The notes beneath the pieces were generated by a model that was not told where the DNA came from, ran no database searches, and worked only from the letters and a program-made list of their open reading frames with translations. A DNA stretch of 64,000 nucleotides from an uncultured Bacteroidia bacterium (lineage in GTDB: Bacteria > Bacteroidota > Bacteroidia > Bacteroidales > UBA932). The stretch lies in NCBI GenBank assembly GCA_902788175.1, contig CADAJF010000003.1, positions 62,001-126,000 on the forward strand. The letters are read 5' to 3'. Both the position numbers and the translations under genes were made by a program. Positions 1 through 64,000 of this stretch are shown here, in pieces (position 1 is the first letter of the stretch; each line of letters starts with the position of its first letter).

Positions 1-1
1 C

Positions 2-499
2 AAGCTTTCCGTACTGCCTTTCCTGGTCACCTTCCTTTCCTGGCTGGTATGGCTGCTGCTGCGCGATGGCTTTGCCGTAGCGCCGGACGGCGTTGTGAGC
101 ATGGAGCCGTACAAGTACTGGCACAACCTGATCCAGATGCCTGCCGTGCTGGTAATGGTGCTGGTGGGTGTGGTGCTGGTTCTTTACAGCCTGTACCTGG
201 GCATGTTCTCCACCTCCCGCAAGGGTATCTGGTTTGCCATGCCGGGTACCGTGCTGGTGGTCATGGCCGTGTTCTTCCTGGCCGGTTACAACGGTACGTC
301 CTACTATCCGTCGTACACGGATCTGCAGAGCTCGCTCCATCTTCGCAACAGCTCTTCCAGCTATTTTACCCTTATGCTCATGTCCTGGGTGTCGCTCCTG
401 ATTCCCTTCGTGCTCGCTTACATAGCTTACGCCTGGCACCAGATGGACAGCAAAAAGATTACAGCGGAGGAGATCACCGAAGAAGATCATAAGTATTGA
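2..499 (+). CDS. cydB: Cytochrome bd ubiquinol oxidase subunit II, C-terminal part (partial at 5' end)
   Basis: The reading frame is open from the first bases of the window, so the gene starts outside it. About 165 residues are visible. They hold four hydrophobic segments, a short periplasmic loop with YYPSYTDLQSSL, and a charged cytoplasmic tail rich in Glu and Lys. The YYPSYTDLQ-type loop followed by a last helix (FVLAYIAYAWHQM) is typical of the CydB C-terminus. With CydA the protein forms the inner-membrane quinol oxidase used at low oxygen, a common terminal oxidase of Bacteroidales. A hairpin terminator follows directly. Family assignment rests on the C-terminal motif only; the upstream cydA is expected outside the window. 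Confidence 0.85.
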   Translation, partial: KLSVLPFLVTFLSWLVWLLLRDGFAVAPDGVVSMEPYKYWHNLIQMPAVLVMVLVGVVLVLYSLYLGMFSTSRKGIWFAMPGTVLVVMAVFFLAGYNGTSYYPSYTDLQSSLHLRNSSSSYFTLMLMSWVSLLIPFVLAYIAYAWHQMDSKKITAEEITEEDHKY

Positions 500-503
500 T
501 GAA

Positions 504-535
504 GGAAAGCGGCCGTGAAGGTCGCTTCCTTTTTT
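504..535 (+). terminator. Intrinsic terminator after cydB
   Basis: A stem GGAAAGCGGCC / GGTCGCTTCC with a GTGA/A loop is followed by a run of T. It lies 5 nt after the cydB stop, so it likely ends that transcript. Confidence 0.75.
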
Positions 536-683
536 CTGGGGGCAGGCGGTACCTGGTGCGCAAAAAGCGTCAGTTTTGTTTACCGCCGGCCGTTTTTGGC
601 TATCCGGTGCGCAAATAGTGCCCTTTTTGATCACCGCCGGCCGATTTTGGCCATCCGGTGCGCAAATAGAGCCATTTTTGTTC
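531..683. repeat. 51-bp tandem repeat, three units
   Basis: The block GGTGCGCAAA recurs at 555, 606 and 657, exactly 51 nt apart. Two units (582-632 and 633-683) are nearly identical: each begins ACCGCCGGCCG, continues with TTTTGGC and ATCCGGTGCGCAAATAG, and ends in TTTTTG. The first unit is diverged and a decayed fourth copy (ACGGGACCGGCGGCC) follows at 684. Because 51 is a multiple of 3, two forward frames stay open, but no convincing gene is seen. Confidence 0.85.
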
Positions 684-722
684 ACGGGACCGGCGGCCAG
701 GGCCGGTTTCGGAATTTTTTCC

Positions 723-730
723 TATCTTTG
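723..730 (+). promoter_or_regulatory. Bacteroidetes-type -7 element for prfA
   Basis: TATCTTTG matches the TAnnTTTG consensus and lies 21 nt upstream of the prfA start codon. No clear TTG -33 element is seen. Confidence 0.6.
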
Positions 731-751
731 TAGGCTAAAAAGAGATTTGCT

Positions 752-1846
752 ATGGCAGAGAATACGCTGTTGGAGAAGGTCCTGAGCCTTCAGGACAAAT
801 ACAAAAAGCTGGAAGAGCAGCTGGCAGACCCCGCCGTCATCGCCGACATGAAAAAGTTCGTCCAGCTGAACAAGGACTACAAGGAACTGCAGCCCATCAT
901 TGCCGCCGGATTGGAATACAAGCGCATGGTGGAGGAACTCTCGCAGGCCAAGGACATCCTCATGAACGAAAAAGACGAGGACCTGAAGGAAATGGCCCGC
1001 GAGGAAGTGGCCGGCATCGAGCCCCGCCTTCCGGAAATGGAGCAGCGCATCAAGCTCCTCCTGATTCCGGCAGACCCCGACGACAGCAAGAACGCCATGG
1101 TGGAAATCCGCGGCGGCACCGGCGGCGACGAAGCCGCCATCTTTGCCGGAGACCTTTTCCGCATGTACCAGCATTTCGCAGAACGCCGCGGCTGGAAGCT
1201 GGAGATTTCGGACCAGGCTCCCGGTACGGCCGGCGGCTACAAGCAAATCGTCTTCAAGCTCTCCAGCAGCCAGGACGGCGTTTACGGCGTCATGAAATAC
1301 GAGTCCGGCGTTCACCGCGTGCAGCGCGTGCCGCAGACGGAAACCCAGGGCCGCATCCAGACATCGGCCGCCTCCGTGGCCGTTTTCCCGGAAGCCGGAG
1401 AGTTTGACATCGAGCTCAATCCCGCCGATATCCGCAAGGACCTCTTCTGCGCCTCCGGTCCCGGCGGCCAGGGAGTGAACACCACCTACAGCGCCGTGCG
1501 CCTTACCCACATTCCATCCGGTATCGTGGTGCAGTGCCAGGAGGAACGCTCCCAGCTCAAGAACCTGGACCGCGCCATGGAGGAGCTCCGTACGCGCCTT
1601 TACAACATGGAGCACCAGAAGTACCTGGACGGCATTGCCGCCAAGAGAAAAACCATGGTCAGTACCGGAGACCGCAGCGCCAAAATCCGCACCTACAACT
1701 ATCCGCAGGGCCGCGTGACGGACCACCGCATAGGCTGGAGCATGTACAACCTGCCCGTTTTCATGGACGGAGACATTCAGGAATGCATTGACCAGCTGCA
1801 GATAGCAGAAAACGCAGAGCGCCTCAAAGAGGCAGGGGAGGAATAG
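752..1846 (+). CDS. prfA: Peptide chain release factor 1
   Basis: 364 residues, the usual RF1 length. RF1 enters the ribosomal A site at UAA and UAG and triggers hydrolysis of peptidyl-tRNA. The universal GGQ motif is in [11 protein letters not shown] near residue 236. The stop-codon-reading loop has PQT where RF1 proteins usually carry P-x-T, which separates it from RF2 (SPF). The N-terminal coiled domain (residues 1-100) is present. The gene follows its own -7 promoter element and is 3 nt from queF, so the two are probably co-transcribed. Confidence 0.97.
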
Positions 1847-1849
1847 GCC

Positions 1850-2305
1850 ATGTCACGTAATCCCAAAGAACTCAAGGCGCTGGGCCACGAGAGTATCTAT
1901 AGCCAGCATTACGCACCGGAGGTACTGGAAACCTTCGAGAACCAGCACCGGGACAACGACTACTGGGTACGTTTCAACTGCCCGGAATTCACCACCCTTT
2001 GCCCCATCACAGGCCAGCCGGATTTTGCGGAAATCCGCATCTCCTATGTGCCGGATGCCAAAATGGTGGAATCCAAGTCCCTCAAACTCTATCTGTTCAG
2101 CTTCCGCTCCAACGGAGATTTCCACGAAGACTGTGTGAACACCATCATGAAGGACCTGGTCAAGCTCATGGATCCCAAATACATAGAGGTAACCGGTTTC
2201 TTTACGCCCCGCGGCGGTATCTCCATCTACCCTTACGCCAACTATGGCCGTCCCGGCACCAAGTGGGAAGCCCTGGCCTGGGACCGCATGGCCCATCACG
2301 AGTAA
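1850..2305 (+). CDS. queF: NADPH-dependent 7-cyano-7-deazaguanine reductase QueF
   Basis: 151 residues, the short single-domain type of QueF (T-fold). It reduces preQ0 to preQ1, a step of queuosine synthesis for tRNA wobble position 34. The active-site Cys lies in [15 protein letters not shown] (about residue 50) and forms the thioimide with the nitrile. ESKSLKLYL, the NADPH-side motif, and the FHED stretch with conserved His and Asp follow. It starts 3 nt after prfA. Confidence 0.96.
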
Positions 2306-2319
2306 TAGCCCTGCAATCC

Positions 2320-3207
2320 ATGGCAGAGAGAAAAGTATTGGCTTTATTGCTAGCTGGCCTGATGGCTGTGGCCTTGGTGCAAACGGCTTCGGCCCAGGCG
2401 CTGTATGAGGCGGGGGAGATGCAGTTCAGGGCGCCCGCTGTGCCGGAGAGTGTCAGCTTTGCCGGACAGACTTACCGCTTTGACAGGCCGGACCTCTATG
2501 AGCGGATGGACCGCGAGTGCATGGCCTTTACCTACAGCCATATCCTTTCCAACCTCATGCTCAAAAGGGCGGATCGCATCTTCTCGCAGGTGGTTCCCGT
2601 CCTGGTCAAAAACGGCATCCCGGAAGACCTCAAGTACCTGATGGCCATCGAGAGCAACCTGGATCCCAAGGCCATTTCCGTAGCGGGAGCGGCCGGGCTG
2701 TGGCAGTTCATGAAAACCAGCGCCCGCGAGGCAGGCCTGGAGGTGAACGATGAGGTGGACGAGCGTTTCCACATCGCCAAAGCCACTGCGGCCGCCTGTA
2801 AATACCTGAAAAGCGCCTACGAAAAGTACGGTGACTGGATGACAGTAGCTGCCAGCTACAATGCCGGAAAAGGCGGTATCTCCAGGCGCCTGGAAGCCCA
2901 GAAGCAGACCAGTGCCCTGGATCTTCTCCTGCCGGAGGAAACTTCCCGCTACATGTTCCGTGTCCTTACGGCCAAACTGTTTTTTGAAAAACCGGAAGAC
3001 TTTGGTTTTCGTCCGGAGCCCGGTGAGAGCTATCCCTACAAGGCGCCGCGCAAAACCGTAGAGGTAAAAGGCCCCATTCCCAGCCTGGCAGACTTTGCCA
3101 AGGAGCATGGCACCAGTTTCTTCCTCCTCCGTGAGGCCAATCCATGGCTTCGCTCGGACCGACTGACCAACAAGTCCGGAAAAACCTACTTTATCGCCAT
3201 CCCGTAG
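2320..3207 (+). CDS. Lytic murein transglycosylase (SLT domain, MltD-like)
   Basis: 295 residues from the ATG at 2320. This start is chosen because it opens a signal peptide (MAERKVLALLLAGLM ... ASAQA); the frame continues upstream through queF but that part is shadow. The SLT domain spans about residues 70-215 with the catalytic Glu in MAIESN, then GLWQFM and the AASYNAGKGG motif. The end (about 245-295) resembles a weak LysM-like segment. The enzyme would cleave the MurNAc-GlcNAc bond of peptidoglycan in the periplasm, giving 1,6-anhydro products. It ends 3 nt before a convergent gene. Confidence 0.9.
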   Translation: MAERKVLALLLAGLMAVALVQTASAQALYEAGEMQFRAPAVPESVSFAGQTYRFDRPDLYERMDRECMAFTYSHILSNLMLKRADRIFSQVVPVLVKNGIPEDLKYLMAIESNLDPKAISVAGAAGLWQFMKTSAREAGLEVNDEVDERFHIAKATAAACKYLKSAYEKYGDWMTVAASYNAGKGGISRRLEAQKQTSALDLLLPEETSRYMFRVLTAKLFFEKPEDFGFRPEPGESYPYKAPRKTVEVKGPIPSLADFAKEHGTSFFLLREANPWLRSDRLTNKSGKTYFIAIP

Positions 3208-3210
3208 GGG

Positions 3211-4506
3211 TTATTCGAAATCTACCCGAATGATATAAGGAACGCCGTTCAGGACATCTGTACGGCCGGAATACTCTACCCCGTATTTGCCATGGGTGGC
3301 CGTGACGGTTGTGGCGCAGAAAACGGAGATGTAGTACTTCCCGGCCCGGGGCTGAAGGATCTCCATCGTCTTGGATACTTTTTCTCCCACGTTGCCCCAG
3401 CTGGCCTCGTCTGCGTAGGCAAATCCCTTGCGGGAGGCATAGAGGTGCAGGTCAAAGTCATCGGAGCCCATAAGACCTTCCAGGCCGATGGTCATCCGCT
3501 CTACGCCCTTGGGCACTTCAATGCAGAAATGGTGGTACTGGCGGTCTCCCAGGGGAGCAAAGGCGGGATCGCGGCGCCGGGTCATTTCCCGGGGGACACC
3601 GGGGGTGAGAATTGCCTTGATCTGCGGCATTCCGTTGCCGGCCATGGCGTAGCGGACCATCGCAGCCATCAGGCCCAGGTTGTCGGCCTCAATGCGTGCC
3701 CCTTCAGGATGAGAGCCGCAAAGGACCACCCGGCCGGTCCAATCGGACTCCTTGTGGGCCCAAACCACCGGAAGGGCGTCAATGTTCCGCTCCATTTCGC
3801 GTCCTTTGGTGCTGTAGGTGGCCAGGATTTCCGTACCTTGCGGGGCGGTCTCCATGTTGGGGTAGCAGCCTCCGTTGTGCCGGACACTGTCTATGTGCAT
3901 GCGTCCGTCAAAGTCGAAATACCTGGTGAGGGGACCGTCCGCGACGATGTCCACTGCCGTATAGGATTTATTGAGCCGGGTTGCCACGGCATGGCCGGGC
4001 CACAGGCCCATGTAGGTGTCGGTGTGGCTGACGTTAGTGTTGTCTCCGGGTTTTACGGAGCCGATACTGGCAATGTAAGCCCCGGCGCAGGAGCCCAGAT
4101 AGCTGCCGCCTGCCTTCACGAAATCCTGGTAGGCCTTCCTTCCGGCGTCTCCCAGCGTCCGTCCGTGGTTCACCGCTTTTCCGCCGTTCATATAGACCAT
4201 CCGGAAACGCGGCTGTCCGTCCGGATACAGCAGGATGCCGTTCTCATCGATGGGTGATCCGGCAATCAGTTCCCTTTGCCGCAAAGTGTCTGTCCGGGAG
4301 AACTTATATTTGGCGGTGGAGCTGTGCGGGGTGGACACGAATGCCTCCATGGACAGCCCCAGCATCTCTGTCACCGGCAGGTCTGTCCGGGAGTTGAGCA
4401 TGATGCCGCTGTCCATGAAAATGTCCTTGTAATAACCTTTAGTGTTGTCCTGCCCCCAGCAGACACACGAGAGCGCGAGGGCAAAAAGAAGGAAAAAACG
4501 TTTCAT
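3211..4506 (-). CDS. Secreted BPL_N / class I glutamine amidotransferase-fold protein
   Basis: 431 residues from the ATG at 4506, which starts a clear signal peptide ending near CVCWGQ. Residues about 75-290 have the amidotransferase-like fold: GGSYLGSCAGAYIAS gives the nucleophile elbow Cys and VLCGSHPEGA a likely partner His. This is the arrangement of the BPL_N family, whose secreted members have no firmly assigned reaction. A C-terminal beta-rich part (about 325-431, FDLHLYASRKG) resembles a bacterial pre-peptidase (PPC-like) domain. It lies 10 nt downstream of fabF on the same strand and probably shares its transcript. Function unknown beyond the fold. Confidence 0.7.
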   Translation of the reverse strand: MKRFFLLFALALSCVCWGQDNTKGYYKDIFMDSGIMLNSRTDLPVTEMLGLSMEAFVSTPHSSTAKYKFSRTDTLRQRELIAGSPIDENGILLYPDGQPRFRMVYMNGGKAVNHGRTLGDAGRKAYQDFVKAGGSYLGSCAGAYIASIGSVKPGDNTNVSHTDTYMGLWPGHAVATRLNKSYTAVDIVADGPLTRYFDFDGRMHIDSVRHNGGCYPNMETAPQGTEILATYSTKGREMERNIDALPVVWAHKESDWTGRVVLCGSHPEGARIEADNLGLMAAMVRYAMAGNGMPQIKAILTPGVPREMTRRRDPAFAPLGDRQYHHFCIEVPKGVERMTIGLEGLMGSDDFDLHLYASRKGFAYADEASWGNVGEKVSKTMEILQPRAGKYYISVFCATTVTATHGKYGVEYSGRTDVLNGVPYIIRVDFE

Positions 4507-4516
4507 GGGAAGAATT

Positions 4517-5773
4517 TTATCCTTTATAAGGCCGGAAGGCCAGGCAGGCATTGTGACCGCCGAAGCCGAAGGAGTTGGACAGCCCCAGGGTGAGGTCTGT
4601 CTTGACGGCTACGTTGGGGGTGTAGTCCAAGTCGCATTCCGGGTCCGGGGTGTCCAGGTTAATGGTGGGCGGGCAGATTCCCTCTTTGAGGGCCATGATG
4701 GTGGCAATGGCCTCTGCTGCGCCTGCCGCGCCGAACATGTGGCCGGTCATGGACTTGGTGGAGGAAATGTGGGCCTGGTAGGCGTACTCCCCGAGGGCCA
4801 GCTTGCAGGCCAGGGTTTCCGCTACGTCGTTGAGCTTGGTACCGGTGCCGTGGGCGTTGATATACAGGTTGTCCTTGGCGGGGTTGAAACCGGCCTCTGC
4901 GAGGGCGTCCTTGATGGACTGCGACTGGGTGCTGGCGTCCGGCCGGGGAGCGGTGGCGTGGAAAGCATCGCAGGTGTTGCCGTAGCCCACGATTTCTCCG
5001 TAAATGGTGGCTCCGCGCTCCAGCGCATGGTCCAGGGATTCCAGGACAATGACAGCGGCGCCGTCTCCCATGACAAAACCTTCCCGGTTCAGGTTGAAGG
5101 GCAGGGAAGCATACTTGGGATCCGTGGCACGGGTAAGGGCCTTGGCATTGTAGAAACCCGCCACGCCGATAGGAATGGACGCGTACTCGCTGCCGCCGGC
5201 GATGATGGCATCTGCGTAACCATGGCGTACGGCGCGGAAAGCCTCGCCGATACAGTGCGAAGAGGTGGCGCAGGCCGTCACGATATCCAGGCAGGGGCCC
5301 TTGGCCTGGTGCTTGATGGCAATGTGCCCGGCAGCAATGTTGGAGATCATGGTGGCAATGAAGAGCGGGGAAATCCACTTGCCGGAAGGATCCTCGATCA
5401 TCTTGAGGGTTTCGCGGTACTGGACCTCGAAGCCGCCGATTCCGGAGCCCACGTACACGCCCAGGCGGAAGGGGTCAATGTTGCTGCCCTCTCCTTCGCT
5501 CAGGAGGCCGGCCTGCCGCATGGCCTGCCAGGTGGCCGCCATGGCGTAAAGGGTGAAGTTACCCTGCTTGCGGACAAAGGGCTTGTCAATGCCAAACTGT
5601 TCCGGGTCAAAGTTGGAGACCTTGCCGGCGAAGGTGACAGGCATGTCCTTGAATTCTTCTACATAGTCAATGCCGCAAACGCCGCTGATAAGGTTGTTCC
5701 AGAAGGTAGGAACATCCTGGCCGACGGACGAAATAACGCCCATCCCGGTGATAACCACTCTTTTAGGCTCCAT
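4517..5773 (-). CDS. fabF: Beta-ketoacyl-ACP synthase II
   Basis: 418 residues from the ATG at 5773 (MEPKRVVITGMG), which fits the family; a longer frame reaching 5854 overlaps the upstream promoter and is rejected. KAS II condenses malonyl-ACP with acyl-ACP in fatty-acid elongation in the cytoplasm. The nucleophile Cys is in VTACATSSHCIGEA, the two catalytic His are in INAHGTGTKLND and SMTGHMFGAAGA, and the C-terminus has the NSFGFGGHNAC motif. A TATCTTTG element stands about 30 nt upstream. No acpP is adjacent, which is unusual for fabF but seen for extra copies. Confidence 0.95.
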   Translation of the reverse strand: MEPKRVVITGMGVISSVGQDVPTFWNNLISGVCGIDYVEEFKDMPVTFAGKVSNFDPEQFGIDKPFVRKQGNFTLYAMAATWQAMRQAGLLSEGEGSNIDPFRLGVYVGSGIGGFEVQYRETLKMIEDPSGKWISPLFIATMISNIAAGHIAIKHQAKGPCLDIVTACATSSHCIGEAFRAVRHGYADAIIAGGSEYASIPIGVAGFYNAKALTRATDPKYASLPFNLNREGFVMGDGAAVIVLESLDHALERGATIYGEIVGYGNTCDAFHATAPRPDASTQSQSIKDALAEAGFNPAKDNLYINAHGTGTKLNDVAETLACKLALGEYAYQAHISSTKSMTGHMFGAAGAAEAIATIMALKEGICPPTINLDTPDPECDLDYTPNVAVKTDLTLGLSNSFGFGGHNACLAFRPYKG

Positions 5774-5802
5774 AGATAAAGGTCTCTGCAATAAATAGTT
5801 TG

Positions 5803-5810
5803 CAAAGATA
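5803..5810 (-). promoter_or_regulatory. -7 element for fabF
   Basis: On the minus strand the sequence reads TATCTTTG, about 30 nt before the fabF ATG. It lies in the A+T-rich gap between fabF and the DUF4293 gene. Confidence 0.6.
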
Positions 5811-5816
5811 ATAAAA

Positions 5817-6254
5817 TTATTTCTTACTCCCTCTTTTTCGCCTGTCGCGGACACGGTAGGCGCTCTCTACCATCAGCTGGTCCTGGAAGCACCCGCGGGC
5901 GGCCAGAAGGTTCAGGATGAAGATAATCAGCGGGAAGATGACCGTCCATCTGAAAGCGGCGCCTTCAAAGCTGAAGTACATCCAGGCCAGCCAGCCCTGC
6001 ATGCCAAGGGCGATTAAGCTTGACAGTACCGCCAGGCGCATCTGCAGGATACGGGACTTGTACACCACCAGCGCCAGGACAATAAGGAAAGCCAGAATAC
6101 CCAGCAGGATGCCGAAAAAAGGCTTCTGGAGCTGCCAGTAAGAAACGCGCTGAAGGCCTTCGGGGCTGGCGAGGGTATAGGCGGTTCCCAAACACAGGGC
6201 GGCCACCAGGCCGGCCGAGAGGAGGAGGTACAAAGTCTGAATTCTTTGCCACAT
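5817..6254 (-). CDS. DUF4293 family membrane protein
   Basis: 145 residues with four predicted membrane helices (about 7-27, 45-66, 72-93, 102-122) and a basic tail (RVRDRRKRGSKK). The start MWQRIQTLYLLL matches the strongly conserved N-terminus of the Bacteroidetes-specific DUF4293 family, which has no known function. It starts 1 nt beyond the murQ stop, so it is translated from the murQ transcript. Confidence 0.8.
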   Translation of the reverse strand: MWQRIQTLYLLLSAGLVAALCLGTAYTLASPEGLQRVSYWQLQKPFFGILLGILAFLIVLALVVYKSRILQMRLAVLSSLIALGMQGWLAWMYFSFEGAAFRWTVIFPLIIFILNLLAARGCFQDQLMVESAYRVRDRRKRGSKK

Positions 6255-6255
6255 A

Positions 6256-7065
6256 TTATTTACTGTTTAAATAGGCTTCCACGGCGGCCCTCACGTGACC
6301 ATGGCGCAGGAGCAGCTCACGGGCTTTGTCGTAGTCCGTGATGCCGGTGCCGTCCATAATCATGCGGGTGCCGCGGTCCACCAGTTTTTGGTTGGTCAGT
6401 TGCATGTCCACCATCTTGTTGCCCTGCACGTGCCCCAGGCGGATCATGCTGGCGGTGGAAATCATGTTCAGAATCAGTTTGGCCGATGTCCCGGCCTTCA
6501 TGCGGGTGCTGCCGGTAACAAACTCCGGACCTACCTCTGCCACGATGGGCACCTGGGCCACTTCCGTGACGGGGCTGCCGGGATTGTTGGTGACGGCGGC
6601 GGTGAGAAGGCCGGCTGCCCGGGCGGCTTTGAGGGCGCCCACTACATAAGGGGCGCTGCCGGAGGCGCTGATGCCCACCAGGGTGTCGTGCGGCCCCAGG
6701 GAGTAGGGCTGAAGGTCTTTCCAGCCCTGCTCAGAGGCATCTTCGGCGCCTTCCACGGCATGGCGGATGGCCTGGTCCCCGCCGGCCATAAGGCCAATGA
6801 AGGTGTTGTCCACGCCGTAGGTGGGGAGTATTTCCGAGGCATCCACGATGCCCAGGCGGCCGGAGGTGCCGGCCCCGCAGTAGAACACCCGTCCCCCCAG
6901 GGGGATGCGCTCCACAATGCCTTCCACCAGCTGTCCTATGGCAGGGATGGCGGCCGCCACCGCATCCGGGACCTTGCGGTCCTCTGCGTTGATGGCCTCC
7001 AGGATATCCAGCGTACCCATCTTGTCCAGATGGTCATAAAGGGATGATTGCTCTGTCGTTTTCAT
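6256..7065 (-). CDS. murQ: N-acetylmuramic acid 6-phosphate etherase
   Basis: 269 residues, SIS fold. MurQ removes the lactyl ether from MurNAc-6-P to give GlcNAc-6-P and D-lactate, a step of peptidoglycan recycling. The sugar-phosphate site is visible in FYCGAGTSGRLG (about residue 62), the catalytic Glu regions in DASEILPTYG and VEGAEDA, and GISASGSAPYV and TGSTRMKAGTS mark the second half. It shares a divergent promoter region with the sugar nucleotidyltransferase at 7143. Two further amino-sugar recycling genes lie at 18948-21111. Confidence 0.95.
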   Translation of the reverse strand: MKTTEQSSLYDHLDKMGTLDILEAINAEDRKVPDAVAAAIPAIGQLVEGIVERIPLGGRVFYCGAGTSGRLGIVDASEILPTYGVDNTFIGLMAGGDQAIRHAVEGAEDASEQGWKDLQPYSLGPHDTLVGISASGSAPYVVGALKAARAAGLLTAAVTNNPGSPVTEVAQVPIVAEVGPEFVTGSTRMKAGTSAKLILNMISTASMIRLGHVQGNKMVDMQLTNQKLVDRGTRMIMDGTGITDYDKARELLLRHGHVRAAVEAYLNSK

Positions 7066-7074
7066 TTGCAGATG

Positions 7075-7103
7075 CGAAGATACGATTTTTTTGAGTATCT
7101 TTG
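7075..7103. promoter_or_regulatory. Divergent promoter pair murQ / nucleotidyltransferase
   Basis: On the plus strand TATCTTTG lies at 7096-7103. On the minus strand TATCTTCG (one mismatch to TAnnTTTG) lies at 7075-7082. The two -7 elements are only 13 nt apart, so the promoters overlap and may compete. Confidence 0.5.
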
Positions 7104-7142
7104 TACGTCTGAACCATACTTGAAAGTATAAATCTGAAATAT

Positions 7143-8075
7143 ATGAAACCTACCTTACTTGTTCTGGCAGCCGGCATGGGCAGCCGCTACGGAGGCCTCA
7201 AGCAGATGGACGGCCTGGGCCCTCACGGGGAAACCATCATCGATTACAGCATCCACGATGCCGTGGAAGCAGGATTCGGCAAAGTGGTGTACATAGTCCG
7301 GGAGTCTTTCAAGGAGCAGATGGAAGCCGCTGTCAAGGAAAAATATGCCGGGGTTAAAACCGTGGACGGGCAGCCCCTGGAGTTTGTTTTCGTCACCCAG
7401 GAACTGGACAAGATTCCCGCTCCCTTCACTGTGCCTGAGGAGCGCGTAAAGCCCTGGGGAACCGCCCACGCCGTCCTGATGGCGGCAGAGGTAATCCGGG
7501 AGCCCTTTCTGGTCATCAACGGAGACGACTTCTACGGCAAGGAATCCTTCCGCATAGCGGCCGATTGGTGCCGCGCCCATGAAAACACCACGGGGCAGTA
7601 CTGCATTGTAGGCTTCGAGCTGGAGAACACCCTCAGCGAAAACGGCAGCGTCTCCCGCGGCATCTGTTCCTATGACGGCGAAGGCCGCCTGCAGGATGTC
7701 ACGGAACACCTGGAGATTGCCCGTGAGCAGGACGGGAAGGTATATGGCAACAACTCTGTCAGCGGGCAGGTCCACGTACAGCTGGATGCCAAGGCTCTCT
7801 GCTCCATGAACATGTGGGGCTTCACCCCGGATTATTTCACTAAGAGCGCAGAGATTTTCAAAGGCTTCCTGCAGGAGCATATCGGCCAGCCCAAGAAGGA
7901 ATATTACATCCCTTATGCCGTGGATGTGATTGTCAAGAGCGGGGAAGGCAGCTGCGAAGTCCTTTCTACGCCCTCCCGCTGGTTTGGCGTCACCTTCAAG
8001 GAAGACCGTCCCGCCGTTGTGGCCAAATTCGCTGAATTGGTAGAAAAAGGTATTTATCCCAGCCCCCTCTATTGA
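7143..8075 (+). CDS. Sugar-phosphate nucleotidyltransferase family protein
   Basis: 310 residues. The nucleotide-binding signature is at the start (LVLAAGMGSRYGGLKQ, residues 6-20) and the metal-binding Asp pair in FLVINGDDFYG (about 121). It belongs to the NTP_transferase superfamily, which joins NTP and a sugar-1-phosphate. The exact sugar cannot be read from sequence. The GLKQMDGLGP variant is common in Bacteroidetes paralogs of unknown substrate. It is divergent from murQ and 1 nt upstream of the CPBP protease gene. Confidence 0.8.
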   Translation: MKPTLLVLAAGMGSRYGGLKQMDGLGPHGETIIDYSIHDAVEAGFGKVVYIVRESFKEQMEAAVKEKYAGVKTVDGQPLEFVFVTQELDKIPAPFTVPEERVKPWGTAHAVLMAAEVIREPFLVINGDDFYGKESFRIAADWCRAHENTTGQYCIVGFELENTLSENGSVSRGICSYDGEGRLQDVTEHLEIAREQDGKVYGNNSVSGQVHVQLDAKALCSMNMWGFTPDYFTKSAEIFKGFLQEHIGQPKKEYYIPYAVDVIVKSGEGSCEVLSTPSRWFGVTFKEDRPAVVAKFAELVEKGIYPSPLY

Positions 8076-8076
8076 T

Positions 8077-9039
8077 ATGGCAGCTCCCGTTTTTCTGAAA
8101 AAAGGCCGCAAGGTGAATAATTATGACTTGTTTGCCAACCATGCCTGGTATACACCGGGCGTGAAGGGTATGTTCGGCCTGCTGGGCTGGTTCCTGCTGG
8201 GCAATTTGCTGGGTTCTCTGGTGGTGCTCGTTTTAGGCGCCTTCGTCCCCCAGGAAGTGCTGCAAAAATACAGCATGCTGGTCCTGTACCCGCTTAGCTT
8301 CCTTCCGGCCATGGTATATGTAGCCGGCCGCAGCCAGCGAAACAGCCTGTTCGAGACCGGTTACAAGCTCAACAGCGGCAACTGGGCCCCTTTCAAATGC
8401 TGGCACATAGCCCTTATTACGGTGGCTCTTACCTATGCCACCATGGTAGTGGCAGACCTTCCCAACTACTACAATTACAAGCTCACCACTGCTTCGCCCG
8501 GCATGAAGGCTTTCTACGACGCTTTCGTGGAGATCATGAAAACCATCGTGGAAGGCCCATTCTGGAGCTCTTTCCTGGTTACGGCCATCTTTGCCCCCAT
8601 CTTTGAAGAATGGTTGTGCCGGGGCATGGTGCTGCGCGGCCTGCTGACCAAGATGAAGCCTTTCTGGGCCATCGTAATCAGCGCCCTTTTCTTCGCGCTC
8701 ATCCACATGAATCCCTGGCAGGCCCTGAATGCTTTTATCCTGGGCGTGGTCATGGGCTATGTGTACTACAAGACAGGCTCTCTCCTTCTTACCATCCTTA
8801 TCCACTTTGTGAACAACGGCACCGCCGTGGTTCTGTCCCAGTTCACCTCGCAGGAAACGGAAACCTATATGATAGAAACTATGGACAAAGGTGAGTACAT
8901 GGCGCTTTATGCCGTGGGGCTGGTGGTGCTGGTGGCCTGCCTCTATGCTTTCCGCCGCATTCCGCTGCAGCAGGAGCGGGGAAATATCGATACCGTAGAA
9001 CTTCCCATTCCGGAGACCGATGCAACAGCAGGAGAATAA
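8077..9039 (+). CDS. CPBP family intramembrane metalloprotease (Rce1/CAAX-like)
   Basis: 320 residues, about eight membrane helices. The three family motifs are present: FEEWLCRG (EExxxR, about residue 178), FALIHMNP (FxxxH, about 207) and HFVNNG (HxxxN, about 245). These residues form the intramembrane metal/Glu active site of CAAX-type proteases. Substrates in bacteria are mostly unknown. The ATG at 8077 directly follows the previous stop; a GTG at 8113 is a possible later start. The 3' end overlaps the next gene by 20 nt. Confidence 0.9.
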   Translation: MAAPVFLKKGRKVNNYDLFANHAWYTPGVKGMFGLLGWFLLGNLLGSLVVLVLGAFVPQEVLQKYSMLVLYPLSFLPAMVYVAGRSQRNSLFETGYKLNSGNWAPFKCWHIALITVALTYATMVVADLPNYYNYKLTTASPGMKAFYDAFVEIMKTIVEGPFWSSFLVTAIFAPIFEEWLCRGMVLRGLLTKMKPFWAIVISALFFALIHMNPWQALNAFILGVVMGYVYYKTGSLLLTILIHFVNNGTAVVLSQFTSQETETYMIETMDKGEYMALYAVGLVVLVACLYAFRRIPLQQERGNIDTVELPIPETDATAGE

Positions 9040-9340
9040 AGACCGCTGGGCCTGGCTCAAGCGCAGCGACCACAACTACCTGATACCCTTTGTGATAGTG
9101 ACAACAACAGGGGTGGCGCTGTGGCTGCTCTTTTTTGCCCACACCAGCGTGCTCAACTGGGTCAAGGCCTCGATAGAGGTAAAAAGCCAGGAAAAGGAAA
9201 TGCAGCGCCTGCAGCGGGAGATTGAGCAGATGGACAAGGAGATAGACAATCTCCGGAACAACCGGGACTCCCTGGAATCCTTTGCGCGCGGCACCTATCA
9301 CTTTGCCGCCCCCGGGGACGACGTATATATTCTGGAATAA
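9020..9340 (+). CDS. FtsB/DivIC-like septum formation initiator
   Basis: 106 residues: a short cytoplasmic start, one membrane helix (about 22-42) and a heptad coiled coil (about 50-85, QRLQREIEQMDKEIDNLRNN), ending in GTYHFAAPGDDVYIL, the usual FtsB/DivIC C-terminal motif. Such proteins bridge FtsL and FtsQ in the divisome. The gene overlaps its upstream neighbour by 20 nt and its last 43 nt are antisense to the end of folP. Confidence 0.88.
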   Translation: MQQQENKDRWAWLKRSDHNYLIPFVIVTTTGVALWLLFFAHTSVLNWVKASIEVKSQEKEMQRLQREIEQMDKEIDNLRNNRDSLESFARGTYHFAAPGDDVYILE

Positions 9341-10113
9341 AGCCGGGCGGTCTGTACCGCTTCTTTCACGTCATGTGAGCGCAGCCAGGTGGCGCCGCGC
9401 TCCAGGGCGGCAAACTGCAGAACTTGCGTAGCAGGCATTGCCTCCAAGGGGGTGATGCCCAGCGCTTTGTATATCATGCTCTTTCGCGAGAGGCCCGCAA
9501 GGATGGGGCGTCCCAGCTCCAGCAGGCGCTCCATGCCGCGCAGCAGTTCATAGTTCTGCTCCAGGGTTTTTGCAAAGCCGAATCCAGGGTCCAGGATCCA
9601 CTCCCGGATACCGGCATCGGCCGCCTGAAGTGCAAAGTCCCGGAAATAGGCCAGCACATCTTCTGTGATATCGCTATAGTCCGTGCAGCCTTGCATGGTC
9701 TGGGGCGTTCCCCTCATGTGCATGGCTACATACGGAAGCCCCAGTTGCCCTACGGTGGACAGCATCTGGGGGTCCAGTGTTCCGGCGCTCACGTCATTGA
9801 CCAGGAAGGGGCCGATGATCCCGTACGAGCGCCGGACAATCTCTGCGCGGTAGGTGTCAATGGAGATGCTTCCGGGCGTGACGAAGGGGGCGATATCCTG
9901 AAGGACGGGCTCCAGGCGGCGCCACTCTTCCTCCAGGGAAGGCTGGGGGGAACCGGGACGGGTGGAGCAGGCACCAAGGTCTGCAATCTGGGCCCCCTCC
10001 TCCCACATTTTGCGGATACGGGCGGTGGCATCGGCCCCCTGTACCCGGCTGCCTTCAAAAAAGGAGTCCGGCGTAAGGTTCACGATGCCCATGATATGGA
10101 TATTCTCTGCCAT
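9298..10113 (-). CDS. folP: Dihydropteroate synthase
   Basis: 271 residues from the ATG at 10113 (MAENIHIMGIVNLTPDSF); the open frame extends upstream to 10404 but only antisense to the TonB receptor gene. FolP joins pABA and hydroxymethyl-dihydropterin pyrophosphate. Both signatures are present: GIVNLTPDSFFEG and DLGACSTRPGS (usually GGxSTRPG; here GACSTRPG), plus INDVSAG-type (VNDVSAG), DPGFGFAKT, GLSRKS and RSHDV. It ends antisense over the 3' end of the FtsB-like gene. Confidence 0.93.
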   Translation of the reverse strand: MAENIHIMGIVNLTPDSFFEGSRVQGADATARIRKMWEEGAQIADLGACSTRPGSPQPSLEEEWRRLEPVLQDIAPFVTPGSISIDTYRAEIVRRSYGIIGPFLVNDVSAGTLDPQMLSTVGQLGLPYVAMHMRGTPQTMQGCTDYSDITEDVLAYFRDFALQAADAGIREWILDPGFGFAKTLEQNYELLRGMERLLELGRPILAGLSRKSMIYKALGITPLEAMPATQVLQFAALERGATWLRSHDVKEAVQTARLYSRIYTSSPGAAK

Positions 10114-10120
10114 AGCCGTG

Positions 10121-10149
10121 CAAAGATAGCTAAAAAAAGCGTAACTTTG
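10121..10149. promoter_or_regulatory. Divergent -7 elements for folP and the TonB receptor
   Basis: On the minus strand TATCTTTG (10121-10128) serves folP; on the plus strand TAACTTTG (10142-10149) serves the TonB receptor gene. Both match TAnnTTTG and each lies 7-8 nt from its start codon, so the leaders are very short or absent. Confidence 0.6.
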
Positions 10150-10156
10150 TGGGCCG

Positions 10157-12247
10157 ATGAAAAGGCTTCTTCTCATAGGAGGGCTCCTGGGAGCTGTCTG
10201 GAGTGCCGGGGCGCAGGAGCTTCGCGACACGCTGGAGGCTTCTCGTGTGTCGGTGATCCGCGAAAAGATGCGCAATACCACACAGACGGGCCTGATGCGC
10301 ATAGAGAGTAAGCAGCTTACCTCGGGGATGGCGGTTTTCGGCTCGCCGGACGTAATCAAGAAGCTGCAGATGCTTCCCGGGGTGGCTGCCGGCAACGAGC
10401 TCATGAGCGGCCTCTATGTCCATGGCGGCGACGGCAACGACAACCTCTTCCTCCTGGACGGCGTTCCGCTGTACAATATCACCCATTTCGGCGGCCTTTT
10501 CTCCAGTTTCAATACGGATGTAATAGACAACCTGGACTTCTATAAAAGCGGTTTTCCGGCGCGTTACGGCGGCCGCATGTCTTCCGTGGTAGATGTCCAG
10601 ACAAGGGAGGGAAACCTGGAAAAATACCACGGCAGCGCCTCCCTGGGCCTGATAGACGGTCGCCTGCAGGTGGAAGGGCCCGTCGTGAAGGGAAAGAGCT
10701 CGTTCAACCTGGGGCTCCGGCGCTCATGGATGGACCTTGTCACCATCCCGGCCATCATGTATGCCAATCGTCGGAACGGAACGGACCAGACAGTAGGCGG
10801 CGGTTACGCCATGTGGGATGTGAATGCCCGCTTCACGCACCATTTTTCTCCGCAGCACAGCCTCAACGCCTGCTTCTACACCGGGGCCGACGACCTGCAC
10901 GCCAGCATGGAGGACTCTGATGCCAAGATGCGGATAGGCGTAAACTGGGGAAGCCTTACAGGCTCCGTAGCGGATGAGTACCAGTTCTCCAAAAAGCTCA
11001 GGGCCAGGAACTTGCTCTACTATACCCAGAGCACATCGGATACCGGCTACCGCTTCGAGATAGGGGATGGGGATACGCAAACCGTGATGAACATGGACGA
11101 CAGCGACATCTCCTATGTCCGGGAAATAGGTCTTGGCTCCCACTGGGACTGGTACCCCAATTCGTTCAACCATGTGCGTTTCGGGGCATCGGCCCAGTAT
11201 CACTGGTACCATAGCGGGCGCTCGTTCAGTTCATCCACGGTGCAGGGGAGCACTGTTCTCCGGGAGGCCTCCGACAGCGAAAGCCAGGGCTACCGTTCCT
11301 TCGAGCCGGCCATCTACGCAGAGGACGAGTTTTTCCTCCGTTACAACCTTACGCTCAATGCGGGCATCCGGCTGGCCTTTTTCGCCACGCCGGGCAAGAT
11401 ATGGCCTTCCATAGAGCCCCGGGCTGCGTTCAAATGGCTCATTACCAGGGATATATCGGCCAAAATATCTTATACGCGCATGAGCCAGTTCGCGCACCTG
11501 GTGGCGGCACTTTATATGGACCTTCCCTCCAACAGCTGGATGCCTTCCACCGCCGCTGCCCGCCCCATGGTCAGTGACCAGCTGGCAGGCGGGCTGTACA
11601 CTAGTTTTGGCCCGTTTACGCTTAACCTGGAAGGCTGGTACAAGACCATGGACCACATCCTGGTGTATAACGGCAGCAATACTTTTGTGCCGCCCATTAC
11701 AGAATGGGAGAAAAGCTTCGCGGAGGGGAAAGGCCGCTCCTACGGCCTGGAGCTGGAGGCTACCTATGAGAAGGGGCCCCTTACTTTGTCGGCTTACTAT
11801 ACGCTGTCCTGGTCGCAGCGCTATTTTGAGGCCATCTACGGCAGTTGGTTCCCGGACCGCAACGACAACAGGCACAAAGTGAATCTGGTGGCTTCCTGGC
11901 ATTTTGCCAGGCGCTGGGAACTTTTTGCCAACTGGAACTACCACAGCGGCAACCGCATCACTTTCCCTTCGCATTACCTGGAAGAGAATGGTTCGCGCCG
12001 ATACCTCTATGACCAGCCCTACAACACCGCCCTGCCGGACTACCACCGGCTGGACGTGGGCCTGGATTTCTCCACTGCTTTCCGTAACGGTCATGTCCTT
12101 AAGTTCAACCTTAGCGTGTACAACGCTTACAACCACCTGAATGCCTCGCTGGCCTTTCTGGAAACAAAGGAAGACGGCTCTTTTACCGGCATGGCCTACG
12201 GCCTGGTACCCATCATTCCCACCCTTACGGTCACCTATAGATTCTGA
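10157..12247 (+). CDS. TonB-dependent outer-membrane receptor
   Basis: 696 residues with a signal peptide (to about residue 19, SAGAQ). The plug domain (about 45-150) has VIKKLQMLPGV, GGDGNDNLFLLDGVPLYN and ARYGGRMSSVVDV, all typical of TonB plugs. A 22-strand barrel follows and ends in the aromatic YRF. There is no N-terminal carboxypeptidase-like domain, so it is shorter than SusC proteins. It is translationally coupled (TGATG) to a DUF4249 lipoprotein, a recurring Bacteroidetes pair whose substrate is unknown. Confidence 0.92.
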   Translation: MKRLLLIGGLLGAVWSAGAQELRDTLEASRVSVIREKMRNTTQTGLMRIESKQLTSGMAVFGSPDVIKKLQMLPGVAAGNELMSGLYVHGGDGNDNLFLLDGVPLYNITHFGGLFSSFNTDVIDNLDFYKSGFPARYGGRMSSVVDVQTREGNLEKYHGSASLGLIDGRLQVEGPVVKGKSSFNLGLRRSWMDLVTIPAIMYANRRNGTDQTVGGGYAMWDVNARFTHHFSPQHSLNACFYTGADDLHASMEDSDAKMRIGVNWGSLTGSVADEYQFSKKLRARNLLYYTQSTSDTGYRFEIGDGDTQTVMNMDDSDISYVREIGLGSHWDWYPNSFNHVRFGASAQYHWYHSGRSFSSSTVQGSTVLREASDSESQGYRSFEPAIYAEDEFFLRYNLTLNAGIRLAFFATPGKIWPSIEPRAAFKWLITRDISAKISYTRMSQFAHLVAALYMDLPSNSWMPSTAAARPMVSDQLAGGLYTSFGPFTLNLEGWYKTMDHILVYNGSNTFVPPITEWEKSFAEGKGRSYGLELEATYEKGPLTLSAYYTLSWSQRYFEAIYGSWFPDRNDNRHKVNLVASWHFARRWELFANWNYHSGNRITFPSHYLEENGSRRYLYDQPYNTALPDYHRLDVGLDFSTAFRNGHVLKFNLSVYNAYNHLNASLAFLETKEDGSFTGMAYGLVPIIPTLTVTYRF

Positions 12248-13251
12248 TGAAAAGGTTCCTTCATATAATGGGCCTCGCGGCGCTGCTCTCCTCCTGCGAG
12301 ATTCCCTTCGACCTGAAAGAAGGAGGGGAGCCGAAGATTTACATGCAGAGTCAGGTGGGGGCGTGGGGCGTGTATGTGATGCCTCAGGTAGTGCAGCCGC
12401 TTGGCGGAAAGAGCGTGGATGTCTCTTCCCTGGATGTGGAGGTGTGGCTGGATGATGAGCAGGTTCCGGTGCAGCGTTACGGAGACTATTACGAGGGCTC
12501 CTACGGCCGCCTGTGTGAGGAAGGCCGCCGGGTGAGCGTGGTGGTGCGTGGGGAGGGCCTGGAGACAGCCAGGGGCGAAACCCGGGTGGTTCATTCCCCG
12601 AAAGTGGTCGATTACAGCTGGACCCGGGTGCAGGTGGATACCATCCGCGCCCTGCAGGTGAGCATTACCCTGGATCATGCTCCCGGCGAGGGAGAGTACT
12701 ACGGCATCGAGATTTTGGAGCATGACCAAGTTGAATATCTTGACGGAAGCAAGAGGGCGTATTTGACTTTCTTAACCCCCGGCTATATTCTTACGGCGGC
12801 CGAAAGCGTGAGCCTGGACCTGGCGGACTTCGTGCAGGTAAACTACGATGGCTTTCGCCTGGGCGGCGCAGATTATCAGCCGCTGACCCTGCTTAGCGAC
12901 AAGCATTTTGACGGCGCCACTTACCGCTTCTACCTGAATTCTTTCGACACCTCTGTCCTTTCAGGCATCCGGGACAGGCTGCCGGACCCGGATACCGGCA
13001 TAGACGGTGGGGTGGACCCTTCCTGGATCCCCGTCAAAAAAGAAACTCGTTACGATTTTTATTTCCACAGGCTCTCTCCCGAGTTCTATTTCTATGCCCG
13101 TGCGCTTTACCAGAGCAATTTTGACTTTCTGGCCAACATGGGGCTCATTCCGGCCAACTTCACCTGGAGCAATGTCTCCGGCGGCATGGGTTATGTGGGG
13201 GCGAGGGGCTCCACCCGCTTCGAACTGGTGCCGGAGGAGGAAGAATTGTAA
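12247..13251 (+). CDS. DUF4249 lipoprotein, partner of the TonB receptor
   Basis: 334 residues. A lipoprotein signal peptide ends at Cys17 (LAALLSSC). The remaining sequence is beta-rich and fits DUF4249, a family found beside TonB receptors in Bacteroidetes and thought to act as its surface partner. The start codon shares its A with the receptor stop codon. It ends in an acidic tail (PEEEEL). Confidence 0.8.
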   Translation: MKRFLHIMGLAALLSSCEIPFDLKEGGEPKIYMQSQVGAWGVYVMPQVVQPLGGKSVDVSSLDVEVWLDDEQVPVQRYGDYYEGSYGRLCEEGRRVSVVVRGEGLETARGETRVVHSPKVVDYSWTRVQVDTIRALQVSITLDHAPGEGEYYGIEILEHDQVEYLDGSKRAYLTFLTPGYILTAAESVSLDLADFVQVNYDGFRLGGADYQPLTLLSDKHFDGATYRFYLNSFDTSVLSGIRDRLPDPDTGIDGGVDPSWIPVKKETRYDFYFHRLSPEFYFYARALYQSNFDFLANMGLIPANFTWSNVSGGMGYVGARGSTRFELVPEEEEL

Positions 13252-13258
13252 AAAATAT

Positions 13259-13289
13259 TTTGGTATTTCGGGAAAAGGTACTACCTTTG
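13259..13289 (+). promoter_or_regulatory. Promoter of tRNA-Val
   Basis: TTTG (13259-13262), a 19-nt spacer and TACCTTTG (13282-13289): a full match to the Bacteroidetes consensus. It lies 12 nt before the tRNA. Confidence 0.75.
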
Positions 13290-13300
13290 CATCCCGCAAC

Positions 13301-13375
13301 AGGGGCGTAGCTCAGCTGGTTTAGAGCGCTTCAGTCACATTGAAGAGGTCATCGGTTCGAATCCGATCGTCCCTA
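13301..13375 (+). tRNA. tRNA-Val (anticodon CAC)
   Basis: 75 nt fold as a full cloverleaf: acceptor AGGGGCG/CGTCCCT with one G-U pair, D stem GCTC/GAGC, anticodon stem CTTCA/TGAAG, a 7-nt loop GTCACAT giving anticodon CAC, variable loop AGGTC, and T stem ATCGG/CCGAT with loop TTCGAAT. CCA is not encoded. Position 32 is G, which is uncommon (usually a pyrimidine). Confidence 0.93.
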
Positions 13376-13418
13376 CATAAGAGTTGATAATCAATAAGTT
13401 AGGTTCAGCTCGACCCCA

Positions 13419-13455
13419 AAAAGGCCCGAAAATCATTTTTTGGGGCCTTTTTTTC
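13419..13455 (+). terminator. Intrinsic terminator after tRNA-Val
   Basis: The stem AAGGCCC...GGGCCTT, extended by the A-run/T-run pairing AAAA/TTTT, is followed by TTTTTT. It also faces the 3' end of the convergent ATPase gene and may work in both directions. Confidence 0.8.
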
Positions 13456-13497
13456 AGAATTTCTTTGTAGATAATAATAAGCGTACGGGAGGCTCAT

Positions 13498-14820
13498 CTA
13501 TAGCAGGGCCTTGTCTAGCAGGAAAGGAATGACCCCGACGTAACTGATACCGTCTTCGTCCGTCCATAGCTTCTGATTCCCGTCCAGAACGACAATCTTT
13601 CGGAAGAAATCCCCGGAGTTCTTGAGCGAGCACGTCTCCTGAGTTCTCTTTTCGTCGGTATCCACATTCAGCGCAGACTGAATATAGATCTTCTGTGAGC
13701 CGGTATTGACAATGAAATCAATCTCATATTGCACCTGGGCTCTCTTGCCGTCTTCTCCTTTGGTGACCACTTCGACGACGCCGACATCAACCGCAAAGCC
13801 CCGGATAACAAGTTCGTTGAAGATGATATTTTCCATAAGGTGAGAGCGCTCCTGCTGCCTGTAATTGAGTTTGGCATTGCGGAGGCCTACATCAGTTGCA
13901 TAATACTTGAGCGGGGTGCAGTAGTACTTGCGGCCCTTGACATCATACCGCTTGGCATGCTTGAACAGGTAAGCATCTTCCAGATAGTCCAGATAGTTTT
14001 TTATGGTATGGTCAGAGGTGGGAATCCCAAGGCGAGATCCCGCCGTATTTGCTTGTTTATGGGTGTTGGTAAGGGAGCCGACCGCCGAGTACAGGGAATC
14101 TACCAGGGCGTCCAGGATGGTATCGTCTTTCAACTTATAGCGCTCAACTATATCCTTGAGATAGACACGCTTGTGAAGGGCGTTCAGGTATGAGCGCTTT
14201 TCTGTCTCATCCGGTTCCAGTACGGCCAGCGGCATGCCACCGTAGGTAAGGTATTCCTCAAATGCGTCGGCCTTTTCTCCTCCGACAAATGAATAGAACT
14301 CTGAAAAGGATAGCGGGAAAACGCGGATTTCGCTGCCCCTGTCACGGAAATTGGTGACAATGTCCGAGGACAGCATCTTGGAATTACTTCCGGTAACATA
14401 GACATCCAGGTACTTCTTGGAGAGGAGATCGTTCAGCGTGTCATAGAAGGTGGTGTATAGCAGATCCCTGTCTTCCTCCGGCACGCTGCTTTCATCGACG
14501 TCCGAGTTCTTGACTTTGTAGGACATCTGGATTTCATCGATGAAAACATAGTACTGCTCCTTGTGGTTGGATGCGCGGGAAAGTACGTATTCTCCAAGGA
14601 CAATCGGATTTCTGTATGCAGCGTGTTCCTTCCTGTCAAGGGCCACCTCAATAATATGGTCTTCCGGAACACCGGATTCCAGCAGGTGGTGCTTGTACAG
14701 GTCGAAAAGCAAGAATGACTTACCACATCGGCGGATGCCGGTGATGATTTTCACTTTCCGATTCCACTTATGGGAGATAATCTTCTGAAGATAATGCGTT
14801 CTCTCGATAATCATAATCAA
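13498..14820 (-). CDS. AAA_14 / DUF4143 ATP-binding protein
   Basis: 440 residues. Walker A is GIRRCGKS (about residue 28) and Walker B YVFIDEIQM (about 93); a sensor-like VTGSNSKML follows. The C-terminal DUF4143 part (about 215-390) has a winged-helix segment and the nuclease-like YEIDFIVN stretch near residue 370. This ATPase family is often present in many copies in anaerobes; its role is not established, though defence or mobile-element functions have been proposed. Codons are clearly more A+T-rich than in the neighbours, suggesting acquisition. An alternative ATG is at 14814. Its promoter lies inside a palindrome. Confidence 0.85.
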   Translation of the reverse strand: MIMIIERTHYLQKIISHKWNRKVKIITGIRRCGKSFLLFDLYKHHLLESGVPEDHIIEVALDRKEHAAYRNPIVLGEYVLSRASNHKEQYYVFIDEIQMSYKVKNSDVDESSVPEEDRDLLYTTFYDTLNDLLSKKYLDVYVTGSNSKMLSSDIVTNFRDRGSEIRVFPLSFSEFYSFVGGEKADAFEEYLTYGGMPLAVLEPDETEKRSYLNALHKRVYLKDIVERYKLKDDTILDALVDSLYSAVGSLTNTHKQANTAGSRLGIPTSDHTIKNYLDYLEDAYLFKHAKRYDVKGRKYYCTPLKYYATDVGLRNAKLNYRQQERSHLMENIIFNELVIRGFAVDVGVVEVVTKGEDGKRAQVQYEIDFIVNTGSQKIYIQSALNVDTDEKRTQETCSLKNSGDFFRKIVVLDGNQKLWTDEDGISYVGVIPFLLDKALL

Positions 14821-14831
14821 GTCCTATTAAG

Positions 14832-14873
14832 CCACTGCAAATTTAGTCAAAATTTCGACTGTTTTTGCAGTGG
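14832..14873. promoter_or_regulatory. 42-nt palindrome overlapping the ATPase promoter
   Basis: Outer arms CCACTGCAAA (14832-14841) and TTTGCAGTGG (14864-14873) are perfect complements. Inner arms AGTC (14845-14848) and GACT (14857-14860) add to it. On the minus strand a TAAATTTG -7 element (14838-14845) lies in one arm. This is the layout of an operator or an autoregulatory hairpin. Confidence 0.6.
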
Positions 14874-15114
14874 AGCTGCATATTTTCATCAATTGTATAG
14901 GAAAAGTGTAAAGCCGAGTGTTGTCCACATCTCCCAAACCCCCTTACCTTTTTTGGCTCGCCCGCGTGGCGTTTTTGGCAACTTTTTCTTTTAAAAAAAG
15001 TAATAAGGGAGAGGAAATGTATTTTTGGCTGTCTTTTTGGTATAAAAAAGCGAAATTTTGCAAATTTTAAAAATAGTTATTATCTTTGTCTCAAGGTCTA
15101 AAAACTAGTGCACT
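14874..15114. other. A+T-rich intergenic region before the AraC gene
   Basis: The gap between the ATPase start and the AraC gene has no supportable gene. It holds long A and T runs around 14980-15070 and, at its end, the AraC promoter. Nothing else was recognised. Confidence 0.6.
15057..15088 (+). promoter_or_regulatory. Promoter of the AraC-type regulator
   Basis: TTTG (15057-15060), a 20-nt spacer, then TATCTTTG (15081-15088), 26 nt before the start codon. Both boxes match the Bacteroidetes consensus. Confidence 0.75.
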
Positions 15115-16047
15115 ATGGAAGACAAAGGTTTTCATACGGTTGATATCCGGCGCATCAAAAAGTTTACGCCGTTCGTGGAAGAATACGCTTTAGGCAACGA
15201 CTTCCTGCTGGGGGATCTCAGGTCAGAGGATCTTGCGAAGCATCCCAACCTGCTCACGGCTTTCCAACACCCTTTCCGTTTTGACGGCTTCATGTTCTTC
15301 TTCCTCCGCAAAGGGTATTTCTCCCTGGATATGAACCTCCATTCCTACCAGCTGCTGGAAAGTTCACTGCTGGTGGTGCTGCCGGGCAGTATAGTGCGCT
15401 TTACAGCAGGTGATTTCCCGGATCCGGAACTGGATCTTCTCTTTGTGCTGGTAGCCAGGGAGTATCTGGGCAACATCCCCTTCGACTTCAACAAAGTCTT
15501 CCAGGACAGCATGCGCATGTGGAAGCACCCCTGCATCCTCCTCAAGGGAGAGTCCTTCAGCATGGCGGTGGACTATATGCGCCTCACGCGCACGCTCATG
15601 CGCTCCCGCCATGAGAATAAGCGGGAGATTATCGGCTCGCTGCTTACCTCGTTCCTGTATATTGTGATGGACCTTTGGTCCACGCAAAAGCAGGAGGAAC
15701 TGCTGGCGGGGGACAGCAAGTCCTCTACCCGCCTTGGCCAGCTGTTTGAGCGTTTCATCACCCTGGTCACGGAATACCACTGCGAGGAACGTACCGTAGC
15801 CTTCTACGCAGAGCAACTGTGCCTTACGCCCAAGTACCTTTCCCGCCTCGTGAGGGAAGCCAGCGGCCGCAGCGCCCCGGAGTGGATAGACTCCTTTGTG
15901 ATCCTGGAGGCCAAGAACCTGCTCAAATACTCGGAAAAGAGCATCAAGGAAATAGTCTTTGCCCTCCACTTCCCCAACCAGTCAGTCTTCTACAAATTCT
16001 TCAAGGCCCACACCGGTCTCACCCCCAGCCAGTTCCGGAAGGAATAG
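15115..16047 (+). CDS. AraC-family transcriptional regulator
   Basis: 310 residues. The N-terminal part (about 1-160) resembles an AraC cupin-like sensing domain. The C-terminal part (about 210-308) has two helix-turn-helix units: FYAEQLCLTPKYLSRLVREASG and IKEIVFALHFPNQSVFYKFFKAHTG split across residues 235-300, ending TPSQFRKE, the standard AraC end. The ligand is unknown. It stands upstream of the lipoprotein region at 16179-18222 on the same strand and may control it. Confidence 0.92.
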   Translation: MEDKGFHTVDIRRIKKFTPFVEEYALGNDFLLGDLRSEDLAKHPNLLTAFQHPFRFDGFMFFFLRKGYFSLDMNLHSYQLLESSLLVVLPGSIVRFTAGDFPDPELDLLFVLVAREYLGNIPFDFNKVFQDSMRMWKHPCILLKGESFSMAVDYMRLTRTLMRSRHENKREIIGSLLTSFLYIVMDLWSTQKQEELLAGDSKSSTRLGQLFERFITLVTEYHCEERTVAFYAEQLCLTPKYLSRLVREASGRSAPEWIDSFVILEAKNLLKYSEKSIKEIVFALHFPNQSVFYKFFKAHTGLTPSQFRKE

Positions 16048-16063
16048 TTTTTGTAAGAAAGCC

Positions 16064-16094
16064 TTGCATTTATTTGGTAAAATAAGTACATTTA
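16064..16094 (+). promoter_or_regulatory. Possible promoter of the micro-ORF / lipoprotein unit
   Basis: TTG (16064-16066), a 20-nt spacer, and TACATTTA (16087-16094), one mismatch from TAnnTTTG. The 15-G tract lies just downstream in the predicted leader. Confidence 0.35.
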
Positions 16095-16119
16095 CCAGTT
16101 GAAAAAAAACGTGGCATGC

Positions 16120-16134
16120 GGGGGGGGGGGGGGG
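16120..16134 (+). repeat. Homopolymer of 15 G
   Basis: An unbroken run of 15 G lies between the candidate promoter and the micro-ORF at 16179. Such runs slip during replication and can switch expression. The length may also be an assembly error. Confidence 0.8.
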
Positions 16135-16178
16135 ATAAAAAAACGAAAAAGTTAACTACAATAATAACCAAGCGGATC

Positions 16179-16310
16179 ATGAAAGGAGTCGAAAAAGAAA
16201 AGTATCTCCCGCCCGTGTGCGAGGAGTTTGAGTTTATGCCGGAAGGCGTAATTGCCGGCAGCAACAAAAGTGCGACGGCCGAAGGCACCCAATGGGGTGG
16301 AGGTTATTGA
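16179..16310 (+). CDS. 43-residue micro-ORF upstream of a surface lipoprotein
   Basis: The ATG at 16179 opens a 43-residue peptide beginning MKGVEKEKYLPPVCEEF and ending WGGGY. Short peptides of the form 'MK..KY..P..E...F' often precede surface-protein genes in Bacteroidales and have no known role. The frame also runs upstream into the G tract, but the ATG at 16179 fits those peptides best. It ends 22 nt before the lipoprotein start. Confidence 0.55.
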   Translation: MKGVEKEKYLPPVCEEFEFMPEGVIAGSNKSATAEGTQWGGGY

Positions 16311-16332
16311 TGGATCTTTAAAGGACGCAACA

Positions 16333-18222
16333 ATGAAAAGGTTTTTTTATGCAGCTTTTGCGGGTGCAGCCGTGCTTTTTGCCGCCTGCACCAAAAAGGA
16401 AGTGGAAGCTCCCGCAGAAAATCAGCAGCCGGAGGTAGTAAAATCCACCCCGGTTTATATCACGGCCGGCATCGACCCGGAAACCACCAAGTCCATGCTG
16501 AATGAAAGCAACGGTGCATTTGGTTTTACCGCTTCGGACGTAATCAAAATATGGGACGGCACCCGTATGGTGCAGAGTGAAAGCGTAGCACCTGATGGCT
16601 CCGATGTTTCCAAGGCCACCATCGCTTTCCCTGCCGGTTTTGACGAAGGCGGCACGGCAAGTGGCTGGTTCACCGCCTTCCCGGCCTCCCTCGTAAGTAA
16701 TATCGAGGCCGATGGAGTCACCTTTACCCTCCCTGCCAGCTATACGTATGACGAAGTGGGCCATGAGGATCCCGACATCTCTTCCGTTCCCTGCCCCATG
16801 ATAGGTACTTATACCCACGGCGAAGGCATTTCCTACAAGCAGGCCGGTGCTGTAATTCGTATCCGCCTTACTAACCTTGCGGCGGGTTCCCTTACCTTTA
16901 TGTTCTCATCGCCTGTTACGGGCACCATGAAGCTCACGGGAGTTCCTACGGAGGAGCCCACCACCCCCGGCCTTGTCGCCAGCGGGATGGACGGGACCGG
17001 CACAACCATTACGGTAACAGACACCCCTTCCGTGGCAGACGGTAATTACATCTTCATCACCCTCCCCGTTCCCGTCGGTACGGCTCCCTATGAAATTGCC
17101 GTAATCAATGAGTGCGACAACGCTACGGACACTCGCATAGCTGCCATCAAAGGAAGTAATACGCCACTCAGCCGCAAGGGCGGATGGAAGCTTTCTGCAA
17201 GTCCGGAAGTCATTTCGCACACTTTCAAAGTGGCTGCCGACCGGTCCGTGGTCATCGCCCCCGGCAACCTGATGGCAAAGATTAGTGAGTATACACCAGT
17301 GGAGACCTCTGGATACGGATATGCCACTGCGAGTGAATGGAAGTTCGGAGGGTATTTTGAGTACATCGGCGGAACAAAAACATCATCAGAAATAACAGCT
17401 ACTTTAGTGCCTCCCGCGACATGCACAACGGGTAACGACTTTTTTGCCAGTGCACACAATACCGCTGAAGATTTCAAAGGGGCCCTCATTGACAAATGGG
17501 TAGATCTGTTCGGCTTCCAGGGAAATTCTGTCGCTACTGATGATCATCGTTGTCATGGTTTGTATAACATGACCGGTGGTAGTAACGCTCCTTGGCGGGG
17601 AAATACCACAGGAGAGTCGTTGTATCCCGGCTGCTGGGACGGCCTCACCATTTCCAATGGAGGAGGTTACTCCTGGCGTCCCATGACCAAGGACGAGTGG
17701 GAGTATCTGCTTGTTGGCCGCGCTGCGACAGGAGGCGGTTCCACCGTGGGTACGCTTAATAATGCCCTGCATGGCCGTGCTACAGTGGCCGGTGTCAAGG
17801 GCCTTCTCATTTTCCCCGACGGAATCACTTGGCGCCGTAAAGAAGAAGGAGGAAGCATTTGCGGGTCGGATGCCCTGAATGCAGCCATGAACGCGATTGC
17901 AGCCAAAAACAAAGAGGAGGGCGTGGGATATCCCAAAAACTTGAATAAAAATGGCAAGAATAATCCGTATGACTACACAATCTCGTACTCGGCCTACGAG
18001 TTTGTCTGCATGGCCCAGAGTGGAATCGTATTCCTGCCTGCAGCGGGCTTCCGTGGTGGGACATCGATCCAACATGTAGGAACGTACGGCCGCTATTGGT
18101 CCAGCACATCAGGTGATGTTAAGACGGAGGCATTCAACCTGAGTTTCGACGAGACCAAGGTGGAGTTCAGCTCTGAAAGCCGAGCCAACGGCCGCAGCGT
18201 CCGCCTCGTCCGTGAACTGTAA
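16333..18222 (+). CDS. Surface lipoprotein: fimbrillin-like N-terminus and C-type-lectin (FISUMP/DGR-target-like) C-terminus
   Basis: 629 residues from the ATG at 16333, chosen for the lipoprotein signal (AAVLFAAC, Cys19). Residues about 40-310 resemble the fimbrillin-family fold (ITAGIDPETTKSML, TAFPAS, YKQAGAVIRI). From about 315 a second domain ends in a C-type-lectin-like module: WRPMTKDEWEYLL, FLPAAGFRGG, GRYWSST and the final NGRSVRLVREL. This end has the spacing of Bacteroidales diversity-generating-retroelement targets and of FISUMP domains. From about 17280 on, codons become more A+T-rich than in the N-terminal half, suggesting a mosaic gene. No reverse transcriptase or template repeat lies in the window. 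Confidence 0.75.
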   Translation: MKRFFYAAFAGAAVLFAACTKKEVEAPAENQQPEVVKSTPVYITAGIDPETTKSMLNESNGAFGFTASDVIKIWDGTRMVQSESVAPDGSDVSKATIAFPAGFDEGGTASGWFTAFPASLVSNIEADGVTFTLPASYTYDEVGHEDPDISSVPCPMIGTYTHGEGISYKQAGAVIRIRLTNLAAGSLTFMFSSPVTGTMKLTGVPTEEPTTPGLVASGMDGTGTTITVTDTPSVADGNYIFITLPVPVGTAPYEIAVINECDNATDTRIAAIKGSNTPLSRKGGWKLSASPEVISHTFKVAADRSVVIAPGNLMAKISEYTPVETSGYGYATASEWKFGGYFEYIGGTKTSSEITATLVPPATCTTGNDFFASAHNTAEDFKGALIDKWVDLFGFQGNSVATDDHRCHGLYNMTGGSNAPWRGNTTGESLYPGCWDGLTISNGGGYSWRPMTKDEWEYLLVGRAATGGGSTVGTLNNALHGRATVAGVKGLLIFPDGITWRRKEEGGSICGSDALNAAMNAIAAKNKEEGVGYPKNLNKNGKNNPYDYTISYSAYEFVCMAQSGIVFLPAAGFRGGTSIQHVGTYGRYWSSTSGDVKTEAFNLSFDETKVEFSSESRANGRSVRLVREL

Positions 18223-18241
18223 CCGCTCGTGACAGCGGGAC

Positions 18242-18949
18242 CTACCTTTTAGGCTTGATGTAGCGCACGTAACCGAACTGGACACCCACGTAGTCCAGGT
18301 CTCGGGAAATATTGAAGGAGGACATGTTGGCCCGGCCCGTGTTCTCCTTCCATGTTTTTTCCTGGTGCGTGAGGCTCCACGCCGCACCGATGATGGGAAT
18401 GCTCACCGTGAGGGCGCTGTTGTCCCGTAAACGGACGGCGGCGCCGCCGGCAATCTTGAGGCCCGCGCTGTAGGAAGTGGATACGCGAAGGCGGGTGCTC
18501 CCCTCCTTGCGGGGGTGCGAGTTGGTGGTACCGTACTGGCCATAGAGCCGCCCTTCGGCAAAAATGCCAAACACTTTGCTGCCGAAAAAGGACAGATAGC
18601 GCCGCCCCGAGAACGCCACACCGCCCTTATGGTGTTCCATGTGCCGGCTGGAAATGGTGAAGTTCAGGGCCTCGCTGTCGGAGGTAATTACGTCCCGGAG
18701 GTCTATCCGCAGGTCTGTGTCTACCAGGTAGCCGCTGTAGTCCAGGCTTACGCCCAGGGAAATGTCGTTGGCTACGAACCAGGAGAAGGTGGGCGATACA
18801 CTCCACATTTGCAGCTGCCCTTCGCCAATGTTCAGCAGGGTGAGGATGCTGAAGCCGTCTCCGTTGGTTTCTCCGCTGGCGGTGAAACGGCGGCTCTTGA
18901 TTTTTCCGGTAGTTTGTGGTAACTTTACAAATTCAAAAGCCACAAGCAT
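18242..18949 (-). pseudogene. Outer-membrane beta-barrel protein, apparently lacking its 5' end
   Basis: Up to 235 residues with alternating hydrophobic and polar strands (SPTFSWFVANDISLGVSLDYSG, FGIFAEGRL), typical of small Bacteroidetes porin-like barrels, ending in VRYIKPKR. Such proteins need a signal peptide, but none is visible: the frame begins at the very start codon of the divergent kinase gene and its first residues lie under that gene's promoter. The signal-peptide end was probably lost by a deletion. It could still be expressed from an internal ATG at about 18814, but export would then be unlikely. Confidence 0.55.
18898..18927 (+). promoter_or_regulatory. Promoter of the kinase/RapZ-C fusion gene
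   Basis: TTG (18898-18900), a 19-nt spacer, then TAACTTTA (18920-18927, one mismatch), 20 nt before the ATG at 18948. It lies inside the 5' part of the opposite barrel-protein frame. Confidence 0.45.
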
Positions 18950-20366
18950 GCCGGAAAACCTGTTAAGACCCCTCTTCGAGTCCTACACCGGAGGAACGCT
19001 CGCCCAGATGCAGGAGCTGCCTTCTTCGGGCAGCAACCGCCGTTATTTCCGCCTTCAGGGCGGCAACCTCTCCCTGATTGGCGTCCTGGGGAACAATTTG
19101 GAGGAAAACCAGGCTTTCATTAAGCTCTCCCGTCATTTCCGGGAAAAAGGCATCCACGTTCCCGCCGTGCTTTCCGTCAGTGAAGACGGCCTTTGCTACC
19201 TGCAGGAAGACCTGGGGGATAAGGTCCTTTTCAACCTGGTGTCGGAAGGCCGCGAAAGCGCCGTCTACAGCACCTGGGAAACAGATCTGCTGTGCCGCAC
19301 CATCGAGCAGCTCCCCAAGCTGCAGTTCGTGGGCGCCCGCGGCCTGGACTGGAAGGAGTGCCTGTACCAGAGTTTCGACGGCCGCATGGTAGACTTCGAC
19401 CTCAACTACTTCAAATACTGTTTCCTCAAGGCCACCGGCTTGGAATTCAACGAAGTAGCCCTCCAGGAAGACTTTGAGCACCTGAAGGCAGACCTTCTGG
19501 AAGAATGCGGCGAAACCTTCATGCACCGGGACTTCCAGGCCCGCAACATACTCATCCATGAGGGAGAGCCCTGGATCATTGATTTCCAAGGCGGCCGCCG
19601 CGGCCCCATCTATTATGATGTAGCTTCCTTCGTGTGGCAGGCTCGCTCCCGCTTCCCGGAAGAGCTCAAGCAAAAGCTCATCCAGGCCTACCTCCGCGCC
19701 CTCCGCAGCTACCGGGAGGTGGACGAAGCCCAGTTCATGGACCGCCTGCGCCTTTTTGTGCTCTTCCGCACCCTGCAGGTGCTGGGCGCCTACGGCTTCC
19801 GCGGCTACTTCGAGAAAAAGCCCCACTTCCTGGCCAGTGTCCCTTATGCGCTGGCGAACCTTCGCACCTTGTTGCAAACGCCCTTTTCGGCCTATCCGCA
19901 CCTGAACAGCATTCTCCTGCAGCTCACCCAGATGCCCCAGTTCAACGACCTGGAGCAAGACAAACGGCTGGAAGTGCACATCTACAGCTTCGCGTACAAA
20001 AAGGGCATTCCGGCCGACACTACCGGCAACGGCGGCGGCTACGTCTTCGACTGCCGCTCCATCAACAATCCCGGCAAGTACGAGCATTACCGCCAGTTCA
20101 ACGGGAACGACCCTGAGGTGATTAAATTCCTCGAAGACGACGGGGAGGTAACTACCTTCCTCGAAAGCGTTTACAAGCTCACGGACGCCCATGTCCAGCG
20201 CTTTATCGAGCGAAAGTTCACCCACCTGCAGGTGTGTTTTGGCTGCACCGGCGGGCAGCACCGTTCCGTCTACTGCGCGGAGCATCTGGGCAAGTACCTC
20301 TCCCACAAATACAATATCAAGGTAAAGATTACCCACCGGGAAATGAACATAGAAAAAACGCTGTAG
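18948..20366 (+). CDS. AmgK-like sugar kinase fused to a RapZ C-terminal domain
   Basis: 472 residues from the ATG at 18948. Residues 1-320 are an aminoglycoside-phosphotransferase-fold kinase: FMHRDFQARN (193-200) holds the catalytic Asp and IIDFQGG (210-216) the metal Asp. This is the fold of AmgK, which phosphorylates MurNAc/GlcNAc at C1. Residues about 341-472 match the RapZ C-terminal domain: VFDCRSINNPG, and CFGCTGGQHRS near 430, which in E. coli RapZ belongs to the part that binds glucosamine-6-phosphate. The RapZ ATPase domain is absent. The gene is 4 nt from a MurU-like gene, supporting amino-sugar recycling. The exact sugar is inferred. Confidence 0.8.
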   Translation: MPENLLRPLFESYTGGTLAQMQELPSSGSNRRYFRLQGGNLSLIGVLGNNLEENQAFIKLSRHFREKGIHVPAVLSVSEDGLCYLQEDLGDKVLFNLVSEGRESAVYSTWETDLLCRTIEQLPKLQFVGARGLDWKECLYQSFDGRMVDFDLNYFKYCFLKATGLEFNEVALQEDFEHLKADLLEECGETFMHRDFQARNILIHEGEPWIIDFQGGRRGPIYYDVASFVWQARSRFPEELKQKLIQAYLRALRSYREVDEAQFMDRLRLFVLFRTLQVLGAYGFRGYFEKKPHFLASVPYALANLRTLLQTPFSAYPHLNSILLQLTQMPQFNDLEQDKRLEVHIYSFAYKKGIPADTTGNGGGYVFDCRSINNPGKYEHYRQFNGNDPEVIKFLEDDGEVTTFLESVYKLTDAHVQRFIERKFTHLQVCFGCTGGQHRSVYCAEHLGKYLSHKYNIKVKITHREMNIEKTL

Positions 20367-20370
20367 CTCC

Positions 20371-21111
20371 ATGAAAGCCTTTGTTTTTGCCGCAGGAGAG
20401 GGCACCCGCCTGCGCCCCCTGACTGACACCATGCCCAAAGCGCTGGTTCCCGTATGCGGGAAGCCGCTGCTGGGGCATGTGGTGGAAAAGCTCAAGGACG
20501 CCGGGTACACGCAGCTGGTGGTGAATGTCCACCATTTCCCGGGGCAAATCCGCGAATACCTCGCGGGCAGGGACTGGGGCGTGGAAATAAGCATTTCAGA
20601 TGAGTCTGAGGCCCTTTTGGAAACCGGCGGGGCCATCCTTCATGCGAAAAAGCTCCTGCTCCCTTCGGCAGAACCTTTCCTGGTGCACAACGTGGACATC
20701 CTCTCCAACCTGGACCTTGCCTGGGTAAGGAGCAACACCCGGGCCGATGCCCTTGCCACCCTTGTCGTGAGCCCGCGCGAAACCCGCCGGCAGCTCCTTT
20801 TTTCGGAAGACATGCGCCTTGTGGGCTGGACAGACACCGCCACCGGGCAGGTCCGTTCCCCCTTCCCGGGGCTGGACCCTTCGCGGTGTCGGCGCTACGC
20901 TTTCACCGGCATCCACAACATTGCGCCCCGCATCTTCCCCCATTTCGAGCAGTGGGGCTTCGCGGGCCGCTTCCCCATCATGGACTTTTACCTCAAGAGT
21001 TGCGTGGGCGGCCGTATCTTCGGCCTGCCGGCAGAAGGGCTGAAACTCCTGGATATTGGTAAGCCGGACGCCCTTGCACAAGCAGAATCTTTTTATAAAT
21101 CAATAACTTAA
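20371..21111 (+). CDS. MurU-like sugar-1-phosphate nucleotidyltransferase
   Basis: 246 residues. The N-terminal signature FAAGEGTRLRPLTDTMPKAL (residues 6-25) and the FLVHNVDILSNLD metal motif are typical of NTP_transferase enzymes; the length matches MurU (about 225-250). MurU makes UDP-MurNAc from MurNAc-1-P and so pairs with AmgK. The upstream kinase fusion is 4 nt away, so both are likely one transcript. GlcNAc-1-P or another hexose-1-P cannot be excluded. TGIHNIAPRIF is the usual C-terminal substrate loop. Confidence 0.8.
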   Translation: MKAFVFAAGEGTRLRPLTDTMPKALVPVCGKPLLGHVVEKLKDAGYTQLVVNVHHFPGQIREYLAGRDWGVEISISDESEALLETGGAILHAKKLLLPSAEPFLVHNVDILSNLDLAWVRSNTRADALATLVVSPRETRRQLLFSEDMRLVGWTDTATGQVRSPFPGLDPSRCRRYAFTGIHNIAPRIFPHFEQWGFAGRFPIMDFYLKSCVGGRIFGLPAEGLKLLDIGKPDALAQAESFYKSIT

Positions 21112-21124
21112 ATCTTTTTAGCTT

Positions 21125-21988
21125 ATGAAACTGGACGGAAGACGCGAAAGCTCCAACGTAGAAGACCGCAGAAGCGGTGCCGGAAAAGCAGTCGGCATGG
21201 GTCTGGGCGGTGTAGCCATCGTCGCCCTCATCACCCTGCTGATGGGCGGCAACATAGGTGACGTACTGCAGAATGTGGTACAGTCGGGCGGTATCGGCAT
21301 GGGTACCGAATCTACCTACGAACCTACGGCCGAAAACGAGGCCCTGGCCAAATTCTCCAGCCAGATCCTCGCCTCCACGGAAGACGTATGGACCAAGTAT
21401 TTTGCAGAGAACAACCTGGGCCAGTACAGGGCCCCCAAGCTGGTGCTCTATACCGGCGCCACCAGCTCGGCCTGCGGTACGGGCCAGGCGGCCATGGGAC
21501 CGTTCTACTGCAGCGCAGACGAGAAAGTGTACCTGGACCTGTCCTTCTTCTCAAGCATGAAACAGCAACTGGGGGCCGACGGTGACTTCGCCTACGCCTA
21601 CGTCATCGCCCATGAGGTGGGCCACCACGTGCAGCACCTGCTGGGCACGCTGGACCAGGCCCATCAGCAGATGCAGCGCATGAGCAAGACGGACTCCAAC
21701 CGCATGAGCGTGCGCCTGGAACTCCAGGCCGACTTCTACGCCGGCCTCTGGGCCCATTACGAAAGCGCCCGCTTCGGCTCTCTGGAGGCAGGTGACATTG
21801 ATGAGGCCCTCCGCTGTGCCTCTGTCATCGGCGACGACTATATCCAGAAAAAGTCCCAGGGCTACGTGGTGGAAGATTCCTTCACCCACGGTACCGCCGC
21901 CCAGCGCAACCGCTGGCTCAAAAAGGGCATGCAAACCGGCGATATCCGCCAGGGCAACACGTTCCAGCTGTCTGACAGCCAGCTGTAA
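21125..21988 (+). CDS. YpfJ-type neutral zinc metallopeptidase
   Basis: 287 residues. An N-terminal membrane helix (about 24-42) anchors it; the Arg-rich start MKLDGRRESSNVEDRR is the family hallmark. The zinc motif is HEVGHHVQH (about residue 163), with a further Glu in ELQADFYAG. The family (KPN_02809-type) is widespread, and its substrates are unknown. It is 13 nt downstream of the MurU-like gene and may be in the same operon. Confidence 0.92.
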   Translation: MKLDGRRESSNVEDRRSGAGKAVGMGLGGVAIVALITLLMGGNIGDVLQNVVQSGGIGMGTESTYEPTAENEALAKFSSQILASTEDVWTKYFAENNLGQYRAPKLVLYTGATSSACGTGQAAMGPFYCSADEKVYLDLSFFSSMKQQLGADGDFAYAYVIAHEVGHHVQHLLGTLDQAHQQMQRMSKTDSNRMSVRLELQADFYAGLWAHYESARFGSLEAGDIDEALRCASVIGDDYIQKKSQGYVVEDSFTHGTAAQRNRWLKKGMQTGDIRQGNTFQLSDSQL

Positions 21989-22034
21989 CGTGTTCGTACC
22001 CTCACCACTGGGGGGCTAATGTTACGGGGTAAAG

Positions 22035-23237
22035 TTACTCGCTCGAATAATTATCGAAATACCCTTGCACCAGCACAAGGGGCGTACCCTTGTCTCCGGA
22101 GCCGCTGGTAAGGTCACAGAGGGAACCTATCAGGTCCGTGAGCTGGCGGGGGGTGGTGCCTTCCGAAACCATCTGGCCCTTGAGGTCCGCGTCTTTGCGG
22201 CGGATGCTCTCCGAGATGGCCTCCCGCAGGGCTTCTCCCTTCAGGAGGGCAAACTCGCTGTCTGCCAGGTACTTGATTTTGAGTTCATTGGGCGTACCGC
22301 GAAGGCCGTCCGTGAAGGAAGGGGAGACCACTGGATCTGCCAGTTCCCAGATTTTTCCCTGGGGGTCCTTGAAGGCGCCGTCTCCGTAGATCATCACCTC
22401 CAGAAGCTTGCCGGTTGCGTCCAGGAGGCGCTGCTGCACCTCACGCACCAGGACGTCGCAGTCCCGGGGGAAGAGCTTGACGCTGTCCTCGGTGGCTTTG
22501 TTGGAGCCCAGCAGGCCGTAAGCGGGGTTGAAGCCGCTGCCGTCCACGGGCTGGGTGAGCAGCTGGTCCAGGCCCACTGCCAGGCGGGCGCCGGCTTTTT
22601 CCAGCAGGCGGCGGGTGCGGCGGCGGGTGTGGATGTCACAGTAGATGACGGTGTCCGTGTACTGGAGGATGGCCTCCGGGCGGTTGGCAAAGAGGATCTG
22701 GACCTCTGCGCCGGCTTCCCTCACCAGTTCTGCGTAGTAATCTACGTAGTCCACGCCGGTGAACTCATGCGGGTTGGTGCCGAAGAGCTCCCGGTACTTT
22801 TCCAGCGAAAGGACATCCGTGTAAGGGTTGATGCCGGCCTGGTCCAGGCGGTCCAGGCTGACCAGGTTGTTGCCTACCTCATCCGAGGGGTAGGAGAGCA
22901 TGAGGACTACCTTCCGGCAGCCCATGGCAATACCCTTGAGGCAGATGGCAAAACGGTTGCGGCTGAGAATGGGGAAAATAACGCCCAGCGTGCCGCCGCC
23001 GGTTTTTTCCCTGACGTCCTTGGCTATCTGGCCGATGGTAGCGTAATTGCCCTGAACACGGGCAACGACAGACTCGGTGATACCCACCACGTCCCTGTCG
23101 CGGAGTGCAAAACCTTCTTCGCGGGAAGCGTCCAGAAGGCATTCGGTAATGGTTTGTGCAAGATTGTCTCCCTGGCGGAAGATAGGGCAGCGGATTCCCC
23201 GCGCCACGGTTCCGGTTTTTCTATTTTGAGATTTCAT
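22035..23237 (-). CDS. CofE-like (F420:glutamate ligase family) protein
   Basis: 400 residues from the ATG at 23237 (MKSQNRKTGTVARGIR); the frame continues to 23300 but the promoter lies there. It matches the F420-0:gamma-glutamyl ligase fold: VVGITESVVARVQG and the metal-binding region around IYGDGAFKDP. Bacteroidales are not known to make F420, so it probably joins glutamate (or another amino acid) to a different acceptor. No other F420 gene is present. Promoter: TACCTTTG at 23256-23263 on the minus strand with TTG at 23284-23286. Confidence 0.7.
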   Translation of the reverse strand: MKSQNRKTGTVARGIRCPIFRQGDNLAQTITECLLDASREEGFALRDRDVVGITESVVARVQGNYATIGQIAKDVREKTGGGTLGVIFPILSRNRFAICLKGIAMGCRKVVLMLSYPSDEVGNNLVSLDRLDQAGINPYTDVLSLEKYRELFGTNPHEFTGVDYVDYYAELVREAGAEVQILFANRPEAILQYTDTVIYCDIHTRRRTRRLLEKAGARLAVGLDQLLTQPVDGSGFNPAYGLLGSNKATEDSVKLFPRDCDVLVREVQQRLLDATGKLLEVMIYGDGAFKDPQGKIWELADPVVSPSFTDGLRGTPNELKIKYLADSEFALLKGEALREAISESIRRKDADLKGQMVSEGTTPRQLTDLIGSLCDLTSGSGDKGTPLVLVQGYFDNYSSE

Positions 23238-23255
23238 CGAAAAGGATGTTACCTG

Positions 23256-23286
23256 CAAAGGTATAACCCATTTCTGATTTATGCAA
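23256..23286 (-). promoter_or_regulatory. Promoter of the CofE-like gene
   Basis: On the minus strand: TTG (23284-23286), a 20-nt spacer and TACCTTTG (23256-23263), 18 nt before the ATG at 23237. Both boxes match the consensus. Confidence 0.7.
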
Positions 23287-23347
23287 GAGCATCCGTCCAC
23301 TTTTTTTGACGGTTAAAAAAAAGGTGAAAAAAATGATGCTGAGCATC

Positions 23348-23378
23348 TTGTGGGAATCAAGGAATAGTTGTAAATTCG
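23348..23378 (+). promoter_or_regulatory. Promoter of the purine cluster
   Basis: TTG (23348-23350), a 20-nt spacer and TAAATTCG (23371-23378, one mismatch to TAnnTTTG), 37 nt before the first purC. No purine riboswitch fold was recognised in the leader. Confidence 0.5.
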
Positions 23379-23415
23379 CACCTTGTTTTGGTGGTCATAA
23401 ACCCTATATTATTAT

Positions 23416-24099
23416 ATGAGAAAAGTTTACACTGGCAAAACCAAGGACGTCTTCGCACTGGAAGGCGGCAATTACCTCCTCAAATTCAAAGATGACTGCA
23501 CCGGCAAGGACGGCGTGTTCGACCCCGGCGAGAATTCCGTAGGCCTCACCATCGAAGGGGTGGGGGACGTGAACCTGAGAATGTCCATCTATTTCTTCGA
23601 AAAGCTCAACGCTGCCGGTATCCGCACGCACTATGTGGGCGCCAACCTCAAGGACACCACCATGGAGGTGTTGCCCGCCAAGGTATTCGGCCACGGACTG
23701 GAAGTAATCTGCCGCAACAAGGCCGTGGGCAGCTTCACCCGCCGCTACGGAGAGTACATCGAAGAAGGCGCAGACCTTCCCTCCTATGTGGAGATGACCT
23801 TCAAGAACGACGCCAAGGGAGACCCGCTGGTTACCAAGGAAGGCCTGGTGGTCCTGGGCATCATGACGGAAAACCAGTATGAGGACATCGCCGCCATGAC
23901 CCGCCGCATCACTGCCGTTGTAGCGGAAGAGATGCAAAAGAGGGGCCTTGTCCTCTACGACATCAAGTTCGAGTTCGGCTACGACGAGAATGGCCAGGTG
24001 ATGCTCATCGACGAGATTGCCTCCGGCAACATGCGCGTTTACAAAGACGGCCAGTACATCGATCCCATGACCCTCTCCAAGCTCTTTTTCCAGGCATGA
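23416..24099 (+). CDS. purC: SAICAR synthetase, Clostridia-like form (PurC1)
   Basis: 227 residues. PurC joins CAIR and aspartate with ATP to make SAICAR. The ATP loop is [12 protein letters not shown] (residues 4-15); [11 protein letters not shown] and [13 protein letters not shown] mark the substrate and metal sites. The C-terminus [14 protein letters not shown] differs from the common DEISPDTCRLWD type. This form resembles Clostridia enzymes and is unlike the long form of Bacteroides. It overlaps purE by 4 nt. A second, different PurC lies at 28304, so the two may be redundant or specialised. Confidence 0.88.
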
Positions 24100-24563
24100 A
24101 GGTAGCGGTTATCATGGGTAGCGCCAGTGACCTCGAGGTCATGACGCCTGCATGCAGCACATTGGAGGAATTCGGGATTTCCTATGAAAAGCGGGTGCTC
24201 AGTGCTCACCGCAATCCCGGTCCGCTGGCCCAGTACGTGGAATCCCTGCCGGAACAAGGCTGCGAGATTGTGATTGCCGGTGCGGGCGGCGCCGCCCACC
24301 TTCCCGGGGTCATTGCAGCCCTCACCACCCTTCCGGTGATCGGCATTCCCGTCAAATCCAAGGCGCTGAACGGCCTGGATTCCCTGCTGTCCATCGTCCA
24401 GATGCCCTCCGGCATCCCCGTGGCCACCATGGCCATCGACGGAGCCAGGAATGCCGCGCTCTATGCCGTGGCCATCCTCGCGCTCAAAGACGATGTCCTG
24501 AAGCAGAAACTGCACCAGTTCCGCAAGCAGCAGAGCGACAAAGTCCTCAATACCGTCATATAG
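24096..24563 (+). CDS. purE: N5-carboxyaminoimidazole ribonucleotide mutase, class I PurE
   Basis: 155 residues. Motifs: [17 protein letters not shown] (usually SAHRTP), [10 protein letters not shown] and [12 protein letters not shown], all of class I PurE. It converts N5-CAIR to CAIR. Class I enzymes work with PurK, which is not in this cluster and must be elsewhere or absent. It overlaps purC1 by 4 nt, and a terminator-like hairpin follows. Confidence 0.93.
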
Positions 24564-24571
24564 AGTACCCT

Positions 24572-24605
24572 GCCCACCCCGCACCCTGCGCCGGTGGGCT
24601 TTTAA
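24572..24605 (+). terminator. Hairpin terminator between purE and purL
   Basis: GCCCACC (24572-24578) pairs with GGTGGGC (24593-24599), followed by TTTTAATTATTAT. The T run is short, so read-through into purL is likely; it may set the ratio of purCE to the rest. Confidence 0.55.
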
Positions 24606-24614
24606 TTATTATAT

Positions 24615-27600
24615 ATGGAGAAAGCTAGGAGAATATTCGTGGAGAAGCGCGAGGGTTTTCGCGTAGAGGCTGCCAGCCTCCTGAAGGATTTCAACGAGAA
24701 CCTTTCCCTGAACCTTCGTTCCTTGCGGCTGGTCAACGTGTACGACCTTTTCGGCTTCACGGACAGCCTGTTGGAAAAATGCCGCTACAGCGTTTTCGGG
24801 GAGCGCGTGACAGACCTGGTGACGGACTCCCTCCCGGAAGGGGGCCGATACCTTGCCGTAGAGTACCTGCCGGGCCAGTTTGACCAGCGGGCTTCGTCGG
24901 CCCGGGATTGCGTGCACCTGATAGAGCCGGATGCGCCCATCCGCATCAAAAGCGCGCAGGTGCTGCTTTTTGACCAGGATACCCCGCAGGAGGTCCTCTC
25001 CCGGATAGCCGCCTATTTCATCAACCCGGTAGAGTGCCGGCGCAAGGACCTGACGCTCCTGCAGGAAGACGAAAAAGCCAGCGTGAAGCCCGTGGAGGAC
25101 TTCTCCGGCCTTAGGGAGCTGCCCCGCTCGTCCTACCCTGCCTTCTGCAAGGAAAAGGGCCTGGCCATGAACGCCGACGACCTGGCAGAAGTGGTGGCCT
25201 ATTTCACCGCCGAAGGCCGGGACCCTTCCGGAACGGAACTGCGTATCCTGGACACCTACTGGAGCGACCACTGTCGCCACACCACCTTCACCACGGAGCT
25301 GGAGGAGATTACCGTGGACGAGTCCTTCATGAAGGCAGAGCTGGAGTCCTCCCTGGAGCTCTTTGAGTCCATGCGGCAGGAACTTGGCCGGGGAAACAAG
25401 CCCCGCTGCCTGATGGAACTGGCTACCATCGGCGCCCGTTGGCTCCGCAAGCAGGGCAAGCTGGACAATCTGGAGCAAAGCGAAGAGAACAACGCCTGCA
25501 GCATCTATGTGAATGTGGATGTAGATGGGAAACCGGAGAAATGGCTCCTGCAGTTCAAGAACGAAACCCACAACCATCCTACGGAAATTGAACCCTTCGG
25601 CGGCGCGGCCACTTGCCTGGGCGGCGCCATCCGGGACCCGCTTTCCGGCCGAGCTTACGTTTATCAGGCCATGCGCGTGACGGGTGCCGGGGACATCACG
25701 GCCACGGTTGCCGATACCATCCCGGGCAAACTGCCCCAGCGGATGATTTCCAAAAAGGCGGCCGCCGGCTATTCCAGCTACGGCAACCAGATTGGCCTGG
25801 CTACTACGCACGTGCGGGAAATCTACTCCGAAGGCTATACCGCCAAGCGCATGGAGATTGGCGCAGTGGTGGGAGCCGTCAAGGCCTCTTCCGTACGCCG
25901 GGAAAGCCCTGCCGCGGGGGATGTGATCCTGCTGCTGGGCGGCCGTACAGGCCGCGACGGCATCGGCGGTGCCACGGGCTCCTCCAAGGGACACACGGAA
26001 GCCTCCCTGGAAACCTGCGGCAGCGAAGTCCAGAAGGGCAACGCCCCGGAAGAGCGGCAGCTGCAGCGCCTTTTCCGCCGCCCGGAGGTAACGCGCCTGA
26101 TCAAGAAATCCAACGACTTCGGTGCAGGTGGCGTAAGCGTAGCCATCGGCGAACTGGCCGCCGGCCTGGATATCTACCTGGACCGCGTTCCGGTCAAGTA
26201 TGCCGGCCTCAACGCTACGGAACTGGCCATCAGCGAGTCCCAGGAACGCATGGCGGTGGTGGTGGAAGCACCTGACAAAGAGCGCTTTATGGCACTCTGC
26301 GCCCTGGACAACATAGAAGTCACCCACGTGGCCGATGTCACCGCCAGCGGCCGCATGCGCATGTTCTTCCACGGGGAGAAGGTATGTGACCTTTCCCGCG
26401 CCTTTATCGACAGCGCCGGAGCCCGGCACTTTGCCAAGGCCGCGATAGGCCCCGTCGAGGAGCGGAACCCTTTCCTCCGCCAGCGCAAAGGAGACCTTCA
26501 CGCCGATCTGCTGGCGCTGATGGAAGACCCTAACGTAGCTTCTCAGAAGGGCCTGGTGGAGATGTTCGACTCCACTATTGGCCGCTCCACCGTTCTGATG
26601 CCCTATGGCGGCAAACGCCAGATGACAGAAACGCAGGTTTCGGTGCAGAAACTGCCCGTGGACGGTTACACGGACACGGCCAGCGTAATGGCTTTTGGCT
26701 ACAATCCAGACCTGGCCCTCTGGAGCCCTTGCCACAGCGCCGCTTATGCCGTGGTGGAGGCCTGCACCAAGGTGGCCTGCGCAGGCGCAGACTGGTCCGG
26801 CATGCGTTTTTCGTACCAGGAATACTTCGAGCGCATGAGCGCAGACCCCCATACCTGGGGCAAGCCGCTCAGCGCCCTGCTGGGTACCCTCAAGATGCAG
26901 AAGGAACTGGGCCTTGCCTCTATCGGCGGCAAGGATTCCATGAGCGGCAGCTTCGAGAAACTGAACGTGCCTCCCACGCTGGTGGCATTTGGCGTCACCA
27001 CCGTGGACGCGAAGGAAGTGATATCGCCGGAATTCAAAAAGCCCTGCAACCGGATTTACCTTCTGAAACATACGCCCAAGGCCAATTATATGCCTGATAC
27101 GGAGCAGCTTAAGGAGCACTGGTCCTGGCTGCGGGGGCAGATTGTGTCCGGTAGCGTTGTCTCCGCATGGTCCCTGAGCTTTGGCGGCGTGGCCGAAGGC
27201 CTGGTGAAAATGGCCATGGGTAACGCCCTGGGAGTGGATGTGAGCCTTCCGGATCAGGAACTCTTCCAGCTGGGCTACGGTTCTGCCATCCTGGAAGCCG
27301 CCGGGGAACTCCACCATCCGGATGCCGTCTTGCTGGGAACGGTGACGGAGGCGGGCATAGCCATCAACGGCACCCGCTGGGAGCTCCAGGAACTGGAAAA
27401 GCGCTACGAGGGCCGCTACTACAAGCTCTATCCGCCGCGGGTAGAGATTCCCGGTCAAGCCGGGAATGACGGTCCTGTCATGGCCGACACCGATCGGCCA
27501 TCTTCAGCGGTGACTTATCCCGGTGCGCCGGTGCAGACTCCCGTTGTGTGCCTGCCGGTATTCCCGGGCTCCAACTGCGACTACGACACAGCCAAGGCCT

Positions 27601-28307
27601 TCCGCACCGCCGGTGCCCAGGTCAGGCCCTTCGTCTTCCGGAACCTGACGGGGGCGGATGTGCTCCGCTCGATCGACGCCCTGGCAGAAGAGATAGCCCA
27701 GTGCCATATCCTGGCTTTCTGTGGAGGTTTCTCCTCCGGCGACGAGCCGGATGGCAGCGGCAAGTTCATTGCCAATGTAATAGGAAATGCCACCATCAGC
27801 GCCGCCATCGAGGCCCTGCTGGGCCGCGGCGGCCTCATTCTGGGCATCTGCAACGGCTTCCAGGCCCTGGTCAAAAGCGGCCTGCTGCCTTACGGGAAGC
27901 TGGGCTGCGTAACCCCTGCTTCGCCCACCCTTTTCCGCAACGACATCAATAGGCACATCTCCCTGATGGCCCGTACGGAGGTGGTTTCCACCCACTCTCC
28001 CTGGCTTGCCGGCATGGCTCCCGGGGAGGTGCGCAGCATTGCCTTCAGCCACGGCGAGGGCAAGTTTGTGGTGAGCGAGGAACTGGCCCGCGAGCTCTTT
28101 GCCGCCGGTCAGGTGGCCTTCCGTTACCTGGACAACCCCAACGGCTCCTGCCATGACATCGAGGGCGTCCTGAGCCCCGACGGCCGTATCCTGGGAAAGA
28201 TGGGCCACAGCGAACGCTTCGAGCCTAACCTTTTCAAGAACATCGCAGGGGAGCGCAAGCAATCCATTTTTGAAAACGCAGTCCATTATTTCAGAAAAGA
28301 CCGATGA
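24615..28307 (+). CDS. purL: Phosphoribosylformylglycinamidine synthase, large single-chain form
   Basis: 1230 residues. It makes FGAM from FGAR, glutamine and ATP. The synthetase part (about 1-940) has DTYWSDHCRHTTF near residue 213, NETHNHPTEIEPFGGAAT near 316 and GGKDSMSGSF near 771. The glutaminase part (about 975-1230) has FPGSNCDYD, the nucleophile Cys in LGICNGFQAL, and FSHGEGKF with its His. The N-terminus (RRIFVEKREGF) is of the Clostridia type. A two-hairpin repeat is inserted in frame at residues about 944-962 in the linker. It overlaps purC2 by 4 nt. Confidence 0.95.
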   Translation: MEKARRIFVEKREGFRVEAASLLKDFNENLSLNLRSLRLVNVYDLFGFTDSLLEKCRYSVFGERVTDLVTDSLPEGGRYLAVEYLPGQFDQRASSARDCVHLIEPDAPIRIKSAQVLLFDQDTPQEVLSRIAAYFINPVECRRKDLTLLQEDEKASVKPVEDFSGLRELPRSSYPAFCKEKGLAMNADDLAEVVAYFTAEGRDPSGTELRILDTYWSDHCRHTTFTTELEEITVDESFMKAELESSLELFESMRQELGRGNKPRCLMELATIGARWLRKQGKLDNLEQSEENNACSIYVNVDVDGKPEKWLLQFKNETHNHPTEIEPFGGAATCLGGAIRDPLSGRAYVYQAMRVTGAGDITATVADTIPGKLPQRMISKKAAAGYSSYGNQIGLATTHVREIYSEGYTAKRMEIGAVVGAVKASSVRRESPAAGDVILLLGGRTGRDGIGGATGSSKGHTEASLETCGSEVQKGNAPEERQLQRLFRRPEVTRLIKKSNDFGAGGVSVAIGELAAGLDIYLDRVPVKYAGLNATELAISESQERMAVVVEAPDKERFMALCALDNIEVTHVADVTASGRMRMFFHGEKVCDLSRAFIDSAGARHFAKAAIGPVEERNPFLRQRKGDLHADLLALMEDPNVASQKGLVEMFDSTIGRSTVLMPYGGKRQMTETQVSVQKLPVDGYTDTASVMAFGYNPDLALWSPCHSAAYAVVEACTKVACAGADWSGMRFSYQEYFERMSADPHTWGKPLSALLGTLKMQKELGLASIGGKDSMSGSFEKLNVPPTLVAFGVTTVDAKEVISPEFKKPCNRIYLLKHTPKANYMPDTEQLKEHWSWLRGQIVSGSVVSAWSLSFGGVAEGLVKMAMGNALGVDVSLPDQELFQLGYGSAILEAAGELHHPDAVLLGTVTEAGIAINGTRWELQELEKRYEGRYYKLYPPRVEIPGQAGNDGPVMADTDRPSSAVTYPGAPVQTPVVCLPVFPGSNCDYDTAKAFRTAGAQVRPFVFRNLTGADVLRSIDALAEEIAQCHILAFCGGFSSGDEPDGSGKFIANVIGNATISAAIEALLGRGGLILGICNGFQALVKSGLLPYGKLGCVTPASPTLFRNDINRHISLMARTEVVSTHSPWLAGMAPGEVRSIAFSHGEGKFVVSEELARELFAAGQVAFRYLDNPNGSCHDIEGVLSPDGRILGKMGHSERFEPNLFKNIAGERKQSIFENAVHYFRKDR
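27446..27501 (+). repeat. Two-hairpin palindromic repeat inserted in frame in purL
   Basis: First hairpin: ATTCCCGG (27447-27454) with CCGGGAAT (27460-27467). Second hairpin: ATGGCCGA (27480-27487) with TCGGCCAT (27494-27501). It is translated as IPGQAGNDGPVMADTDRPSS, foreign to PurL. The first hairpin matches the intergenic copy at 34808-34832 in reverse orientation. It lies between the two PurL domains, where an insertion is tolerated. Confidence 0.75.
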
Positions 28308-29014
28308 AAAGAGAACTCATTTTCGAAGGCAACGAAAAACGCATCTACGCTACCGACAATCCCCACCTGGTGGTTTTCCACTTCAAGGACGTGACCGTGG
28401 CCTACAACAATGTCAAGCGCGCCCGCTTTGAAGGGAAGGGGGTGCTGGACAACCGGATATCGGCCTTCCTGTTGGGATACCTGAACCGCTGCGGGGTGCC
28501 CACCCACTTTGTGGAACTGTGCGGAGACCGCGAGCAGCTGTGCCGAAAGATAGAGATCATCCCCCTGGAAGTGGTGTTCCACAACCGCATGGCAGGCACC
28601 CTTGCCGCCAAACTGGGCGTGCCGGACGGCTTCAAGCCCGGAAACACGGTGGTGGACCTGTGCTTCAACAACGACGAGCTGGGCGACCCCCTGGTAAACA
28701 GCGACCAGGCCGTGGCCCTGGGCCTTGCCTCCTACGAGGAACTGGAGCAGATGTTCTCCATGGCCAAACGCGCCGGAGCCCTGCTCACGGAACTCTTCCA
28801 CCGGGCAGGCATAGAGCTGGTGGATGCCAAATTCGAGTTTGGCCGCAGCTCCCAAACCGGAGAAATCATCATCTCCGACGAGCTGAGCCCCGACACCTGC
28901 CGCCTCTGGGACGAGGAAAGCGGCGAGCGCCTGGACAAGGACCGCTTCCGCCTGGACCTGGGGAAGGTGGTTCCATCCTATGCAAAAGTACTTGAAAGAT
29001 TGGAGAATATCTAA
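28304..29014 (+). CDS. purC: SAICAR synthetase, second form (PurC2)
   Basis: 236 residues, the classical short PurC. The ATP loop is EGNEKRIYAT (8-17; the usual G-K-x-K is G-N-E-K), then VVFHNRMAGTLA, VDAKFEFGRS and SDELSPDTCRLWDEE. It shares little with PurC1 at 23416 apart from the fold motifs. Its place before purF matches the Firmicutes order. It overlaps purL by 4 nt and purF by 1 nt (TAATG). Confidence 0.9.
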   Translation: MKRELIFEGNEKRIYATDNPHLVVFHFKDVTVAYNNVKRARFEGKGVLDNRISAFLLGYLNRCGVPTHFVELCGDREQLCRKIEIIPLEVVFHNRMAGTLAAKLGVPDGFKPGNTVVDLCFNNDELGDPLVNSDQAVALGLASYEELEQMFSMAKRAGALLTELFHRAGIELVDAKFEFGRSSQTGEIIISDELSPDTCRLWDEESGERLDKDRFRLDLGKVVPSYAKVLERLENI

Positions 29015-30378
29015 TGGGCGTATTGGGAGTATATGGCGTCACGGACGCCGCAGCGCGAATCTACTACGGTTTGCACAATCTTCAGCACCGGGGCCAGGAA
29101 GGCGGCGGCATTGCCACCTTCGACGAGGACGGCAAGTATTACCGTTTCCGGGGCTTGGGCCTGCTGAACGAGATTTTTACCAACGGCGAGGTGAGCCGCC
29201 TCAAAGGCCAGCTGGGCATTGGCAGCGTGATGTATGCCAATGCGTCCAAAGGCGGCCTGGAGAACGTGGCCCCCTTGTTTTTCCACCACCGCTCCGGCGA
29301 CTTTGCAGTAGCGGCCGACGGCAACGTCATCAATTCCCGCCAGATTGCAGACTATCTGGAAAAACGGGGCACCATCTTCCAGACCGGAACGGACAGCGAG
29401 CTGCTGGCCCACCTGGTGAAAAAGACCGCCGGGGAAGACCGCATTGTGAACATTGTCAAGGCCCTGAACATGATGGAGGGCGGTTTCGCCATTGTAATCA
29501 TGACCCCCAACCGCATCTATGCCTGCCGCGACAAACATGGCATCAAGCCCCTTTGCATCGGCACGCTGGACGGAGGATATGTGGTGAGCAGCGAGTCCTG
29601 CGCGTTCGAAATCATGGGCGCGCAGTTCCTGCGGGACGTCAGGCCCGGAGAGATTGTCTCGCTGGACAGCCACGGCCTTCGCAGCACGCTGTTTTCCCAT
29701 TACAGCCGGCACCGGATGTGCGCCATGGAATACATCTATTTTGCCCGCCCGGACAGTGACATTGACGGCTGCAACGTACACGCTTACCGCAAGGAAGCCG
29801 GCCGCAGGCTCTACCGCGAGTGCCCGGCCCAGGCAGACATAGTGGTGGGCGTGCCGGAATCCAGCCTGAGCGCCGCCATGGGCTACAGCGAGGAAAGCGG
29901 CATCCCCTATGAGCTGGGCCTGGTCAAGCACAAGTACGTGGGCCGCACCTTCATCGCCCCCACGCAGTCCATGCGGGAGCTGGGCGTGAAGATGAAACTT
30001 TCCCCGGTACGGAGCATCGTGAGCGGCAAGCGCATAGTTCTGGTGGACGACTCCATCGTCCGCGGTACCACCTCCCTCAAGATCGTGAAACTGCTGCGGG
30101 AGGCCGGCGCCACGGAGGTACACGTGCGTATCGCCAGCCCCATGATGCGCTTTACCTGCCACTACGGCGTGGATACTTCCACCCCGGAGCAGCTGCTTTG
30201 TGCACACCGCACGCTGGAACAGGCACGCGAGGCTATCGGCGCCGATTCCCTGGGCTACCTGAGCCCGGAATCCACGCGGGACTCCTGCTTTGGCTGCGCA
30301 GACCCCTGCCAGGCCTGTTTCACCGGGGAGTATCCCACGCTTCTGTACGACGATATCATGAATGAAAACGAAGACTAA
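29014..30378 (+). CDS. purF: PurF-like amidophosphoribosyltransferase with a lost glutaminase site
   Basis: 454 residues. The transferase half is intact: the PRPP motif [13 protein letters not shown] near residue 345 and Cys residues [14 protein letters not shown] near the end, like the iron-sulfur-type PurF. The N-terminal glutaminase half has the fold ([14 protein letters not shown]) but lacks every key residue: the N-terminal Cys (MGVLGVYG instead of CGVFGI), the Arg of GHVRYS (here GSVMYA, near residue 70-75) and the Asn of HNGN (here ADGN, 101-104). It probably uses free ammonia or another glutaminase, or has a new role. The start directly follows the purC2 stop, and no upstream in-frame start adds a Cys. 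Confidence 0.88.
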
Positions 30379-30379
30379 T

Positions 30380-31405
30380 ATGGCACAATCCTACGAAAAA
30401 TCAGGCGTGAACCTGGAGGCCGGCTACGAGGTGGTCCGGCGCATCAAACAGCATGTGGCTTCCACTGCGCGTGTGGGCTCCATGGGTAACATCGGCTCAT
30501 TCGGCGGCATGTTCGACCTCAGTGCCCTGGGCCTGAAGGAACCGGTGCTGGTGAGTGGCACCGACGGTGTGGGCACCAAGCTCAAGATAGCCTTTGCAAT
30601 GGACAAGCACGACACCATCGGCATCGACGCCGTAGCCATGTGCGTGAACGACGTACTGGCCCAGGGCGCGGAACCGCTCTTTTTCCTGGACTACGTAGCG
30701 CTGGGACACAACATTCCCGCCAAGGTGGAAGCCATTGTGGCGGGTGTGGCCGAAGGCTGCCGCCAGGCAGGCTGTGCCCTCGTGGGCGGTGAAACGGCCG
30801 AAATGCCCGGCATGTACCCGGACGGGGAATACGACATTGCCGGCTTCACCACCGGCGTAGTGGAAAAATCCCGCCTCATCGACGGCTCCCGCGTGAAAGT
30901 GGGGGACGTTCTGGTGGGCATTGCCTCCAGCGGCGTACATTCCAACGGCTTCTCGCTGGTTAGAAGAATCGTGGCCGATGCAGACCTGCACTACAGCGAC
31001 GAGATCGAGGAGCTGGGCGGCCGCAAGCTGGGCGAAGTGCTGCTGACCCCTACCAAAATCTATGTAAAGCCGGTGCTCCGCCTTATCCGCGAATGTGACG
31101 TGCACGGCATATGCCACATCACCGGCGGAGGCTTCGACGAGAACATCCCCCGCGTACTGCAGCCGGGCCAGGGCCTGGAAATCCGGGAAGGCAGCTGGGA
31201 GATTCTTCCCATCTTCCGGATGCTGGAAAAATGGGGCGGCGTGCCGCACCGCGAGATGTTCAACATCTTCAACATGGGCATTGGCATGATTGCCGTCATG
31301 GATGCGGCTCAGGCTCCTAAGGCTATCGAAATCCTGGAAGCAGCCGGTGAGAAAGCCTCTGTGATAGGTAAGGTAACGGATCAGGAAGGCGTATGCATCG
31401 TTTAG
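30380..31405 (+). CDS. purM: Phosphoribosylformylglycinamidine cyclo-ligase
   Basis: 341 residues from the ATG at 30380 ([15 protein letters not shown]). PurM makes AIR from FGAM and ATP. Motifs: [53 protein letters not shown] and NIFNMGIGM. It overlaps purN by 13 nt. An upstream ATG at 30362 lies inside purF and is less likely. Confidence 0.97.
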
Positions 31406-31959
31406 CCGTATTCGCTTCCGGGACAGGGTCCAACTTTGTGGCCATTGCCAAGGCCTGTGCAGAAGGTATCCTTGATGCGCAGGTGGCCGTGATGGTGTGC
31501 GACAAACCGGGTGCGCCCGTGATTGACCGTGCCCGTGAACTGGGCATCGAGACCTTTGTTTTCTCCCCCAGGGAGTATGCTTCCAAGGCGGCCTATGAGG
31601 CAGAAATCGTGCAGGTGCTGGACAGCAAAAAAGTGGAACTGGTGTGCCTGGCGGGCTATATGCGCATAGTGGGGGATACCCTCTTGAAAGCCTATGAGGG
31701 GAAGATCGTCAACATCCATCCTTCGCTGCTTCCTTCCTTCAAGGGTGCGCACGCCGTAGAGGATGCCGTAGCCTACGGCGTCAAGGTCTATGGCATCACC
31801 ATCCACTGGGTGAACGCAGAACTGGACGGGGGCCGAATCATTGCCCAGCGCGCCTTTCCCTATGAAGGCTCAGACCCCGCAGAGGTGCACCGCCTGGGCC
31901 AGAAAATTGAACACGAATTATACGTAGAAACCATTAAGAAACTATTATGCGAGCGTTAG
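31393..31959 (+). CDS. purN: Phosphoribosylglycinamide formyltransferase (10-formyl-THF)
   Basis: 188 residues. PurN formylates GAR. Motifs: [12 protein letters not shown] at the start, [21 protein letters not shown] with the catalytic His, then [13 protein letters not shown] with the conserved Asp. Folate supply comes from folD, which lies downstream at 34846. It overlaps purM by 13 nt and purH by 13 nt. Confidence 0.96.
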
Positions 31960-33476
31960 TCAGTGTAAGCGACAAGACCGGCCTTGTGCCGTTTGTGAAG
32001 GGCCTGGTAGAGCTGGGCTGGGAGATTATTGCCACGGGCGGCACCCAGAAGCTGCTGGAAAAAGAAGGGGTGAAGACCATCGGCATCAGCGAGGTCACCG
32101 GTTTCCCGGAGATCTGCGACGGGCGGGTGAAAACCCTGCACCCGAAGGTCCATGGCGGCATCCTGGGCCGCCGGGATGTGCCGGAGCACATGCAAACCCT
32201 CAAGGAGAACGGCATCCAGACCATCGAGCTGGTGTGTGTGAATCTCTATCCCTTCCGCCAGACCATAGCCAAAGAGGGCGTTACCCTGGAGGAGGCCATC
32301 GAGAATATTGACATCGGCGGGCCTTCCATGGTGCGCAGCGCCGCCAAGAACTGGAAGGACGTCACCATTGTCTGCGACCCTTCGGACTATGATACGGTGC
32401 TCTCAGAGCTGAAGGCGGACGGGAATACCTCCGATGCTACGCGCCTGCGTTTATCGGCCAAAGCCTATACGCATACGGCCCAGTACGATGCCTGCATCGC
32501 CACTTATATGCGCAAGGCGGCGGGCCTGAATGAGAAACTGTTCCTGGAGTACGACCTCAAGCAGGGTCTCCGCTACGGCGAGAACCCGCATCAGCAGGCG
32601 AAGTTTTATGCGGAGACGGCTCCCTCGGCCTTCTCGCTGGCCTTTGCTACCCAGATCCAGGGCAAGGAACTCTCCTACAACAATATCCAGGACGCTAATG
32701 CTGCGCTGAACGTGCTGCGGGACTTCGAGGAGCCTTTCTGCGTGGCGCTCAAGCACATGAATCCCTGCGGCGCCGCGGTGGGCAAAACCATCGAACAGGC
32801 TTGGCAGGCGGCCTATGAAGCCGACAAAGTGAGCATCTACGGCGGCATCGTGGGCGTGAACAGGGAACTTACCGCAGAGGTGGCCCTGGGCATGAAACCC
32901 ATCTTCCTGGAAATAGTGATTGCCCCTTCCTTTACCCCCGAGGCCTTGGAAATCCTGAGCGCCAAGAAGAACCTTCGCGTAATGCAGGTGGACATGACGC
33001 GCTCGGACGCTCCGGTGCAGCAGTATATCAGCGTCAACGGCGGCCTGCTCTCCCAGCACCTGGATACCCAGGTAGAAGAAGTGGTGGCCGATATGTGCGT
33101 GACCAAAGTCCGTCCCACCCAGGAGCAGCTCGCAGGGGCCAACTTTGGCTGGAAGATAGTCAAACACGTGAAATCCAATGCGATAGCCGTTGTTCGGGAC
33201 GGGCACACCATTGGGATTGGTGCCGGTCAGACCAACCGCGTGGGCTCTGCCCTCATCGCCCTGGAAGAAGCCCGGAAAGCCGGCTTCACCGAAGGCCTGG
33301 TACTGGCCTCGGACGGCTTCCTGCCCTTCGACGACACCGTGGCCCTGGCTGCCCAATACGGTGTAACGGTGATTGTCCAGCCCGGCGGCAGCATCCGCGA
33401 CGAGGATGCCGTCAAGAAAGCCGACGAACTGGGTATCTGCATGCTCCTTACAGGAGTTCGCCACTTCAAACATTGA
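31947..33476 (+). CDS. purH: Bifunctional AICAR transformylase / IMP cyclohydrolase
   Basis: 509 residues. The N-terminal IMPCH (MGS-like) part has VSDKTGLVPF and GGTQKLLE; the C-terminal AICARFT part (about 200-509) has KHMNPCG with the Lys-His pair of the active site, ENPHQQA and the CLLTG-type end (MLLTGVRHFKH). It completes the pathway to IMP. It overlaps purN and stands 6 nt before purD. Confidence 0.97.
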   Translation: MRALVSVSDKTGLVPFVKGLVELGWEIIATGGTQKLLEKEGVKTIGISEVTGFPEICDGRVKTLHPKVHGGILGRRDVPEHMQTLKENGIQTIELVCVNLYPFRQTIAKEGVTLEEAIENIDIGGPSMVRSAAKNWKDVTIVCDPSDYDTVLSELKADGNTSDATRLRLSAKAYTHTAQYDACIATYMRKAAGLNEKLFLEYDLKQGLRYGENPHQQAKFYAETAPSAFSLAFATQIQGKELSYNNIQDANAALNVLRDFEEPFCVALKHMNPCGAAVGKTIEQAWQAAYEADKVSIYGGIVGVNRELTAEVALGMKPIFLEIVIAPSFTPEALEILSAKKNLRVMQVDMTRSDAPVQQYISVNGGLLSQHLDTQVEEVVADMCVTKVRPTQEQLAGANFGWKIVKHVKSNAIAVVRDGHTIGIGAGQTNRVGSALIALEEARKAGFTEGLVLASDGFLPFDDTVALAAQYGVTVIVQPGGSIRDEDAVKKADELGICMLLTGVRHFKH

Positions 33477-33482
33477 TAGCAT

Positions 33483-34808
33483 ATGGGCCTTGTATATCCT
33501 CTTCCTTCGATGAAAAGTGCTGCCGGAGGCAAAGAAATTAATCTGGAAAACCTCTTGGGAAAGACCGTCCTGGTTATAGGCGGCGGCGGACGGGAGCATG
33601 CCATAGTGGATGCGCTCAGCCGCAGCCCGCAGGTGGCCAAAATCTATTGTGCCCCGGGCAATGCCGGGATAGGGGAGCAGGCGTTCAACGTCCCCCTCAA
33701 GGATACGGACGTGGAGGGCCTCAAGGCCTTCGCGCTGGAAAACAAGGTGGACCTGACGGTAGTGGGCCCCGAGGCTTCGCTGGCAGCTGGCGTGGTGGAT
33801 GCCTTCCGGGCGGCCGGGCTGGCCATCTTCGGCCATACCCAGGCGGCAACGGCCATCGAGAGTTCCAAGGAGTTTGCCAAGCGCCTGATGGCCAAATACG
33901 GCGTTCCTACGGCCGCCTACCAAAGCTTCTCGGATTATGAGGAGGCGCTCGCTTACGTGGCTGCCCGTCCCTTCCCGGCCGTTCTCAAGTACGATGGACT
34001 GGCCGCCGGCAAGGGGGTCGTCATTGCCCAGGACCTGGACGAGGCCCGCAAAGCCCTGGCGGACATGCTCCTGGACAAGAGCTTCGGCGAAGGCCGCGTA
34101 GTGGTGGAGGATTTTCTCACCGGCCCGGAATTCTCCTTCCTCTGCTTTGTGGACGGGGAAAGGGTGTACCCGATGCCCCTGTCGCAGGACCACAAGCGCG
34201 CCTACGACGGGGACAAAGGCCCCAACACCGGCGGCATGGGCGCCTACACAGGCCTGCCCTTCATTACGGAAGAGGACCGGGAGTTCGCCTTCAGGGAGAT
34301 CCTGTGCAAGACGGCATCGGCCATGGCGGCCGAAGGCCTCCCGCTCTCAGGCGTACTGTACGGCGGCCTGATCAAAACGCCGGACGGCATCAAGGTAATT
34401 GAGTTCAACGCCCGTTTCGGAGACCCGGAGACGGAGGTGGTGCTGCCGCTGCTGCAAAGCGACATCTACGACATCTTTGAAGGCGTGGCTACCGGCCATC
34501 CGGTGGAGGAGCCCCTGTGGTCCGGGGATGTCACCCTGGGCGTTGTACTGGCCTCCAAAGGTTACCCCGGCCACTATGAGAAAGGCTTCGACATAGGCGG
34601 CCTGGACAACGTGGATGCCAAGCTCTACCACATGGGAACGGGCGTTCGGGATGGCCGCTTCTTTACCGCCGGCGGCCGCGTGCTGATGGTAGTGGCCTCC
34701 GGCGGCGATGTCCTCCAGGCCCGGGAAAAGGTCTATCGCGAAATTGCCAAAATAGACTGCGAGAATCTCTATTACAGAAAAGATATAGCACACATTGCCT
34801 TAAAATAG
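33483..34808 (+). CDS. purD: Phosphoribosylamine-glycine ligase
   Basis: 441 residues from the ATG at 33483; the family usually begins at the [13 protein letters not shown] strand, here residue about 29, so an ATG at 33510 or a TTG at 33555 could be the real start. ATP-grasp: [44 protein letters not shown] and [10 protein letters not shown] are all present. It makes GAR from PRA. It uses the PRA that PurF makes, next to a PurF with a damaged glutaminase site. Confidence 0.95.
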
Positions 34809-34832
34809 TCATTCCCGGCCCGGCCGGGAATC
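34808..34832. repeat. Palindromic repeat between purD and folD
   Basis: ATTCCCGGCC (34811-34820) and GGCCGGGAAT (34822-34831) form a near-perfect hairpin. In reverse complement it matches the first hairpin of the purL insertion at 27446-27470 (21 of 25 positions), so both are copies of one dispersed family. Without a T run it is not a standard terminator, but it may stabilise the purD 3' end. Confidence 0.75.
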
Positions 34833-34845
34833 TAATCAAAAGCTT

Positions 34846-35700
34846 ATGGGAAACATTATTGACGGAAAAGCAATGAGTCTTCAGGTGAAGGACGAGGTAA
34901 AGGCCGATGTCCTTGCGCTGGAGGCCCGCTACGGGCGCAAGCCCTGCCTGGTGGTGATTATTGTGGGTGAAAACCCCGCCAGCCAGGTGTATGTTCGCAA
35001 CAAAGTGAAGGCGGCGGCCTATACAGGCATGGAATCCCGCCTGGAGGAGCTTCCGGCCGGCATTTCGGAGGAGGCCCTCCTGTCGCAGATTGCGCAGCTG
35101 AACGCCGATCCCCTGGTGGACGGCATCCTGGTGCAGCTGCCCCTGCCCAAACATATCAACGAAGAGAAGGTGATTGACGCCATCGCCCGTGAAAAGGACG
35201 TGGACGGCTTCCATCCCGGCAATGTGGCCGGCCTGTGGCTGGGCAAGGACTGTATCGTTCCTTGCACGCCCGCCGGCATCATGCGCCTGATTGACAGCAC
35301 CGGCATCGAGCTCAAGGGAAAAAATGCCGTGGTGGTGGGCCGCAGCAATATTGTGGGCAAGCCCGTGGCCAAGCTCCTGCTGGACCGCCACGCCACCGTA
35401 ACCATCGCCCATTCCCGTACGGCAGACCTTGGCGCCGTGTGCCGCACCGCCGATGTCCTGGTGGTGGCGGTGGGGAAGGCCGGTGTGGTGACGGGCAGCA
35501 TGGTCAAGCCCGGTGCCGTGGTCATCGACGTGGGCATGAACCGCGACGCTGAAGGAAAGCTTTGCGGCGACGTGGATTTCCCTTCGGCCCAGCCTGTGGC
35601 GTCCTGGATTACCCCCGTCCCCGGCGGCGTGGGGCCCATGACCATAGCCATGCTTATGAAAAACACCATTGCCTGCTTCCTTTCCCGGGAGGCACGCTAA
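34846..35700 (+). CDS. folD: Bifunctional methylene-THF dehydrogenase / methenyl-THF cyclohydrolase
   Basis: 284 residues. Motifs: [14 protein letters not shown] near residue 44, [12 protein letters not shown] and [13 protein letters not shown] for NADP binding, and the [12 protein letters not shown] end. FolD supplies 10-formyl-THF used by PurN and PurH, which explains its place after purD. The palindromic repeat lies between them, so they may be partly uncoupled. Confidence 0.97.
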
Positions 35701-35715
35701 CCATTCCTTCCTTCC

Positions 35716-36999
35716 ATGGATCAGCAGCAGCACGACTTGGCGCAGGTGATGGAAGTGGCCACAGAGGCAGGCCACATCCTGTTGGAAAACGGGGCCGAGA
35801 TATCCCGCGTAGAGGATATCATGTCCCGTATTGCCACCTGCTTTGGGGTGGACTCGGGGAATTTCTTTGTCCTCTCCAACGGGATTTTCACCACCGGACG
35901 CTCTTCCGGCAAGATTTCCAAGGCCGGCGGACAGGCTTCTACCTATGCCAACGTGGAGTTCATCCCCATCCGGGGCATCCAGCTCTCGAAGGTGCGGGCG
36001 GTGAACCAGCTTAGCTACGACATCGCCGCCGGAGCCTGTTCCCTGGACCAGGCCAGGGAGCGCCTTCGCAGCATCCGCCTCAGCCCCGGCAAGCCGGCCT
36101 GGGAGCAGATGCTGGGCTCTGGTTTTGGCGCGGCAGGCTTTTGTGCCGTCTTCGGCGGCGGATACATGGACTGCGCGGCCGCCCTGGTTGTGGGCCTCCT
36201 TCTAAGCGTATGGACCGTCTTTGTGAGCGGCCGCTACCTCTCCAAGATAGTGGGCGGCATCTGCAATGCCCTTTTTGCCACGCTCCTTTGCATCCTGCTT
36301 TGGCGTCTGGGCCTTGGAGAGAGCCTGAGCAATGTCATCATAGGCGCCATTATGCCGCTGATTCCCGGAGTGCCCTTTGTGAACGGGGTACGTGACCTGG
36401 CCAACTCCGACTACCTGGCCGGCCTTACCCGCCTGACAGATGCCATGCTGGGCTTTTTCTGCATTGCCATGGGCGTATCCTTCGGCTTTTTGCTGGACGG
36501 CGCCCTTTTCGGGGGCGTGGTGGACCTGCCGGAAGTGGGGGTGAATCCCCAGACGGCAGGGTTCCTGATACAGGCGATTGCCGCCATGGTGGGTACGGCC
36601 GCCTTTGCCTGCCTTTTTGGCGCAGACCGTTCCCAGTACCTGGGGATGGGTGTTATCGGTGCTCTTGGCTGGGTATGTTACCTCTTGCTGGTACGCTATG
36701 CCGGCCTCACGGCCCCCGTGGCCACGGTCTTTTCCACCATTCTGGTTTGCCTGCTGTCCCGCATGGTAGCGGTTCCCACCCGCTCTCCGGCGCAGATTTT
36801 CCTGCTCTGCGGCATCTTCCCGCTGGTTCCCGGTGCGGGCGTATTCTGGTTCACTTACCACCTCAGTGCAGGTGAGCAGGACCTGGCCGGTTCTATCGGC
36901 TTTATGGCTGCCAAGGTGGCCATTGCCATTGTCCTGGGCATTATCTTTGCCATGGAACTTCCCCAGCGCCTCTTCTCCAGAAGAAACGGCGCCCATTGA
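35716..36999 (+). CDS. Threonine/serine exporter, fused ThrE (DUF1212 + DUF3815)
   Basis: 427 residues. The cytoplasmic hydrolase-like N-terminal part (about 1-125) has ENGAEISRVEDIM and FVLSNGIFTT; it is followed by about ten membrane helices with the motif PLIPGVPFVNGVRDL (about 218) and a second PLVPGAGV (about 368). Both halves, encoded by separate yjjP and yjjB genes in enterobacteria, are fused here as in Corynebacterium ThrE. It is 15 nt after folD. Confidence 0.88.
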   Translation: MDQQQHDLAQVMEVATEAGHILLENGAEISRVEDIMSRIATCFGVDSGNFFVLSNGIFTTGRSSGKISKAGGQASTYANVEFIPIRGIQLSKVRAVNQLSYDIAAGACSLDQARERLRSIRLSPGKPAWEQMLGSGFGAAGFCAVFGGGYMDCAAALVVGLLLSVWTVFVSGRYLSKIVGGICNALFATLLCILLWRLGLGESLSNVIIGAIMPLIPGVPFVNGVRDLANSDYLAGLTRLTDAMLGFFCIAMGVSFGFLLDGALFGGVVDLPEVGVNPQTAGFLIQAIAAMVGTAAFACLFGADRSQYLGMGVIGALGWVCYLLLVRYAGLTAPVATVFSTILVCLLSRMVAVPTRSPAQIFLLCGIFPLVPGAGVFWFTYHLSAGEQDLAGSIGFMAAKVAIAIVLGIIFAMELPQRLFSRRNGAH

Positions 37000-37023
37000 T
37001 GCCTGCAAAAAAAAGAAAAAGTG

Positions 37024-37031
37024 TATCTTTG
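37024..37031 (+). promoter_or_regulatory. -7 element for the coiled-coil protein gene
   Basis: TATCTTTG stands 28 nt before the ATG at 37060, after an A-rich stretch. Confidence 0.55.
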
Positions 37032-37059
37032 CAGGATAGGAAATAAACAACGGATCAAG

Positions 37060-37746
37060 ATGAATAGAATTCTATTGACTTTTGCTGCCCTGGCCCTTAC
37101 TCTGGGGGCGCAGGCGCAGTCTATCCACACAGAGGCCGTCCAGGAGGCAGAAAAACAGCTGCAGCAGGCCCGCAAGGACCTCTCGGACGCAGAAAACAAA
37201 GCCGATGCCCAGATCCGGGACGCCAAAAGCAAGCTGGACAAACTGGAAAAGGAGGCCGATAACTACAAGAGCGAGTACAACGCCGGCCGCAAGTCCCTCC
37301 AGCTGATGAAAAAAAACGTGGATGCCAAGAAAGAGGTAGTCAAGGCCAAGAAAAATGCCCTCAAGGCAGAGAAGAAAAGCCGCAAAGCCGACGGCGGCGT
37401 CCTGAACGCCAATGACAAGATTTTCATCTCCCAGATGGAAGAGGAAATCAAAACCCTGGAAGCGGACTATAAAGCCGCAGAACGCGAGTACAAGCAGGCC
37501 CAGTCCAAGGTAAACCAGAGCAAGAAGGCCATGAAGGAGGCCCAGAAGAAAATCCGCTCCGGCAAAAAAGAGATTTCCGCTGCCAAAAAGGATGTGAAGG
37601 CCGCCCGCAAGGATGTGAAAAACAGTGAAAAGGATCTCAAGACCCACAGGGCCGCGCATGAGGCTGCCGTCAAGGCAGAGCAAGCTGCAGCGCAGGCGGA
37701 GCAGGCTGTGGAGAAGGTGCTTCCGGACTCGCTTAAAGTGCAGTAG
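37060..37746 (+). CDS. Secreted Lys/Ala-rich coiled-coil protein, unknown function
   Basis: 228 residues from the ATG at 37060, which opens a signal peptide (to about residue 19, GAQAQ). The rest is almost pure coiled coil, very rich in Lys, Ala, Glu and Gln, with repeating KKxxK stretches (about 25-215) and no Cys or catalytic motif. It could act as a periplasmic spacer or scaffold. It is 3 nt upstream of trpS, an odd neighbour, so co-transcription may be incidental. Not recognised. Confidence 0.7.
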   Translation: MNRILLTFAALALTLGAQAQSIHTEAVQEAEKQLQQARKDLSDAENKADAQIRDAKSKLDKLEKEADNYKSEYNAGRKSLQLMKKNVDAKKEVVKAKKNALKAEKKSRKADGGVLNANDKIFISQMEEEIKTLEADYKAAEREYKQAQSKVNQSKKAMKEAQKKIRSGKKEISAAKKDVKAARKDVKNSEKDLKTHRAAHEAAVKAEQAAAQAEQAVEKVLPDSLKVQ

Positions 37747-38870
<1,124 letters not shown>

Positions 38871-38871
<1 letters not shown>

Positions 38872-39827
38872 TGGACGCGCAGGGAAAGAAACTCACCCCC
38901 ATGAAATTCCTGCCTCACGGGCAGCAGATGCCCTGGGGCGGTATGGAATACAAACTGGCCGATTTAGGCTTTGTGGACTCCATGGCCTGCGAAGGCTATC
39001 TGGGGGGCAATACCCTCAGCGACATCATGCAGACCTACCTGGAGCGCGTGGTGGGAGAAACAGCCTTCGAGTGGTATGGGACGCAGTTCCCGGTGCTGGT
39101 GAAGCGCCTGCAGGTCAAGGGCCGCACGGCCCTTCATGTGAACCCGGACGACGAGTCCGCCGCCCAGCGCTACGACGCCTTTGGCAAAACCGCCCTCTGG
39201 TATGTGGAAAAGGCCGGGCCGGACGCCAGGCTCTTCCTGGGTTTTAGAAAGACAGTCAGTGCCGCCGCCTTCTACAAGGCCTGCATGGAGGGAACCGTCC
39301 AGGAACTCCTGCAGGAAATCAGCCCCCGGGAAGGGGAGTGCTACCTGGTTCCCCCGGGAATGGTGCATGCAGCCCAGGATGTGACGCTGCTGGAAGTGGC
39401 GGAAAGCTCGGAACTCAGCTTCCGGCTGCACGACTGGGGCAGCACCGAAAGAGAACTCCACCTGGAAGAAGCTTTTGACCTGATAGACCTTTCGGCACGG
39501 CCTGTAAAACCTGTACAGAATGCTGTTACAGAACAGTTTACCCTGAATCTTATCCCGCTGTCCCAGGCCCTGCAAAGCCGCCGGGACGTGGACGATACTT
39601 TCCTTGTGTACCTGTGCCTGAAAGGCAGCGCCGCCCTTCGCGCAGACGGTAAGGACTATCCGCTCAAGGCCGGTGAACTGGTGCTGGTTCCCGCAGAGGT
39701 GAACGATTTCCTGCTTCTTCCCGCAGCCCCCGAAACCCTTCTGATGGAAGTGCGCATGGATCCCAGGCCGGAGCAGGAAGATATCATCGGCGAAGAAAAG
39801 GAGGAGCTATGGCCGACGTCCGAATAG
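38871..39827 (+). CDS. Phosphomannose-isomerase-type cupin with altered metal ligands
   Basis: 318 residues, the fold and length of bacterial ManA (type I phosphomannose isomerase). FPVLVKRLQVKG and VPPGMVHA (with its His) are retained. The metal site is changed: the usual Q-V-H-P is H-V-N-P (near residue 83), and the Glu of G-K-T-E-x-W-Y is Ala (GKTALWY, near residue 104). Three of four ligands thus differ, so classical zinc-dependent isomerase activity is doubtful. It is embedded between trpS and an S4 gene, with overlaps of 1 and 19 nt. Confidence 0.75.
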
Positions 39828-40255
39828 ACAAATACCTCTGGGCCATCCGGGCCTTCAAGACCCGCACGGACGCCGCCGATGCCTGCAAGGGCGGGAAGGT
39901 GAAAATAGGCCAGGTGAATGCCAAGCCTTCCAAAGTGGTGCAGGCGGGCGATGTGCTGCATGTGCGAAAGGGCCTGGTTACCTTCACCTACAAGGTGGTG
40001 CAGCCCACAGAGCATCGCGTGGGCGCCAAGCTGGTTCCCAATTTCGCGGAAAACCTTACCCCGCTCTCAGAGCTGGATAAACTGCGTGCCCCCGTGGAGA
40101 GCTTCTTTGTGACACGTGACCGCGGTGCCGGCCGTCCCACCAAGAAGGACCGCCGGGAGATAGAACAAATCTGGGACGCCCTGGATTTGCAGGACGTCCC
40201 GGATGATGTGGCGGCCAGTTTCGGCCTCTCCGAGGAGGACGAAGACGATTTCTAG
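39809..40255 (+). CDS. S4-domain RNA-binding protein (Hsp15/RqcP type)
   Basis: 148 residues. The S4 domain (about 4-70) starts with VRIDKYLWAIRAFKTRT and has KVKIGQVNAKPSKVV, the standard Hsp15 pattern. Hsp15-type proteins bind 50S subunits with stalled nascent chains. An acidic tail (EEDEDDF) ends the protein. It overlaps the previous gene by 19 nt and its stop codon overlaps the stop of the convergent S9 peptidase gene (CTAG). Confidence 0.9.
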   Translation: MADVRIDKYLWAIRAFKTRTDAADACKGGKVKIGQVNAKPSKVVQAGDVLHVRKGLVTFTYKVVQPTEHRVGAKLVPNFAENLTPLSELDKLRAPVESFFVTRDRGAGRPTKKDRREIEQIWDALDLQDVPDDVAASFGLSEEDEDDF

Positions 40256-43011
40256 CGAGCCGCTTCCTCGTACCCGAAGTAATAGCCTTTCTTGACATAG
40301 GGAACGCCGTCCTGCATCCAGGCGGGGGCGGGTTCTCCCTTCAAGTAGTGGTCAAAGAACTGCTGTAAGCGGATGGTGAGGTCCTTGCGGTTGCGGCGCT
40401 CCCGCAGGTTGTGTGCCTCGTTGTTGTACTGAAGCAGCCAGGCCGGTTTTCCCAGTCTTCGAAGTCCCATGAACATCTCGATGCCCTGGTACCACGGAAC
40501 GGCACCGTCGGCGTCGTTGTGCATGATCAGGACGGGCGTGGTCACGTCCGGGAGGCGGAAGAGGGGAGAGTTCTCCACGTACAGTTCCGTCCCGTTCCAG
40601 AGGTCCCGGCCAATGCGGCTCTGCCCTTGCTCGTACTGTCCCTGGCGGCTGCTGCCGGATTCCCAGCGGATACCTCCGTAGGCCGATGTCATATTGCTCA
40701 CGGGCGCCCCGGCGCCTGCTGCCTTGAACATGCCGGTGCGGGTAATCAGGTAGGCCACCTGGTAACCGCCCCAGCTCTGGCCCTGGATGGCCATGTTGTC
40801 GCTGTCAATCCAGGGGAAGCGGGTGAGGGATTCGGCCCCGCTCACAATGCAGTTGTAGGCGCTTTCGCCGGGAAGGCCGCGCGTGTACACAATGTCCGGT
40901 ACAAACACTACATAGCCGCGGGACACGTAGAAGGGGATGTTGATGATGGACCAGCTGGGCTGCACAGGGTAGTGCGTATAGAGGTTCTCGCTGTTTCTCT
41001 CATAGAAGTAAATCATGGCGGGGTACTTCTTGCCGGCGTCAAAATCTTCCGGTTTGTACAGGAGACCGTCCATGGCGGTGCCGTCGTAGGCTGTCCAGTG
41101 ATAGAGCTCTACCGTGCCCCAGTTGTAGTCCTTGAGCTGCGGGTTGATGGCGGTGAGCTTGCGCTCCTGCGTACCCGGGGCCGTGGTATAGTACAGGTCC
41201 AGGGGCTCCTGGAAATTGCCCTTGAGGTAGAGGTAAGCCTGTGCCTTACCGGCTTTCTTGGGATTCTTCCAGCTGTAAGGGCCCTTTGCCAGCGTCTTGA
41301 AAGTCTTGGTCGGTTTGTCCAGCTGCACGCTGGCAAAGCCGTTTTCCTTGCTTACCTGGTCAAAGAGGCTAAGAAGGAGCGTCTCGTCTGCCTTGAAGTG
41401 GCGTTCCTCTTCCATGTCCTTGAGCTGAAGGGTACGGTAGGTGACCTGCACCGGGCGGCCTTCCGTCAGGCGCTGGGGGGCAGTGCCGGCGGTGGGAACG
41501 CGCCAGATGTCGTAGCGGTCAAACAGCAGGACGTCGCGGTCTTCTTCCGTCCAGCCGCCAAAGCCGTAGGGGCCGGGGCGGGTGGGGTGGTCGTCGGTCT
41601 CGTCCCAGAAATACACGCCCAGGCCGCTGGCAAGGGTGCGGTTCTGAGCGGCGGCAATATCGTAAAGATGCCACTGGCAGGCGCCGTGGTCCCACCACAG
41701 CACGTACTTGGCCAGCGGGGAGAGGCTGATCATGGAGAAGGCCCCGGTGGCAATCTCCACCTTTCCCTTGGGACCGTCCAGCGTCAGGGTAACAGGGTTC
41801 TGGTAGTCCCATTGGTTGCGCACAGGGTCCGGCGTACTTACCAGCAGGGAGTAGGGGGAGTCTCCCCGGTTGCCCTGGTGCAGACGCGTGAGCTTGCTGT
41901 CATTGAGAAGATGCAGTTTGCCGGGGGCGAGAACCTCTGCGGGGAAGGTGCGGGCGGCATCGCGCTTGAGGTTCACTTTCTGGTAGGGCGGAAGCTCTGC
42001 GGCATCCCAGTTCCAGATATCCAGGCCGGGGGTTTCGAACGGAACCAGGGAAGTGTCCTTGGGCGGCACCAGCTCCTGCAGGCCCACAAAGATGCGCTGC
42101 CCGTTGTGGCTGAAGCGGTAGTCGCTGTTCTCCGTGATGCCCCAGCTTTCAGGTATGCCGGCGCTCTCGGGGCCGGCCAGCCGCCGGGGAGCCTGCTCAC
42201 CTATCTTGTACTGGAAAAGGGAAGCGTGCTTGCTGCCGCTGGAAAGGGTATCCGGCGCCTGCAGGAAAAGGCAGGCCGATCCATCCTCGTTGAAACGCGG
42301 GACGGCGTGCCAGGCGGCGGTGTCCGGGAAGAAACGGCTTTCGCGGCGAAGGACGTCATACACGCCCGCAACTGTGCGGAACTTCCCCTCCTTTTGCACC
42401 AGTCCCAGCTGCTTTCCGTCCTTGGAGAAGCTGTATTCGCTGATATGGCGCAGGGTGTCCAGGTTGCCGCCGGCAAAGTGGTAAACGGCAAGCGGCCCCC
42501 CGATCTCCTTGTTCTTCCGCTCCTTCTTGGGGATGAAGGTGGTGTCTGTAGTGGCAAAGGCAATGGCCTGGAGGCCGTGCTTGGCGGCCTTGTAGCCCTT
42601 TACGTTGGCGAATTTGCGGATTTCCCCTGTTGTGAGATTGACAATGGCCAGGGAGTCCTTGGGCAGCTGGTCATCCTTTTTCTTGGCTATCTTGGCCTTT
42701 CGTGTCTCCTTGAAGTAGGGCTTGATAAGGCAGACGGCGTAGGACTCGTCTTCCAGCAGGGTGACGCGGTAGCCGCGGGGAATCTCGATGCTGCGGGTGA
42801 TGCCCTTTTTCCCTACAACCTGCAGGGTGAGCATACCGTCGCCTTCCTGGGGATTCACTTCGTAGGCCATCACGTGCCCGGCGGGGGTGATGATGGGCTC
42901 ACTGACGCTTTGCCAGCTGTCATAGACGCTGTGGTCCAGCACTTTTTTCTGGGCCTGAAGGCCGTTAGCGGCCAGCAGGGTGCACAGCAGAAGGGTGAGG
43001 GTTCGTTTCAT
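40252..43011 (-). CDS. Secreted S9-family prolyl oligopeptidase-like peptidase
   Basis: 919 residues with a signal peptide (ANGLQAQ). A long beta-propeller region (about 40-640) precedes the alpha/beta hydrolase domain (about 650-900). The nucleophile is in AIQGQSWGGYQ (about residue 743), the Asp in MHNDADGAVP (about 832) and the His in NNEAHNLRE (about 862). Such enzymes cleave peptides, often after Pro, in the periplasm or at the surface. It lies upstream of (3 nt from) nothing in the same unit except the GH25 gene, which precedes it on the same strand. Confidence 0.92.
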   Translation of the reverse strand: MKRTLTLLLCTLLAANGLQAQKKVLDHSVYDSWQSVSEPIITPAGHVMAYEVNPQEGDGMLTLQVVGKKGITRSIEIPRGYRVTLLEDESYAVCLIKPYFKETRKAKIAKKKDDQLPKDSLAIVNLTTGEIRKFANVKGYKAAKHGLQAIAFATTDTTFIPKKERKNKEIGGPLAVYHFAGGNLDTLRHISEYSFSKDGKQLGLVQKEGKFRTVAGVYDVLRRESRFFPDTAAWHAVPRFNEDGSACLFLQAPDTLSSGSKHASLFQYKIGEQAPRRLAGPESAGIPESWGITENSDYRFSHNGQRIFVGLQELVPPKDTSLVPFETPGLDIWNWDAAELPPYQKVNLKRDAARTFPAEVLAPGKLHLLNDSKLTRLHQGNRGDSPYSLLVSTPDPVRNQWDYQNPVTLTLDGPKGKVEIATGAFSMISLSPLAKYVLWWDHGACQWHLYDIAAAQNRTLASGLGVYFWDETDDHPTRPGPYGFGGWTEEDRDVLLFDRYDIWRVPTAGTAPQRLTEGRPVQVTYRTLQLKDMEEERHFKADETLLLSLFDQVSKENGFASVQLDKPTKTFKTLAKGPYSWKNPKKAGKAQAYLYLKGNFQEPLDLYYTTAPGTQERKLTAINPQLKDYNWGTVELYHWTAYDGTAMDGLLYKPEDFDAGKKYPAMIYFYERNSENLYTHYPVQPSWSIINIPFYVSRGYVVFVPDIVYTRGLPGESAYNCIVSGAESLTRFPWIDSDNMAIQGQSWGGYQVAYLITRTGMFKAAGAGAPVSNMTSAYGGIRWESGSSRQGQYEQGQSRIGRDLWNGTELYVENSPLFRLPDVTTPVLIMHNDADGAVPWYQGIEMFMGLRRLGKPAWLLQYNNEAHNLRERRNRKDLTIRLQQFFDHYLKGEPAPAWMQDGVPYVKKGYYFGYEEAAR

Positions 43012-43014
43012 AGG

Positions 43015-43800
43015 TTATGGTATTATTACAGATAAATCTACGGTTCCGGAGATGCCGTGTACTACGGCCTTGTCCGTGAACTGCCAGAACTTCCAGCCGG
43101 GAGTAAGGGGCGGCTCGCTGTTGTAGCGGGCTATCCAGAGGGGGTATTGCGCGGTGATGTCGGATGTCAGCCAATCGCGCGCAAAGGCGTCGCCGGTATA
43201 GACGATGGGTTTGCGCCCGTAGTACTTTTCCACGGCCTGCAGCCATTGGAGCGCTTTGCGGTTCAGCTCTTCCTTGGTACAGCCCTTGTGCGCGGTTTCG
43301 ATGTCCAGGATGGGCGGGAGGTCCCGGTGCGTCAGGCTCACGCGGCTGGTGTAGTGCTGCGCCTGGCGCAGGGGGTCCTTGGAAGAGCGGAAAAAGTGGT
43401 AGGCGCCGCGCGAGAGGCCGGCTTGGGAAGACTCGGCCCACCAGGTGTCGAAGTGCCGGTCCAGGTGGTTTTCTCCTTCGGTGGCCTTGACTATCACGTG
43501 GGTCAGGGGCAGGATTTGCCGGGCGTGGGCGAGGTCCCTGCTGGTGCGGCCGTCTGTGTCCAGTACCACGCGCAGGGAGTCCCACACCACCTTGCGGGGA
43601 TTGTGGTGGGAAAGGTCCACCATAAAGTGCCGATACCCCTGCGGCGCGGCCGCTCCCTTGTCCGGATTGCGGGTGGCCAGCACATGCGGGAGTGCCACCC
43701 CCAGGGCTAAAAGGACTACGGCCCCCAGGACCCACCAGGGGCTGAGGACCGTTTTGCCGCGTTTTTTCCGCCGGCGCTTATGAGCGGGACGGGAAGGCAC
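43015..43800 (-). CDS. GH25 family lysozyme, membrane-anchored
   Basis: 261 residues, with a GTG start at 43800. A very basic N-terminus (HKRRRKKRGK) and one membrane helix (about 22-42) suggest anchoring. The GH25 barrel begins at about 58 (HFMVDLSHHNP); catalytic Asp/Glu are likely in LDIETAHKG (about 163). It cleaves peptidoglycan. Overlaps pssA by 23 nt and is followed by the S9 peptidase gene 3 nt later. A GTG was preferred because no ATG gives the helix. Confidence 0.85.
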   Translation of the reverse strand: MPSRPAHKRRRKKRGKTVLSPWWVLGAVVLLALGVALPHVLATRNPDKGAAAPQGYRHFMVDLSHHNPRKVVWDSLRVVLDTDGRTSRDLAHARQILPLTHVIVKATEGENHLDRHFDTWWAESSQAGLSRGAYHFFRSSKDPLRQAQHYTSRVSLTHRDLPPILDIETAHKGCTKEELNRKALQWLQAVEKYYGRKPIVYTGDAFARDWLTSDITAQYPLWIARYNSEPPLTPGWKFWQFTDKAVVHGISGTVDLSVIIP

Positions 43801-44497
43801 TCAGTACAAGGTTTTCCAGGATATAGAAAACAAAGATGGCCAGGACGGCGAGGCTCCAGTGGAGGCCGGCCAGCACAACGGCCAGAAGGGCAGCCACGGC
43901 TACGCTTAGGAAGACTATGCGCTTGCCGTCCAGCAGTTTATGTCCCTTGCCGGCCTTCATCCCGAACATGGGGATTTCGCTGACCAGCAGCAGTCCCAGC
44001 ACCACCGCAAGGGAGGGAAGGAACCACTGCGTGCCCACCAGGGAGTCTGCTACGCTGCCCGGGCGCACCGCTACATAGTGGCACAGTGCGCCGCATATGA
44101 TGGCTGCAGTGGGAGTGGCTACGCCCAGGAAATCCGTTCCCTGGCGCTGGTCCACGTTGAATTTGGCCAGGCGAAGGGCGCTCATGACCGCCAGAAACAG
44201 CGGAACGAAGGAGAGCCAGCCTTGCGTGCCGTGCAGCTGCATGGTTTCCAGCAGCATGAGCGCGGGCAGCAGGCCGAAGCTCACCACATCCGCCAGGGAA
44301 TCCAATTCTTTGCCGATGGGGGAGTAGGCCCCCAGCAGCCGGGCAGCAAGGCCGTCGCAGAAGTCGAAGACCGCCGCGGCCAGCATGAGCGGAAAGGCCA
44401 GCTCCAGCCGCCCCTGCATAGTAAACACCACTCCCATGGTCCCCGCGAGGAGATTCATGGAAGTGATGCTGTTGGGTATGTGCCGGGTAAGGCTCAT
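43778..44497 (-). CDS. pssA: CDP-diacylglycerol-serine O-phosphatidyltransferase
   Basis: 239 residues, about seven membrane helices. The CDP-alcohol phosphotransferase motif is complete: DGLAARLLGAY followed by KELDSLADVVSFG (D-G-x2-A-R-x8-G-x3-D-x3-D, near residue 48). It makes phosphatidylserine, the precursor of phosphatidylethanolamine. No psd lies next to it. It starts right next to the pepC-like gene stop. Confidence 0.93.
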   Translation of the reverse strand: MSLTRHIPNSITSMNLLAGTMGVVFTMQGRLELAFPLMLAAAVFDFCDGLAARLLGAYSPIGKELDSLADVVSFGLLPALMLLETMQLHGTQGWLSFVPLFLAVMSALRLAKFNVDQRQGTDFLGVATPTAAIICGALCHYVAVRPGSVADSLVGTQWFLPSLAVVLGLLLVSEIPMFGMKAGKGHKLLDGKRIVFLSVAVAALLAVVLAGLHWSLAVLAIFVFYILENLVLSAFPSRS

Positions 44498-45703
44498 TTA
44501 CTTGAGACCCAGCTTCTTGAGGATTTCCTTGGGAACGGCCTTCTTGTTCACCACAATGTTGAGGGTCTTGCCCTTGGCGAAGTCCTCGGACATGTACCAC
44601 AGGCCCTTGAAGGCACCGGTTTCTCCCCAGGAGTTCTTGATCATGTAGTACTTGTTGCCGTTCTGGTCCTTGGCGATGCCGTAGAGGTGCATGCCATGGT
44701 CATCGGTGGAGGTTTTCTCGTCGTAGTACTGCTGGCGGAGTTCCTGGGTGACCTTGATCTCCTTCACGGCCTTCTTCTCTGCGGGCTTGTCTTCTGCCTT
44801 GCCCACCCAACGCTCCTGGTCCGAACCGGTGGAAGCAGCAGCCTCTGTGTCAATCAGGAGGCCGATACCATCGCGGGTGAAGCCGGTTTCCGATACATCG
44901 CCGCCCCAGGCTACGGTGTAGCCGTTATCTACGGCGTAGTCCATGATGGCCATGAACTCATCCAGGGGAACGTTCCAGGACAGGCTGTGGCGCCAGTTGT
45001 CGCAGACCTCCATGGCGAAGGCGGTGTAGAAGGGATGGTGGGTGTAGGAGGTGAAGCCGATATAGTCGTCCAGGTTCAGGCCCTGGGCGTCACGGTAGCT
45101 TTCCGGGGTGTAGGTGACACCGTTTACCTCAAAGGTTTCCGGGACTTTGCCCATGTAGGCGTCCAGGATGCCCTCCAGGCCCTGGGGCCATACCTTGGTG
45201 AGCTTGCGGTTGGGGTTTTTGACGATGGCGTTCACATAGCCCTTGAGGCCGGCATCGAGCTCTCCCTGGACGGGGAGGTCATAGCCGTACTGGAGACCGG
45301 AGTAGGCTTTCTGGTCAATGAGGCCGTAGCGCTTGGCAGTTTCGATGGCGTCACCGAAGTCCGATCCCACGGCAAAGTTCATGTGACCGTCCATGCGGAC
45401 AAACTGGACGGCGCGGTCCAGGTAAGACTTGCGGACAATGTACATTTCCGAGAAATCCGGGTACTGGGCGGGGTCCTTGAGGCCCTTGGCCTTGATTACT
45501 TCCGACTCCAGGAAAGACAGGGCGCTGAAACACCAACAGGTTCCGCTGCGGCTCTGGTTCTTGACAGAGGTGATGGGGTTCTCCTTAACTACGGTGAACT
45601 GATAGTCAGATGCTTTGACCGGGGAAGCGGGCCGCTGCTGGGCCATGGCGCCAAAAAGGCTCACGGAGAGCACAAGCGCGGATACGAGGATTCCTTTTTT
45701 CAT
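44498..45703 (-). CDS. Secreted C1 cysteine peptidase, bleomycin-hydrolase type
   Basis: 401 residues with a signal peptide (FGAMAQ). Catalytic residues: Gln and Cys in KNQSRSGTCWCFSAL (about 48-61), His in DDHGMHLYG (about 338), Asn in MIKNSWGE (about 356). This is the PepC/bleomycin hydrolase type, an aminopeptidase made in the cytoplasm in most bacteria; here it is secreted, as in many Bacteroidales. Promoter boxes lie directly upstream. Confidence 0.93.
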   Translation of the reverse strand: MKKGILVSALVLSVSLFGAMAQQRPASPVKASDYQFTVVKENPITSVKNQSRSGTCWCFSALSFLESEVIKAKGLKDPAQYPDFSEMYIVRKSYLDRAVQFVRMDGHMNFAVGSDFGDAIETAKRYGLIDQKAYSGLQYGYDLPVQGELDAGLKGYVNAIVKNPNRKLTKVWPQGLEGILDAYMGKVPETFEVNGVTYTPESYRDAQGLNLDDYIGFTSYTHHPFYTAFAMEVCDNWRHSLSWNVPLDEFMAIMDYAVDNGYTVAWGGDVSETGFTRDGIGLLIDTEAAASTGSDQERWVGKAEDKPAEKKAVKEIKVTQELRQQYYDEKTSTDDHGMHLYGIAKDQNGNKYYMIKNSWGETGAFKGLWYMSEDFAKGKTLNIVVNKKAVPKEILKKLGLK

Positions 45704-45727
45704 TACTTTTAGTTACTAGTTTACCTA

Positions 45728-45758
45728 CAAATTTAAGCAGAATGTTGTAATTTTGCAA
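45728..45758 (-). promoter_or_regulatory. Promoter of the C1 peptidase gene
   Basis: On the minus strand: TTG (45756-45758), a 20-nt spacer, TAAATTTG (45728-45735), 24 nt before the ATG. It shares its DNA with the plus-strand element TAATTTTG at 45748-45755. Confidence 0.7.
45748..45755 (+). promoter_or_regulatory. -7 element of the esterase gene
   Basis: TAATTTTG (TAnnTTTG) only 5 nt before the GTG start at 45761, so the message may be leaderless. It lies inside the opposite promoter. Confidence 0.5.
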
Positions 45759-45760
45759 GC

Positions 45761-46390
45761 GTGAAAAACATTCTTTACATCCATGGCATGGGAGGTGGCG
45801 CAGACAGCCGCATTCCCAATTACCTCCAGACCCTCTTCGACCCTTCCCGGGTGCGGGTTACGGTGCGCACCTATGACTTCGATCCGGAGCTGGGCCGTGC
45901 GCAAATCGCCTCCTGGGTGCAGGAGCTGCAGCCGGACCTGGTGATGGGCGAGTCACTAGGCGCCATCCAGGCGCTGCGCGTCCAGGGGGTTCCGCACCTT
46001 TTTGTCTCTCCCTCGCTGGGTGCTCCGGCCAATCTGTACAAAGCAGCACGCTGGGCCGCCTGGTCCTGGGGCCGATGGTACATGCACCGCAAGTTCCCCG
46101 TCAAGGAGGGAGACCGCCAGGAGCTCAAGTTCACCCGCCCCGTTCTCCTTAAATATAAGGAGCATGGGGAGGCCGCTTTCGCCGCCATCGAGCCGGAGGG
46201 GTACTATTACGCATTCTTCGGCACCCGGGACCATTACAAGGCCAGCGGCGTGGTGCGGCTGGACCTGTGGGAGCAGTACTTCGGTCCGGACAGCTATACG
46301 GAGTATGAGGGCGGGCACTTCATGGAGCCGGAGGTGATAGAAAGCCTGCTGTATCCCAAAATCTGCGAGCTGCTGTCGTTGGAAAAATAG
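45761..46390 (+). CDS. YqiA-like alpha/beta hydrolase
   Basis: 209 residues with a GTG start at 45761. It begins KNILYIHGMGG with the oxyanion-hole HG, has the nucleophile elbow GESLGA (about residue 66) and a C-terminal EGGHFME with the catalytic His. This is the pattern of small esterases such as YqiA. The substrate is unknown. It is a single gene flanked by its own promoter and the next gene's promoter. Confidence 0.8.
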   Translation: MKNILYIHGMGGGADSRIPNYLQTLFDPSRVRVTVRTYDFDPELGRAQIASWVQELQPDLVMGESLGAIQALRVQGVPHLFVSPSLGAPANLYKAARWAAWSWGRWYMHRKFPVKEGDRQELKFTRPVLLKYKEHGEAAFAAIEPEGYYYAFFGTRDHYKASGVVRLDLWEQYFGPDSYTEYEGGHFMEPEVIESLLYPKICELLSLEK

Positions 46391-46409
46391 CGGGAAATGT
46401 GTATTTTTG
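46379..46409 (+). promoter_or_regulatory. Promoter of the lipoprotein gene at 46426
   Basis: TTG (46379-46381), a 20-nt spacer and TATTTTTG (46402-46409), 16 nt before the ATG. Confidence 0.65.
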
Positions 46410-46425
46410 CGTTTTAATGCAAAAC

Positions 46426-47514
46426 ATGAGAAAAGTCGTCCTTTGGGGGCTTGCCGCCCTGTGCCTTACGCTTGCCGCCTGCAAGCGGAATGCGCCGCAG
46501 CCCCGTCCCACCATCCTGCTGGTGGAAAGCATCGTTTCGGACACCACCGGCACGGGCCGCCTGGCCGCCCAGGCGGGCGCTGTGGGTGCGGAAGGCAGCA
46601 TAGCCATTATCGGCGAACCTGAATCCGCCCTGGCCCTGGCGCGTCGTTTCCAGAGCACGGACCGGATGGACAACGTGGACGGCCGCCCCGGCCGGGATTC
46701 CCTGCCGGACTTTGCCGGAGAAACCTTCTCCGTTGTCATGGACGTTTTCAATGCTCCTTATGAGCATTTTTTATCGGAGAGCCCGGATGCAGGGGCGCGC
46801 CTGGATAGCCTGCGTGAGGCCGCCGTCCTCAATGCCCTGTGGGCCTGGGACAGCACCGCCGTGCGTCCTGCTGCCAAGCTCCTCATTTTCACCTCCTCCC
46901 TGCAGGCCGAATATGGCCTCTTCGATGTAGATACCCTCCAGCAGCTCTGCGGAGGGAAGAGCATCCTCCTTTCGCCCGCAGACCTTCTGCTGGAAAGCTC
47001 CTACGAAAAAGGCGCCCGCAACATGGCCGTCTGGACCTCCCGCCCTGTGCGCAAGAGCGAAGCCTGGCAGTCCGTTTTCCGGCGCAAAGGCTGGGAAGGG
47101 ACGAACTTAAGCGTCCTGTCGCCTTCCCCGGCCCTTGACAGCCGGACGCAGCTGAGAGAGCTCCTTCGCCAGTACCAGGCGGAAGGAAGACCCCTGGATG
47201 CCCTTCTGGTAGACAGTTACAAGGCAGACCTTAACGCCCTTGGCAGCGAGATAGCGATTATCCGTCAAGGACACACCGCTGAAGACGCCTCCCTTGCAAA
47301 GATGCTCTCACGGGACTTTTTCATCCTGGACCTTCCCACGCAGATTATCCAGTCCACCTACAGCCTGCTGCGCTCCCGGCGGCTTTTTGCCCATCGCATA
47401 GCGCTGCCGCGGCTGCAGTACTACCATGTGGTGGAATCGGCCCGGGGAGAACCCGCCCTGGAAGCTCTCTCGGCCTCATACGTTAACCAGACCTATGTTC
47501 AGGATATCCATTAG
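46426..47514 (+). CDS. Lipoprotein of unknown function
   Basis: 362 residues from the ATG at 46426, chosen for its lipoprotein signal (LCLTLAAC, Cys19); an ATG at 46417 is close by. The rest alternates strands and helices in a Rossmann-like pattern (PTILLVESIVSD, GSIAIIGEPESA, LDALLVDSYKADLN) and may be related to periplasmic-binding-like proteins. No catalytic motif was recognised. It is followed closely (overlap of 20 nt) by the exonuclease gene. Confidence 0.65.
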   Translation: MRKVVLWGLAALCLTLAACKRNAPQPRPTILLVESIVSDTTGTGRLAAQAGAVGAEGSIAIIGEPESALALARRFQSTDRMDNVDGRPGRDSLPDFAGETFSVVMDVFNAPYEHFLSESPDAGARLDSLREAAVLNALWAWDSTAVRPAAKLLIFTSSLQAEYGLFDVDTLQQLCGGKSILLSPADLLLESSYEKGARNMAVWTSRPVRKSEAWQSVFRRKGWEGTNLSVLSPSPALDSRTQLRELLRQYQAEGRPLDALLVDSYKADLNALGSEIAIIRQGHTAEDASLAKMLSRDFFILDLPTQIIQSTYSLLRSRRLFAHRIALPRLQYYHVVESARGEPALEALSASYVNQTYVQDIH

Positions 47515-48130
47515 TCCGGAAGAGATAGGCGCGCTGGAACTGGCGGCCTTCCCCGGAGAGATAGTAGTGGTGGACAGCATGGGGGATGCCTTCCATGCAG
47601 CCATCCGCTATCTCAAACGCCAGAAAGTGCTGGGCTTTGACACCGAGACCCGCCCCACTTTCACCCCGGACCAGCACTCTTCGGGAACGGCCCTGCTGCA
47701 GCTTTCCGGCGGCGGGAAGGCCTTCCTTTTCCGTCTCAAGAAGCTGGGTTTCCCGCGTCAGCTGGCGTCCCTTCTCTCGAAGCCTTCCATCGTGAAGGTG
47801 GGGGCTGCCACCCAGGATGACGTCCGCGGCCTGCAGCGCATCTCAGGCTTCACCCCCAGAGGCTTTGTGGACCTGCAGAATATAGTCTGGGAATACGGCA
47901 TCCGCGACAAAAGCGTGAAAAAGATGACAGCCATCATCCTGGGCGTCAAGATTTCCAAGGCCCAGCAGCTTTCCAACTGGGAGGCAGAGCAGCTCTCGGA
48001 AAGCCAGCAGCGCTATGCCGCCACCGATGCCTGGGTGTGCCGGGAGATGTACCTGCGCCTCCAGAAGGCAGAAAAACACCCTCTCACCCCGGAGCAGCTG
48101 CATCCGGAAAGATATGTAGAAAATGGATAG
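47495..48130 (+). CDS. DEDDy 3'-5' exonuclease domain protein
   Basis: 211 residues from the ATG at 47495. ExoI FDTETRP (about residue 47), ExoII around VGAATQDDVRGL, and ExoIII YAATDAW (about 170) give the DEDDy signature of RNase D/WRN-like exonucleases. The HRDC domain of RNase D is absent, so it acts as a stand-alone exonuclease. It overlaps the next gene by 8 nt. Confidence 0.88.
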   Translation: MFRISISPEEIGALELAAFPGEIVVVDSMGDAFHAAIRYLKRQKVLGFDTETRPTFTPDQHSSGTALLQLSGGGKAFLFRLKKLGFPRQLASLLSKPSIVKVGAATQDDVRGLQRISGFTPRGFVDLQNIVWEYGIRDKSVKKMTAIILGVKISKAQQLSNWEAEQLSESQQRYAATDAWVCREMYLRLQKAEKHPLTPEQLHPERYVENG

Positions 48131-49316
48131 AATCATCCTCAAACCCCGGCGGGAGGAATCCCTCCTGCGCTACCACCCCTGGGTGTTCTCCGGCGCCATT
48201 GCCCAGATAGTGGGCCACCCGGCCGAGGGAGACCTTGTGAGCGTCTGCTCTTCGGAGGGAAAGCTTCTTGCCTGCGGGCATTACCAGATAGGCTCCATCG
48301 CCGTCCGCATCCTCTCCTTTGACGAGGATCCCACCCAGCCGGATTTCTGGCTGCGGATGCTCACCCGCGCCTACAAACTGCGGGAGGCATACGGACTGGC
48401 CCAGGGGACGCAGACCAACTGCTACCGCCTGGTGCACGGGGAAGGAGACGGCTTGCCGGGCCTGATTGTGGACTACTATGACGGTGTTTGCGTGCTGCAG
48501 GCCCATTCCGTTGGCATGTTCCGCGCCAAGGCTGCCATCAGTGAAGCGCTCCAAAACCTTTACGGAGAGCGCCTGAAAGCCGTTTATGACAAAAGCTCAG
48601 GAACCGCGCCCTTCAAGGCCGGCCTGGAGCTGGTGGACGGCTATCTGTGGAAGGCCCCGGCCTGGGACGAGCGGGAACAAACGGTCCTGGAGAACGGAAA
48701 ACGCTTCCTGGTCAACTGGGCCGAAGGCCAGAAAACCGGCTTTTTCCTGGACCAGCGGGAAAACCGCGCCGCCGTGGGACGCTTGTCGGCCGGCCGCAGG
48801 GTGCTGAACCTTTTCTGCTATACGGGCGGCTTTTCCATCTATGCCCTTTCCGGCGGTGCGCTGCACGTAGATTCCGTGGACAGCTCCCAGCGCGCCATGG
48901 ACATGGTGGAGCGGAATGTAGCCCTGAACGGTTTCTCCCCGGAGCAGCACACCTCCTACTGCACGGATGCCATCGACTTCGTGAAAAACGCGCAGGAGGG
49001 TGCGTATGACCTGATCATCGTGGATCCGCCGGCCTTTGCCAAGCACCGGGGCGCCCTGAAAAACGCCCTCCGGGCATACCAGCGCCTCAATGCCGCCGCC
49101 ATCGCCAAAGTGGCCCCGGGCGGCTTCGTGTTCACCTTCAGCTGCTCGCAGGTGGTGGACAAGGAGGCTTTTGCGCTGGCAGTCTTTTCCGCCGCCGCAG
49201 AGACAGGGCGCTGCGTGCGCATCCTGGACCGCCTGAACCAACCCGCAGACCATTCCGTCAACATCTACCACCCCGAAGGCGAGTACCTCAAAGGCTTGCT
49301 GCTGTATGTGGAGTAG
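48123..49316 (+). CDS. rlmI: RlmI-like 23S rRNA (cytosine-5-)-methyltransferase
   Basis: 397 residues. The PUA-like N-terminus (about 1-75: HPWVFSGAI) is followed by a Rossmann methyltransferase: LNLFCYTGGFSIYA for SAM binding (about 228) and the catalytic motif VDPPAFAKHRG (about 301); the motif-VI-like FTFSCSQ has the Cys. This is the RlmI/YccW type, which methylates C1962 of E. coli 23S rRNA. Assignment to that site is by family. Confidence 0.88.
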   Translation: MDRIILKPRREESLLRYHPWVFSGAIAQIVGHPAEGDLVSVCSSEGKLLACGHYQIGSIAVRILSFDEDPTQPDFWLRMLTRAYKLREAYGLAQGTQTNCYRLVHGEGDGLPGLIVDYYDGVCVLQAHSVGMFRAKAAISEALQNLYGERLKAVYDKSSGTAPFKAGLELVDGYLWKAPAWDEREQTVLENGKRFLVNWAEGQKTGFFLDQRENRAAVGRLSAGRRVLNLFCYTGGFSIYALSGGALHVDSVDSSQRAMDMVERNVALNGFSPEQHTSYCTDAIDFVKNAQEGAYDLIIVDPPAFAKHRGALKNALRAYQRLNAAAIAKVAPGGFVFTFSCSQVVDKEAFALAVFSAAAETGRCVRILDRLNQPADHSVNIYHPEGEYLKGLLLYVE

Positions 49317-49319
49317 GGC

Positions 49320-51092
49320 TTAATCCTGGGAGAAATCCCTTAATTCCTGCCGGTAGGCATTGAAAATCTTGGACTTGGAAAGAAAACCTGCGTAGGTGCG
49401 GTCTTCCGACACCACGGGAAGGTTCCAGGCGCCCGTTTTCTCGAATTTTCGCATCACGGAGTCCATGGGTTCGTCCATGTAGATGTACTCCTGGGCCGTT
49501 CGCATATAGTTATAGACGTGCCGGGTCTGGTAAAGGTCCGGGCGGAACATGTCTTTGCGGATATCGGCCAGGGAAACATAGCCCTGGAAGCGGCCGCGCC
49601 CGTCCAGCACCGGGAAAAGGGAGCGCTCCGAGGCAGAAACCACCTCTACCAGTTCTCCCAGGGTGGCATCTATGCGCACGGGATGGAAGTCCGTCTCCAG
49701 CAGGCGGCCAATTTTCATGAGGGTGAGGACGGCCTGGTCCGAGTCGTGCGTGAGGAGTTCCCCGCTGGCGGCAATGCGTTTGGTATAAATGGAATAGCGC
49801 TCAAAAATGCGCGTTACGCCGTAAGCGATGGCCGATGTGAGGATGAGCGGAATCAGGAGCACATAGCCGCCGGAAATCTCTGCAATGAGGAAAATGGCGG
49901 TGAGGGGCGCCTGCATGACGCCGGCCATGAGCCCCGCCATGCCCACCAGCACGAAGTTGGAAACGGGGACGGCCCCGGCCTTGAGAAGGTTCACGGAACT
50001 GGCCAGCACAAAGCCCGCCAGGGCACCCATGAACAGCGTGGGGCCGAAGGTTCCGCCCACCCCGCCGCCGGCATTGGTGAAGGTCATGGAAAAGACCTTG
50101 AGGAGCATCACGCCAAAAAAGAAGACGGGGACGGCCCAGTGGCGGCTGAGGAAACGGTCCAGCGGAGTTTGACCGCCAAAATCTATGGCGCCGCCGTTGA
50201 GCAGGGGCGACAGGAAATTGTAGCCCTCCCCGTGCAGCGGCGGGAAAAGGAAGATGAGGATGCCCAGCGCCGCGGCGGAGAGAACCCACCTGAGGTAAGG
50301 GTTCTGCAGTTTGCCCAGCCGGTCTTCCATGGCCAGGGTGGTGCGGATGAAATACAGCGACCCCAGCCCGCAGAAAATGCCCAGCAGGATGTAGTAAGGC
50401 ACATTGCCGATATTGAAATCCACCACCGTGGCCGCAAAGGGGCTGTGCGTTCCCAGGCAAAGGTAGCTCACCAGCGTAGCCGATATGGAACTCAGGAGCA
50501 GCGGCAGTATGCCCGACATGGACAGGTTGAAAAGCAGTATCTCGAGGGTGAACAGTACACCGGAGAGCGGAGCGTTGAAGATGCCCGCCACGGCGCCTGC
50601 GGCCCCGCAGCCCAGCAGCAGCGTCATGCCGCGGTATGACATCCCGAAGTGCCGGCCCAGATTGGAGCCGATGGCCGCACCGGTATAGACGATGGGCGCC
50701 TCCGCACCAACGGAACCGCCGAAGCCTATGGTGAGCGCGCTGGTGACAAGGGAGCTCCAGCAGTTGTGCCTTTTGATTTTGGATTCGTTCTTGGAAACAG
50801 CCTGCAGCACTTTGGTGACCCCGTGGCCGATATTGTCCCGTACCAGGTAGCGGACAATGAGGAGGCTCAGGAGCATGCCCATGCCCGGAAGTACCAGGTA
50901 GGGCCAGCGTCCATGGGCCATCAGGCCAGCAAGGCCGCTCTGGATAGCGTGGATGGAGATTTTTAGCGCTACGGCGGCAAGGCCGCAGAGGATGCCGGTG
51001 ACGATGGACAGTACCAGCAGGGCCGTAGATTCAGGCATCTTACGCAAAAGGGCCCGTACAGGGCCCCATATCCATTGGATGCCTTTACGCAT
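49320..51092 (-). CDS. ClC family chloride channel/transporter with CBS domains
   Basis: 590 residues from the ATG at 51092; the longer frame to 51227 overlaps the upstream gene and is a shadow. About ten membrane helices carry GFGGSVGAEAPIVYTG (the usual GREGP is GAEAP, still with the gating Glu) and GGVGGTFGPTLFMG (the usual GxFxP). Two CBS domains occupy about 450-575. It is either a channel or a Cl-/H+ exchanger. It starts 2 nt after the small acidic protein gene. Confidence 0.88.
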   Translation of the reverse strand: MRKGIQWIWGPVRALLRKMPESTALLVLSIVTGILCGLAAVALKISIHAIQSGLAGLMAHGRWPYLVLPGMGMLLSLLIVRYLVRDNIGHGVTKVLQAVSKNESKIKRHNCWSSLVTSALTIGFGGSVGAEAPIVYTGAAIGSNLGRHFGMSYRGMTLLLGCGAAGAVAGIFNAPLSGVLFTLEILLFNLSMSGILPLLLSSISATLVSYLCLGTHSPFAATVVDFNIGNVPYYILLGIFCGLGSLYFIRTTLAMEDRLGKLQNPYLRWVLSAAALGILIFLFPPLHGEGYNFLSPLLNGGAIDFGGQTPLDRFLSRHWAVPVFFFGVMLLKVFSMTFTNAGGGVGGTFGPTLFMGALAGFVLASSVNLLKAGAVPVSNFVLVGMAGLMAGVMQAPLTAIFLIAEISGGYVLLIPLILTSAIAYGVTRIFERYSIYTKRIAASGELLTHDSDQAVLTLMKIGRLLETDFHPVRIDATLGELVEVVSASERSLFPVLDGRGRFQGYVSLADIRKDMFRPDLYQTRHVYNYMRTAQEYIYMDEPMDSVMRKFEKTGAWNLPVVSEDRTYAGFLSKSKIFNAYRQELRDFSQD

Positions 51093-51094
51093 GG

Positions 51095-51466
51095 TTATTC
51101 GTCGTCTGCGCCGGTAGAATACTGGGCGATGTTGTCGTCCGGGAGGGTTTCGGCGCCGGTGTCCGAGGCGTCTGCGCTGCCGCCGGCCACTGCCTCGTTG
51201 CCGGCTTCTTCTTCTCCTTCCAGCCAACGGGCGACGTCTTCAAGGTCATCCGTCTTGACGTTGATCTTGACCAGGTAGATGGCGTCTGCCGTTTCTACTG
51301 TTACTGCGTAGAAGGAGGTGCCGTCCGGCTTGGGGTATTTGGTAAGGTCCGTGAGGTAATCACTGAAACCTTTGGGGTACTTTTCTGCGAATGCGGCGGC
51401 CAGATCCGGGTGCTGCCCGGACATCTTCTCGTAACTCACCACGTGTCTTTTCTTGCTGTCTGCCAT
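51095..51466 (-). CDS. Small acidic protein of unknown function
   Basis: 123 residues. The N-terminal half (MADSKKRHVVSYEKMSGQHP, EKYPKGFSDYLTDL) resembles conserved Bacteroidetes small proteins without a named function; the C-terminal third is low-complexity and acidic (GEEEAGNEAVAGG). It is 2 nt upstream of the ClC gene and 5 nt downstream of the YgiQ gene. Confidence 0.6.
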   Translation of the reverse strand: MADSKKRHVVSYEKMSGQHPDLAAAFAEKYPKGFSDYLTDLTKYPKPDGTSFYAVTVETADAIYLVKINVKTDDLEDVARWLEGEEEAGNEAVAGGSADASDTGAETLPDDNIAQYSTGADDE

Positions 51467-51471
51467 ATCGG

Positions 51472-53379
51472 TTACTTATGCTTAGGTTTTCGTCCTGCAA
51501 TAATAGAACTTTGTTTTGAACCTTGCAAGCGCTTTTCGTTTTTTTTGGAAGAATTTTTAAAAAAGAAGGATTTTTGTTGCTGTTTACGCTCCGGATTCCG
51601 CTCTGTGAAAACGGGTTTGAGGTCCCGGGGGTCCAGTCCGGAGTAGTACATCACGGAGGAGGTGGTCATGGGGGTGGGGGTGAAATCCTGTACCTGGTCC
51701 ATCCAGATGCCCTTGAGGGCAGGGTGGCCGGCAAGGCGCTCCATGTCCTTCATGGTGCAGCCGGGGTGGGAGGAGATAAAATACGGCACCAGACCCACGT
51801 GGGTGCCAGCTTCGCGGTTGATCCGGTCGAATTCCTTGCGCAGCTTTTCGAAAAGCTTGAAGCTGGGCTTGGCCATTTTCTGCAGCACGTGGTCTTCGGT
51901 GTGCTCCGGGGCTACCTTGAGACGGCCGGAGGTATGATGGAGCACCAGCGTTTCCAGGTAAGGCTTGGAGCTGGGGTCCACAAAGTCGCTTTCCGTGAGA
52001 AAGAGGTCATAGCGGATACCGCTGCCGATGTAGCTGTGCCGGATGCCCTTGGTGCTGTCTATCTTCCGGTACAGTTCCATCAGGCGGGTGTGGTCACAGT
52101 CCAGGTTGGGGCAGCGGACAGGGAAAAGGCAGCTGCGTCGGCGGCATTTGTCGCACAGTTCCGGCCGCTTGCCCTGCATGCCGTACATGTTGGCGGTGGG
52201 GGCGCCCACATCCGAGATATTGCCCGCAAAATCCGGCAGGTTGTTCAGCTCCTTCACTTCTTTGAGGATGGAGGTCTCGCTGCGGCTTTGGATGAACTTA
52301 CCCTGATGCGCCGCGATGGTGCAGAAATTACAGCCCCCGAAGCAGCCCCTGTGCGTGTTCACGCTGAACTTGATCATGTCGTAGGCGGGGATGCGTTTGC
52401 CCTTGTAGCGGGGATGCGGCAGCTTGGTGAACGGCAGGTCCCAGAAGGAGTCCATCTCCTCGGTAGTAGCCGGCGGAAAGGGCGGATTGATCTGTACATA
52501 TCCTTCTCCCACAGGCTCCAGGATGGTATCCGGGTGCATCATGTTGGCGTGCGTCTCTATCCAGTGGAAGTTCTCTGCAAAGGCCCGCTTGCTCCGGCAG
52601 CACTCCTCGTAACTGTGAAGGAGAAGCGTTCCTGCGGGGGTATGCTCTCCGGAATCTCTGGCCACCCTCGGCCGGATAAGAGGGAGGGGCCCATCCGCTG
52701 GATGGGAGGGGTCGCGTAGCGACGATTCCGGAGAGCATACCCCAGCAGGAACCTTACCTTTTACGAAAAAGGCTAACTGCGGAATCTGCTGCATGCGGCG
52801 GCGGGGCCAGCCTTTTTCAATGCCGGTGGTAAGTTCCAGCATGGGACGCTCGCCCATGCCGTAGCAGAGATAATCGGCCCCGGAGGAGACCAGGACGGAG
52901 GGCATCAGGCAGTCTTTCCAGTAGTCGTAGTGCGTGAGGCGGCGAAGGGAAGCCTCGATTCCGCCAATCACTACCGGCACATCCGGGAAGAGTTCTTTCA
53001 GAATCCTTGTATAAACGGTGACCGCGTAATCCGGGCGGGCGCCGGCCTTGCCGTCCGGGGTATAGGCATCGTCGTGCCGGAGCCGCTTGGAGGCGGTGTA
53101 GTGGTTTACCATGGAATCCATGGCCCCGGCATTGAGGCCGAAGTACAGGCGGGGCCTTCCCAGCTTGCGGAAGTCGCGGAGGTCGTCCCGCCAATTGGGC
53201 TGCGGAACCACGGCCACCCGGTAGCCCCATTTCTGGAGCCAGCGGGCAATGACTGCCGTGCCGAAGGAGGGGTGGTCCACAAAGGCATCGCCGCTGAAAA
53301 GGATGATGTCTATATAGTCCCATCCCAGCGCCTGAACCTCCTTGACGGAAGTGGGGAACATGTAAGCCTGCGTTGCCAT
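51472..53379 (-). CDS. YgiQ family radical SAM protein (UPF0313)
   Basis: 635 residues. The radical SAM cluster is RGCFGGCNFCTIAAHQG (CxxxCxxC, about residue 351), with a second Cys cluster CDKCRRRSCLF. The C-terminus has KVAPEHT and DFTPTPMTTSSVMY, hallmarks of YgiQ. The function is unproven. A 125-bp inverted-repeat element sits in frame at residues about 209-251, adding the foreign stretch between FFVK and HSYEEC. Translation stays open through it. A -7 element TATTTTTG on the minus strand (53384-53391) lies right at the start codon. Confidence 0.92.
   Translation of the reverse strand: MATQAYMFPTSVKEVQALGWDYIDIILFSGDAFVDHPSFGTAVIARWLQKWGYRVAVVPQPNWRDDLRDFRKLGRPRLYFGLNAGAMDSMVNHYTASKRLRHDDAYTPDGKAGARPDYAVTVYTRILKELFPDVPVVIGGIEASLRRLTHYDYWKDCLMPSVLVSSGADYLCYGMGERPMLELTTGIEKGWPRRRMQQIPQLAFFVKGKVPAGVCSPESSLRDPSHPADGPLPLIRPRVARDSGEHTPAGTLLLHSYEECCRSKRAFAENFHWIETHANMMHPDTILEPVGEGYVQINPPFPPATTEEMDSFWDLPFTKLPHPRYKGKRIPAYDMIKFSVNTHRGCFGGCNFCTIAAHQGKFIQSRSETSILKEVKELNNLPDFAGNISDVGAPTANMYGMQGKRPELCDKCRRRSCLFPVRCPNLDCDHTRLMELYRKIDSTKGIRHSYIGSGIRYDLFLTESDFVDPSSKPYLETLVLHHTSGRLKVAPEHTEDHVLQKMAKPSFKLFEKLRKEFDRINREAGTHVGLVPYFISSHPGCTMKDMERLAGHPALKGIWMDQVQDFTPTPMTTSSVMYYSGLDPRDLKPVFTERNPERKQQQKSFFFKNSSKKNEKRLQGSKQSSIIAGRKPKHK
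52628..52752. repeat. 125-bp inverted-repeat element in frame within ygiQ
   Basis: A 29-nt left arm (52628-52656) and right arm (52724-52752) match in inverted orientation at 28 of 29 positions. The interior holds three smaller palindromes: GGCC...GGCC, CCCATCC/GGATGGG and GTCGC/GCGAC. It adds about 40 residues (for example RPRVARDSGEHTP) with no stop codon. It resembles the palindromic elements of Rickettsia that insert into genes. No matching copy was seen elsewhere in the window. Confidence 0.85.
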
Positions 53380-53383
53380 GTGG

Positions 53384-53391
53384 CAAAAATA
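53384..53391 (-). promoter_or_regulatory. -7 element of ygiQ
   Basis: On the minus strand TATTTTTG, 4 nt from the ATG at 53379, so the message is probably leaderless or has a later start. Confidence 0.4.
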
Positions 53392-53422
53392 AGAAAAAAA
53401 TGGAAAAGTGCGGAAAAATGAT

Positions 53423-53430
53423 TAAATTTG
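53423..53430 (+). promoter_or_regulatory. -7 element of tex
   Basis: TAAATTTG, 5 nt before the ATG at 53436. A near-leaderless message is implied; no -33 TTG is apparent. Confidence 0.4.
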
Positions 53431-53435
53431 AAGAT

Positions 53436-55574
53436 ATGAAGGAATTATACATCCAAGATATAGCTTCCAGGCTGGGCGTTCAGCCCTGGCAGGTGAACAA
53501 TTGCATAGAACTTTTTGAGGACGGCTGTACCATTCCGTTCATCAGCCGCTACCGCAAGGAGCGCACGGGCGGCCTTACGGACATAGAGGTAGGGGAGATA
53601 CAGCACTGGGCGGGCGTTTTCCAGGAGATGGAAAAACGCAAGGCTTCCATCCTGGGCACCATCGAGGAGCAGGGAAAACTGACGGAAGCGTTGCGTGCCA
53701 GGATTGAGAAATGCCTGGTTTCCAGTGAGCTGGAGGACCTTTACCTTCCTTATCGGCCCAAACGTAAAACGCGCGCAACGGTGGCGGTGGCAAAGGGTCT
53801 GGAGCCCCTGGCAGACCTTCTGTGGGCAGGAAAATCCCGTAACCCGGAGGCCGATGCCAGGCCTTTTGTCAAAGGCGAAGTGAAGGACGCGGAAGAGGCC
53901 CTGCAGGGCGCGCGCGACATCCTGGCAGAGCGCCTGAGCGAAACAGCCGCCGTGCGGGAGAACCTTCGCGGCATCTACCGTACGCGCCGGGTGGTTTCCA
54001 AGGTGACTAAAGCGGGGGAGAGTTCTCCGGACGCCGCCAAATACCGCAGCTACTTCAGCTTCAGTCAGCCCATAGCCAAAATCCCTTCGCACAACCTGCT
54101 GGCCATGCTCCGCGCCCGGGAAGAGGGCTTCCTTCGCATAGAGATAGACGCGGACGGGGAAAAGTGCGGCAACAAGATTTACTACGACTATTGCCAGCAG
54201 CAAGGCTATCCCCAGCGGGAGTCCGGCGCCCAGGTCAGGGAGGCCGTGGACGATGCCTGGAAGCGCCTGCTGGACCCTTCCATCACCACGGAGGTGCTCC
54301 GGGAAGCCAAGGAAAAGGCAGACGTAGAGAGTATTCAGGTGTTCGGGGAGAACCTTCGCCAGTTGCTGCTGGCCCCGCCTGTGGGGCAGAAGCGCGTAAT
54401 GGCCATCGACCCGGGTTTCCGCACCGGCTGCAAGGTGGTGTGCCTGGATGCGCAGGGAAGCCTCCTGTGCCATGATGTCATCTTCCCCCATCCGCCGGTG
54501 GCCAGGAAAATAGAGGCCATCACGCTGGTCTCGGATTGGGTGGAAAAATATGCGATTGAGGTAATCGCCGTGGGAAACGGCACCGCGGGGCGGGAAACGG
54601 AAGATTTCCTGCGGCGCGTGGGGCTGCCGGAGAGCGTCCGCATCTTCTCTGTCAGCGAGGACGGCGCATCCGTCTATTCGGCCTCGGAAGTCGGGCGGGA
54701 GGAATTCCCGGAGCAGGATGTCACCGTCCGCGGGGCGGTTTCTATCGGACGGCGCCTGATGGACCCTTTGGCGGAACTGGTGAAGATAGACCCCAAGTCC
54801 CTGGGCGTGGGGCAGTACCAGCACGATGTAGATCAGGGGCTCCTGCGGGAAAAACTGGACCAGACCGTAGAAAGCTGCGTGAACAGCGTGGGCATCTCGC
54901 TCAATACGGCCAGCCCTTATCTGCTGCAGTATGTGTCGGGGATAGGTCCGGCGCTGTCCAAGGCTATCGTGGACTACCGCGGCTCGCATGGGGATTTTAC
55001 CGCCCGGGAGCAGTTGAAGGAGGTTCCGCGCCTTGGGGCCAAGGCTTTCCAGCAGTGCGCGGGCTTTTTGCGCATCCCCGGGGCGGCCAATCCGCTGGAC
55101 AACTCGGCCGTGCATCCGGAGGCCTACCATATTGTAGATAAGATGGCCCGCAGGCTGGGTGTAAGCAGCCGTGAGCTGGTGGGGAACGCTTCCCTCTGTG
55201 CGCAAATCCGGGCGCAGGACTTTGTGGAAGGGGAGTTCGGCCTGCCCACCATCCACGATATCATCCAGGAACTGCAAAAGCCCGGCCGGGATCCCAGGGA
55301 GGCTGCGCAGGAATTCTCCTTCGCGGAGGATATCCGCGATCTGGAGGACCTCAAAACGGGGATGGAACTTCCTGGCATCGTGACCAACCTTACGGCTTTC
55401 GGGGCGTTTGTGGATATCGGCCTGCATGAAAACGGGCTCATCCATGCCTCGCAGATGGGCGTGAAGGGAATGGCCGTGCCCTCGAAGGTGCTTCGGCTGC
55501 ACCAGCATGTTCGCGTCCAGGTGCTCTCCGTGGACCTGGAGCGCAAACGGATAGGACTCAGATTAATCAAATGA
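53436..55574 (+). CDS. tex: Tex-family RNA-binding transcription accessory protein
   Basis: 712 residues from the ATG at 53436, chosen for the family N-terminus (KELYIQDIASRLGV). Domains: helical N-terminus with FISRYRKERTGGL (about 30-43), YqgF-like fold around MAIDPGFRTGCKVV (about 322-336), helix-hairpin-helix (VSGIGPALSKAIVDYRG, about 500-515) and a C-terminal S1 domain (about 640-710, TNLTAFGAFVDIG). Tex binds RNA and aids transcription or ribosome function. Starts closer to the previous gene's promoter were rejected. Confidence 0.95.
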   Translation: MKELYIQDIASRLGVQPWQVNNCIELFEDGCTIPFISRYRKERTGGLTDIEVGEIQHWAGVFQEMEKRKASILGTIEEQGKLTEALRARIEKCLVSSELEDLYLPYRPKRKTRATVAVAKGLEPLADLLWAGKSRNPEADARPFVKGEVKDAEEALQGARDILAERLSETAAVRENLRGIYRTRRVVSKVTKAGESSPDAAKYRSYFSFSQPIAKIPSHNLLAMLRAREEGFLRIEIDADGEKCGNKIYYDYCQQQGYPQRESGAQVREAVDDAWKRLLDPSITTEVLREAKEKADVESIQVFGENLRQLLLAPPVGQKRVMAIDPGFRTGCKVVCLDAQGSLLCHDVIFPHPPVARKIEAITLVSDWVEKYAIEVIAVGNGTAGRETEDFLRRVGLPESVRIFSVSEDGASVYSASEVGREEFPEQDVTVRGAVSIGRRLMDPLAELVKIDPKSLGVGQYQHDVDQGLLREKLDQTVESCVNSVGISLNTASPYLLQYVSGIGPALSKAIVDYRGSHGDFTAREQLKEVPRLGAKAFQQCAGFLRIPGAANPLDNSAVHPEAYHIVDKMARRLGVSSRELVGNASLCAQIRAQDFVEGEFGLPTIHDIIQELQKPGRDPREAAQEFSFAEDIRDLEDLKTGMELPGIVTNLTAFGAFVDIGLHENGLIHASQMGVKGMAVPSKVLRLHQHVRVQVLSVDLERKRIGLRLIK

Positions 55575-55584
55575 CAGATTGCTT

Positions 55585-57537
55585 ATGAAACGTTTTCTTC
55601 TTGCCTTCTCGCTGCTGGCTATTTTTGCTTCGGCCACAGCCAAAGAGTACACGCTGGTGTCGCCGGACGGGCACCTCACGGTAACTGTAAACGCCGGAAA
55701 AACACTTACTTACGCTATCCAACGGGACGGTCTTTCCCTGATGGCGCCCTCTGAGCTTTCGCTCACCCTGCAGGACGGGACTGTCTGGGGGCCGGAAACA
55801 CGTTTTCGCAAGGCCGTGCGCCGCAGCGTGGACGTAAGCGTGGACGCTCCGCTTTTCAAGCGCTCCCAGGTGCGGGACCATTTTAACGAGCTTTCGCTGC
55901 TTGCGAAGGATTTCAAGCTGGTTTTCCGCGCGTATGATGATGCCATCGCCTGGCGCTACCAGCCTGTGGCACCCGTTAATGTGAAGGCGGAGGAAGTGAC
56001 CTTCTGCTTTGCCGGGGACTGGAACGCTTATATCCCTTACGTGAGCCAGCACACGGAGACGTTGGAAAGCCAGTTCTTCAGCTCGCAGGAGTCGCAGTAC
56101 AGCCATCATCCGCTGTCCCAGTGGCGCTCGGACAGGCTGGCCTTCCCGCCGGTCACCGTGGATGCGCCCGGGGGTATCAAGCTGTGCATCGTAGAGGCAG
56201 ACCTTACGGATTATCCTGGCCTGTACCTTTACAACGGGGAAGGCGGCCACACGCTCACCGGCATGCTGCCCCATGTGCCCGCTACTTACGCAGAAGAAGA
56301 CGGCAGAACCTTCCAGCGGGTAATCCGCTCCCGCAAAGACCTTCTGGCCGAAAATGCCGCCACGCTGCCCTGGAGGGCCGTTATCGTGGCCCCGGAGGCC
56401 AAAGATCTCACGCAGAGCGACCTTACCTGGCGCCTCGCTGCCCCCAATGCCATAGGGGACGTCTCCTGGGTAAAGCCCGGCAAGGTAGCATGGGACTGGT
56501 GGAACGGCTGGAACCTCTACGGCGTAGATTTCGAGGCCGGCATCAATACCCGGACCTATAAGTATTACATCGATTTTGCCGCTTCCAAGGGCATCGAATA
56601 CATAGTACTGGACGAGGGCTGGGCCCGCCATACCGTCCTTAACATGAAGGAAACCATTGACGCTATTGACCTTCCGGAGCTGGTTCGCTACGGGCAGTCC
56701 AAGGGCGTGGGCGTGATTCTCTGGACCATAGCCCGCCTCTTCGAGGATCAGATGGAAGAGCTTTGCGCGCAGTATTCGGCCATGGGCGTCAAGGGCTGGA
56801 AGATAGACTTCATGGACCGGGACGACCAAAGCATGGTGCGCTTCTACCGCGATGCTGCCGCCATGGCGGCCAAGTACCACATGGTGGTGGATTTCCATGG
56901 CGCCTACAAGCCCGTGGGCATGTCCCGCACCTATCCCAATGTGCTTAATTATGAGGGCGTATATGGCCTGGAGCAGATGAAATGGGGCCGGCAGGACGTA
57001 GATCAGGTCACCTACGATGTCACCATCCCCTTCACCCGCCTGGTAGCCGGCCCGGCAGACTATACCCAGGGCGCCATGCGCAACGCCCGCCGGGACAATT
57101 ACCGCCCCGTGGGCGACGAGCCCATGTCCCAGGGTACCCGCTGCCACCAGCTGGCAGAATACGTGATTTTTGATGCGCCCCTGTCCATGCTCTGCGATTC
57201 TCCCTCCAACTACCTGCGTGAGCCGGAGTGCACGGACTGGATTGCCGCCATTCCCACTGTCTGGGACCAGACCATCGCCCTGGACGGGCAGATAGGGGAG
57301 TACGTGGTAATGGCCCGCCGCAAAGGCTCCACCTGGTATGTGGGGGCCCTGAACGGCTGGGAACCGCGGGATATTGAACTGGATCTGAGTTTCCTCAGGG
57401 GCAGGGCAACCGTCTTTGCCGACGGTCCAAACGCCCACCGTGCCGCCCGTGACTTCAAGGTCTCAGAGCTGGTGCTGGACGGCAGCCCGGTCAAGATTCA
57501 CCTGGCCCCCGGCGGAGGTTGGGTTTTATCGCTCTGA
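55585..57537 (+). CDS. GH97 alpha-glycosidase
   Basis: 650 residues from the ATG at 55585 with a signal peptide (ASATAK). It belongs to GH97, the family of SusB alpha-glucosidase and of retaining alpha-galactosidases. An N-terminal beta-sandwich precedes the TIM barrel (about 290-560) with VAWDWWNGWN, LDEGWARH and the WKIDFMDRDDQ segment. The Asp of IDFMDRD suggests the retaining galactosidase type rather than the inverting glucosidase, but this is inference. Its last 47 nt are antisense to the end of the GT2 gene. It would act in the periplasm on oligosaccharides. Confidence 0.88.
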   Translation: MKRFLLAFSLLAIFASATAKEYTLVSPDGHLTVTVNAGKTLTYAIQRDGLSLMAPSELSLTLQDGTVWGPETRFRKAVRRSVDVSVDAPLFKRSQVRDHFNELSLLAKDFKLVFRAYDDAIAWRYQPVAPVNVKAEEVTFCFAGDWNAYIPYVSQHTETLESQFFSSQESQYSHHPLSQWRSDRLAFPPVTVDAPGGIKLCIVEADLTDYPGLYLYNGEGGHTLTGMLPHVPATYAEEDGRTFQRVIRSRKDLLAENAATLPWRAVIVAPEAKDLTQSDLTWRLAAPNAIGDVSWVKPGKVAWDWWNGWNLYGVDFEAGINTRTYKYYIDFAASKGIEYIVLDEGWARHTVLNMKETIDAIDLPELVRYGQSKGVGVILWTIARLFEDQMEELCAQYSAMGVKGWKIDFMDRDDQSMVRFYRDAAAMAAKYHMVVDFHGAYKPVGMSRTYPNVLNYEGVYGLEQMKWGRQDVDQVTYDVTIPFTRLVAGPADYTQGAMRNARRDNYRPVGDEPMSQGTRCHQLAEYVIFDAPLSMLCDSPSNYLREPECTDWIAAIPTVWDQTIALDGQIGEYVVMARRKGSTWYVGALNGWEPRDIELDLSFLRGRATVFADGPNAHRAARDFKVSELVLDGSPVKIHLAPGGGWVLSL

Positions 57538-58237
57538 AGCGAAGGGCGATAACGCCCCAGAAAGCTTCGCTGAAAATACCGCCGCTCATCTTGGAGGTGC
57601 CCTTTTGTCTGTTGGTAAAGACAATGGGCACCTCTTTCAGCTGGAAGCCCAGCTTCCAGGCGGTGTATTTCATCTCTATCTGGAAGCCGTAGCCTTTCAT
57701 CTTCACGGCGTCCAGGTCCATGCTCTCCAGCACCCTCCGGCTGTAGCAGACAAAGCCGGCGGTGGTGTCATAGATGTGCATGCGCAGTACGCCGCGCACG
57801 TAACTGGATGCGAAATAGGACATGATGATGCGGCTGATGGGCCAGTCCACCACGCTCACGCCGTTGCAGTAACGGGAGCCGATGGCAAGGCCGGCCCCTT
57901 CCTCAGCGCAGGCATGATGCAGGCGCAGCAGGTCCTGCGGGTTGTGGGAAAAGTCCGCATCCATTTCAAAAATGTAGTCATAACCCCTTTCCAGGGCCCA
58001 GTGGAAACCGCAGAGGTAGGCGGTGCCCAGCCCCTGCTTGCCGCTGCGCTCCACAAGGTGAAGCTGTGCCGGGTATTGCACTTGAAGGTCCTTTACGATG
58101 CCAGCCGTCCCGTCCGGGGAGCCGTCGTCAATCACCAGAACGTGGAAATCTCCGGGAAGGGAGAACACAGCGGCGAGAATATCGGCTATGTTCTCCTTCT
58201 CGTTGTAAGTGGGGATAATGACTATTTTTTTATCCAT
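57491..58237 (-). CDS. Polyprenol-phosphate mannosyltransferase (DPM1-like, GT2)
   Basis: 248 residues. The GT2 motifs are VIIPTYNEKENI at the start, VIDDGSPDGT for UDP/GDP binding and MDADFSHNP with the DxD-like Asp residues. The length, lacking C-terminal membrane helices, matches bacterial dolichol-phosphate mannose synthase. It would make polyprenol-phosphate-mannose (or -glucose) on the inner face of the membrane for glycan assembly. It overlaps the tricorn-like gene by 1 nt. Confidence 0.9.
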   Translation of the reverse strand: MDKKIVIIPTYNEKENIADILAAVFSLPGDFHVLVIDDGSPDGTAGIVKDLQVQYPAQLHLVERSGKQGLGTAYLCGFHWALERGYDYIFEMDADFSHNPQDLLRLHHACAEEGAGLAIGSRYCNGVSVVDWPISRIIMSYFASSYVRGVLRMHIYDTTAGFVCYSRRVLESMDLDAVKMKGYGFQIEMKYTAWKLGFQLKEVPIVFTNRQKGTSKMSGGIFSEAFWGVIALRFRAIKPNLRRGPGES

Positions 58238-61200
58238 TATCGGGCAATTTCTTTGAGCATTTCCGCCACGGCCCTTTCCAGCTGCAGGTCTTTTCCGCTG
58301 AGGCTGGAGGCGGGGTCGTTGTAGATGAGGATATCCGGCTCAATCTGGTTGTTCTCTATGTAGCGCTTGTCCGTGGTGTCCCAGTTGCCCACCTGCGGGA
58401 TGCCGAACACCAGCTGCGGGTTAATCTGGTTTTCCCACCAGACGGCCGTCATGGTGCCCGGAACAGGGGCGCCAATCAGTTTGCCTATCCCCAGGTGACG
58501 ATAGGCCAGCGGGAACCCCGAAGCATCCGAGTAATTGTTTTCTCCCACCAGCACGCAGCTGGGTTTGGTCCACTTGTTAAAGGGTTCGTGGCCGATATAC
58601 TGGCCCCTGGGGGTGAAGAGGCAGTATTCGCGGCCGCCCAGGAAGGTGACAAGATCATCGTGGAGCCAGCCGCCGCCGTTGTGGCGGGTGTCCACAATGA
58701 GGGCCTCGCAGTTGCGGTACTTGCCAAGGGCCTTGGAATAGAGCTCCCTGTAGCTGGGGGAATCCATACCCTGGATATGTACATAGCCCACGCGGCCGCC
58801 GGAAAGGCGCTCTACCATGTCCTCGCGCTGGCGGACCCATCGGCGATAAAGGAGGGCATTGTCGGAGGCCGAAGGGGTTACGATATAGTCTTTTTCCTTG
58901 CCGCCGGTGCGGATGCTGATGACCGTCTTTTTGCCGTTGCGGTTGTACAGACAGGGCATCCAGGGCTCTCCGGCCTTGATGGCGTGCCCCTCTATGGAGG
59001 TAATGATGTCGCCGGCCTTGATGGAGGCGTCCGTATTGGCCAGCACGCCGCCGGGGAGCACTTCTGCTATACGCAGGCCGTCCCCCTTCCAGTCAAGGTC
59101 ATAAAGCACGCCCAGGTGGCCCAGGCTACGGCTGGAGGTGCCGCGGTAGCGGGCGCCGGTGTGGGAGCCGTTGAGCTCTCCCAGCATCTCGGAGAGCATG
59201 TCGGCGAAGTCGTAGTAATTGTTGATGTAGGGGAGGAAGCGGACGTAGTTATCGTGGTAGTACTGCCAGTCCACGCCGTGAAGGTCTTCCACGTAGAATT
59301 TCTCCTTGACCTGCTTCCAGCAGTGCTCGAAAATGTACGTGCGCTCTTCCTGGGGCTTGAATTCATACTCTCCGGTGAAAGCCACGGGTTTGTCCTTGCC
59401 GGTAGCCGTGTCCAGTTTGAGGATATTGCTGCCGCCCCCGGCGATGATGAAGAGGGCTTTCCCGTCGGCCGAGGGAACAAAGCGGCCGGAGACGTTCTTT
59501 TTCACTACGCTTACGTCGCCTTTTTCGATGTCCAGGGCGCAAAGGTCAAAGCTCTTTTCCAGGCGCTGGGTGAAGTAGAGCTTGGCCCCGTCGGGGGTAA
59601 GGTAGTGGTCTCCCATCATGTTCGAAAAGCGGGTGAGGCGGCGCACGCGATCGTCCCGGGAGAGGAGGTCCAGCTCCACTTTTTCCACTTTCTTGGCCGT
59701 ACTGTCTTTCTGGGCCTTTTTCTCTGCCTTGGCGGCGGCTTTTTCGCCCATGAGCATCTTGTCAATTTCCTTCTGCTCCTTGCTGCGGCCGAATTCTGTG
59801 TAGGCCTTGCCGTCGAAGAACATGATGTAGATGTCACCTTCGGCGCCCCAGCTGCCGTGGCTGCGGTAACCGTTTTTGTCGCTTTCCCAGGTCATGGCCT
59901 TGCCGCCCAGGGCCCAGCGGAAACTGCCGTCCGAGTAGCCGCTGCGGGTGAGGTTGGTGATGGCGCCGCTCTCTATGTCGATGACGGCCACATCCGAGTT
60001 GTTCCAGCCGCCGTGTTCCATCCAGGTGCTGAGGAGATAGCGGCTGTCGGGGCTCCAGGCAAAGCTTTGGTCACCGTCCGAGTAAGAGTAATTCACACTC
60101 TTGTGAAGGCTCTTGGGCGTACCGCCCTTGGTGGGCAGTATCACCAGTTCTGTACGGTCCCTCAGGTATGCCAGCCATTTGCCGTCCGGGGATACCTCCA
60201 TCTGGAAGGAGGTCTCGCCTTCCGGGCTCACGCGCTCTTCCTTGAGCTGGACGGCGTAGGTGAAGAGCTGGTCTTCCTTGCGGGTGAGGGAAGTCTTGTA
60301 GATGCTCCAGCAGCCGTTGCGCTCTGCGGCGTAGAAGATTTCCCGTCCGTCCTTGGAAAAGGTCACGCCCCGCTCCTGTTCCGGCGTATTGGTAATGCGT
60401 CGGGTGGTATTGTACTCTACGGAAGTGACAAAAATGTCTCCGCGGATCACAAGGGCCAGTTCCTTCCCGTCCGGAGAGACCGCCATGGCCGATGCATTCT
60501 TCAGGCTTAGGGGATTGATGTCCCGCTGGTCTTCGTCGCGGTGAAGGGTGATGTTGACCTTGCCGCCCGCGAGGGTGTAGAGTTCCCCGTTATAGGAATA
60601 GGCCACGGTACCGTCCTTGGCCACGGAAAGGAAGCGGACTGGGTTTTTGTCGTAGAAAGTGAGCTGGGTCTGTACACCGGGTGAGGAAAGGCTGCTCTTA
60701 TATATATTAGAGGTCTTTCCGTCTTGTTCGCTCAGGAAATAGAAGGTATCTCCGTCTGCGGCGAAAACGGGATTGCGGTCTTCGCCCTTGTAGGTGGAGA
60801 GCTTGGTGAAGCTGGCGTTGCCGTCAATTTTTCCGGCTTGGGCGGGCTTGCACAGCCAGATATCCCGGGTCACGGAGGAGGTATGGTGCTTGCGAAGCGG
60901 ATCCTCGTAGCCTTTCCAATCCTCGTAGAGGAACTCTCCGTCCTTTTTGAAACTGAGGGCCGACAGGGTAAGCGATGTCACCAGCTGTGGTGCTGCGCCT
61001 TCCAGGTTGGTGCGGTAAAGGGCAGGAAAGCCGGGGAAGCCGTCGAAGCCTGGGCTCTGGAGGTTGGAATCCTGCCAGGTGAACCAGACGGTGCCGTCTT
61101 CGGTGACGGCGAGCGGTGTCTCCGTGCCGGGCAGGGTGGTCAGGCGTTTGGGAACGCCGCCCTCGCGGGGGCTCACGTAGATGTCTTTACTGTCTTCCCG

Positions 61201-61452
61201 CCAGGAGGAGAATACGATGTGCGTTCCGTCCGGCGTCCAGACAGGGTCACTTTCATAGGCGCGGTGGGAAGTAAGCTGACGGGCTTCTCCCCCGGAGACC
61301 GGAACGGTGAAAATGTCCCCCTTATAGCTGAAAGCCAGGGTTTTTCCATCCGGAGAAATGGCGTTATGGCGTATCCAGAGAGGATTTTCCTGTGCCCTGA
61401 TACCCAGGGAAAGGAGGAGAAAGGCTGTGAGTAGAAGTAAAGACTTTTTCAT
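58237..61452 (-). CDS. Tricorn-like S41 protease with PD40 propellers
   Basis: 1071 residues with a signal peptide (LGIRAQ). Two propellers of PD40 type (about 25-330 and 335-690: SPDGKTLAF, TPDGTHIVFSS, SPDSRYLLST) precede a helical segment, a PDZ domain (about 780-860) and the S41 core (about 870-1065): VDTRHNGGGW and the catalytic Ser in NYSDASGFPLA. In Bacteroidetes such tricorn homologs are periplasmic. -7 element TATATTTG lies on the minus strand at 61475-61482. It overlaps the DPM1-like gene by 1 nt. Confidence 0.93.
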   Translation of the reverse strand: MKKSLLLLTAFLLLSLGIRAQENPLWIRHNAISPDGKTLAFSYKGDIFTVPVSGGEARQLTSHRAYESDPVWTPDGTHIVFSSWREDSKDIYVSPREGGVPKRLTTLPGTETPLAVTEDGTVWFTWQDSNLQSPGFDGFPGFPALYRTNLEGAAPQLVTSLTLSALSFKKDGEFLYEDWKGYEDPLRKHHTSSVTRDIWLCKPAQAGKIDGNASFTKLSTYKGEDRNPVFAADGDTFYFLSEQDGKTSNIYKSSLSSPGVQTQLTFYDKNPVRFLSVAKDGTVAYSYNGELYTLAGGKVNITLHRDEDQRDINPLSLKNASAMAVSPDGKELALVIRGDIFVTSVEYNTTRRITNTPEQERGVTFSKDGREIFYAAERNGCWSIYKTSLTRKEDQLFTYAVQLKEERVSPEGETSFQMEVSPDGKWLAYLRDRTELVILPTKGGTPKSLHKSVNYSYSDGDQSFAWSPDSRYLLSTWMEHGGWNNSDVAVIDIESGAITNLTRSGYSDGSFRWALGGKAMTWESDKNGYRSHGSWGAEGDIYIMFFDGKAYTEFGRSKEQKEIDKMLMGEKAAAKAEKKAQKDSTAKKVEKVELDLLSRDDRVRRLTRFSNMMGDHYLTPDGAKLYFTQRLEKSFDLCALDIEKGDVSVVKKNVSGRFVPSADGKALFIIAGGGSNILKLDTATGKDKPVAFTGEYEFKPQEERTYIFEHCWKQVKEKFYVEDLHGVDWQYYHDNYVRFLPYINNYYDFADMLSEMLGELNGSHTGARYRGTSSRSLGHLGVLYDLDWKGDGLRIAEVLPGGVLANTDASIKAGDIITSIEGHAIKAGEPWMPCLYNRNGKKTVISIRTGGKEKDYIVTPSASDNALLYRRWVRQREDMVERLSGGRVGYVHIQGMDSPSYRELYSKALGKYRNCEALIVDTRHNGGGWLHDDLVTFLGGREYCLFTPRGQYIGHEPFNKWTKPSCVLVGENNYSDASGFPLAYRHLGIGKLIGAPVPGTMTAVWWENQINPQLVFGIPQVGNWDTTDKRYIENNQIEPDILIYNDPASSLSGKDLQLERAVAEMLKEIAR

Positions 61453-61474
61453 TTTGTGGTTTTCAATTTGGACC

Positions 61475-61482
61475 CAAATATA
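61475..61482 (-). promoter_or_regulatory. -7 element of the tricorn-like gene
   Basis: On the minus strand TATATTTG, 22 nt before the ATG. No clear -33 box. Confidence 0.5.
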
Positions 61483-61504
61483 ACTAAAAATCAGAAAAAA
61501 ACCT

Positions 61505-61512
61505 TATCTTTG
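61505..61512 (+). promoter_or_regulatory. -7 element of the membrane regulator gene
   Basis: TATCTTTG, 37 nt before the ATG at 61550. No clear -33 box was found. Confidence 0.5.
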
Positions 61513-61549
61513 GTGCCGGAATATCAGACGTTTAAGACCAGGAAGCGCT

Positions 61550-62554
61550 ATGTCACATTTGGATTATAAATTATCTGCCCAAATGCGGGCCATGGAGCCC
61601 ACCATCATCGGCCGGCAGCGCCTGGTGTTCCTGATAGCCGTGAGCATCATGTCCATCGTGCTTACGCTCAGCAGTTTCTTCCTGCATCCCAAGACGCCAC
61701 CCTTGAAGATAGTGGACTTTTTTACCATGCTGGCAACCCTCTTCCTCCTGATTATGTACTTTCGGAAGAAAATCAACGTCAGGCTGGCTACAACCTTGCT
61801 TTTTATCCTCCTGCAGCTGGAGCTCAGTGCCCAGAAGCTTACTTTCGCCATGCACGGAACCCCGGAAAGCAGCGCGCTCATCATCCAGGCATCGTTCCTG
61901 TCGCTGCTCCTGATAACCATCTCGCTCATCTGTTTTCTCAAGTACAGCCCTACCATCATAGCGGCCATCTCCATCTTTACCTTTATGCTCTGTCTCACAA
62001 TGGATCATTCTTCCATCCTGAGAACTTTCCTTCCTGTATATATAGTGGTATTGGTGGGTGTTATCATCTATGACCTCTTTTCCATGCGGGCGGTCCTGAA
62101 CATGGAGGCGGAAAACCGCAACATGCGTCAGGAGATAGCGGACTTTTTCTACGCCACGGGACTGGACCTGGACAGTATGATAGCCATTGCCCAGGTTTCC
62201 CGCGAGAGCGGAAAAAGCGAAGGCATGCGGGAACTCCTTTCCCGGATGGATCCGGGTATCAAGGCCCGCCTGGTCGGCGGCCTTACCTCCATCCAGCAGG
62301 AGGATGACTCTTCCCGCAAGGATATCTCGGCCGTGTTCCCTATGCTCACTCCGACGCAGATTACCATCTGTCAGCTCATCCTGCAGGATAAAAAGCTGGC
62401 GGAAATCTGTAAAATCACAGGAAAAAGCGAGGGAAACATCACATCCCAGCGCGCCAGAATCCGCAACGTTCTGGGCCTTGAATCGGATGTAAAACTAAAA
62501 GATGCACTGCTGGAACGCATGAATTCCTACCGCGACACAGCAAATTTGCGGTAA
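61550..62554 (+). CDS. Membrane-anchored HTH (LuxR/GerE-like) regulator
   Basis: 334 residues. About six membrane helices (about 25-175) are followed by a short linker helix and a C-terminal helix-turn-helix of the LuxR/sigma-70 region-4 type (about 265-315: LTPTQITICQLILQDKKL, GKSEGNITSQRARIRNVLGL). No receiver or sensor domain is seen, so the membrane part may itself sense a signal. The gene directly precedes the exopolysaccharide locus and is divergent from the tricorn-like gene, so it likely regulates the polysaccharide genes. Regulatory target is inferred from position. Confidence 0.7.
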   Translation: MSHLDYKLSAQMRAMEPTIIGRQRLVFLIAVSIMSIVLTLSSFFLHPKTPPLKIVDFFTMLATLFLLIMYFRKKINVRLATTLLFILLQLELSAQKLTFAMHGTPESSALIIQASFLSLLLITISLICFLKYSPTIIAAISIFTFMLCLTMDHSSILRTFLPVYIVVLVGVIIYDLFSMRAVLNMEAENRNMRQEIADFFYATGLDLDSMIAIAQVSRESGKSEGMRELLSRMDPGIKARLVGGLTSIQQEDDSSRKDISAVFPMLTPTQITICQLILQDKKLAEICKITGKSEGNITSQRARIRNVLGLESDVKLKDALLERMNSYRDTANLR

Positions 62555-62593
62555 AAAAGGAAAAAATGTGTATCAAAAAGGTTAAATAATTTA

Positions 62594-62663
62594 CACTTAA
62601 AAACACTTACAATAAGTCATAACTCTCTGATAATCAGGATGTAAAGTCCACTAAAAACACTTA
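62594..62663. promoter_or_regulatory. Direct repeats upstream of the exopolysaccharide gene (operator candidate)
   Basis: CACTTA at 62594-62599, 62604-62609 and 62658-62663, with CACTAA at 62649-62654. Paired sites are 10 and 9 nt apart, close to one helical turn. A small inverted repeat CTGA-TAA-TCAG (62627-62637) lies between them. The whole cluster is just upstream of the promoter at 62685-62716. Confidence 0.45.
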
Positions 62664-62684
62664 ATGCTTTTTAAGTTTTTTTAT

Positions 62685-62716
62685 TTTGAGAGTATATATC
62701 TTTTTTCATACCTTTG
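62685..62716 (+). promoter_or_regulatory. Promoter of the exopolysaccharide initiating transferase gene
   Basis: TTTG (62685-62688), a 20-nt spacer and TACCTTTG (62709-62716), 53 nt before the ATG at 62770. A full match to the consensus. Confidence 0.75.
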
Positions 62717-62719
62717 CAC

Positions 62720-62754
62720 CCGTTAAAAAACGAGATAAATTTTAACGGTTAAAA
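62720..62754 (+). other. Two competing hairpins in the leader of the exopolysaccharide gene
   Basis: CCGTTAAAA (62720-62728) can pair with TTTTAACGG (62740-62748). The same second arm is also part of the palindrome TTTTAACGGTTAAAA (62740-62754). The two folds exclude each other, which is the layout of a leader switch, although no T run marks a terminator. Confidence 0.4.
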
Positions 62755-62769
62755 ATTGAAGTTAGCGGT

Positions 62770-64000
62770 ATGAAAAATTTGGACAAAGGAATCGTCTTGG
62801 GTCTTGTCAGGGATCTCATCCTTTCGGTCAGCGCCTCCCTGTTCGCCCTTCTTCTCCTCCGTTGGGTCACTGCTCCTATCGGTGGTTTTACCGACCTCCT
62901 CTTCAAATGGCTGGGTCTTTCCCTCGTTGCTTCGGCAATAGCCTTCATCACCTCTAAATATTATAAGAGGGACCGTGACGTGGTTTCCCGCGGCAGCCTC
63001 CTTAACCTGGTTCTCGCCGTTTTCATCAAGGACGTCATCCTGGCTGTCTGCCTTATGGCAAGCCTGGTAGTATTCCCCGAAGTCTCGGAGGCAGTCCTTC
63101 TCATTTTCACGGATATCCTCTTTACGCTCCTGATTTGCCAGTACGTGCGCATTTCCCAGAGCAGTGAGGTGCGCCGCATCCGCCAGCTTTCCGCCGCCAA
63201 GACGGCCCTGGTGATGGGCACCGAAGAGGCTTCCGTAGCCATGGCCAACAGCCTTAACGAGTCCGGCGCATTTAATGTGGTGGGTCTCGTGACCTCGGAC
63301 CGCAAGCTGGACGGCCACATCATCAGCGACTATCCCGTTTACTATGTGAGCAACCCCAGCAGCGTGGAGCGCCTCAAGTGGAAGCTGGGCGGCATCGACT
63401 GCCTCTTCTTTCCCCGCGCCAAAGCTGCCGGCTCCCTCGAATCCGAGGTGAACAATGACCAGGAACTCCTCTCCGAGGAAGCCATCACCAAGCTCAACGC
63501 TGTCGCAAAGCGCACTTTTGACATCGTGGTTTCCTTTATCCTTCTGGTGGTTTTCTCTCCGCTCATTCTCATCTGCGGTATTGCTGTAAAGCTTGGAGAC
63601 GGTGGCCCCGCCTTCTACTGCCAGGAGAGAATCGGCAAGGGTGGCCGCAAGTTCAAGCTGGTCAAGTTCCGTTCCATGCGCATTGACGCAGAGTCCATGG
63701 GTACCCCTGCCCTTTGCAGCGGCGAGCAGGACCCCCGCCTCACCCGCGTGGGCCGCTTCATCCGCGCCCATCACCTGGACGAACTTCCCCAGATGTGGAA
63801 CGTTCTGGTGGGCGACATGAGCTTCGTGGGCTGGCGTCCGGAACGCGAGTATTTCGTGAACGAAATCATGAAGCGCGACAACCGTTTCCAGTACCTGTAC
63901 CAGATTCGTCCCGGTGTTACCAGCTTCGCTACCGTGTACAACGGTTATACGGATACCATGGAGAAGATGCTCACCCGCCTGGACCAGGACATCTACTACC
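62770..64000 (+). CDS. Exopolysaccharide initiating polyprenyl glycosylphosphotransferase (partial at 3' end)
   Basis: 410 residues are visible and the frame is open to the window end, so the C-terminus is missing. Four N-terminal membrane helices (about 12-120), a Rossmann-like middle (KTALVMGTEEASVAMANSL, about 158-175), a further helix (about 250-275, after AVAKRTFDIVVSF), and the sugar-transferase core: KFRSMRID and HHLDELPQMWNVLVGDMSFVG near 337-357. This is the WbaP/undecaprenyl-phosphate-sugar-1-phosphate transferase type that starts capsule or O-antigen repeat units. It opens a likely polysaccharide locus outside the window. Confidence 0.9.
   Translation, partial: MKNLDKGIVLGLVRDLILSVSASLFALLLLRWVTAPIGGFTDLLFKWLGLSLVASAIAFITSKYYKRDRDVVSRGSLLNLVLAVFIKDVILAVCLMASLVVFPEVSEAVLLIFTDILFTLLICQYVRISQSSEVRRIRQLSAAKTALVMGTEEASVAMANSLNESGAFNVVGLVTSDRKLDGHIISDYPVYYVSNPSSVERLKWKLGGIDCLFFPRAKAAGSLESEVNNDQELLSEEAITKLNAVAKRTFDIVVSFILLVVFSPLILICGIAVKLGDGGPAFYCQERIGKGGRKFKLVKFRSMRIDAESMGTPALCSGEQDPRLTRVGRFIRAHHLDELPQMWNVLVGDMSFVGWRPEREYFVNEIMKRDNRFQYLYQIRPGVTSFATVYNGYTDTMEKMLTRLDQDIYY

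Follow-up and report, generated by a model that had tools for sequence, protein, structure and literature searches.

The RPEs of Rickettsia, as described in the available excerpts of two publications, are palindromic elements of about 150 bp that lie in frame within unrelated metabolic genes, each RPE encoding a conserved peptide (PMC10969869; PMC3733652), and one review, in the part available, calls their contribution to protein evolution unexplored (PMC10969869). REPs are smaller, dispersed repeats of 20-40 bp, which according to the accessible text of PMC3733652 occupy mostly the co-directional and convergent gaps near gene ends and are sometimes intragenic, with a tRNA pseudouridine synthase gene among their hosts. 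Moreover, in Bacteroidetes, atypical structures that recur at other sites of the genome have been described beside the genes of TnpAREP subclass 2.6 (RAYT group 5), in the sections available of PMC6006769. In this study, we report the analysis of a window of 64,000 nucleotides from an uncultured Bacteroidia bacterium of the order Bacteroidales, in which the ygiQ gene carries a long inverted repeat, together with a survey of the family to which this repeat belongs. To our knowledge, how RPE-like palindromes move and whether they shape proteins are still open questions. We consider it likely that the repeat in ygiQ belongs to a dispersed palindromic family, REP/RPE-like in kind, of one Bacteroidales genus, and that it lies in frame, is translated, and follows a scheme in which cores are exchanged.

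The inverted repeat in ygiQ is real. Its outer arms (P1), located on the plus strand at 52628-52656 and 52724-52752, are 29 nt each, 97% complementary and spaced by 67 nt; their sequence is locus-specific, and they pair at 28 of the 29 positions, as had been claimed in the original prediction. No other long inverted repeat of the window came close to it, the remaining six of the seven pairs listed being 71-83% complementary. The RNA fold of the plus strand of the 125-nt element reached -86.7 kcal/mol (z = -10.6), which was equalled by none of 200 shuffles, and the other strand gave z = -8.7. All three of the small palindromes predicted between the arms were present as inner hairpins in the computed fold. 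On the plus strand, these are P2 at 52657-52676 (TCTGGCC pairing with GGCCGGA, loop ACCCTC at 52664-52669), the outer pairs of which covary between copies, P3 at 52690-52706 (CCCATCC and GGATGGG around GCT), which varies in length and sequence among copies, and P4 at 52711-52723 (GTCGC and GCGAC around GTA). The putative pseudoknot partner of the P2-loop bases CCCTC (52665-52669) is GAGGG at 52680-52684, which covaries in other copies. Searching Rfam 15 with positions 52500-52880 returned no curated family, and a sub-threshold miRNA hairpin alone.

The host frame, at 51472-53379 on the minus strand, encodes 635 aa, and its product was identified as YgiQ (TIGR03904, 758 bits), a YgiQ family radical SAM protein; in this copy, the strand on which the core folds lies antisense to ygiQ. 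The frame is open across the whole element, which agrees with the predicted absence of a stop codon. A comparison with empty ygiQ sites had also been proposed, and when it was run the distance between the same anchors was 183 nt in the window versus 81 nt in two element-free relatives (L173 and L174), against which the insert adds approximately 34-36 residues and not the 40 or so first estimated. Across the ygiQ regions, the shortest filled one was 162 nt, and 12 of the 18 unfilled ones were 51-60 nt. The predicted position just upstream of the radical SAM domain also required correction: the element lies inside Radical_SAM_N (PF08497, residues 8-339), and some 90 residues separate it from the radical SAM match, which begins at residue 340. 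A search of solved structures yielded no close YgiQ structure.

A search of the genome and its relatives, likewise proposed beforehand, revealed further copies. The DNA search found six in the own genome (two more rows were arms matching each other), located inside ygiQ, murB, mtaB, the E2 acyltransferase gene and truA, with one intergenic, and 19 of the 61 genomes searched, every one a member of the genus, gave matches, as against none of 24 genomes from other families. A covariance model built on 26 copies detected the element in 97 of 121 genus genomes, with as many as 32 copies found in a genome, and in 4 of 198 genomes drawn from the order; these counts are lower bounds, as stricter filters were applied and at most 34 candidates per genome were scored in the genus and 21 in the order. 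The four order-wide positives were the own genome, G246 (from another genus of the same family), and G298 and G148 (other families); broad sharing by distant lineages, which the original prediction had raised as a counter-argument, was therefore not seen within that limit. The exact-core pattern occurred in at least 119 stretches of the genome collection, and the titles among the matches listed were of Bacteroidales or Bacteroidia assemblies, many of them from ruminant gut by sample name. The window element had no matches in phages or plasmids, and its exact core had none in viral contigs. Most elements were 110-167 bp long, as given by the 5th and 95th percentiles over 200 parsed copies. On contigs C18 and C58 of G298 (L240, L245, L247), inverted copy pairs were observed approximately 75 and 33 nt apart, reminiscent of REP doublets.

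Placement was determined for 141 parsed exact-core copies. Intragenic copies numbered 64, while 51 lay between co-directional, 12 between convergent and 4 between divergent genes; the rest lay close to an N end (1) or a C end (1), overlapped partly (4) or had a single neighbour (4). These calls were made with a simple gene caller, which replaced a noisy coding-score classification (one frame through the element in 16 of 141), and the counts are approximate because the two differ widely. For 15 recurrent host genes, both flanks were searched independently, giving 124 distinct flank-to-flank regions, of which 65 were filled and 59 unfilled, some of the latter containing diverged relatives under the core-score detection used (e.g. 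L305 and L306). All 124 regions, and hence all 65 filled ones, were divisible by three and stop-free, part of the 65 being selected in this respect as the 15 genes were chosen for at least one copy in an open frame. Family searches with one representative each identified the hosts ygiQ, murB, mtaB, truA, ribF, rsmA, trmB and a YggS-type enzyme, and Pfam, again with one representative each, identified an E2 acyltransferase, an RNB exonuclease, TruB, a PUA/SAM methyltransferase, a THUMP-like protein, an HI0933-like flavoprotein and a glycosyltransferase. Eight of these 15 (mtaB, truA, rsmA, trmB, RNB, TruB, PUA/SAM and THUMP-like) have RNA as a known or likely substrate, an observation made post hoc and with no background set. 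The 65 in-frame, stop-free regions, together with in-frame remnants (see below), argue for translation and against removal at the RNA level, so that the element within genes is apparently translated and the proteins are apparently not broken.

Conservation is strong in the core, which spans about 67 nt and consists of three hairpins and an inferred pseudoknot, in the order P2 (GCC-ACCCTC-GGC plus flanking pairs), TAAGAGGGAGGGG, P3 (CCC...GGG), AGGGG and P4 between the arms. In the 26 copies, 98.2% of pair cells paired, the covariation score was 0.498, with shuffles at 0.141 and slid controls no higher than 0.103, and 13 of 14 arm pairs changed on both sides. Covariation was strong in P1, P2 and P3 against both shuffles and slid controls; the number of further pair types in the 26 copies was ordinary (matched by 44 of 500 shuffles), and the fixed core pairs are uninformative because these copies were selected by exact core. 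The pairing of the P2 loop with the downstream segment was CCCTC/GAGGG in 213 of 237 distinct pattern matches and of another fully Watson-Crick type in 14 (CCCGT/ACGGG in 5, CCCGC/GCGGG in 4, CCCAT/ATGGG in 3, CCCAC/GTGGG in 2), those outside the main type being counted as pattern matches, some of which may not be whole elements. All five pseudoknot pairs were standard in 229 of the 237, two of the positions being informative since the other three are fixed by the search pattern. In this count, seven copies whose loop is CCCCC were scored with a register shift of one base, and in five of them (L130, L136, L168, L305 and L307) CCCCC faces GGGGG. This covariation makes a pseudoknot between the P2 loop and GAGGG probable. 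In addition, one P2 position was most often occupied by a U.G pair, and G.T mismatches exceeded A.C mismatches in 84 ungapped arms (32 versus 13, p = 0.007); the same arms also held 23 A.G mismatches, which are unexplained by simple pairing. The U.G pair and the G.T excess suggest that it is the plus strand of the core that folds, either as RNA or as single-stranded DNA.

The arms vary by locus yet remain complementary, and whereas cores were more alike within a genome, arms were more alike at the same locus. Mean identity of arms and variable core, respectively, was 0.50 and 0.79 for copies in the same genome at other loci (218 pairs, mostly from G016 with 78, G014 with 45 and G122 with 21), 0.56 and 0.70 at the same locus in other genomes (86 pairs), and 0.37 and 0.63 where neither was shared (1500 pairs). 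The copies of G014, G016, G122 and G298 were chosen for look-alike scores, a choice which favours similar cores; without G014, G016 and G122 the same-genome values were 0.45 and 0.74 (76 pairs, 37 genomes), and G016 alone showed a weaker contrast of 0.52 and 0.71 (78 pairs). In individual pairs, L158 and L161 had identical arm ends (24 nt compared) with reversed and different cores, L101 and L152 had arm and core identities of 0.92 and 0.67, and some same-locus pairs, such as most of those in ribF, had unlike arms. Against the rule in the genus, several G298 copies have common arms and a small upstream hairpin (L245 does not), and arms can therefore travel with the core. The core ran along the gene in 27 of the 65 filled regions and against it in 38, with both orientations, as seen between species (assemblies), occurring at single sites (5 and 5 in ygiQ, 5 and 5 in mtaB). 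The contrast between arms and core fits three readings, namely exchange or conversion of the core, formation of the arms at insertion, and faster evolution of the arms.

Remnants of the element were found at the same sites. The murB site is filled in G088 and filled in reverse with similar arms in G093, and in G003, which is near-identical to G088 around the site, just the arm tips GGATAGA-C-TCTATCC are left. The mtaB gene of G061 can be read as holding a right arm and part of P4, the truA gene of G019 as arms without the core, and that of G062 as a left arm only; all of the murB, mtaB and truA remnants are in frame. Palindromic scars at unfilled sites showed a weak excess (15 of 40 versus 6.7 expected, part of it native sequence), and because of this weakness only single scars were used as evidence. 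No insertion in progress was caught, and the one clear polarity, at murB, is a loss. Elsewhere, the same sites are filled in frame by other REPs, for example TGTCATTCTGAGCGAAGCGAAGAATC and CGTCATTCCCGGCTTGACCGGGAATC, and because REP-like repeats of other species occupy them in this way, these protein loops look like general insertion sites. Such in-frame REP-like repeats, some recognised by eye, were observed in the truA/mtaB loops of L303, L334, L336, L338-L340 and L329 and in murB of L325.

One such repeat also lies in the window. CGTCATTCCCGGCTTGACCGGGAATC, a REP with the CGTC end known from PMC3733652, is located at 27446-27471 on the minus strand, in frame inside a 1230-aa frame (24615-28307) that we take to be purL. 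It is probably the purL family from which the original prediction had set the ygiQ element apart, and the two are indeed unlike. A variant of this REP is located at 34807-34832, starting where a frame of 441 aa (33483-34808), presumably purD, ends; the next frame is presumably folD.

Y1 transposases were considered in connection with mobility. Y1_Tnp matches were present in 46 of 61 genus genomes, and the element was absent in 10 of the 15 genomes without such a match versus 3 of the 46 with one (p = 7e-6, kinship ignored; G009, one of those three, had one weak match in the DNA search), while the control DDE_Tnp_1 showed no co-occurrence with the element (p = 0.75). Copies were also present without a Y1_Tnp match in G298 (99% complete, 15 copies), G246 (99%, 5), G148 (99%, 1) and G014 (70%, 11). 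An arrangement in which the element flanks the Y1 gene was rejected, since copies occurred at 2 of 39 Y1 loci (632 nt from the Y1 frame in one, and 106 nt, as a weak 28-bit match, in the other), close to the one or so expected by chance from about 20 copies per 2.2 Mb and the 124 kb searched. RAYT-like frames in element loci, detected with a local HMM, followed no pattern (strong in L145, L073 and L057 beyond the training loci, weak in L186 and L054). A perfect stem of at least 10 bp was observed on one or both sides of 24 of 29 Y1 genes, counted with no shuffled control, and the hairpin sequences differed from one Y1 gene to another (e.g. L342, L346, L349 and L363). Elsewhere in the own genome, beyond the window, a gene resembling those of Y1 transposases (PF01797) at G000:C3:37513-37776 (L189) has a long near-perfect hairpin (TTGCAGTACAATCCTCGTT...) downstream.

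In the scheme that we favour, the element would pass through a single-stranded form, probably single-stranded DNA during transfer or replication, that would be handled by the repair machinery or by an enzyme that mobilises it. The mobiliser might be a Y1 transposase that acts in trans; the data weakly suggest it as the likeliest enzyme that can be named, a lead and not a result. A copy within a gene would survive selection only in a tolerant loop and with an open frame, and would thus be translated into roughly 34-45 extra residues. Over time, the arms would stay complementary, the core may be inverted or swapped for another core of the same genome, and copies may be lost through in-frame deletions that sometimes leave parts of the arms.

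Other explanations were weighed against this scheme. That the feature is a chance palindrome or an assembly artefact is practically negligible, as nothing was found in its favour, and given the fold z-score, the six own-genome copies and the presence of copies in many separately deposited assemblies. If the element were an RNA intervening sequence, either self-splicing or processed, the mRNA would lose it and its residues would never be in the protein; the conserved core, the probable pseudoknot, the long closing stem and the single apparent folding strand do resemble a functional RNA, and the hosts include genes of important enzymes such as murB. However, splicing would need neither the divisibility by three nor the absence of stops found in all 65 filled regions, the folding strand is often absent from the mRNA as the core may run either way in the gene, the partial remnants are in frame, Rfam offered no more than its sub-threshold miRNA hairpin, and 71 of the 141 copies were called intergenic. 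An RNA-level splice had been named in the original prediction as a possible objection, and judging from these sequence comparisons we regard it as very improbable. Also improbable is an invertible switch, in which a recombinase would flip the core between the arms and so produce two versions of the protein as a within-gene phase variation. Both core orientations at the same sites, as in ygiQ, the reversed cores between the identical arm ends of L158 and L161, and a number of open frames above that of shuffles (2.91 versus 1.98 of 6, 194 copies) would suit such a switch, but the arms of unrelated copies (identity 0.37) contain no fixed recombination site across loci, L158 and L161 differ in P3 too, so that the flip looks like an evolutionary event, and the identified host proteins are mostly housekeeping enzymes.

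It is possible, and we put it forward tentatively, that only the core is mobile and that the arms are an inverted copy of target DNA made at insertion, or small palindromes that existed before. The pairs from G014 (45) and G122 (21), genomes picked for alike copies, have core identities of 0.94 and arm identities of 0.52-0.53, and in the rsmA gene of L130 the outer part of the right arm coincides with the PV codons before LEVGPG, which are mostly common to relatives, and the left arm mirrors those codons. The rsmA overlap is, however, one case, a weak arm consensus extends out to about 25 nt, several G298 copies have common arms, and homogenisation of cores by gene conversion gives the same contrast. 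A bolder reading, which we likewise regard as doubtful but conceivable, is that the core may be an exchangeable single-stranded folding cassette that moves or converts independently of the arms and in either direction, with the arms written by inverted local copying. If this were true, the frames of housekeeping enzymes would be repeatedly rewritten by a folding element readable in both orientations.

That the movement and effects of such palindromes are still open may be because few families show one site in its filled, inverted, decayed and empty forms. In the genus studied here, the same gene sites are found in these states across many species, and both fold and strand are readable from covariation. 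What keeps evolving arms complementary, whether the core moves apart from the arms, and what share of a housekeeping enzyme is derivable from a repeat would thereby become testable.

The likeness to RPEs that had been proposed held as regards in-frame palindromic insertion in genes, the element being palindromic and in frame in many unrelated genes (65 of 65 regions, 15 hosts). In contrast to the one conserved peptide of each RPE, the element at ygiQ alone shows three peptides and at least three frames. The comparison, made with RPEs by description only, misses what is unusual here, namely the locus-specific arms, a core that is conserved and probably contains a pseudoknot, and the occurrence of this core in either orientation per site. 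In other respects the interpretation in the original prediction was unsupported or incomplete: CGTC-ended REPs, in Bacteroidetes and in further phyla, and intragenic REPs are already in print according to the available text of PMC3733652, and the general phenomenon is therefore not new. Like REPs, the element prefers co-directional and convergent gaps (51 and 12 copies versus 4 divergent, among 141). Unlike them, it is larger, has four helices, lacks a universal GTAG/CGTC end, and is free of RAYT-type flanking, with copies at few Y1 loci; GACG (CGTC on the other strand) was present at the P4/arm junction in 130 of 200 copies, and GTAG was seen, by eye, only within some P2 stems. With TnpAREP subclass 2.6, as far as it is described in the sections available of PMC6006769, the element shares the phylum and the association of dispersed structures with a Y1 transposase, and the long non-element hairpins beside Y1 genes of the genus resemble its atypical structures, but the element itself is rarely near Y1 genes. 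As in a MITE, it is short, with terminal inverted repeats and no enzyme of its own; in contrast to a MITE, the terminal repeats are unconserved between unrelated copies. No target duplication was identified among the sites compared, where no dated insertion had a matching empty site and the clear murB pair represents a loss. A literature search, with most subscription journals outside its scope, found no description of the element. Rather than as an RPE, a GTAG/CGTC REP or a MITE, we would file it as a new large REP/RPE-like palindrome with a probably pseudoknotted, invertible core.
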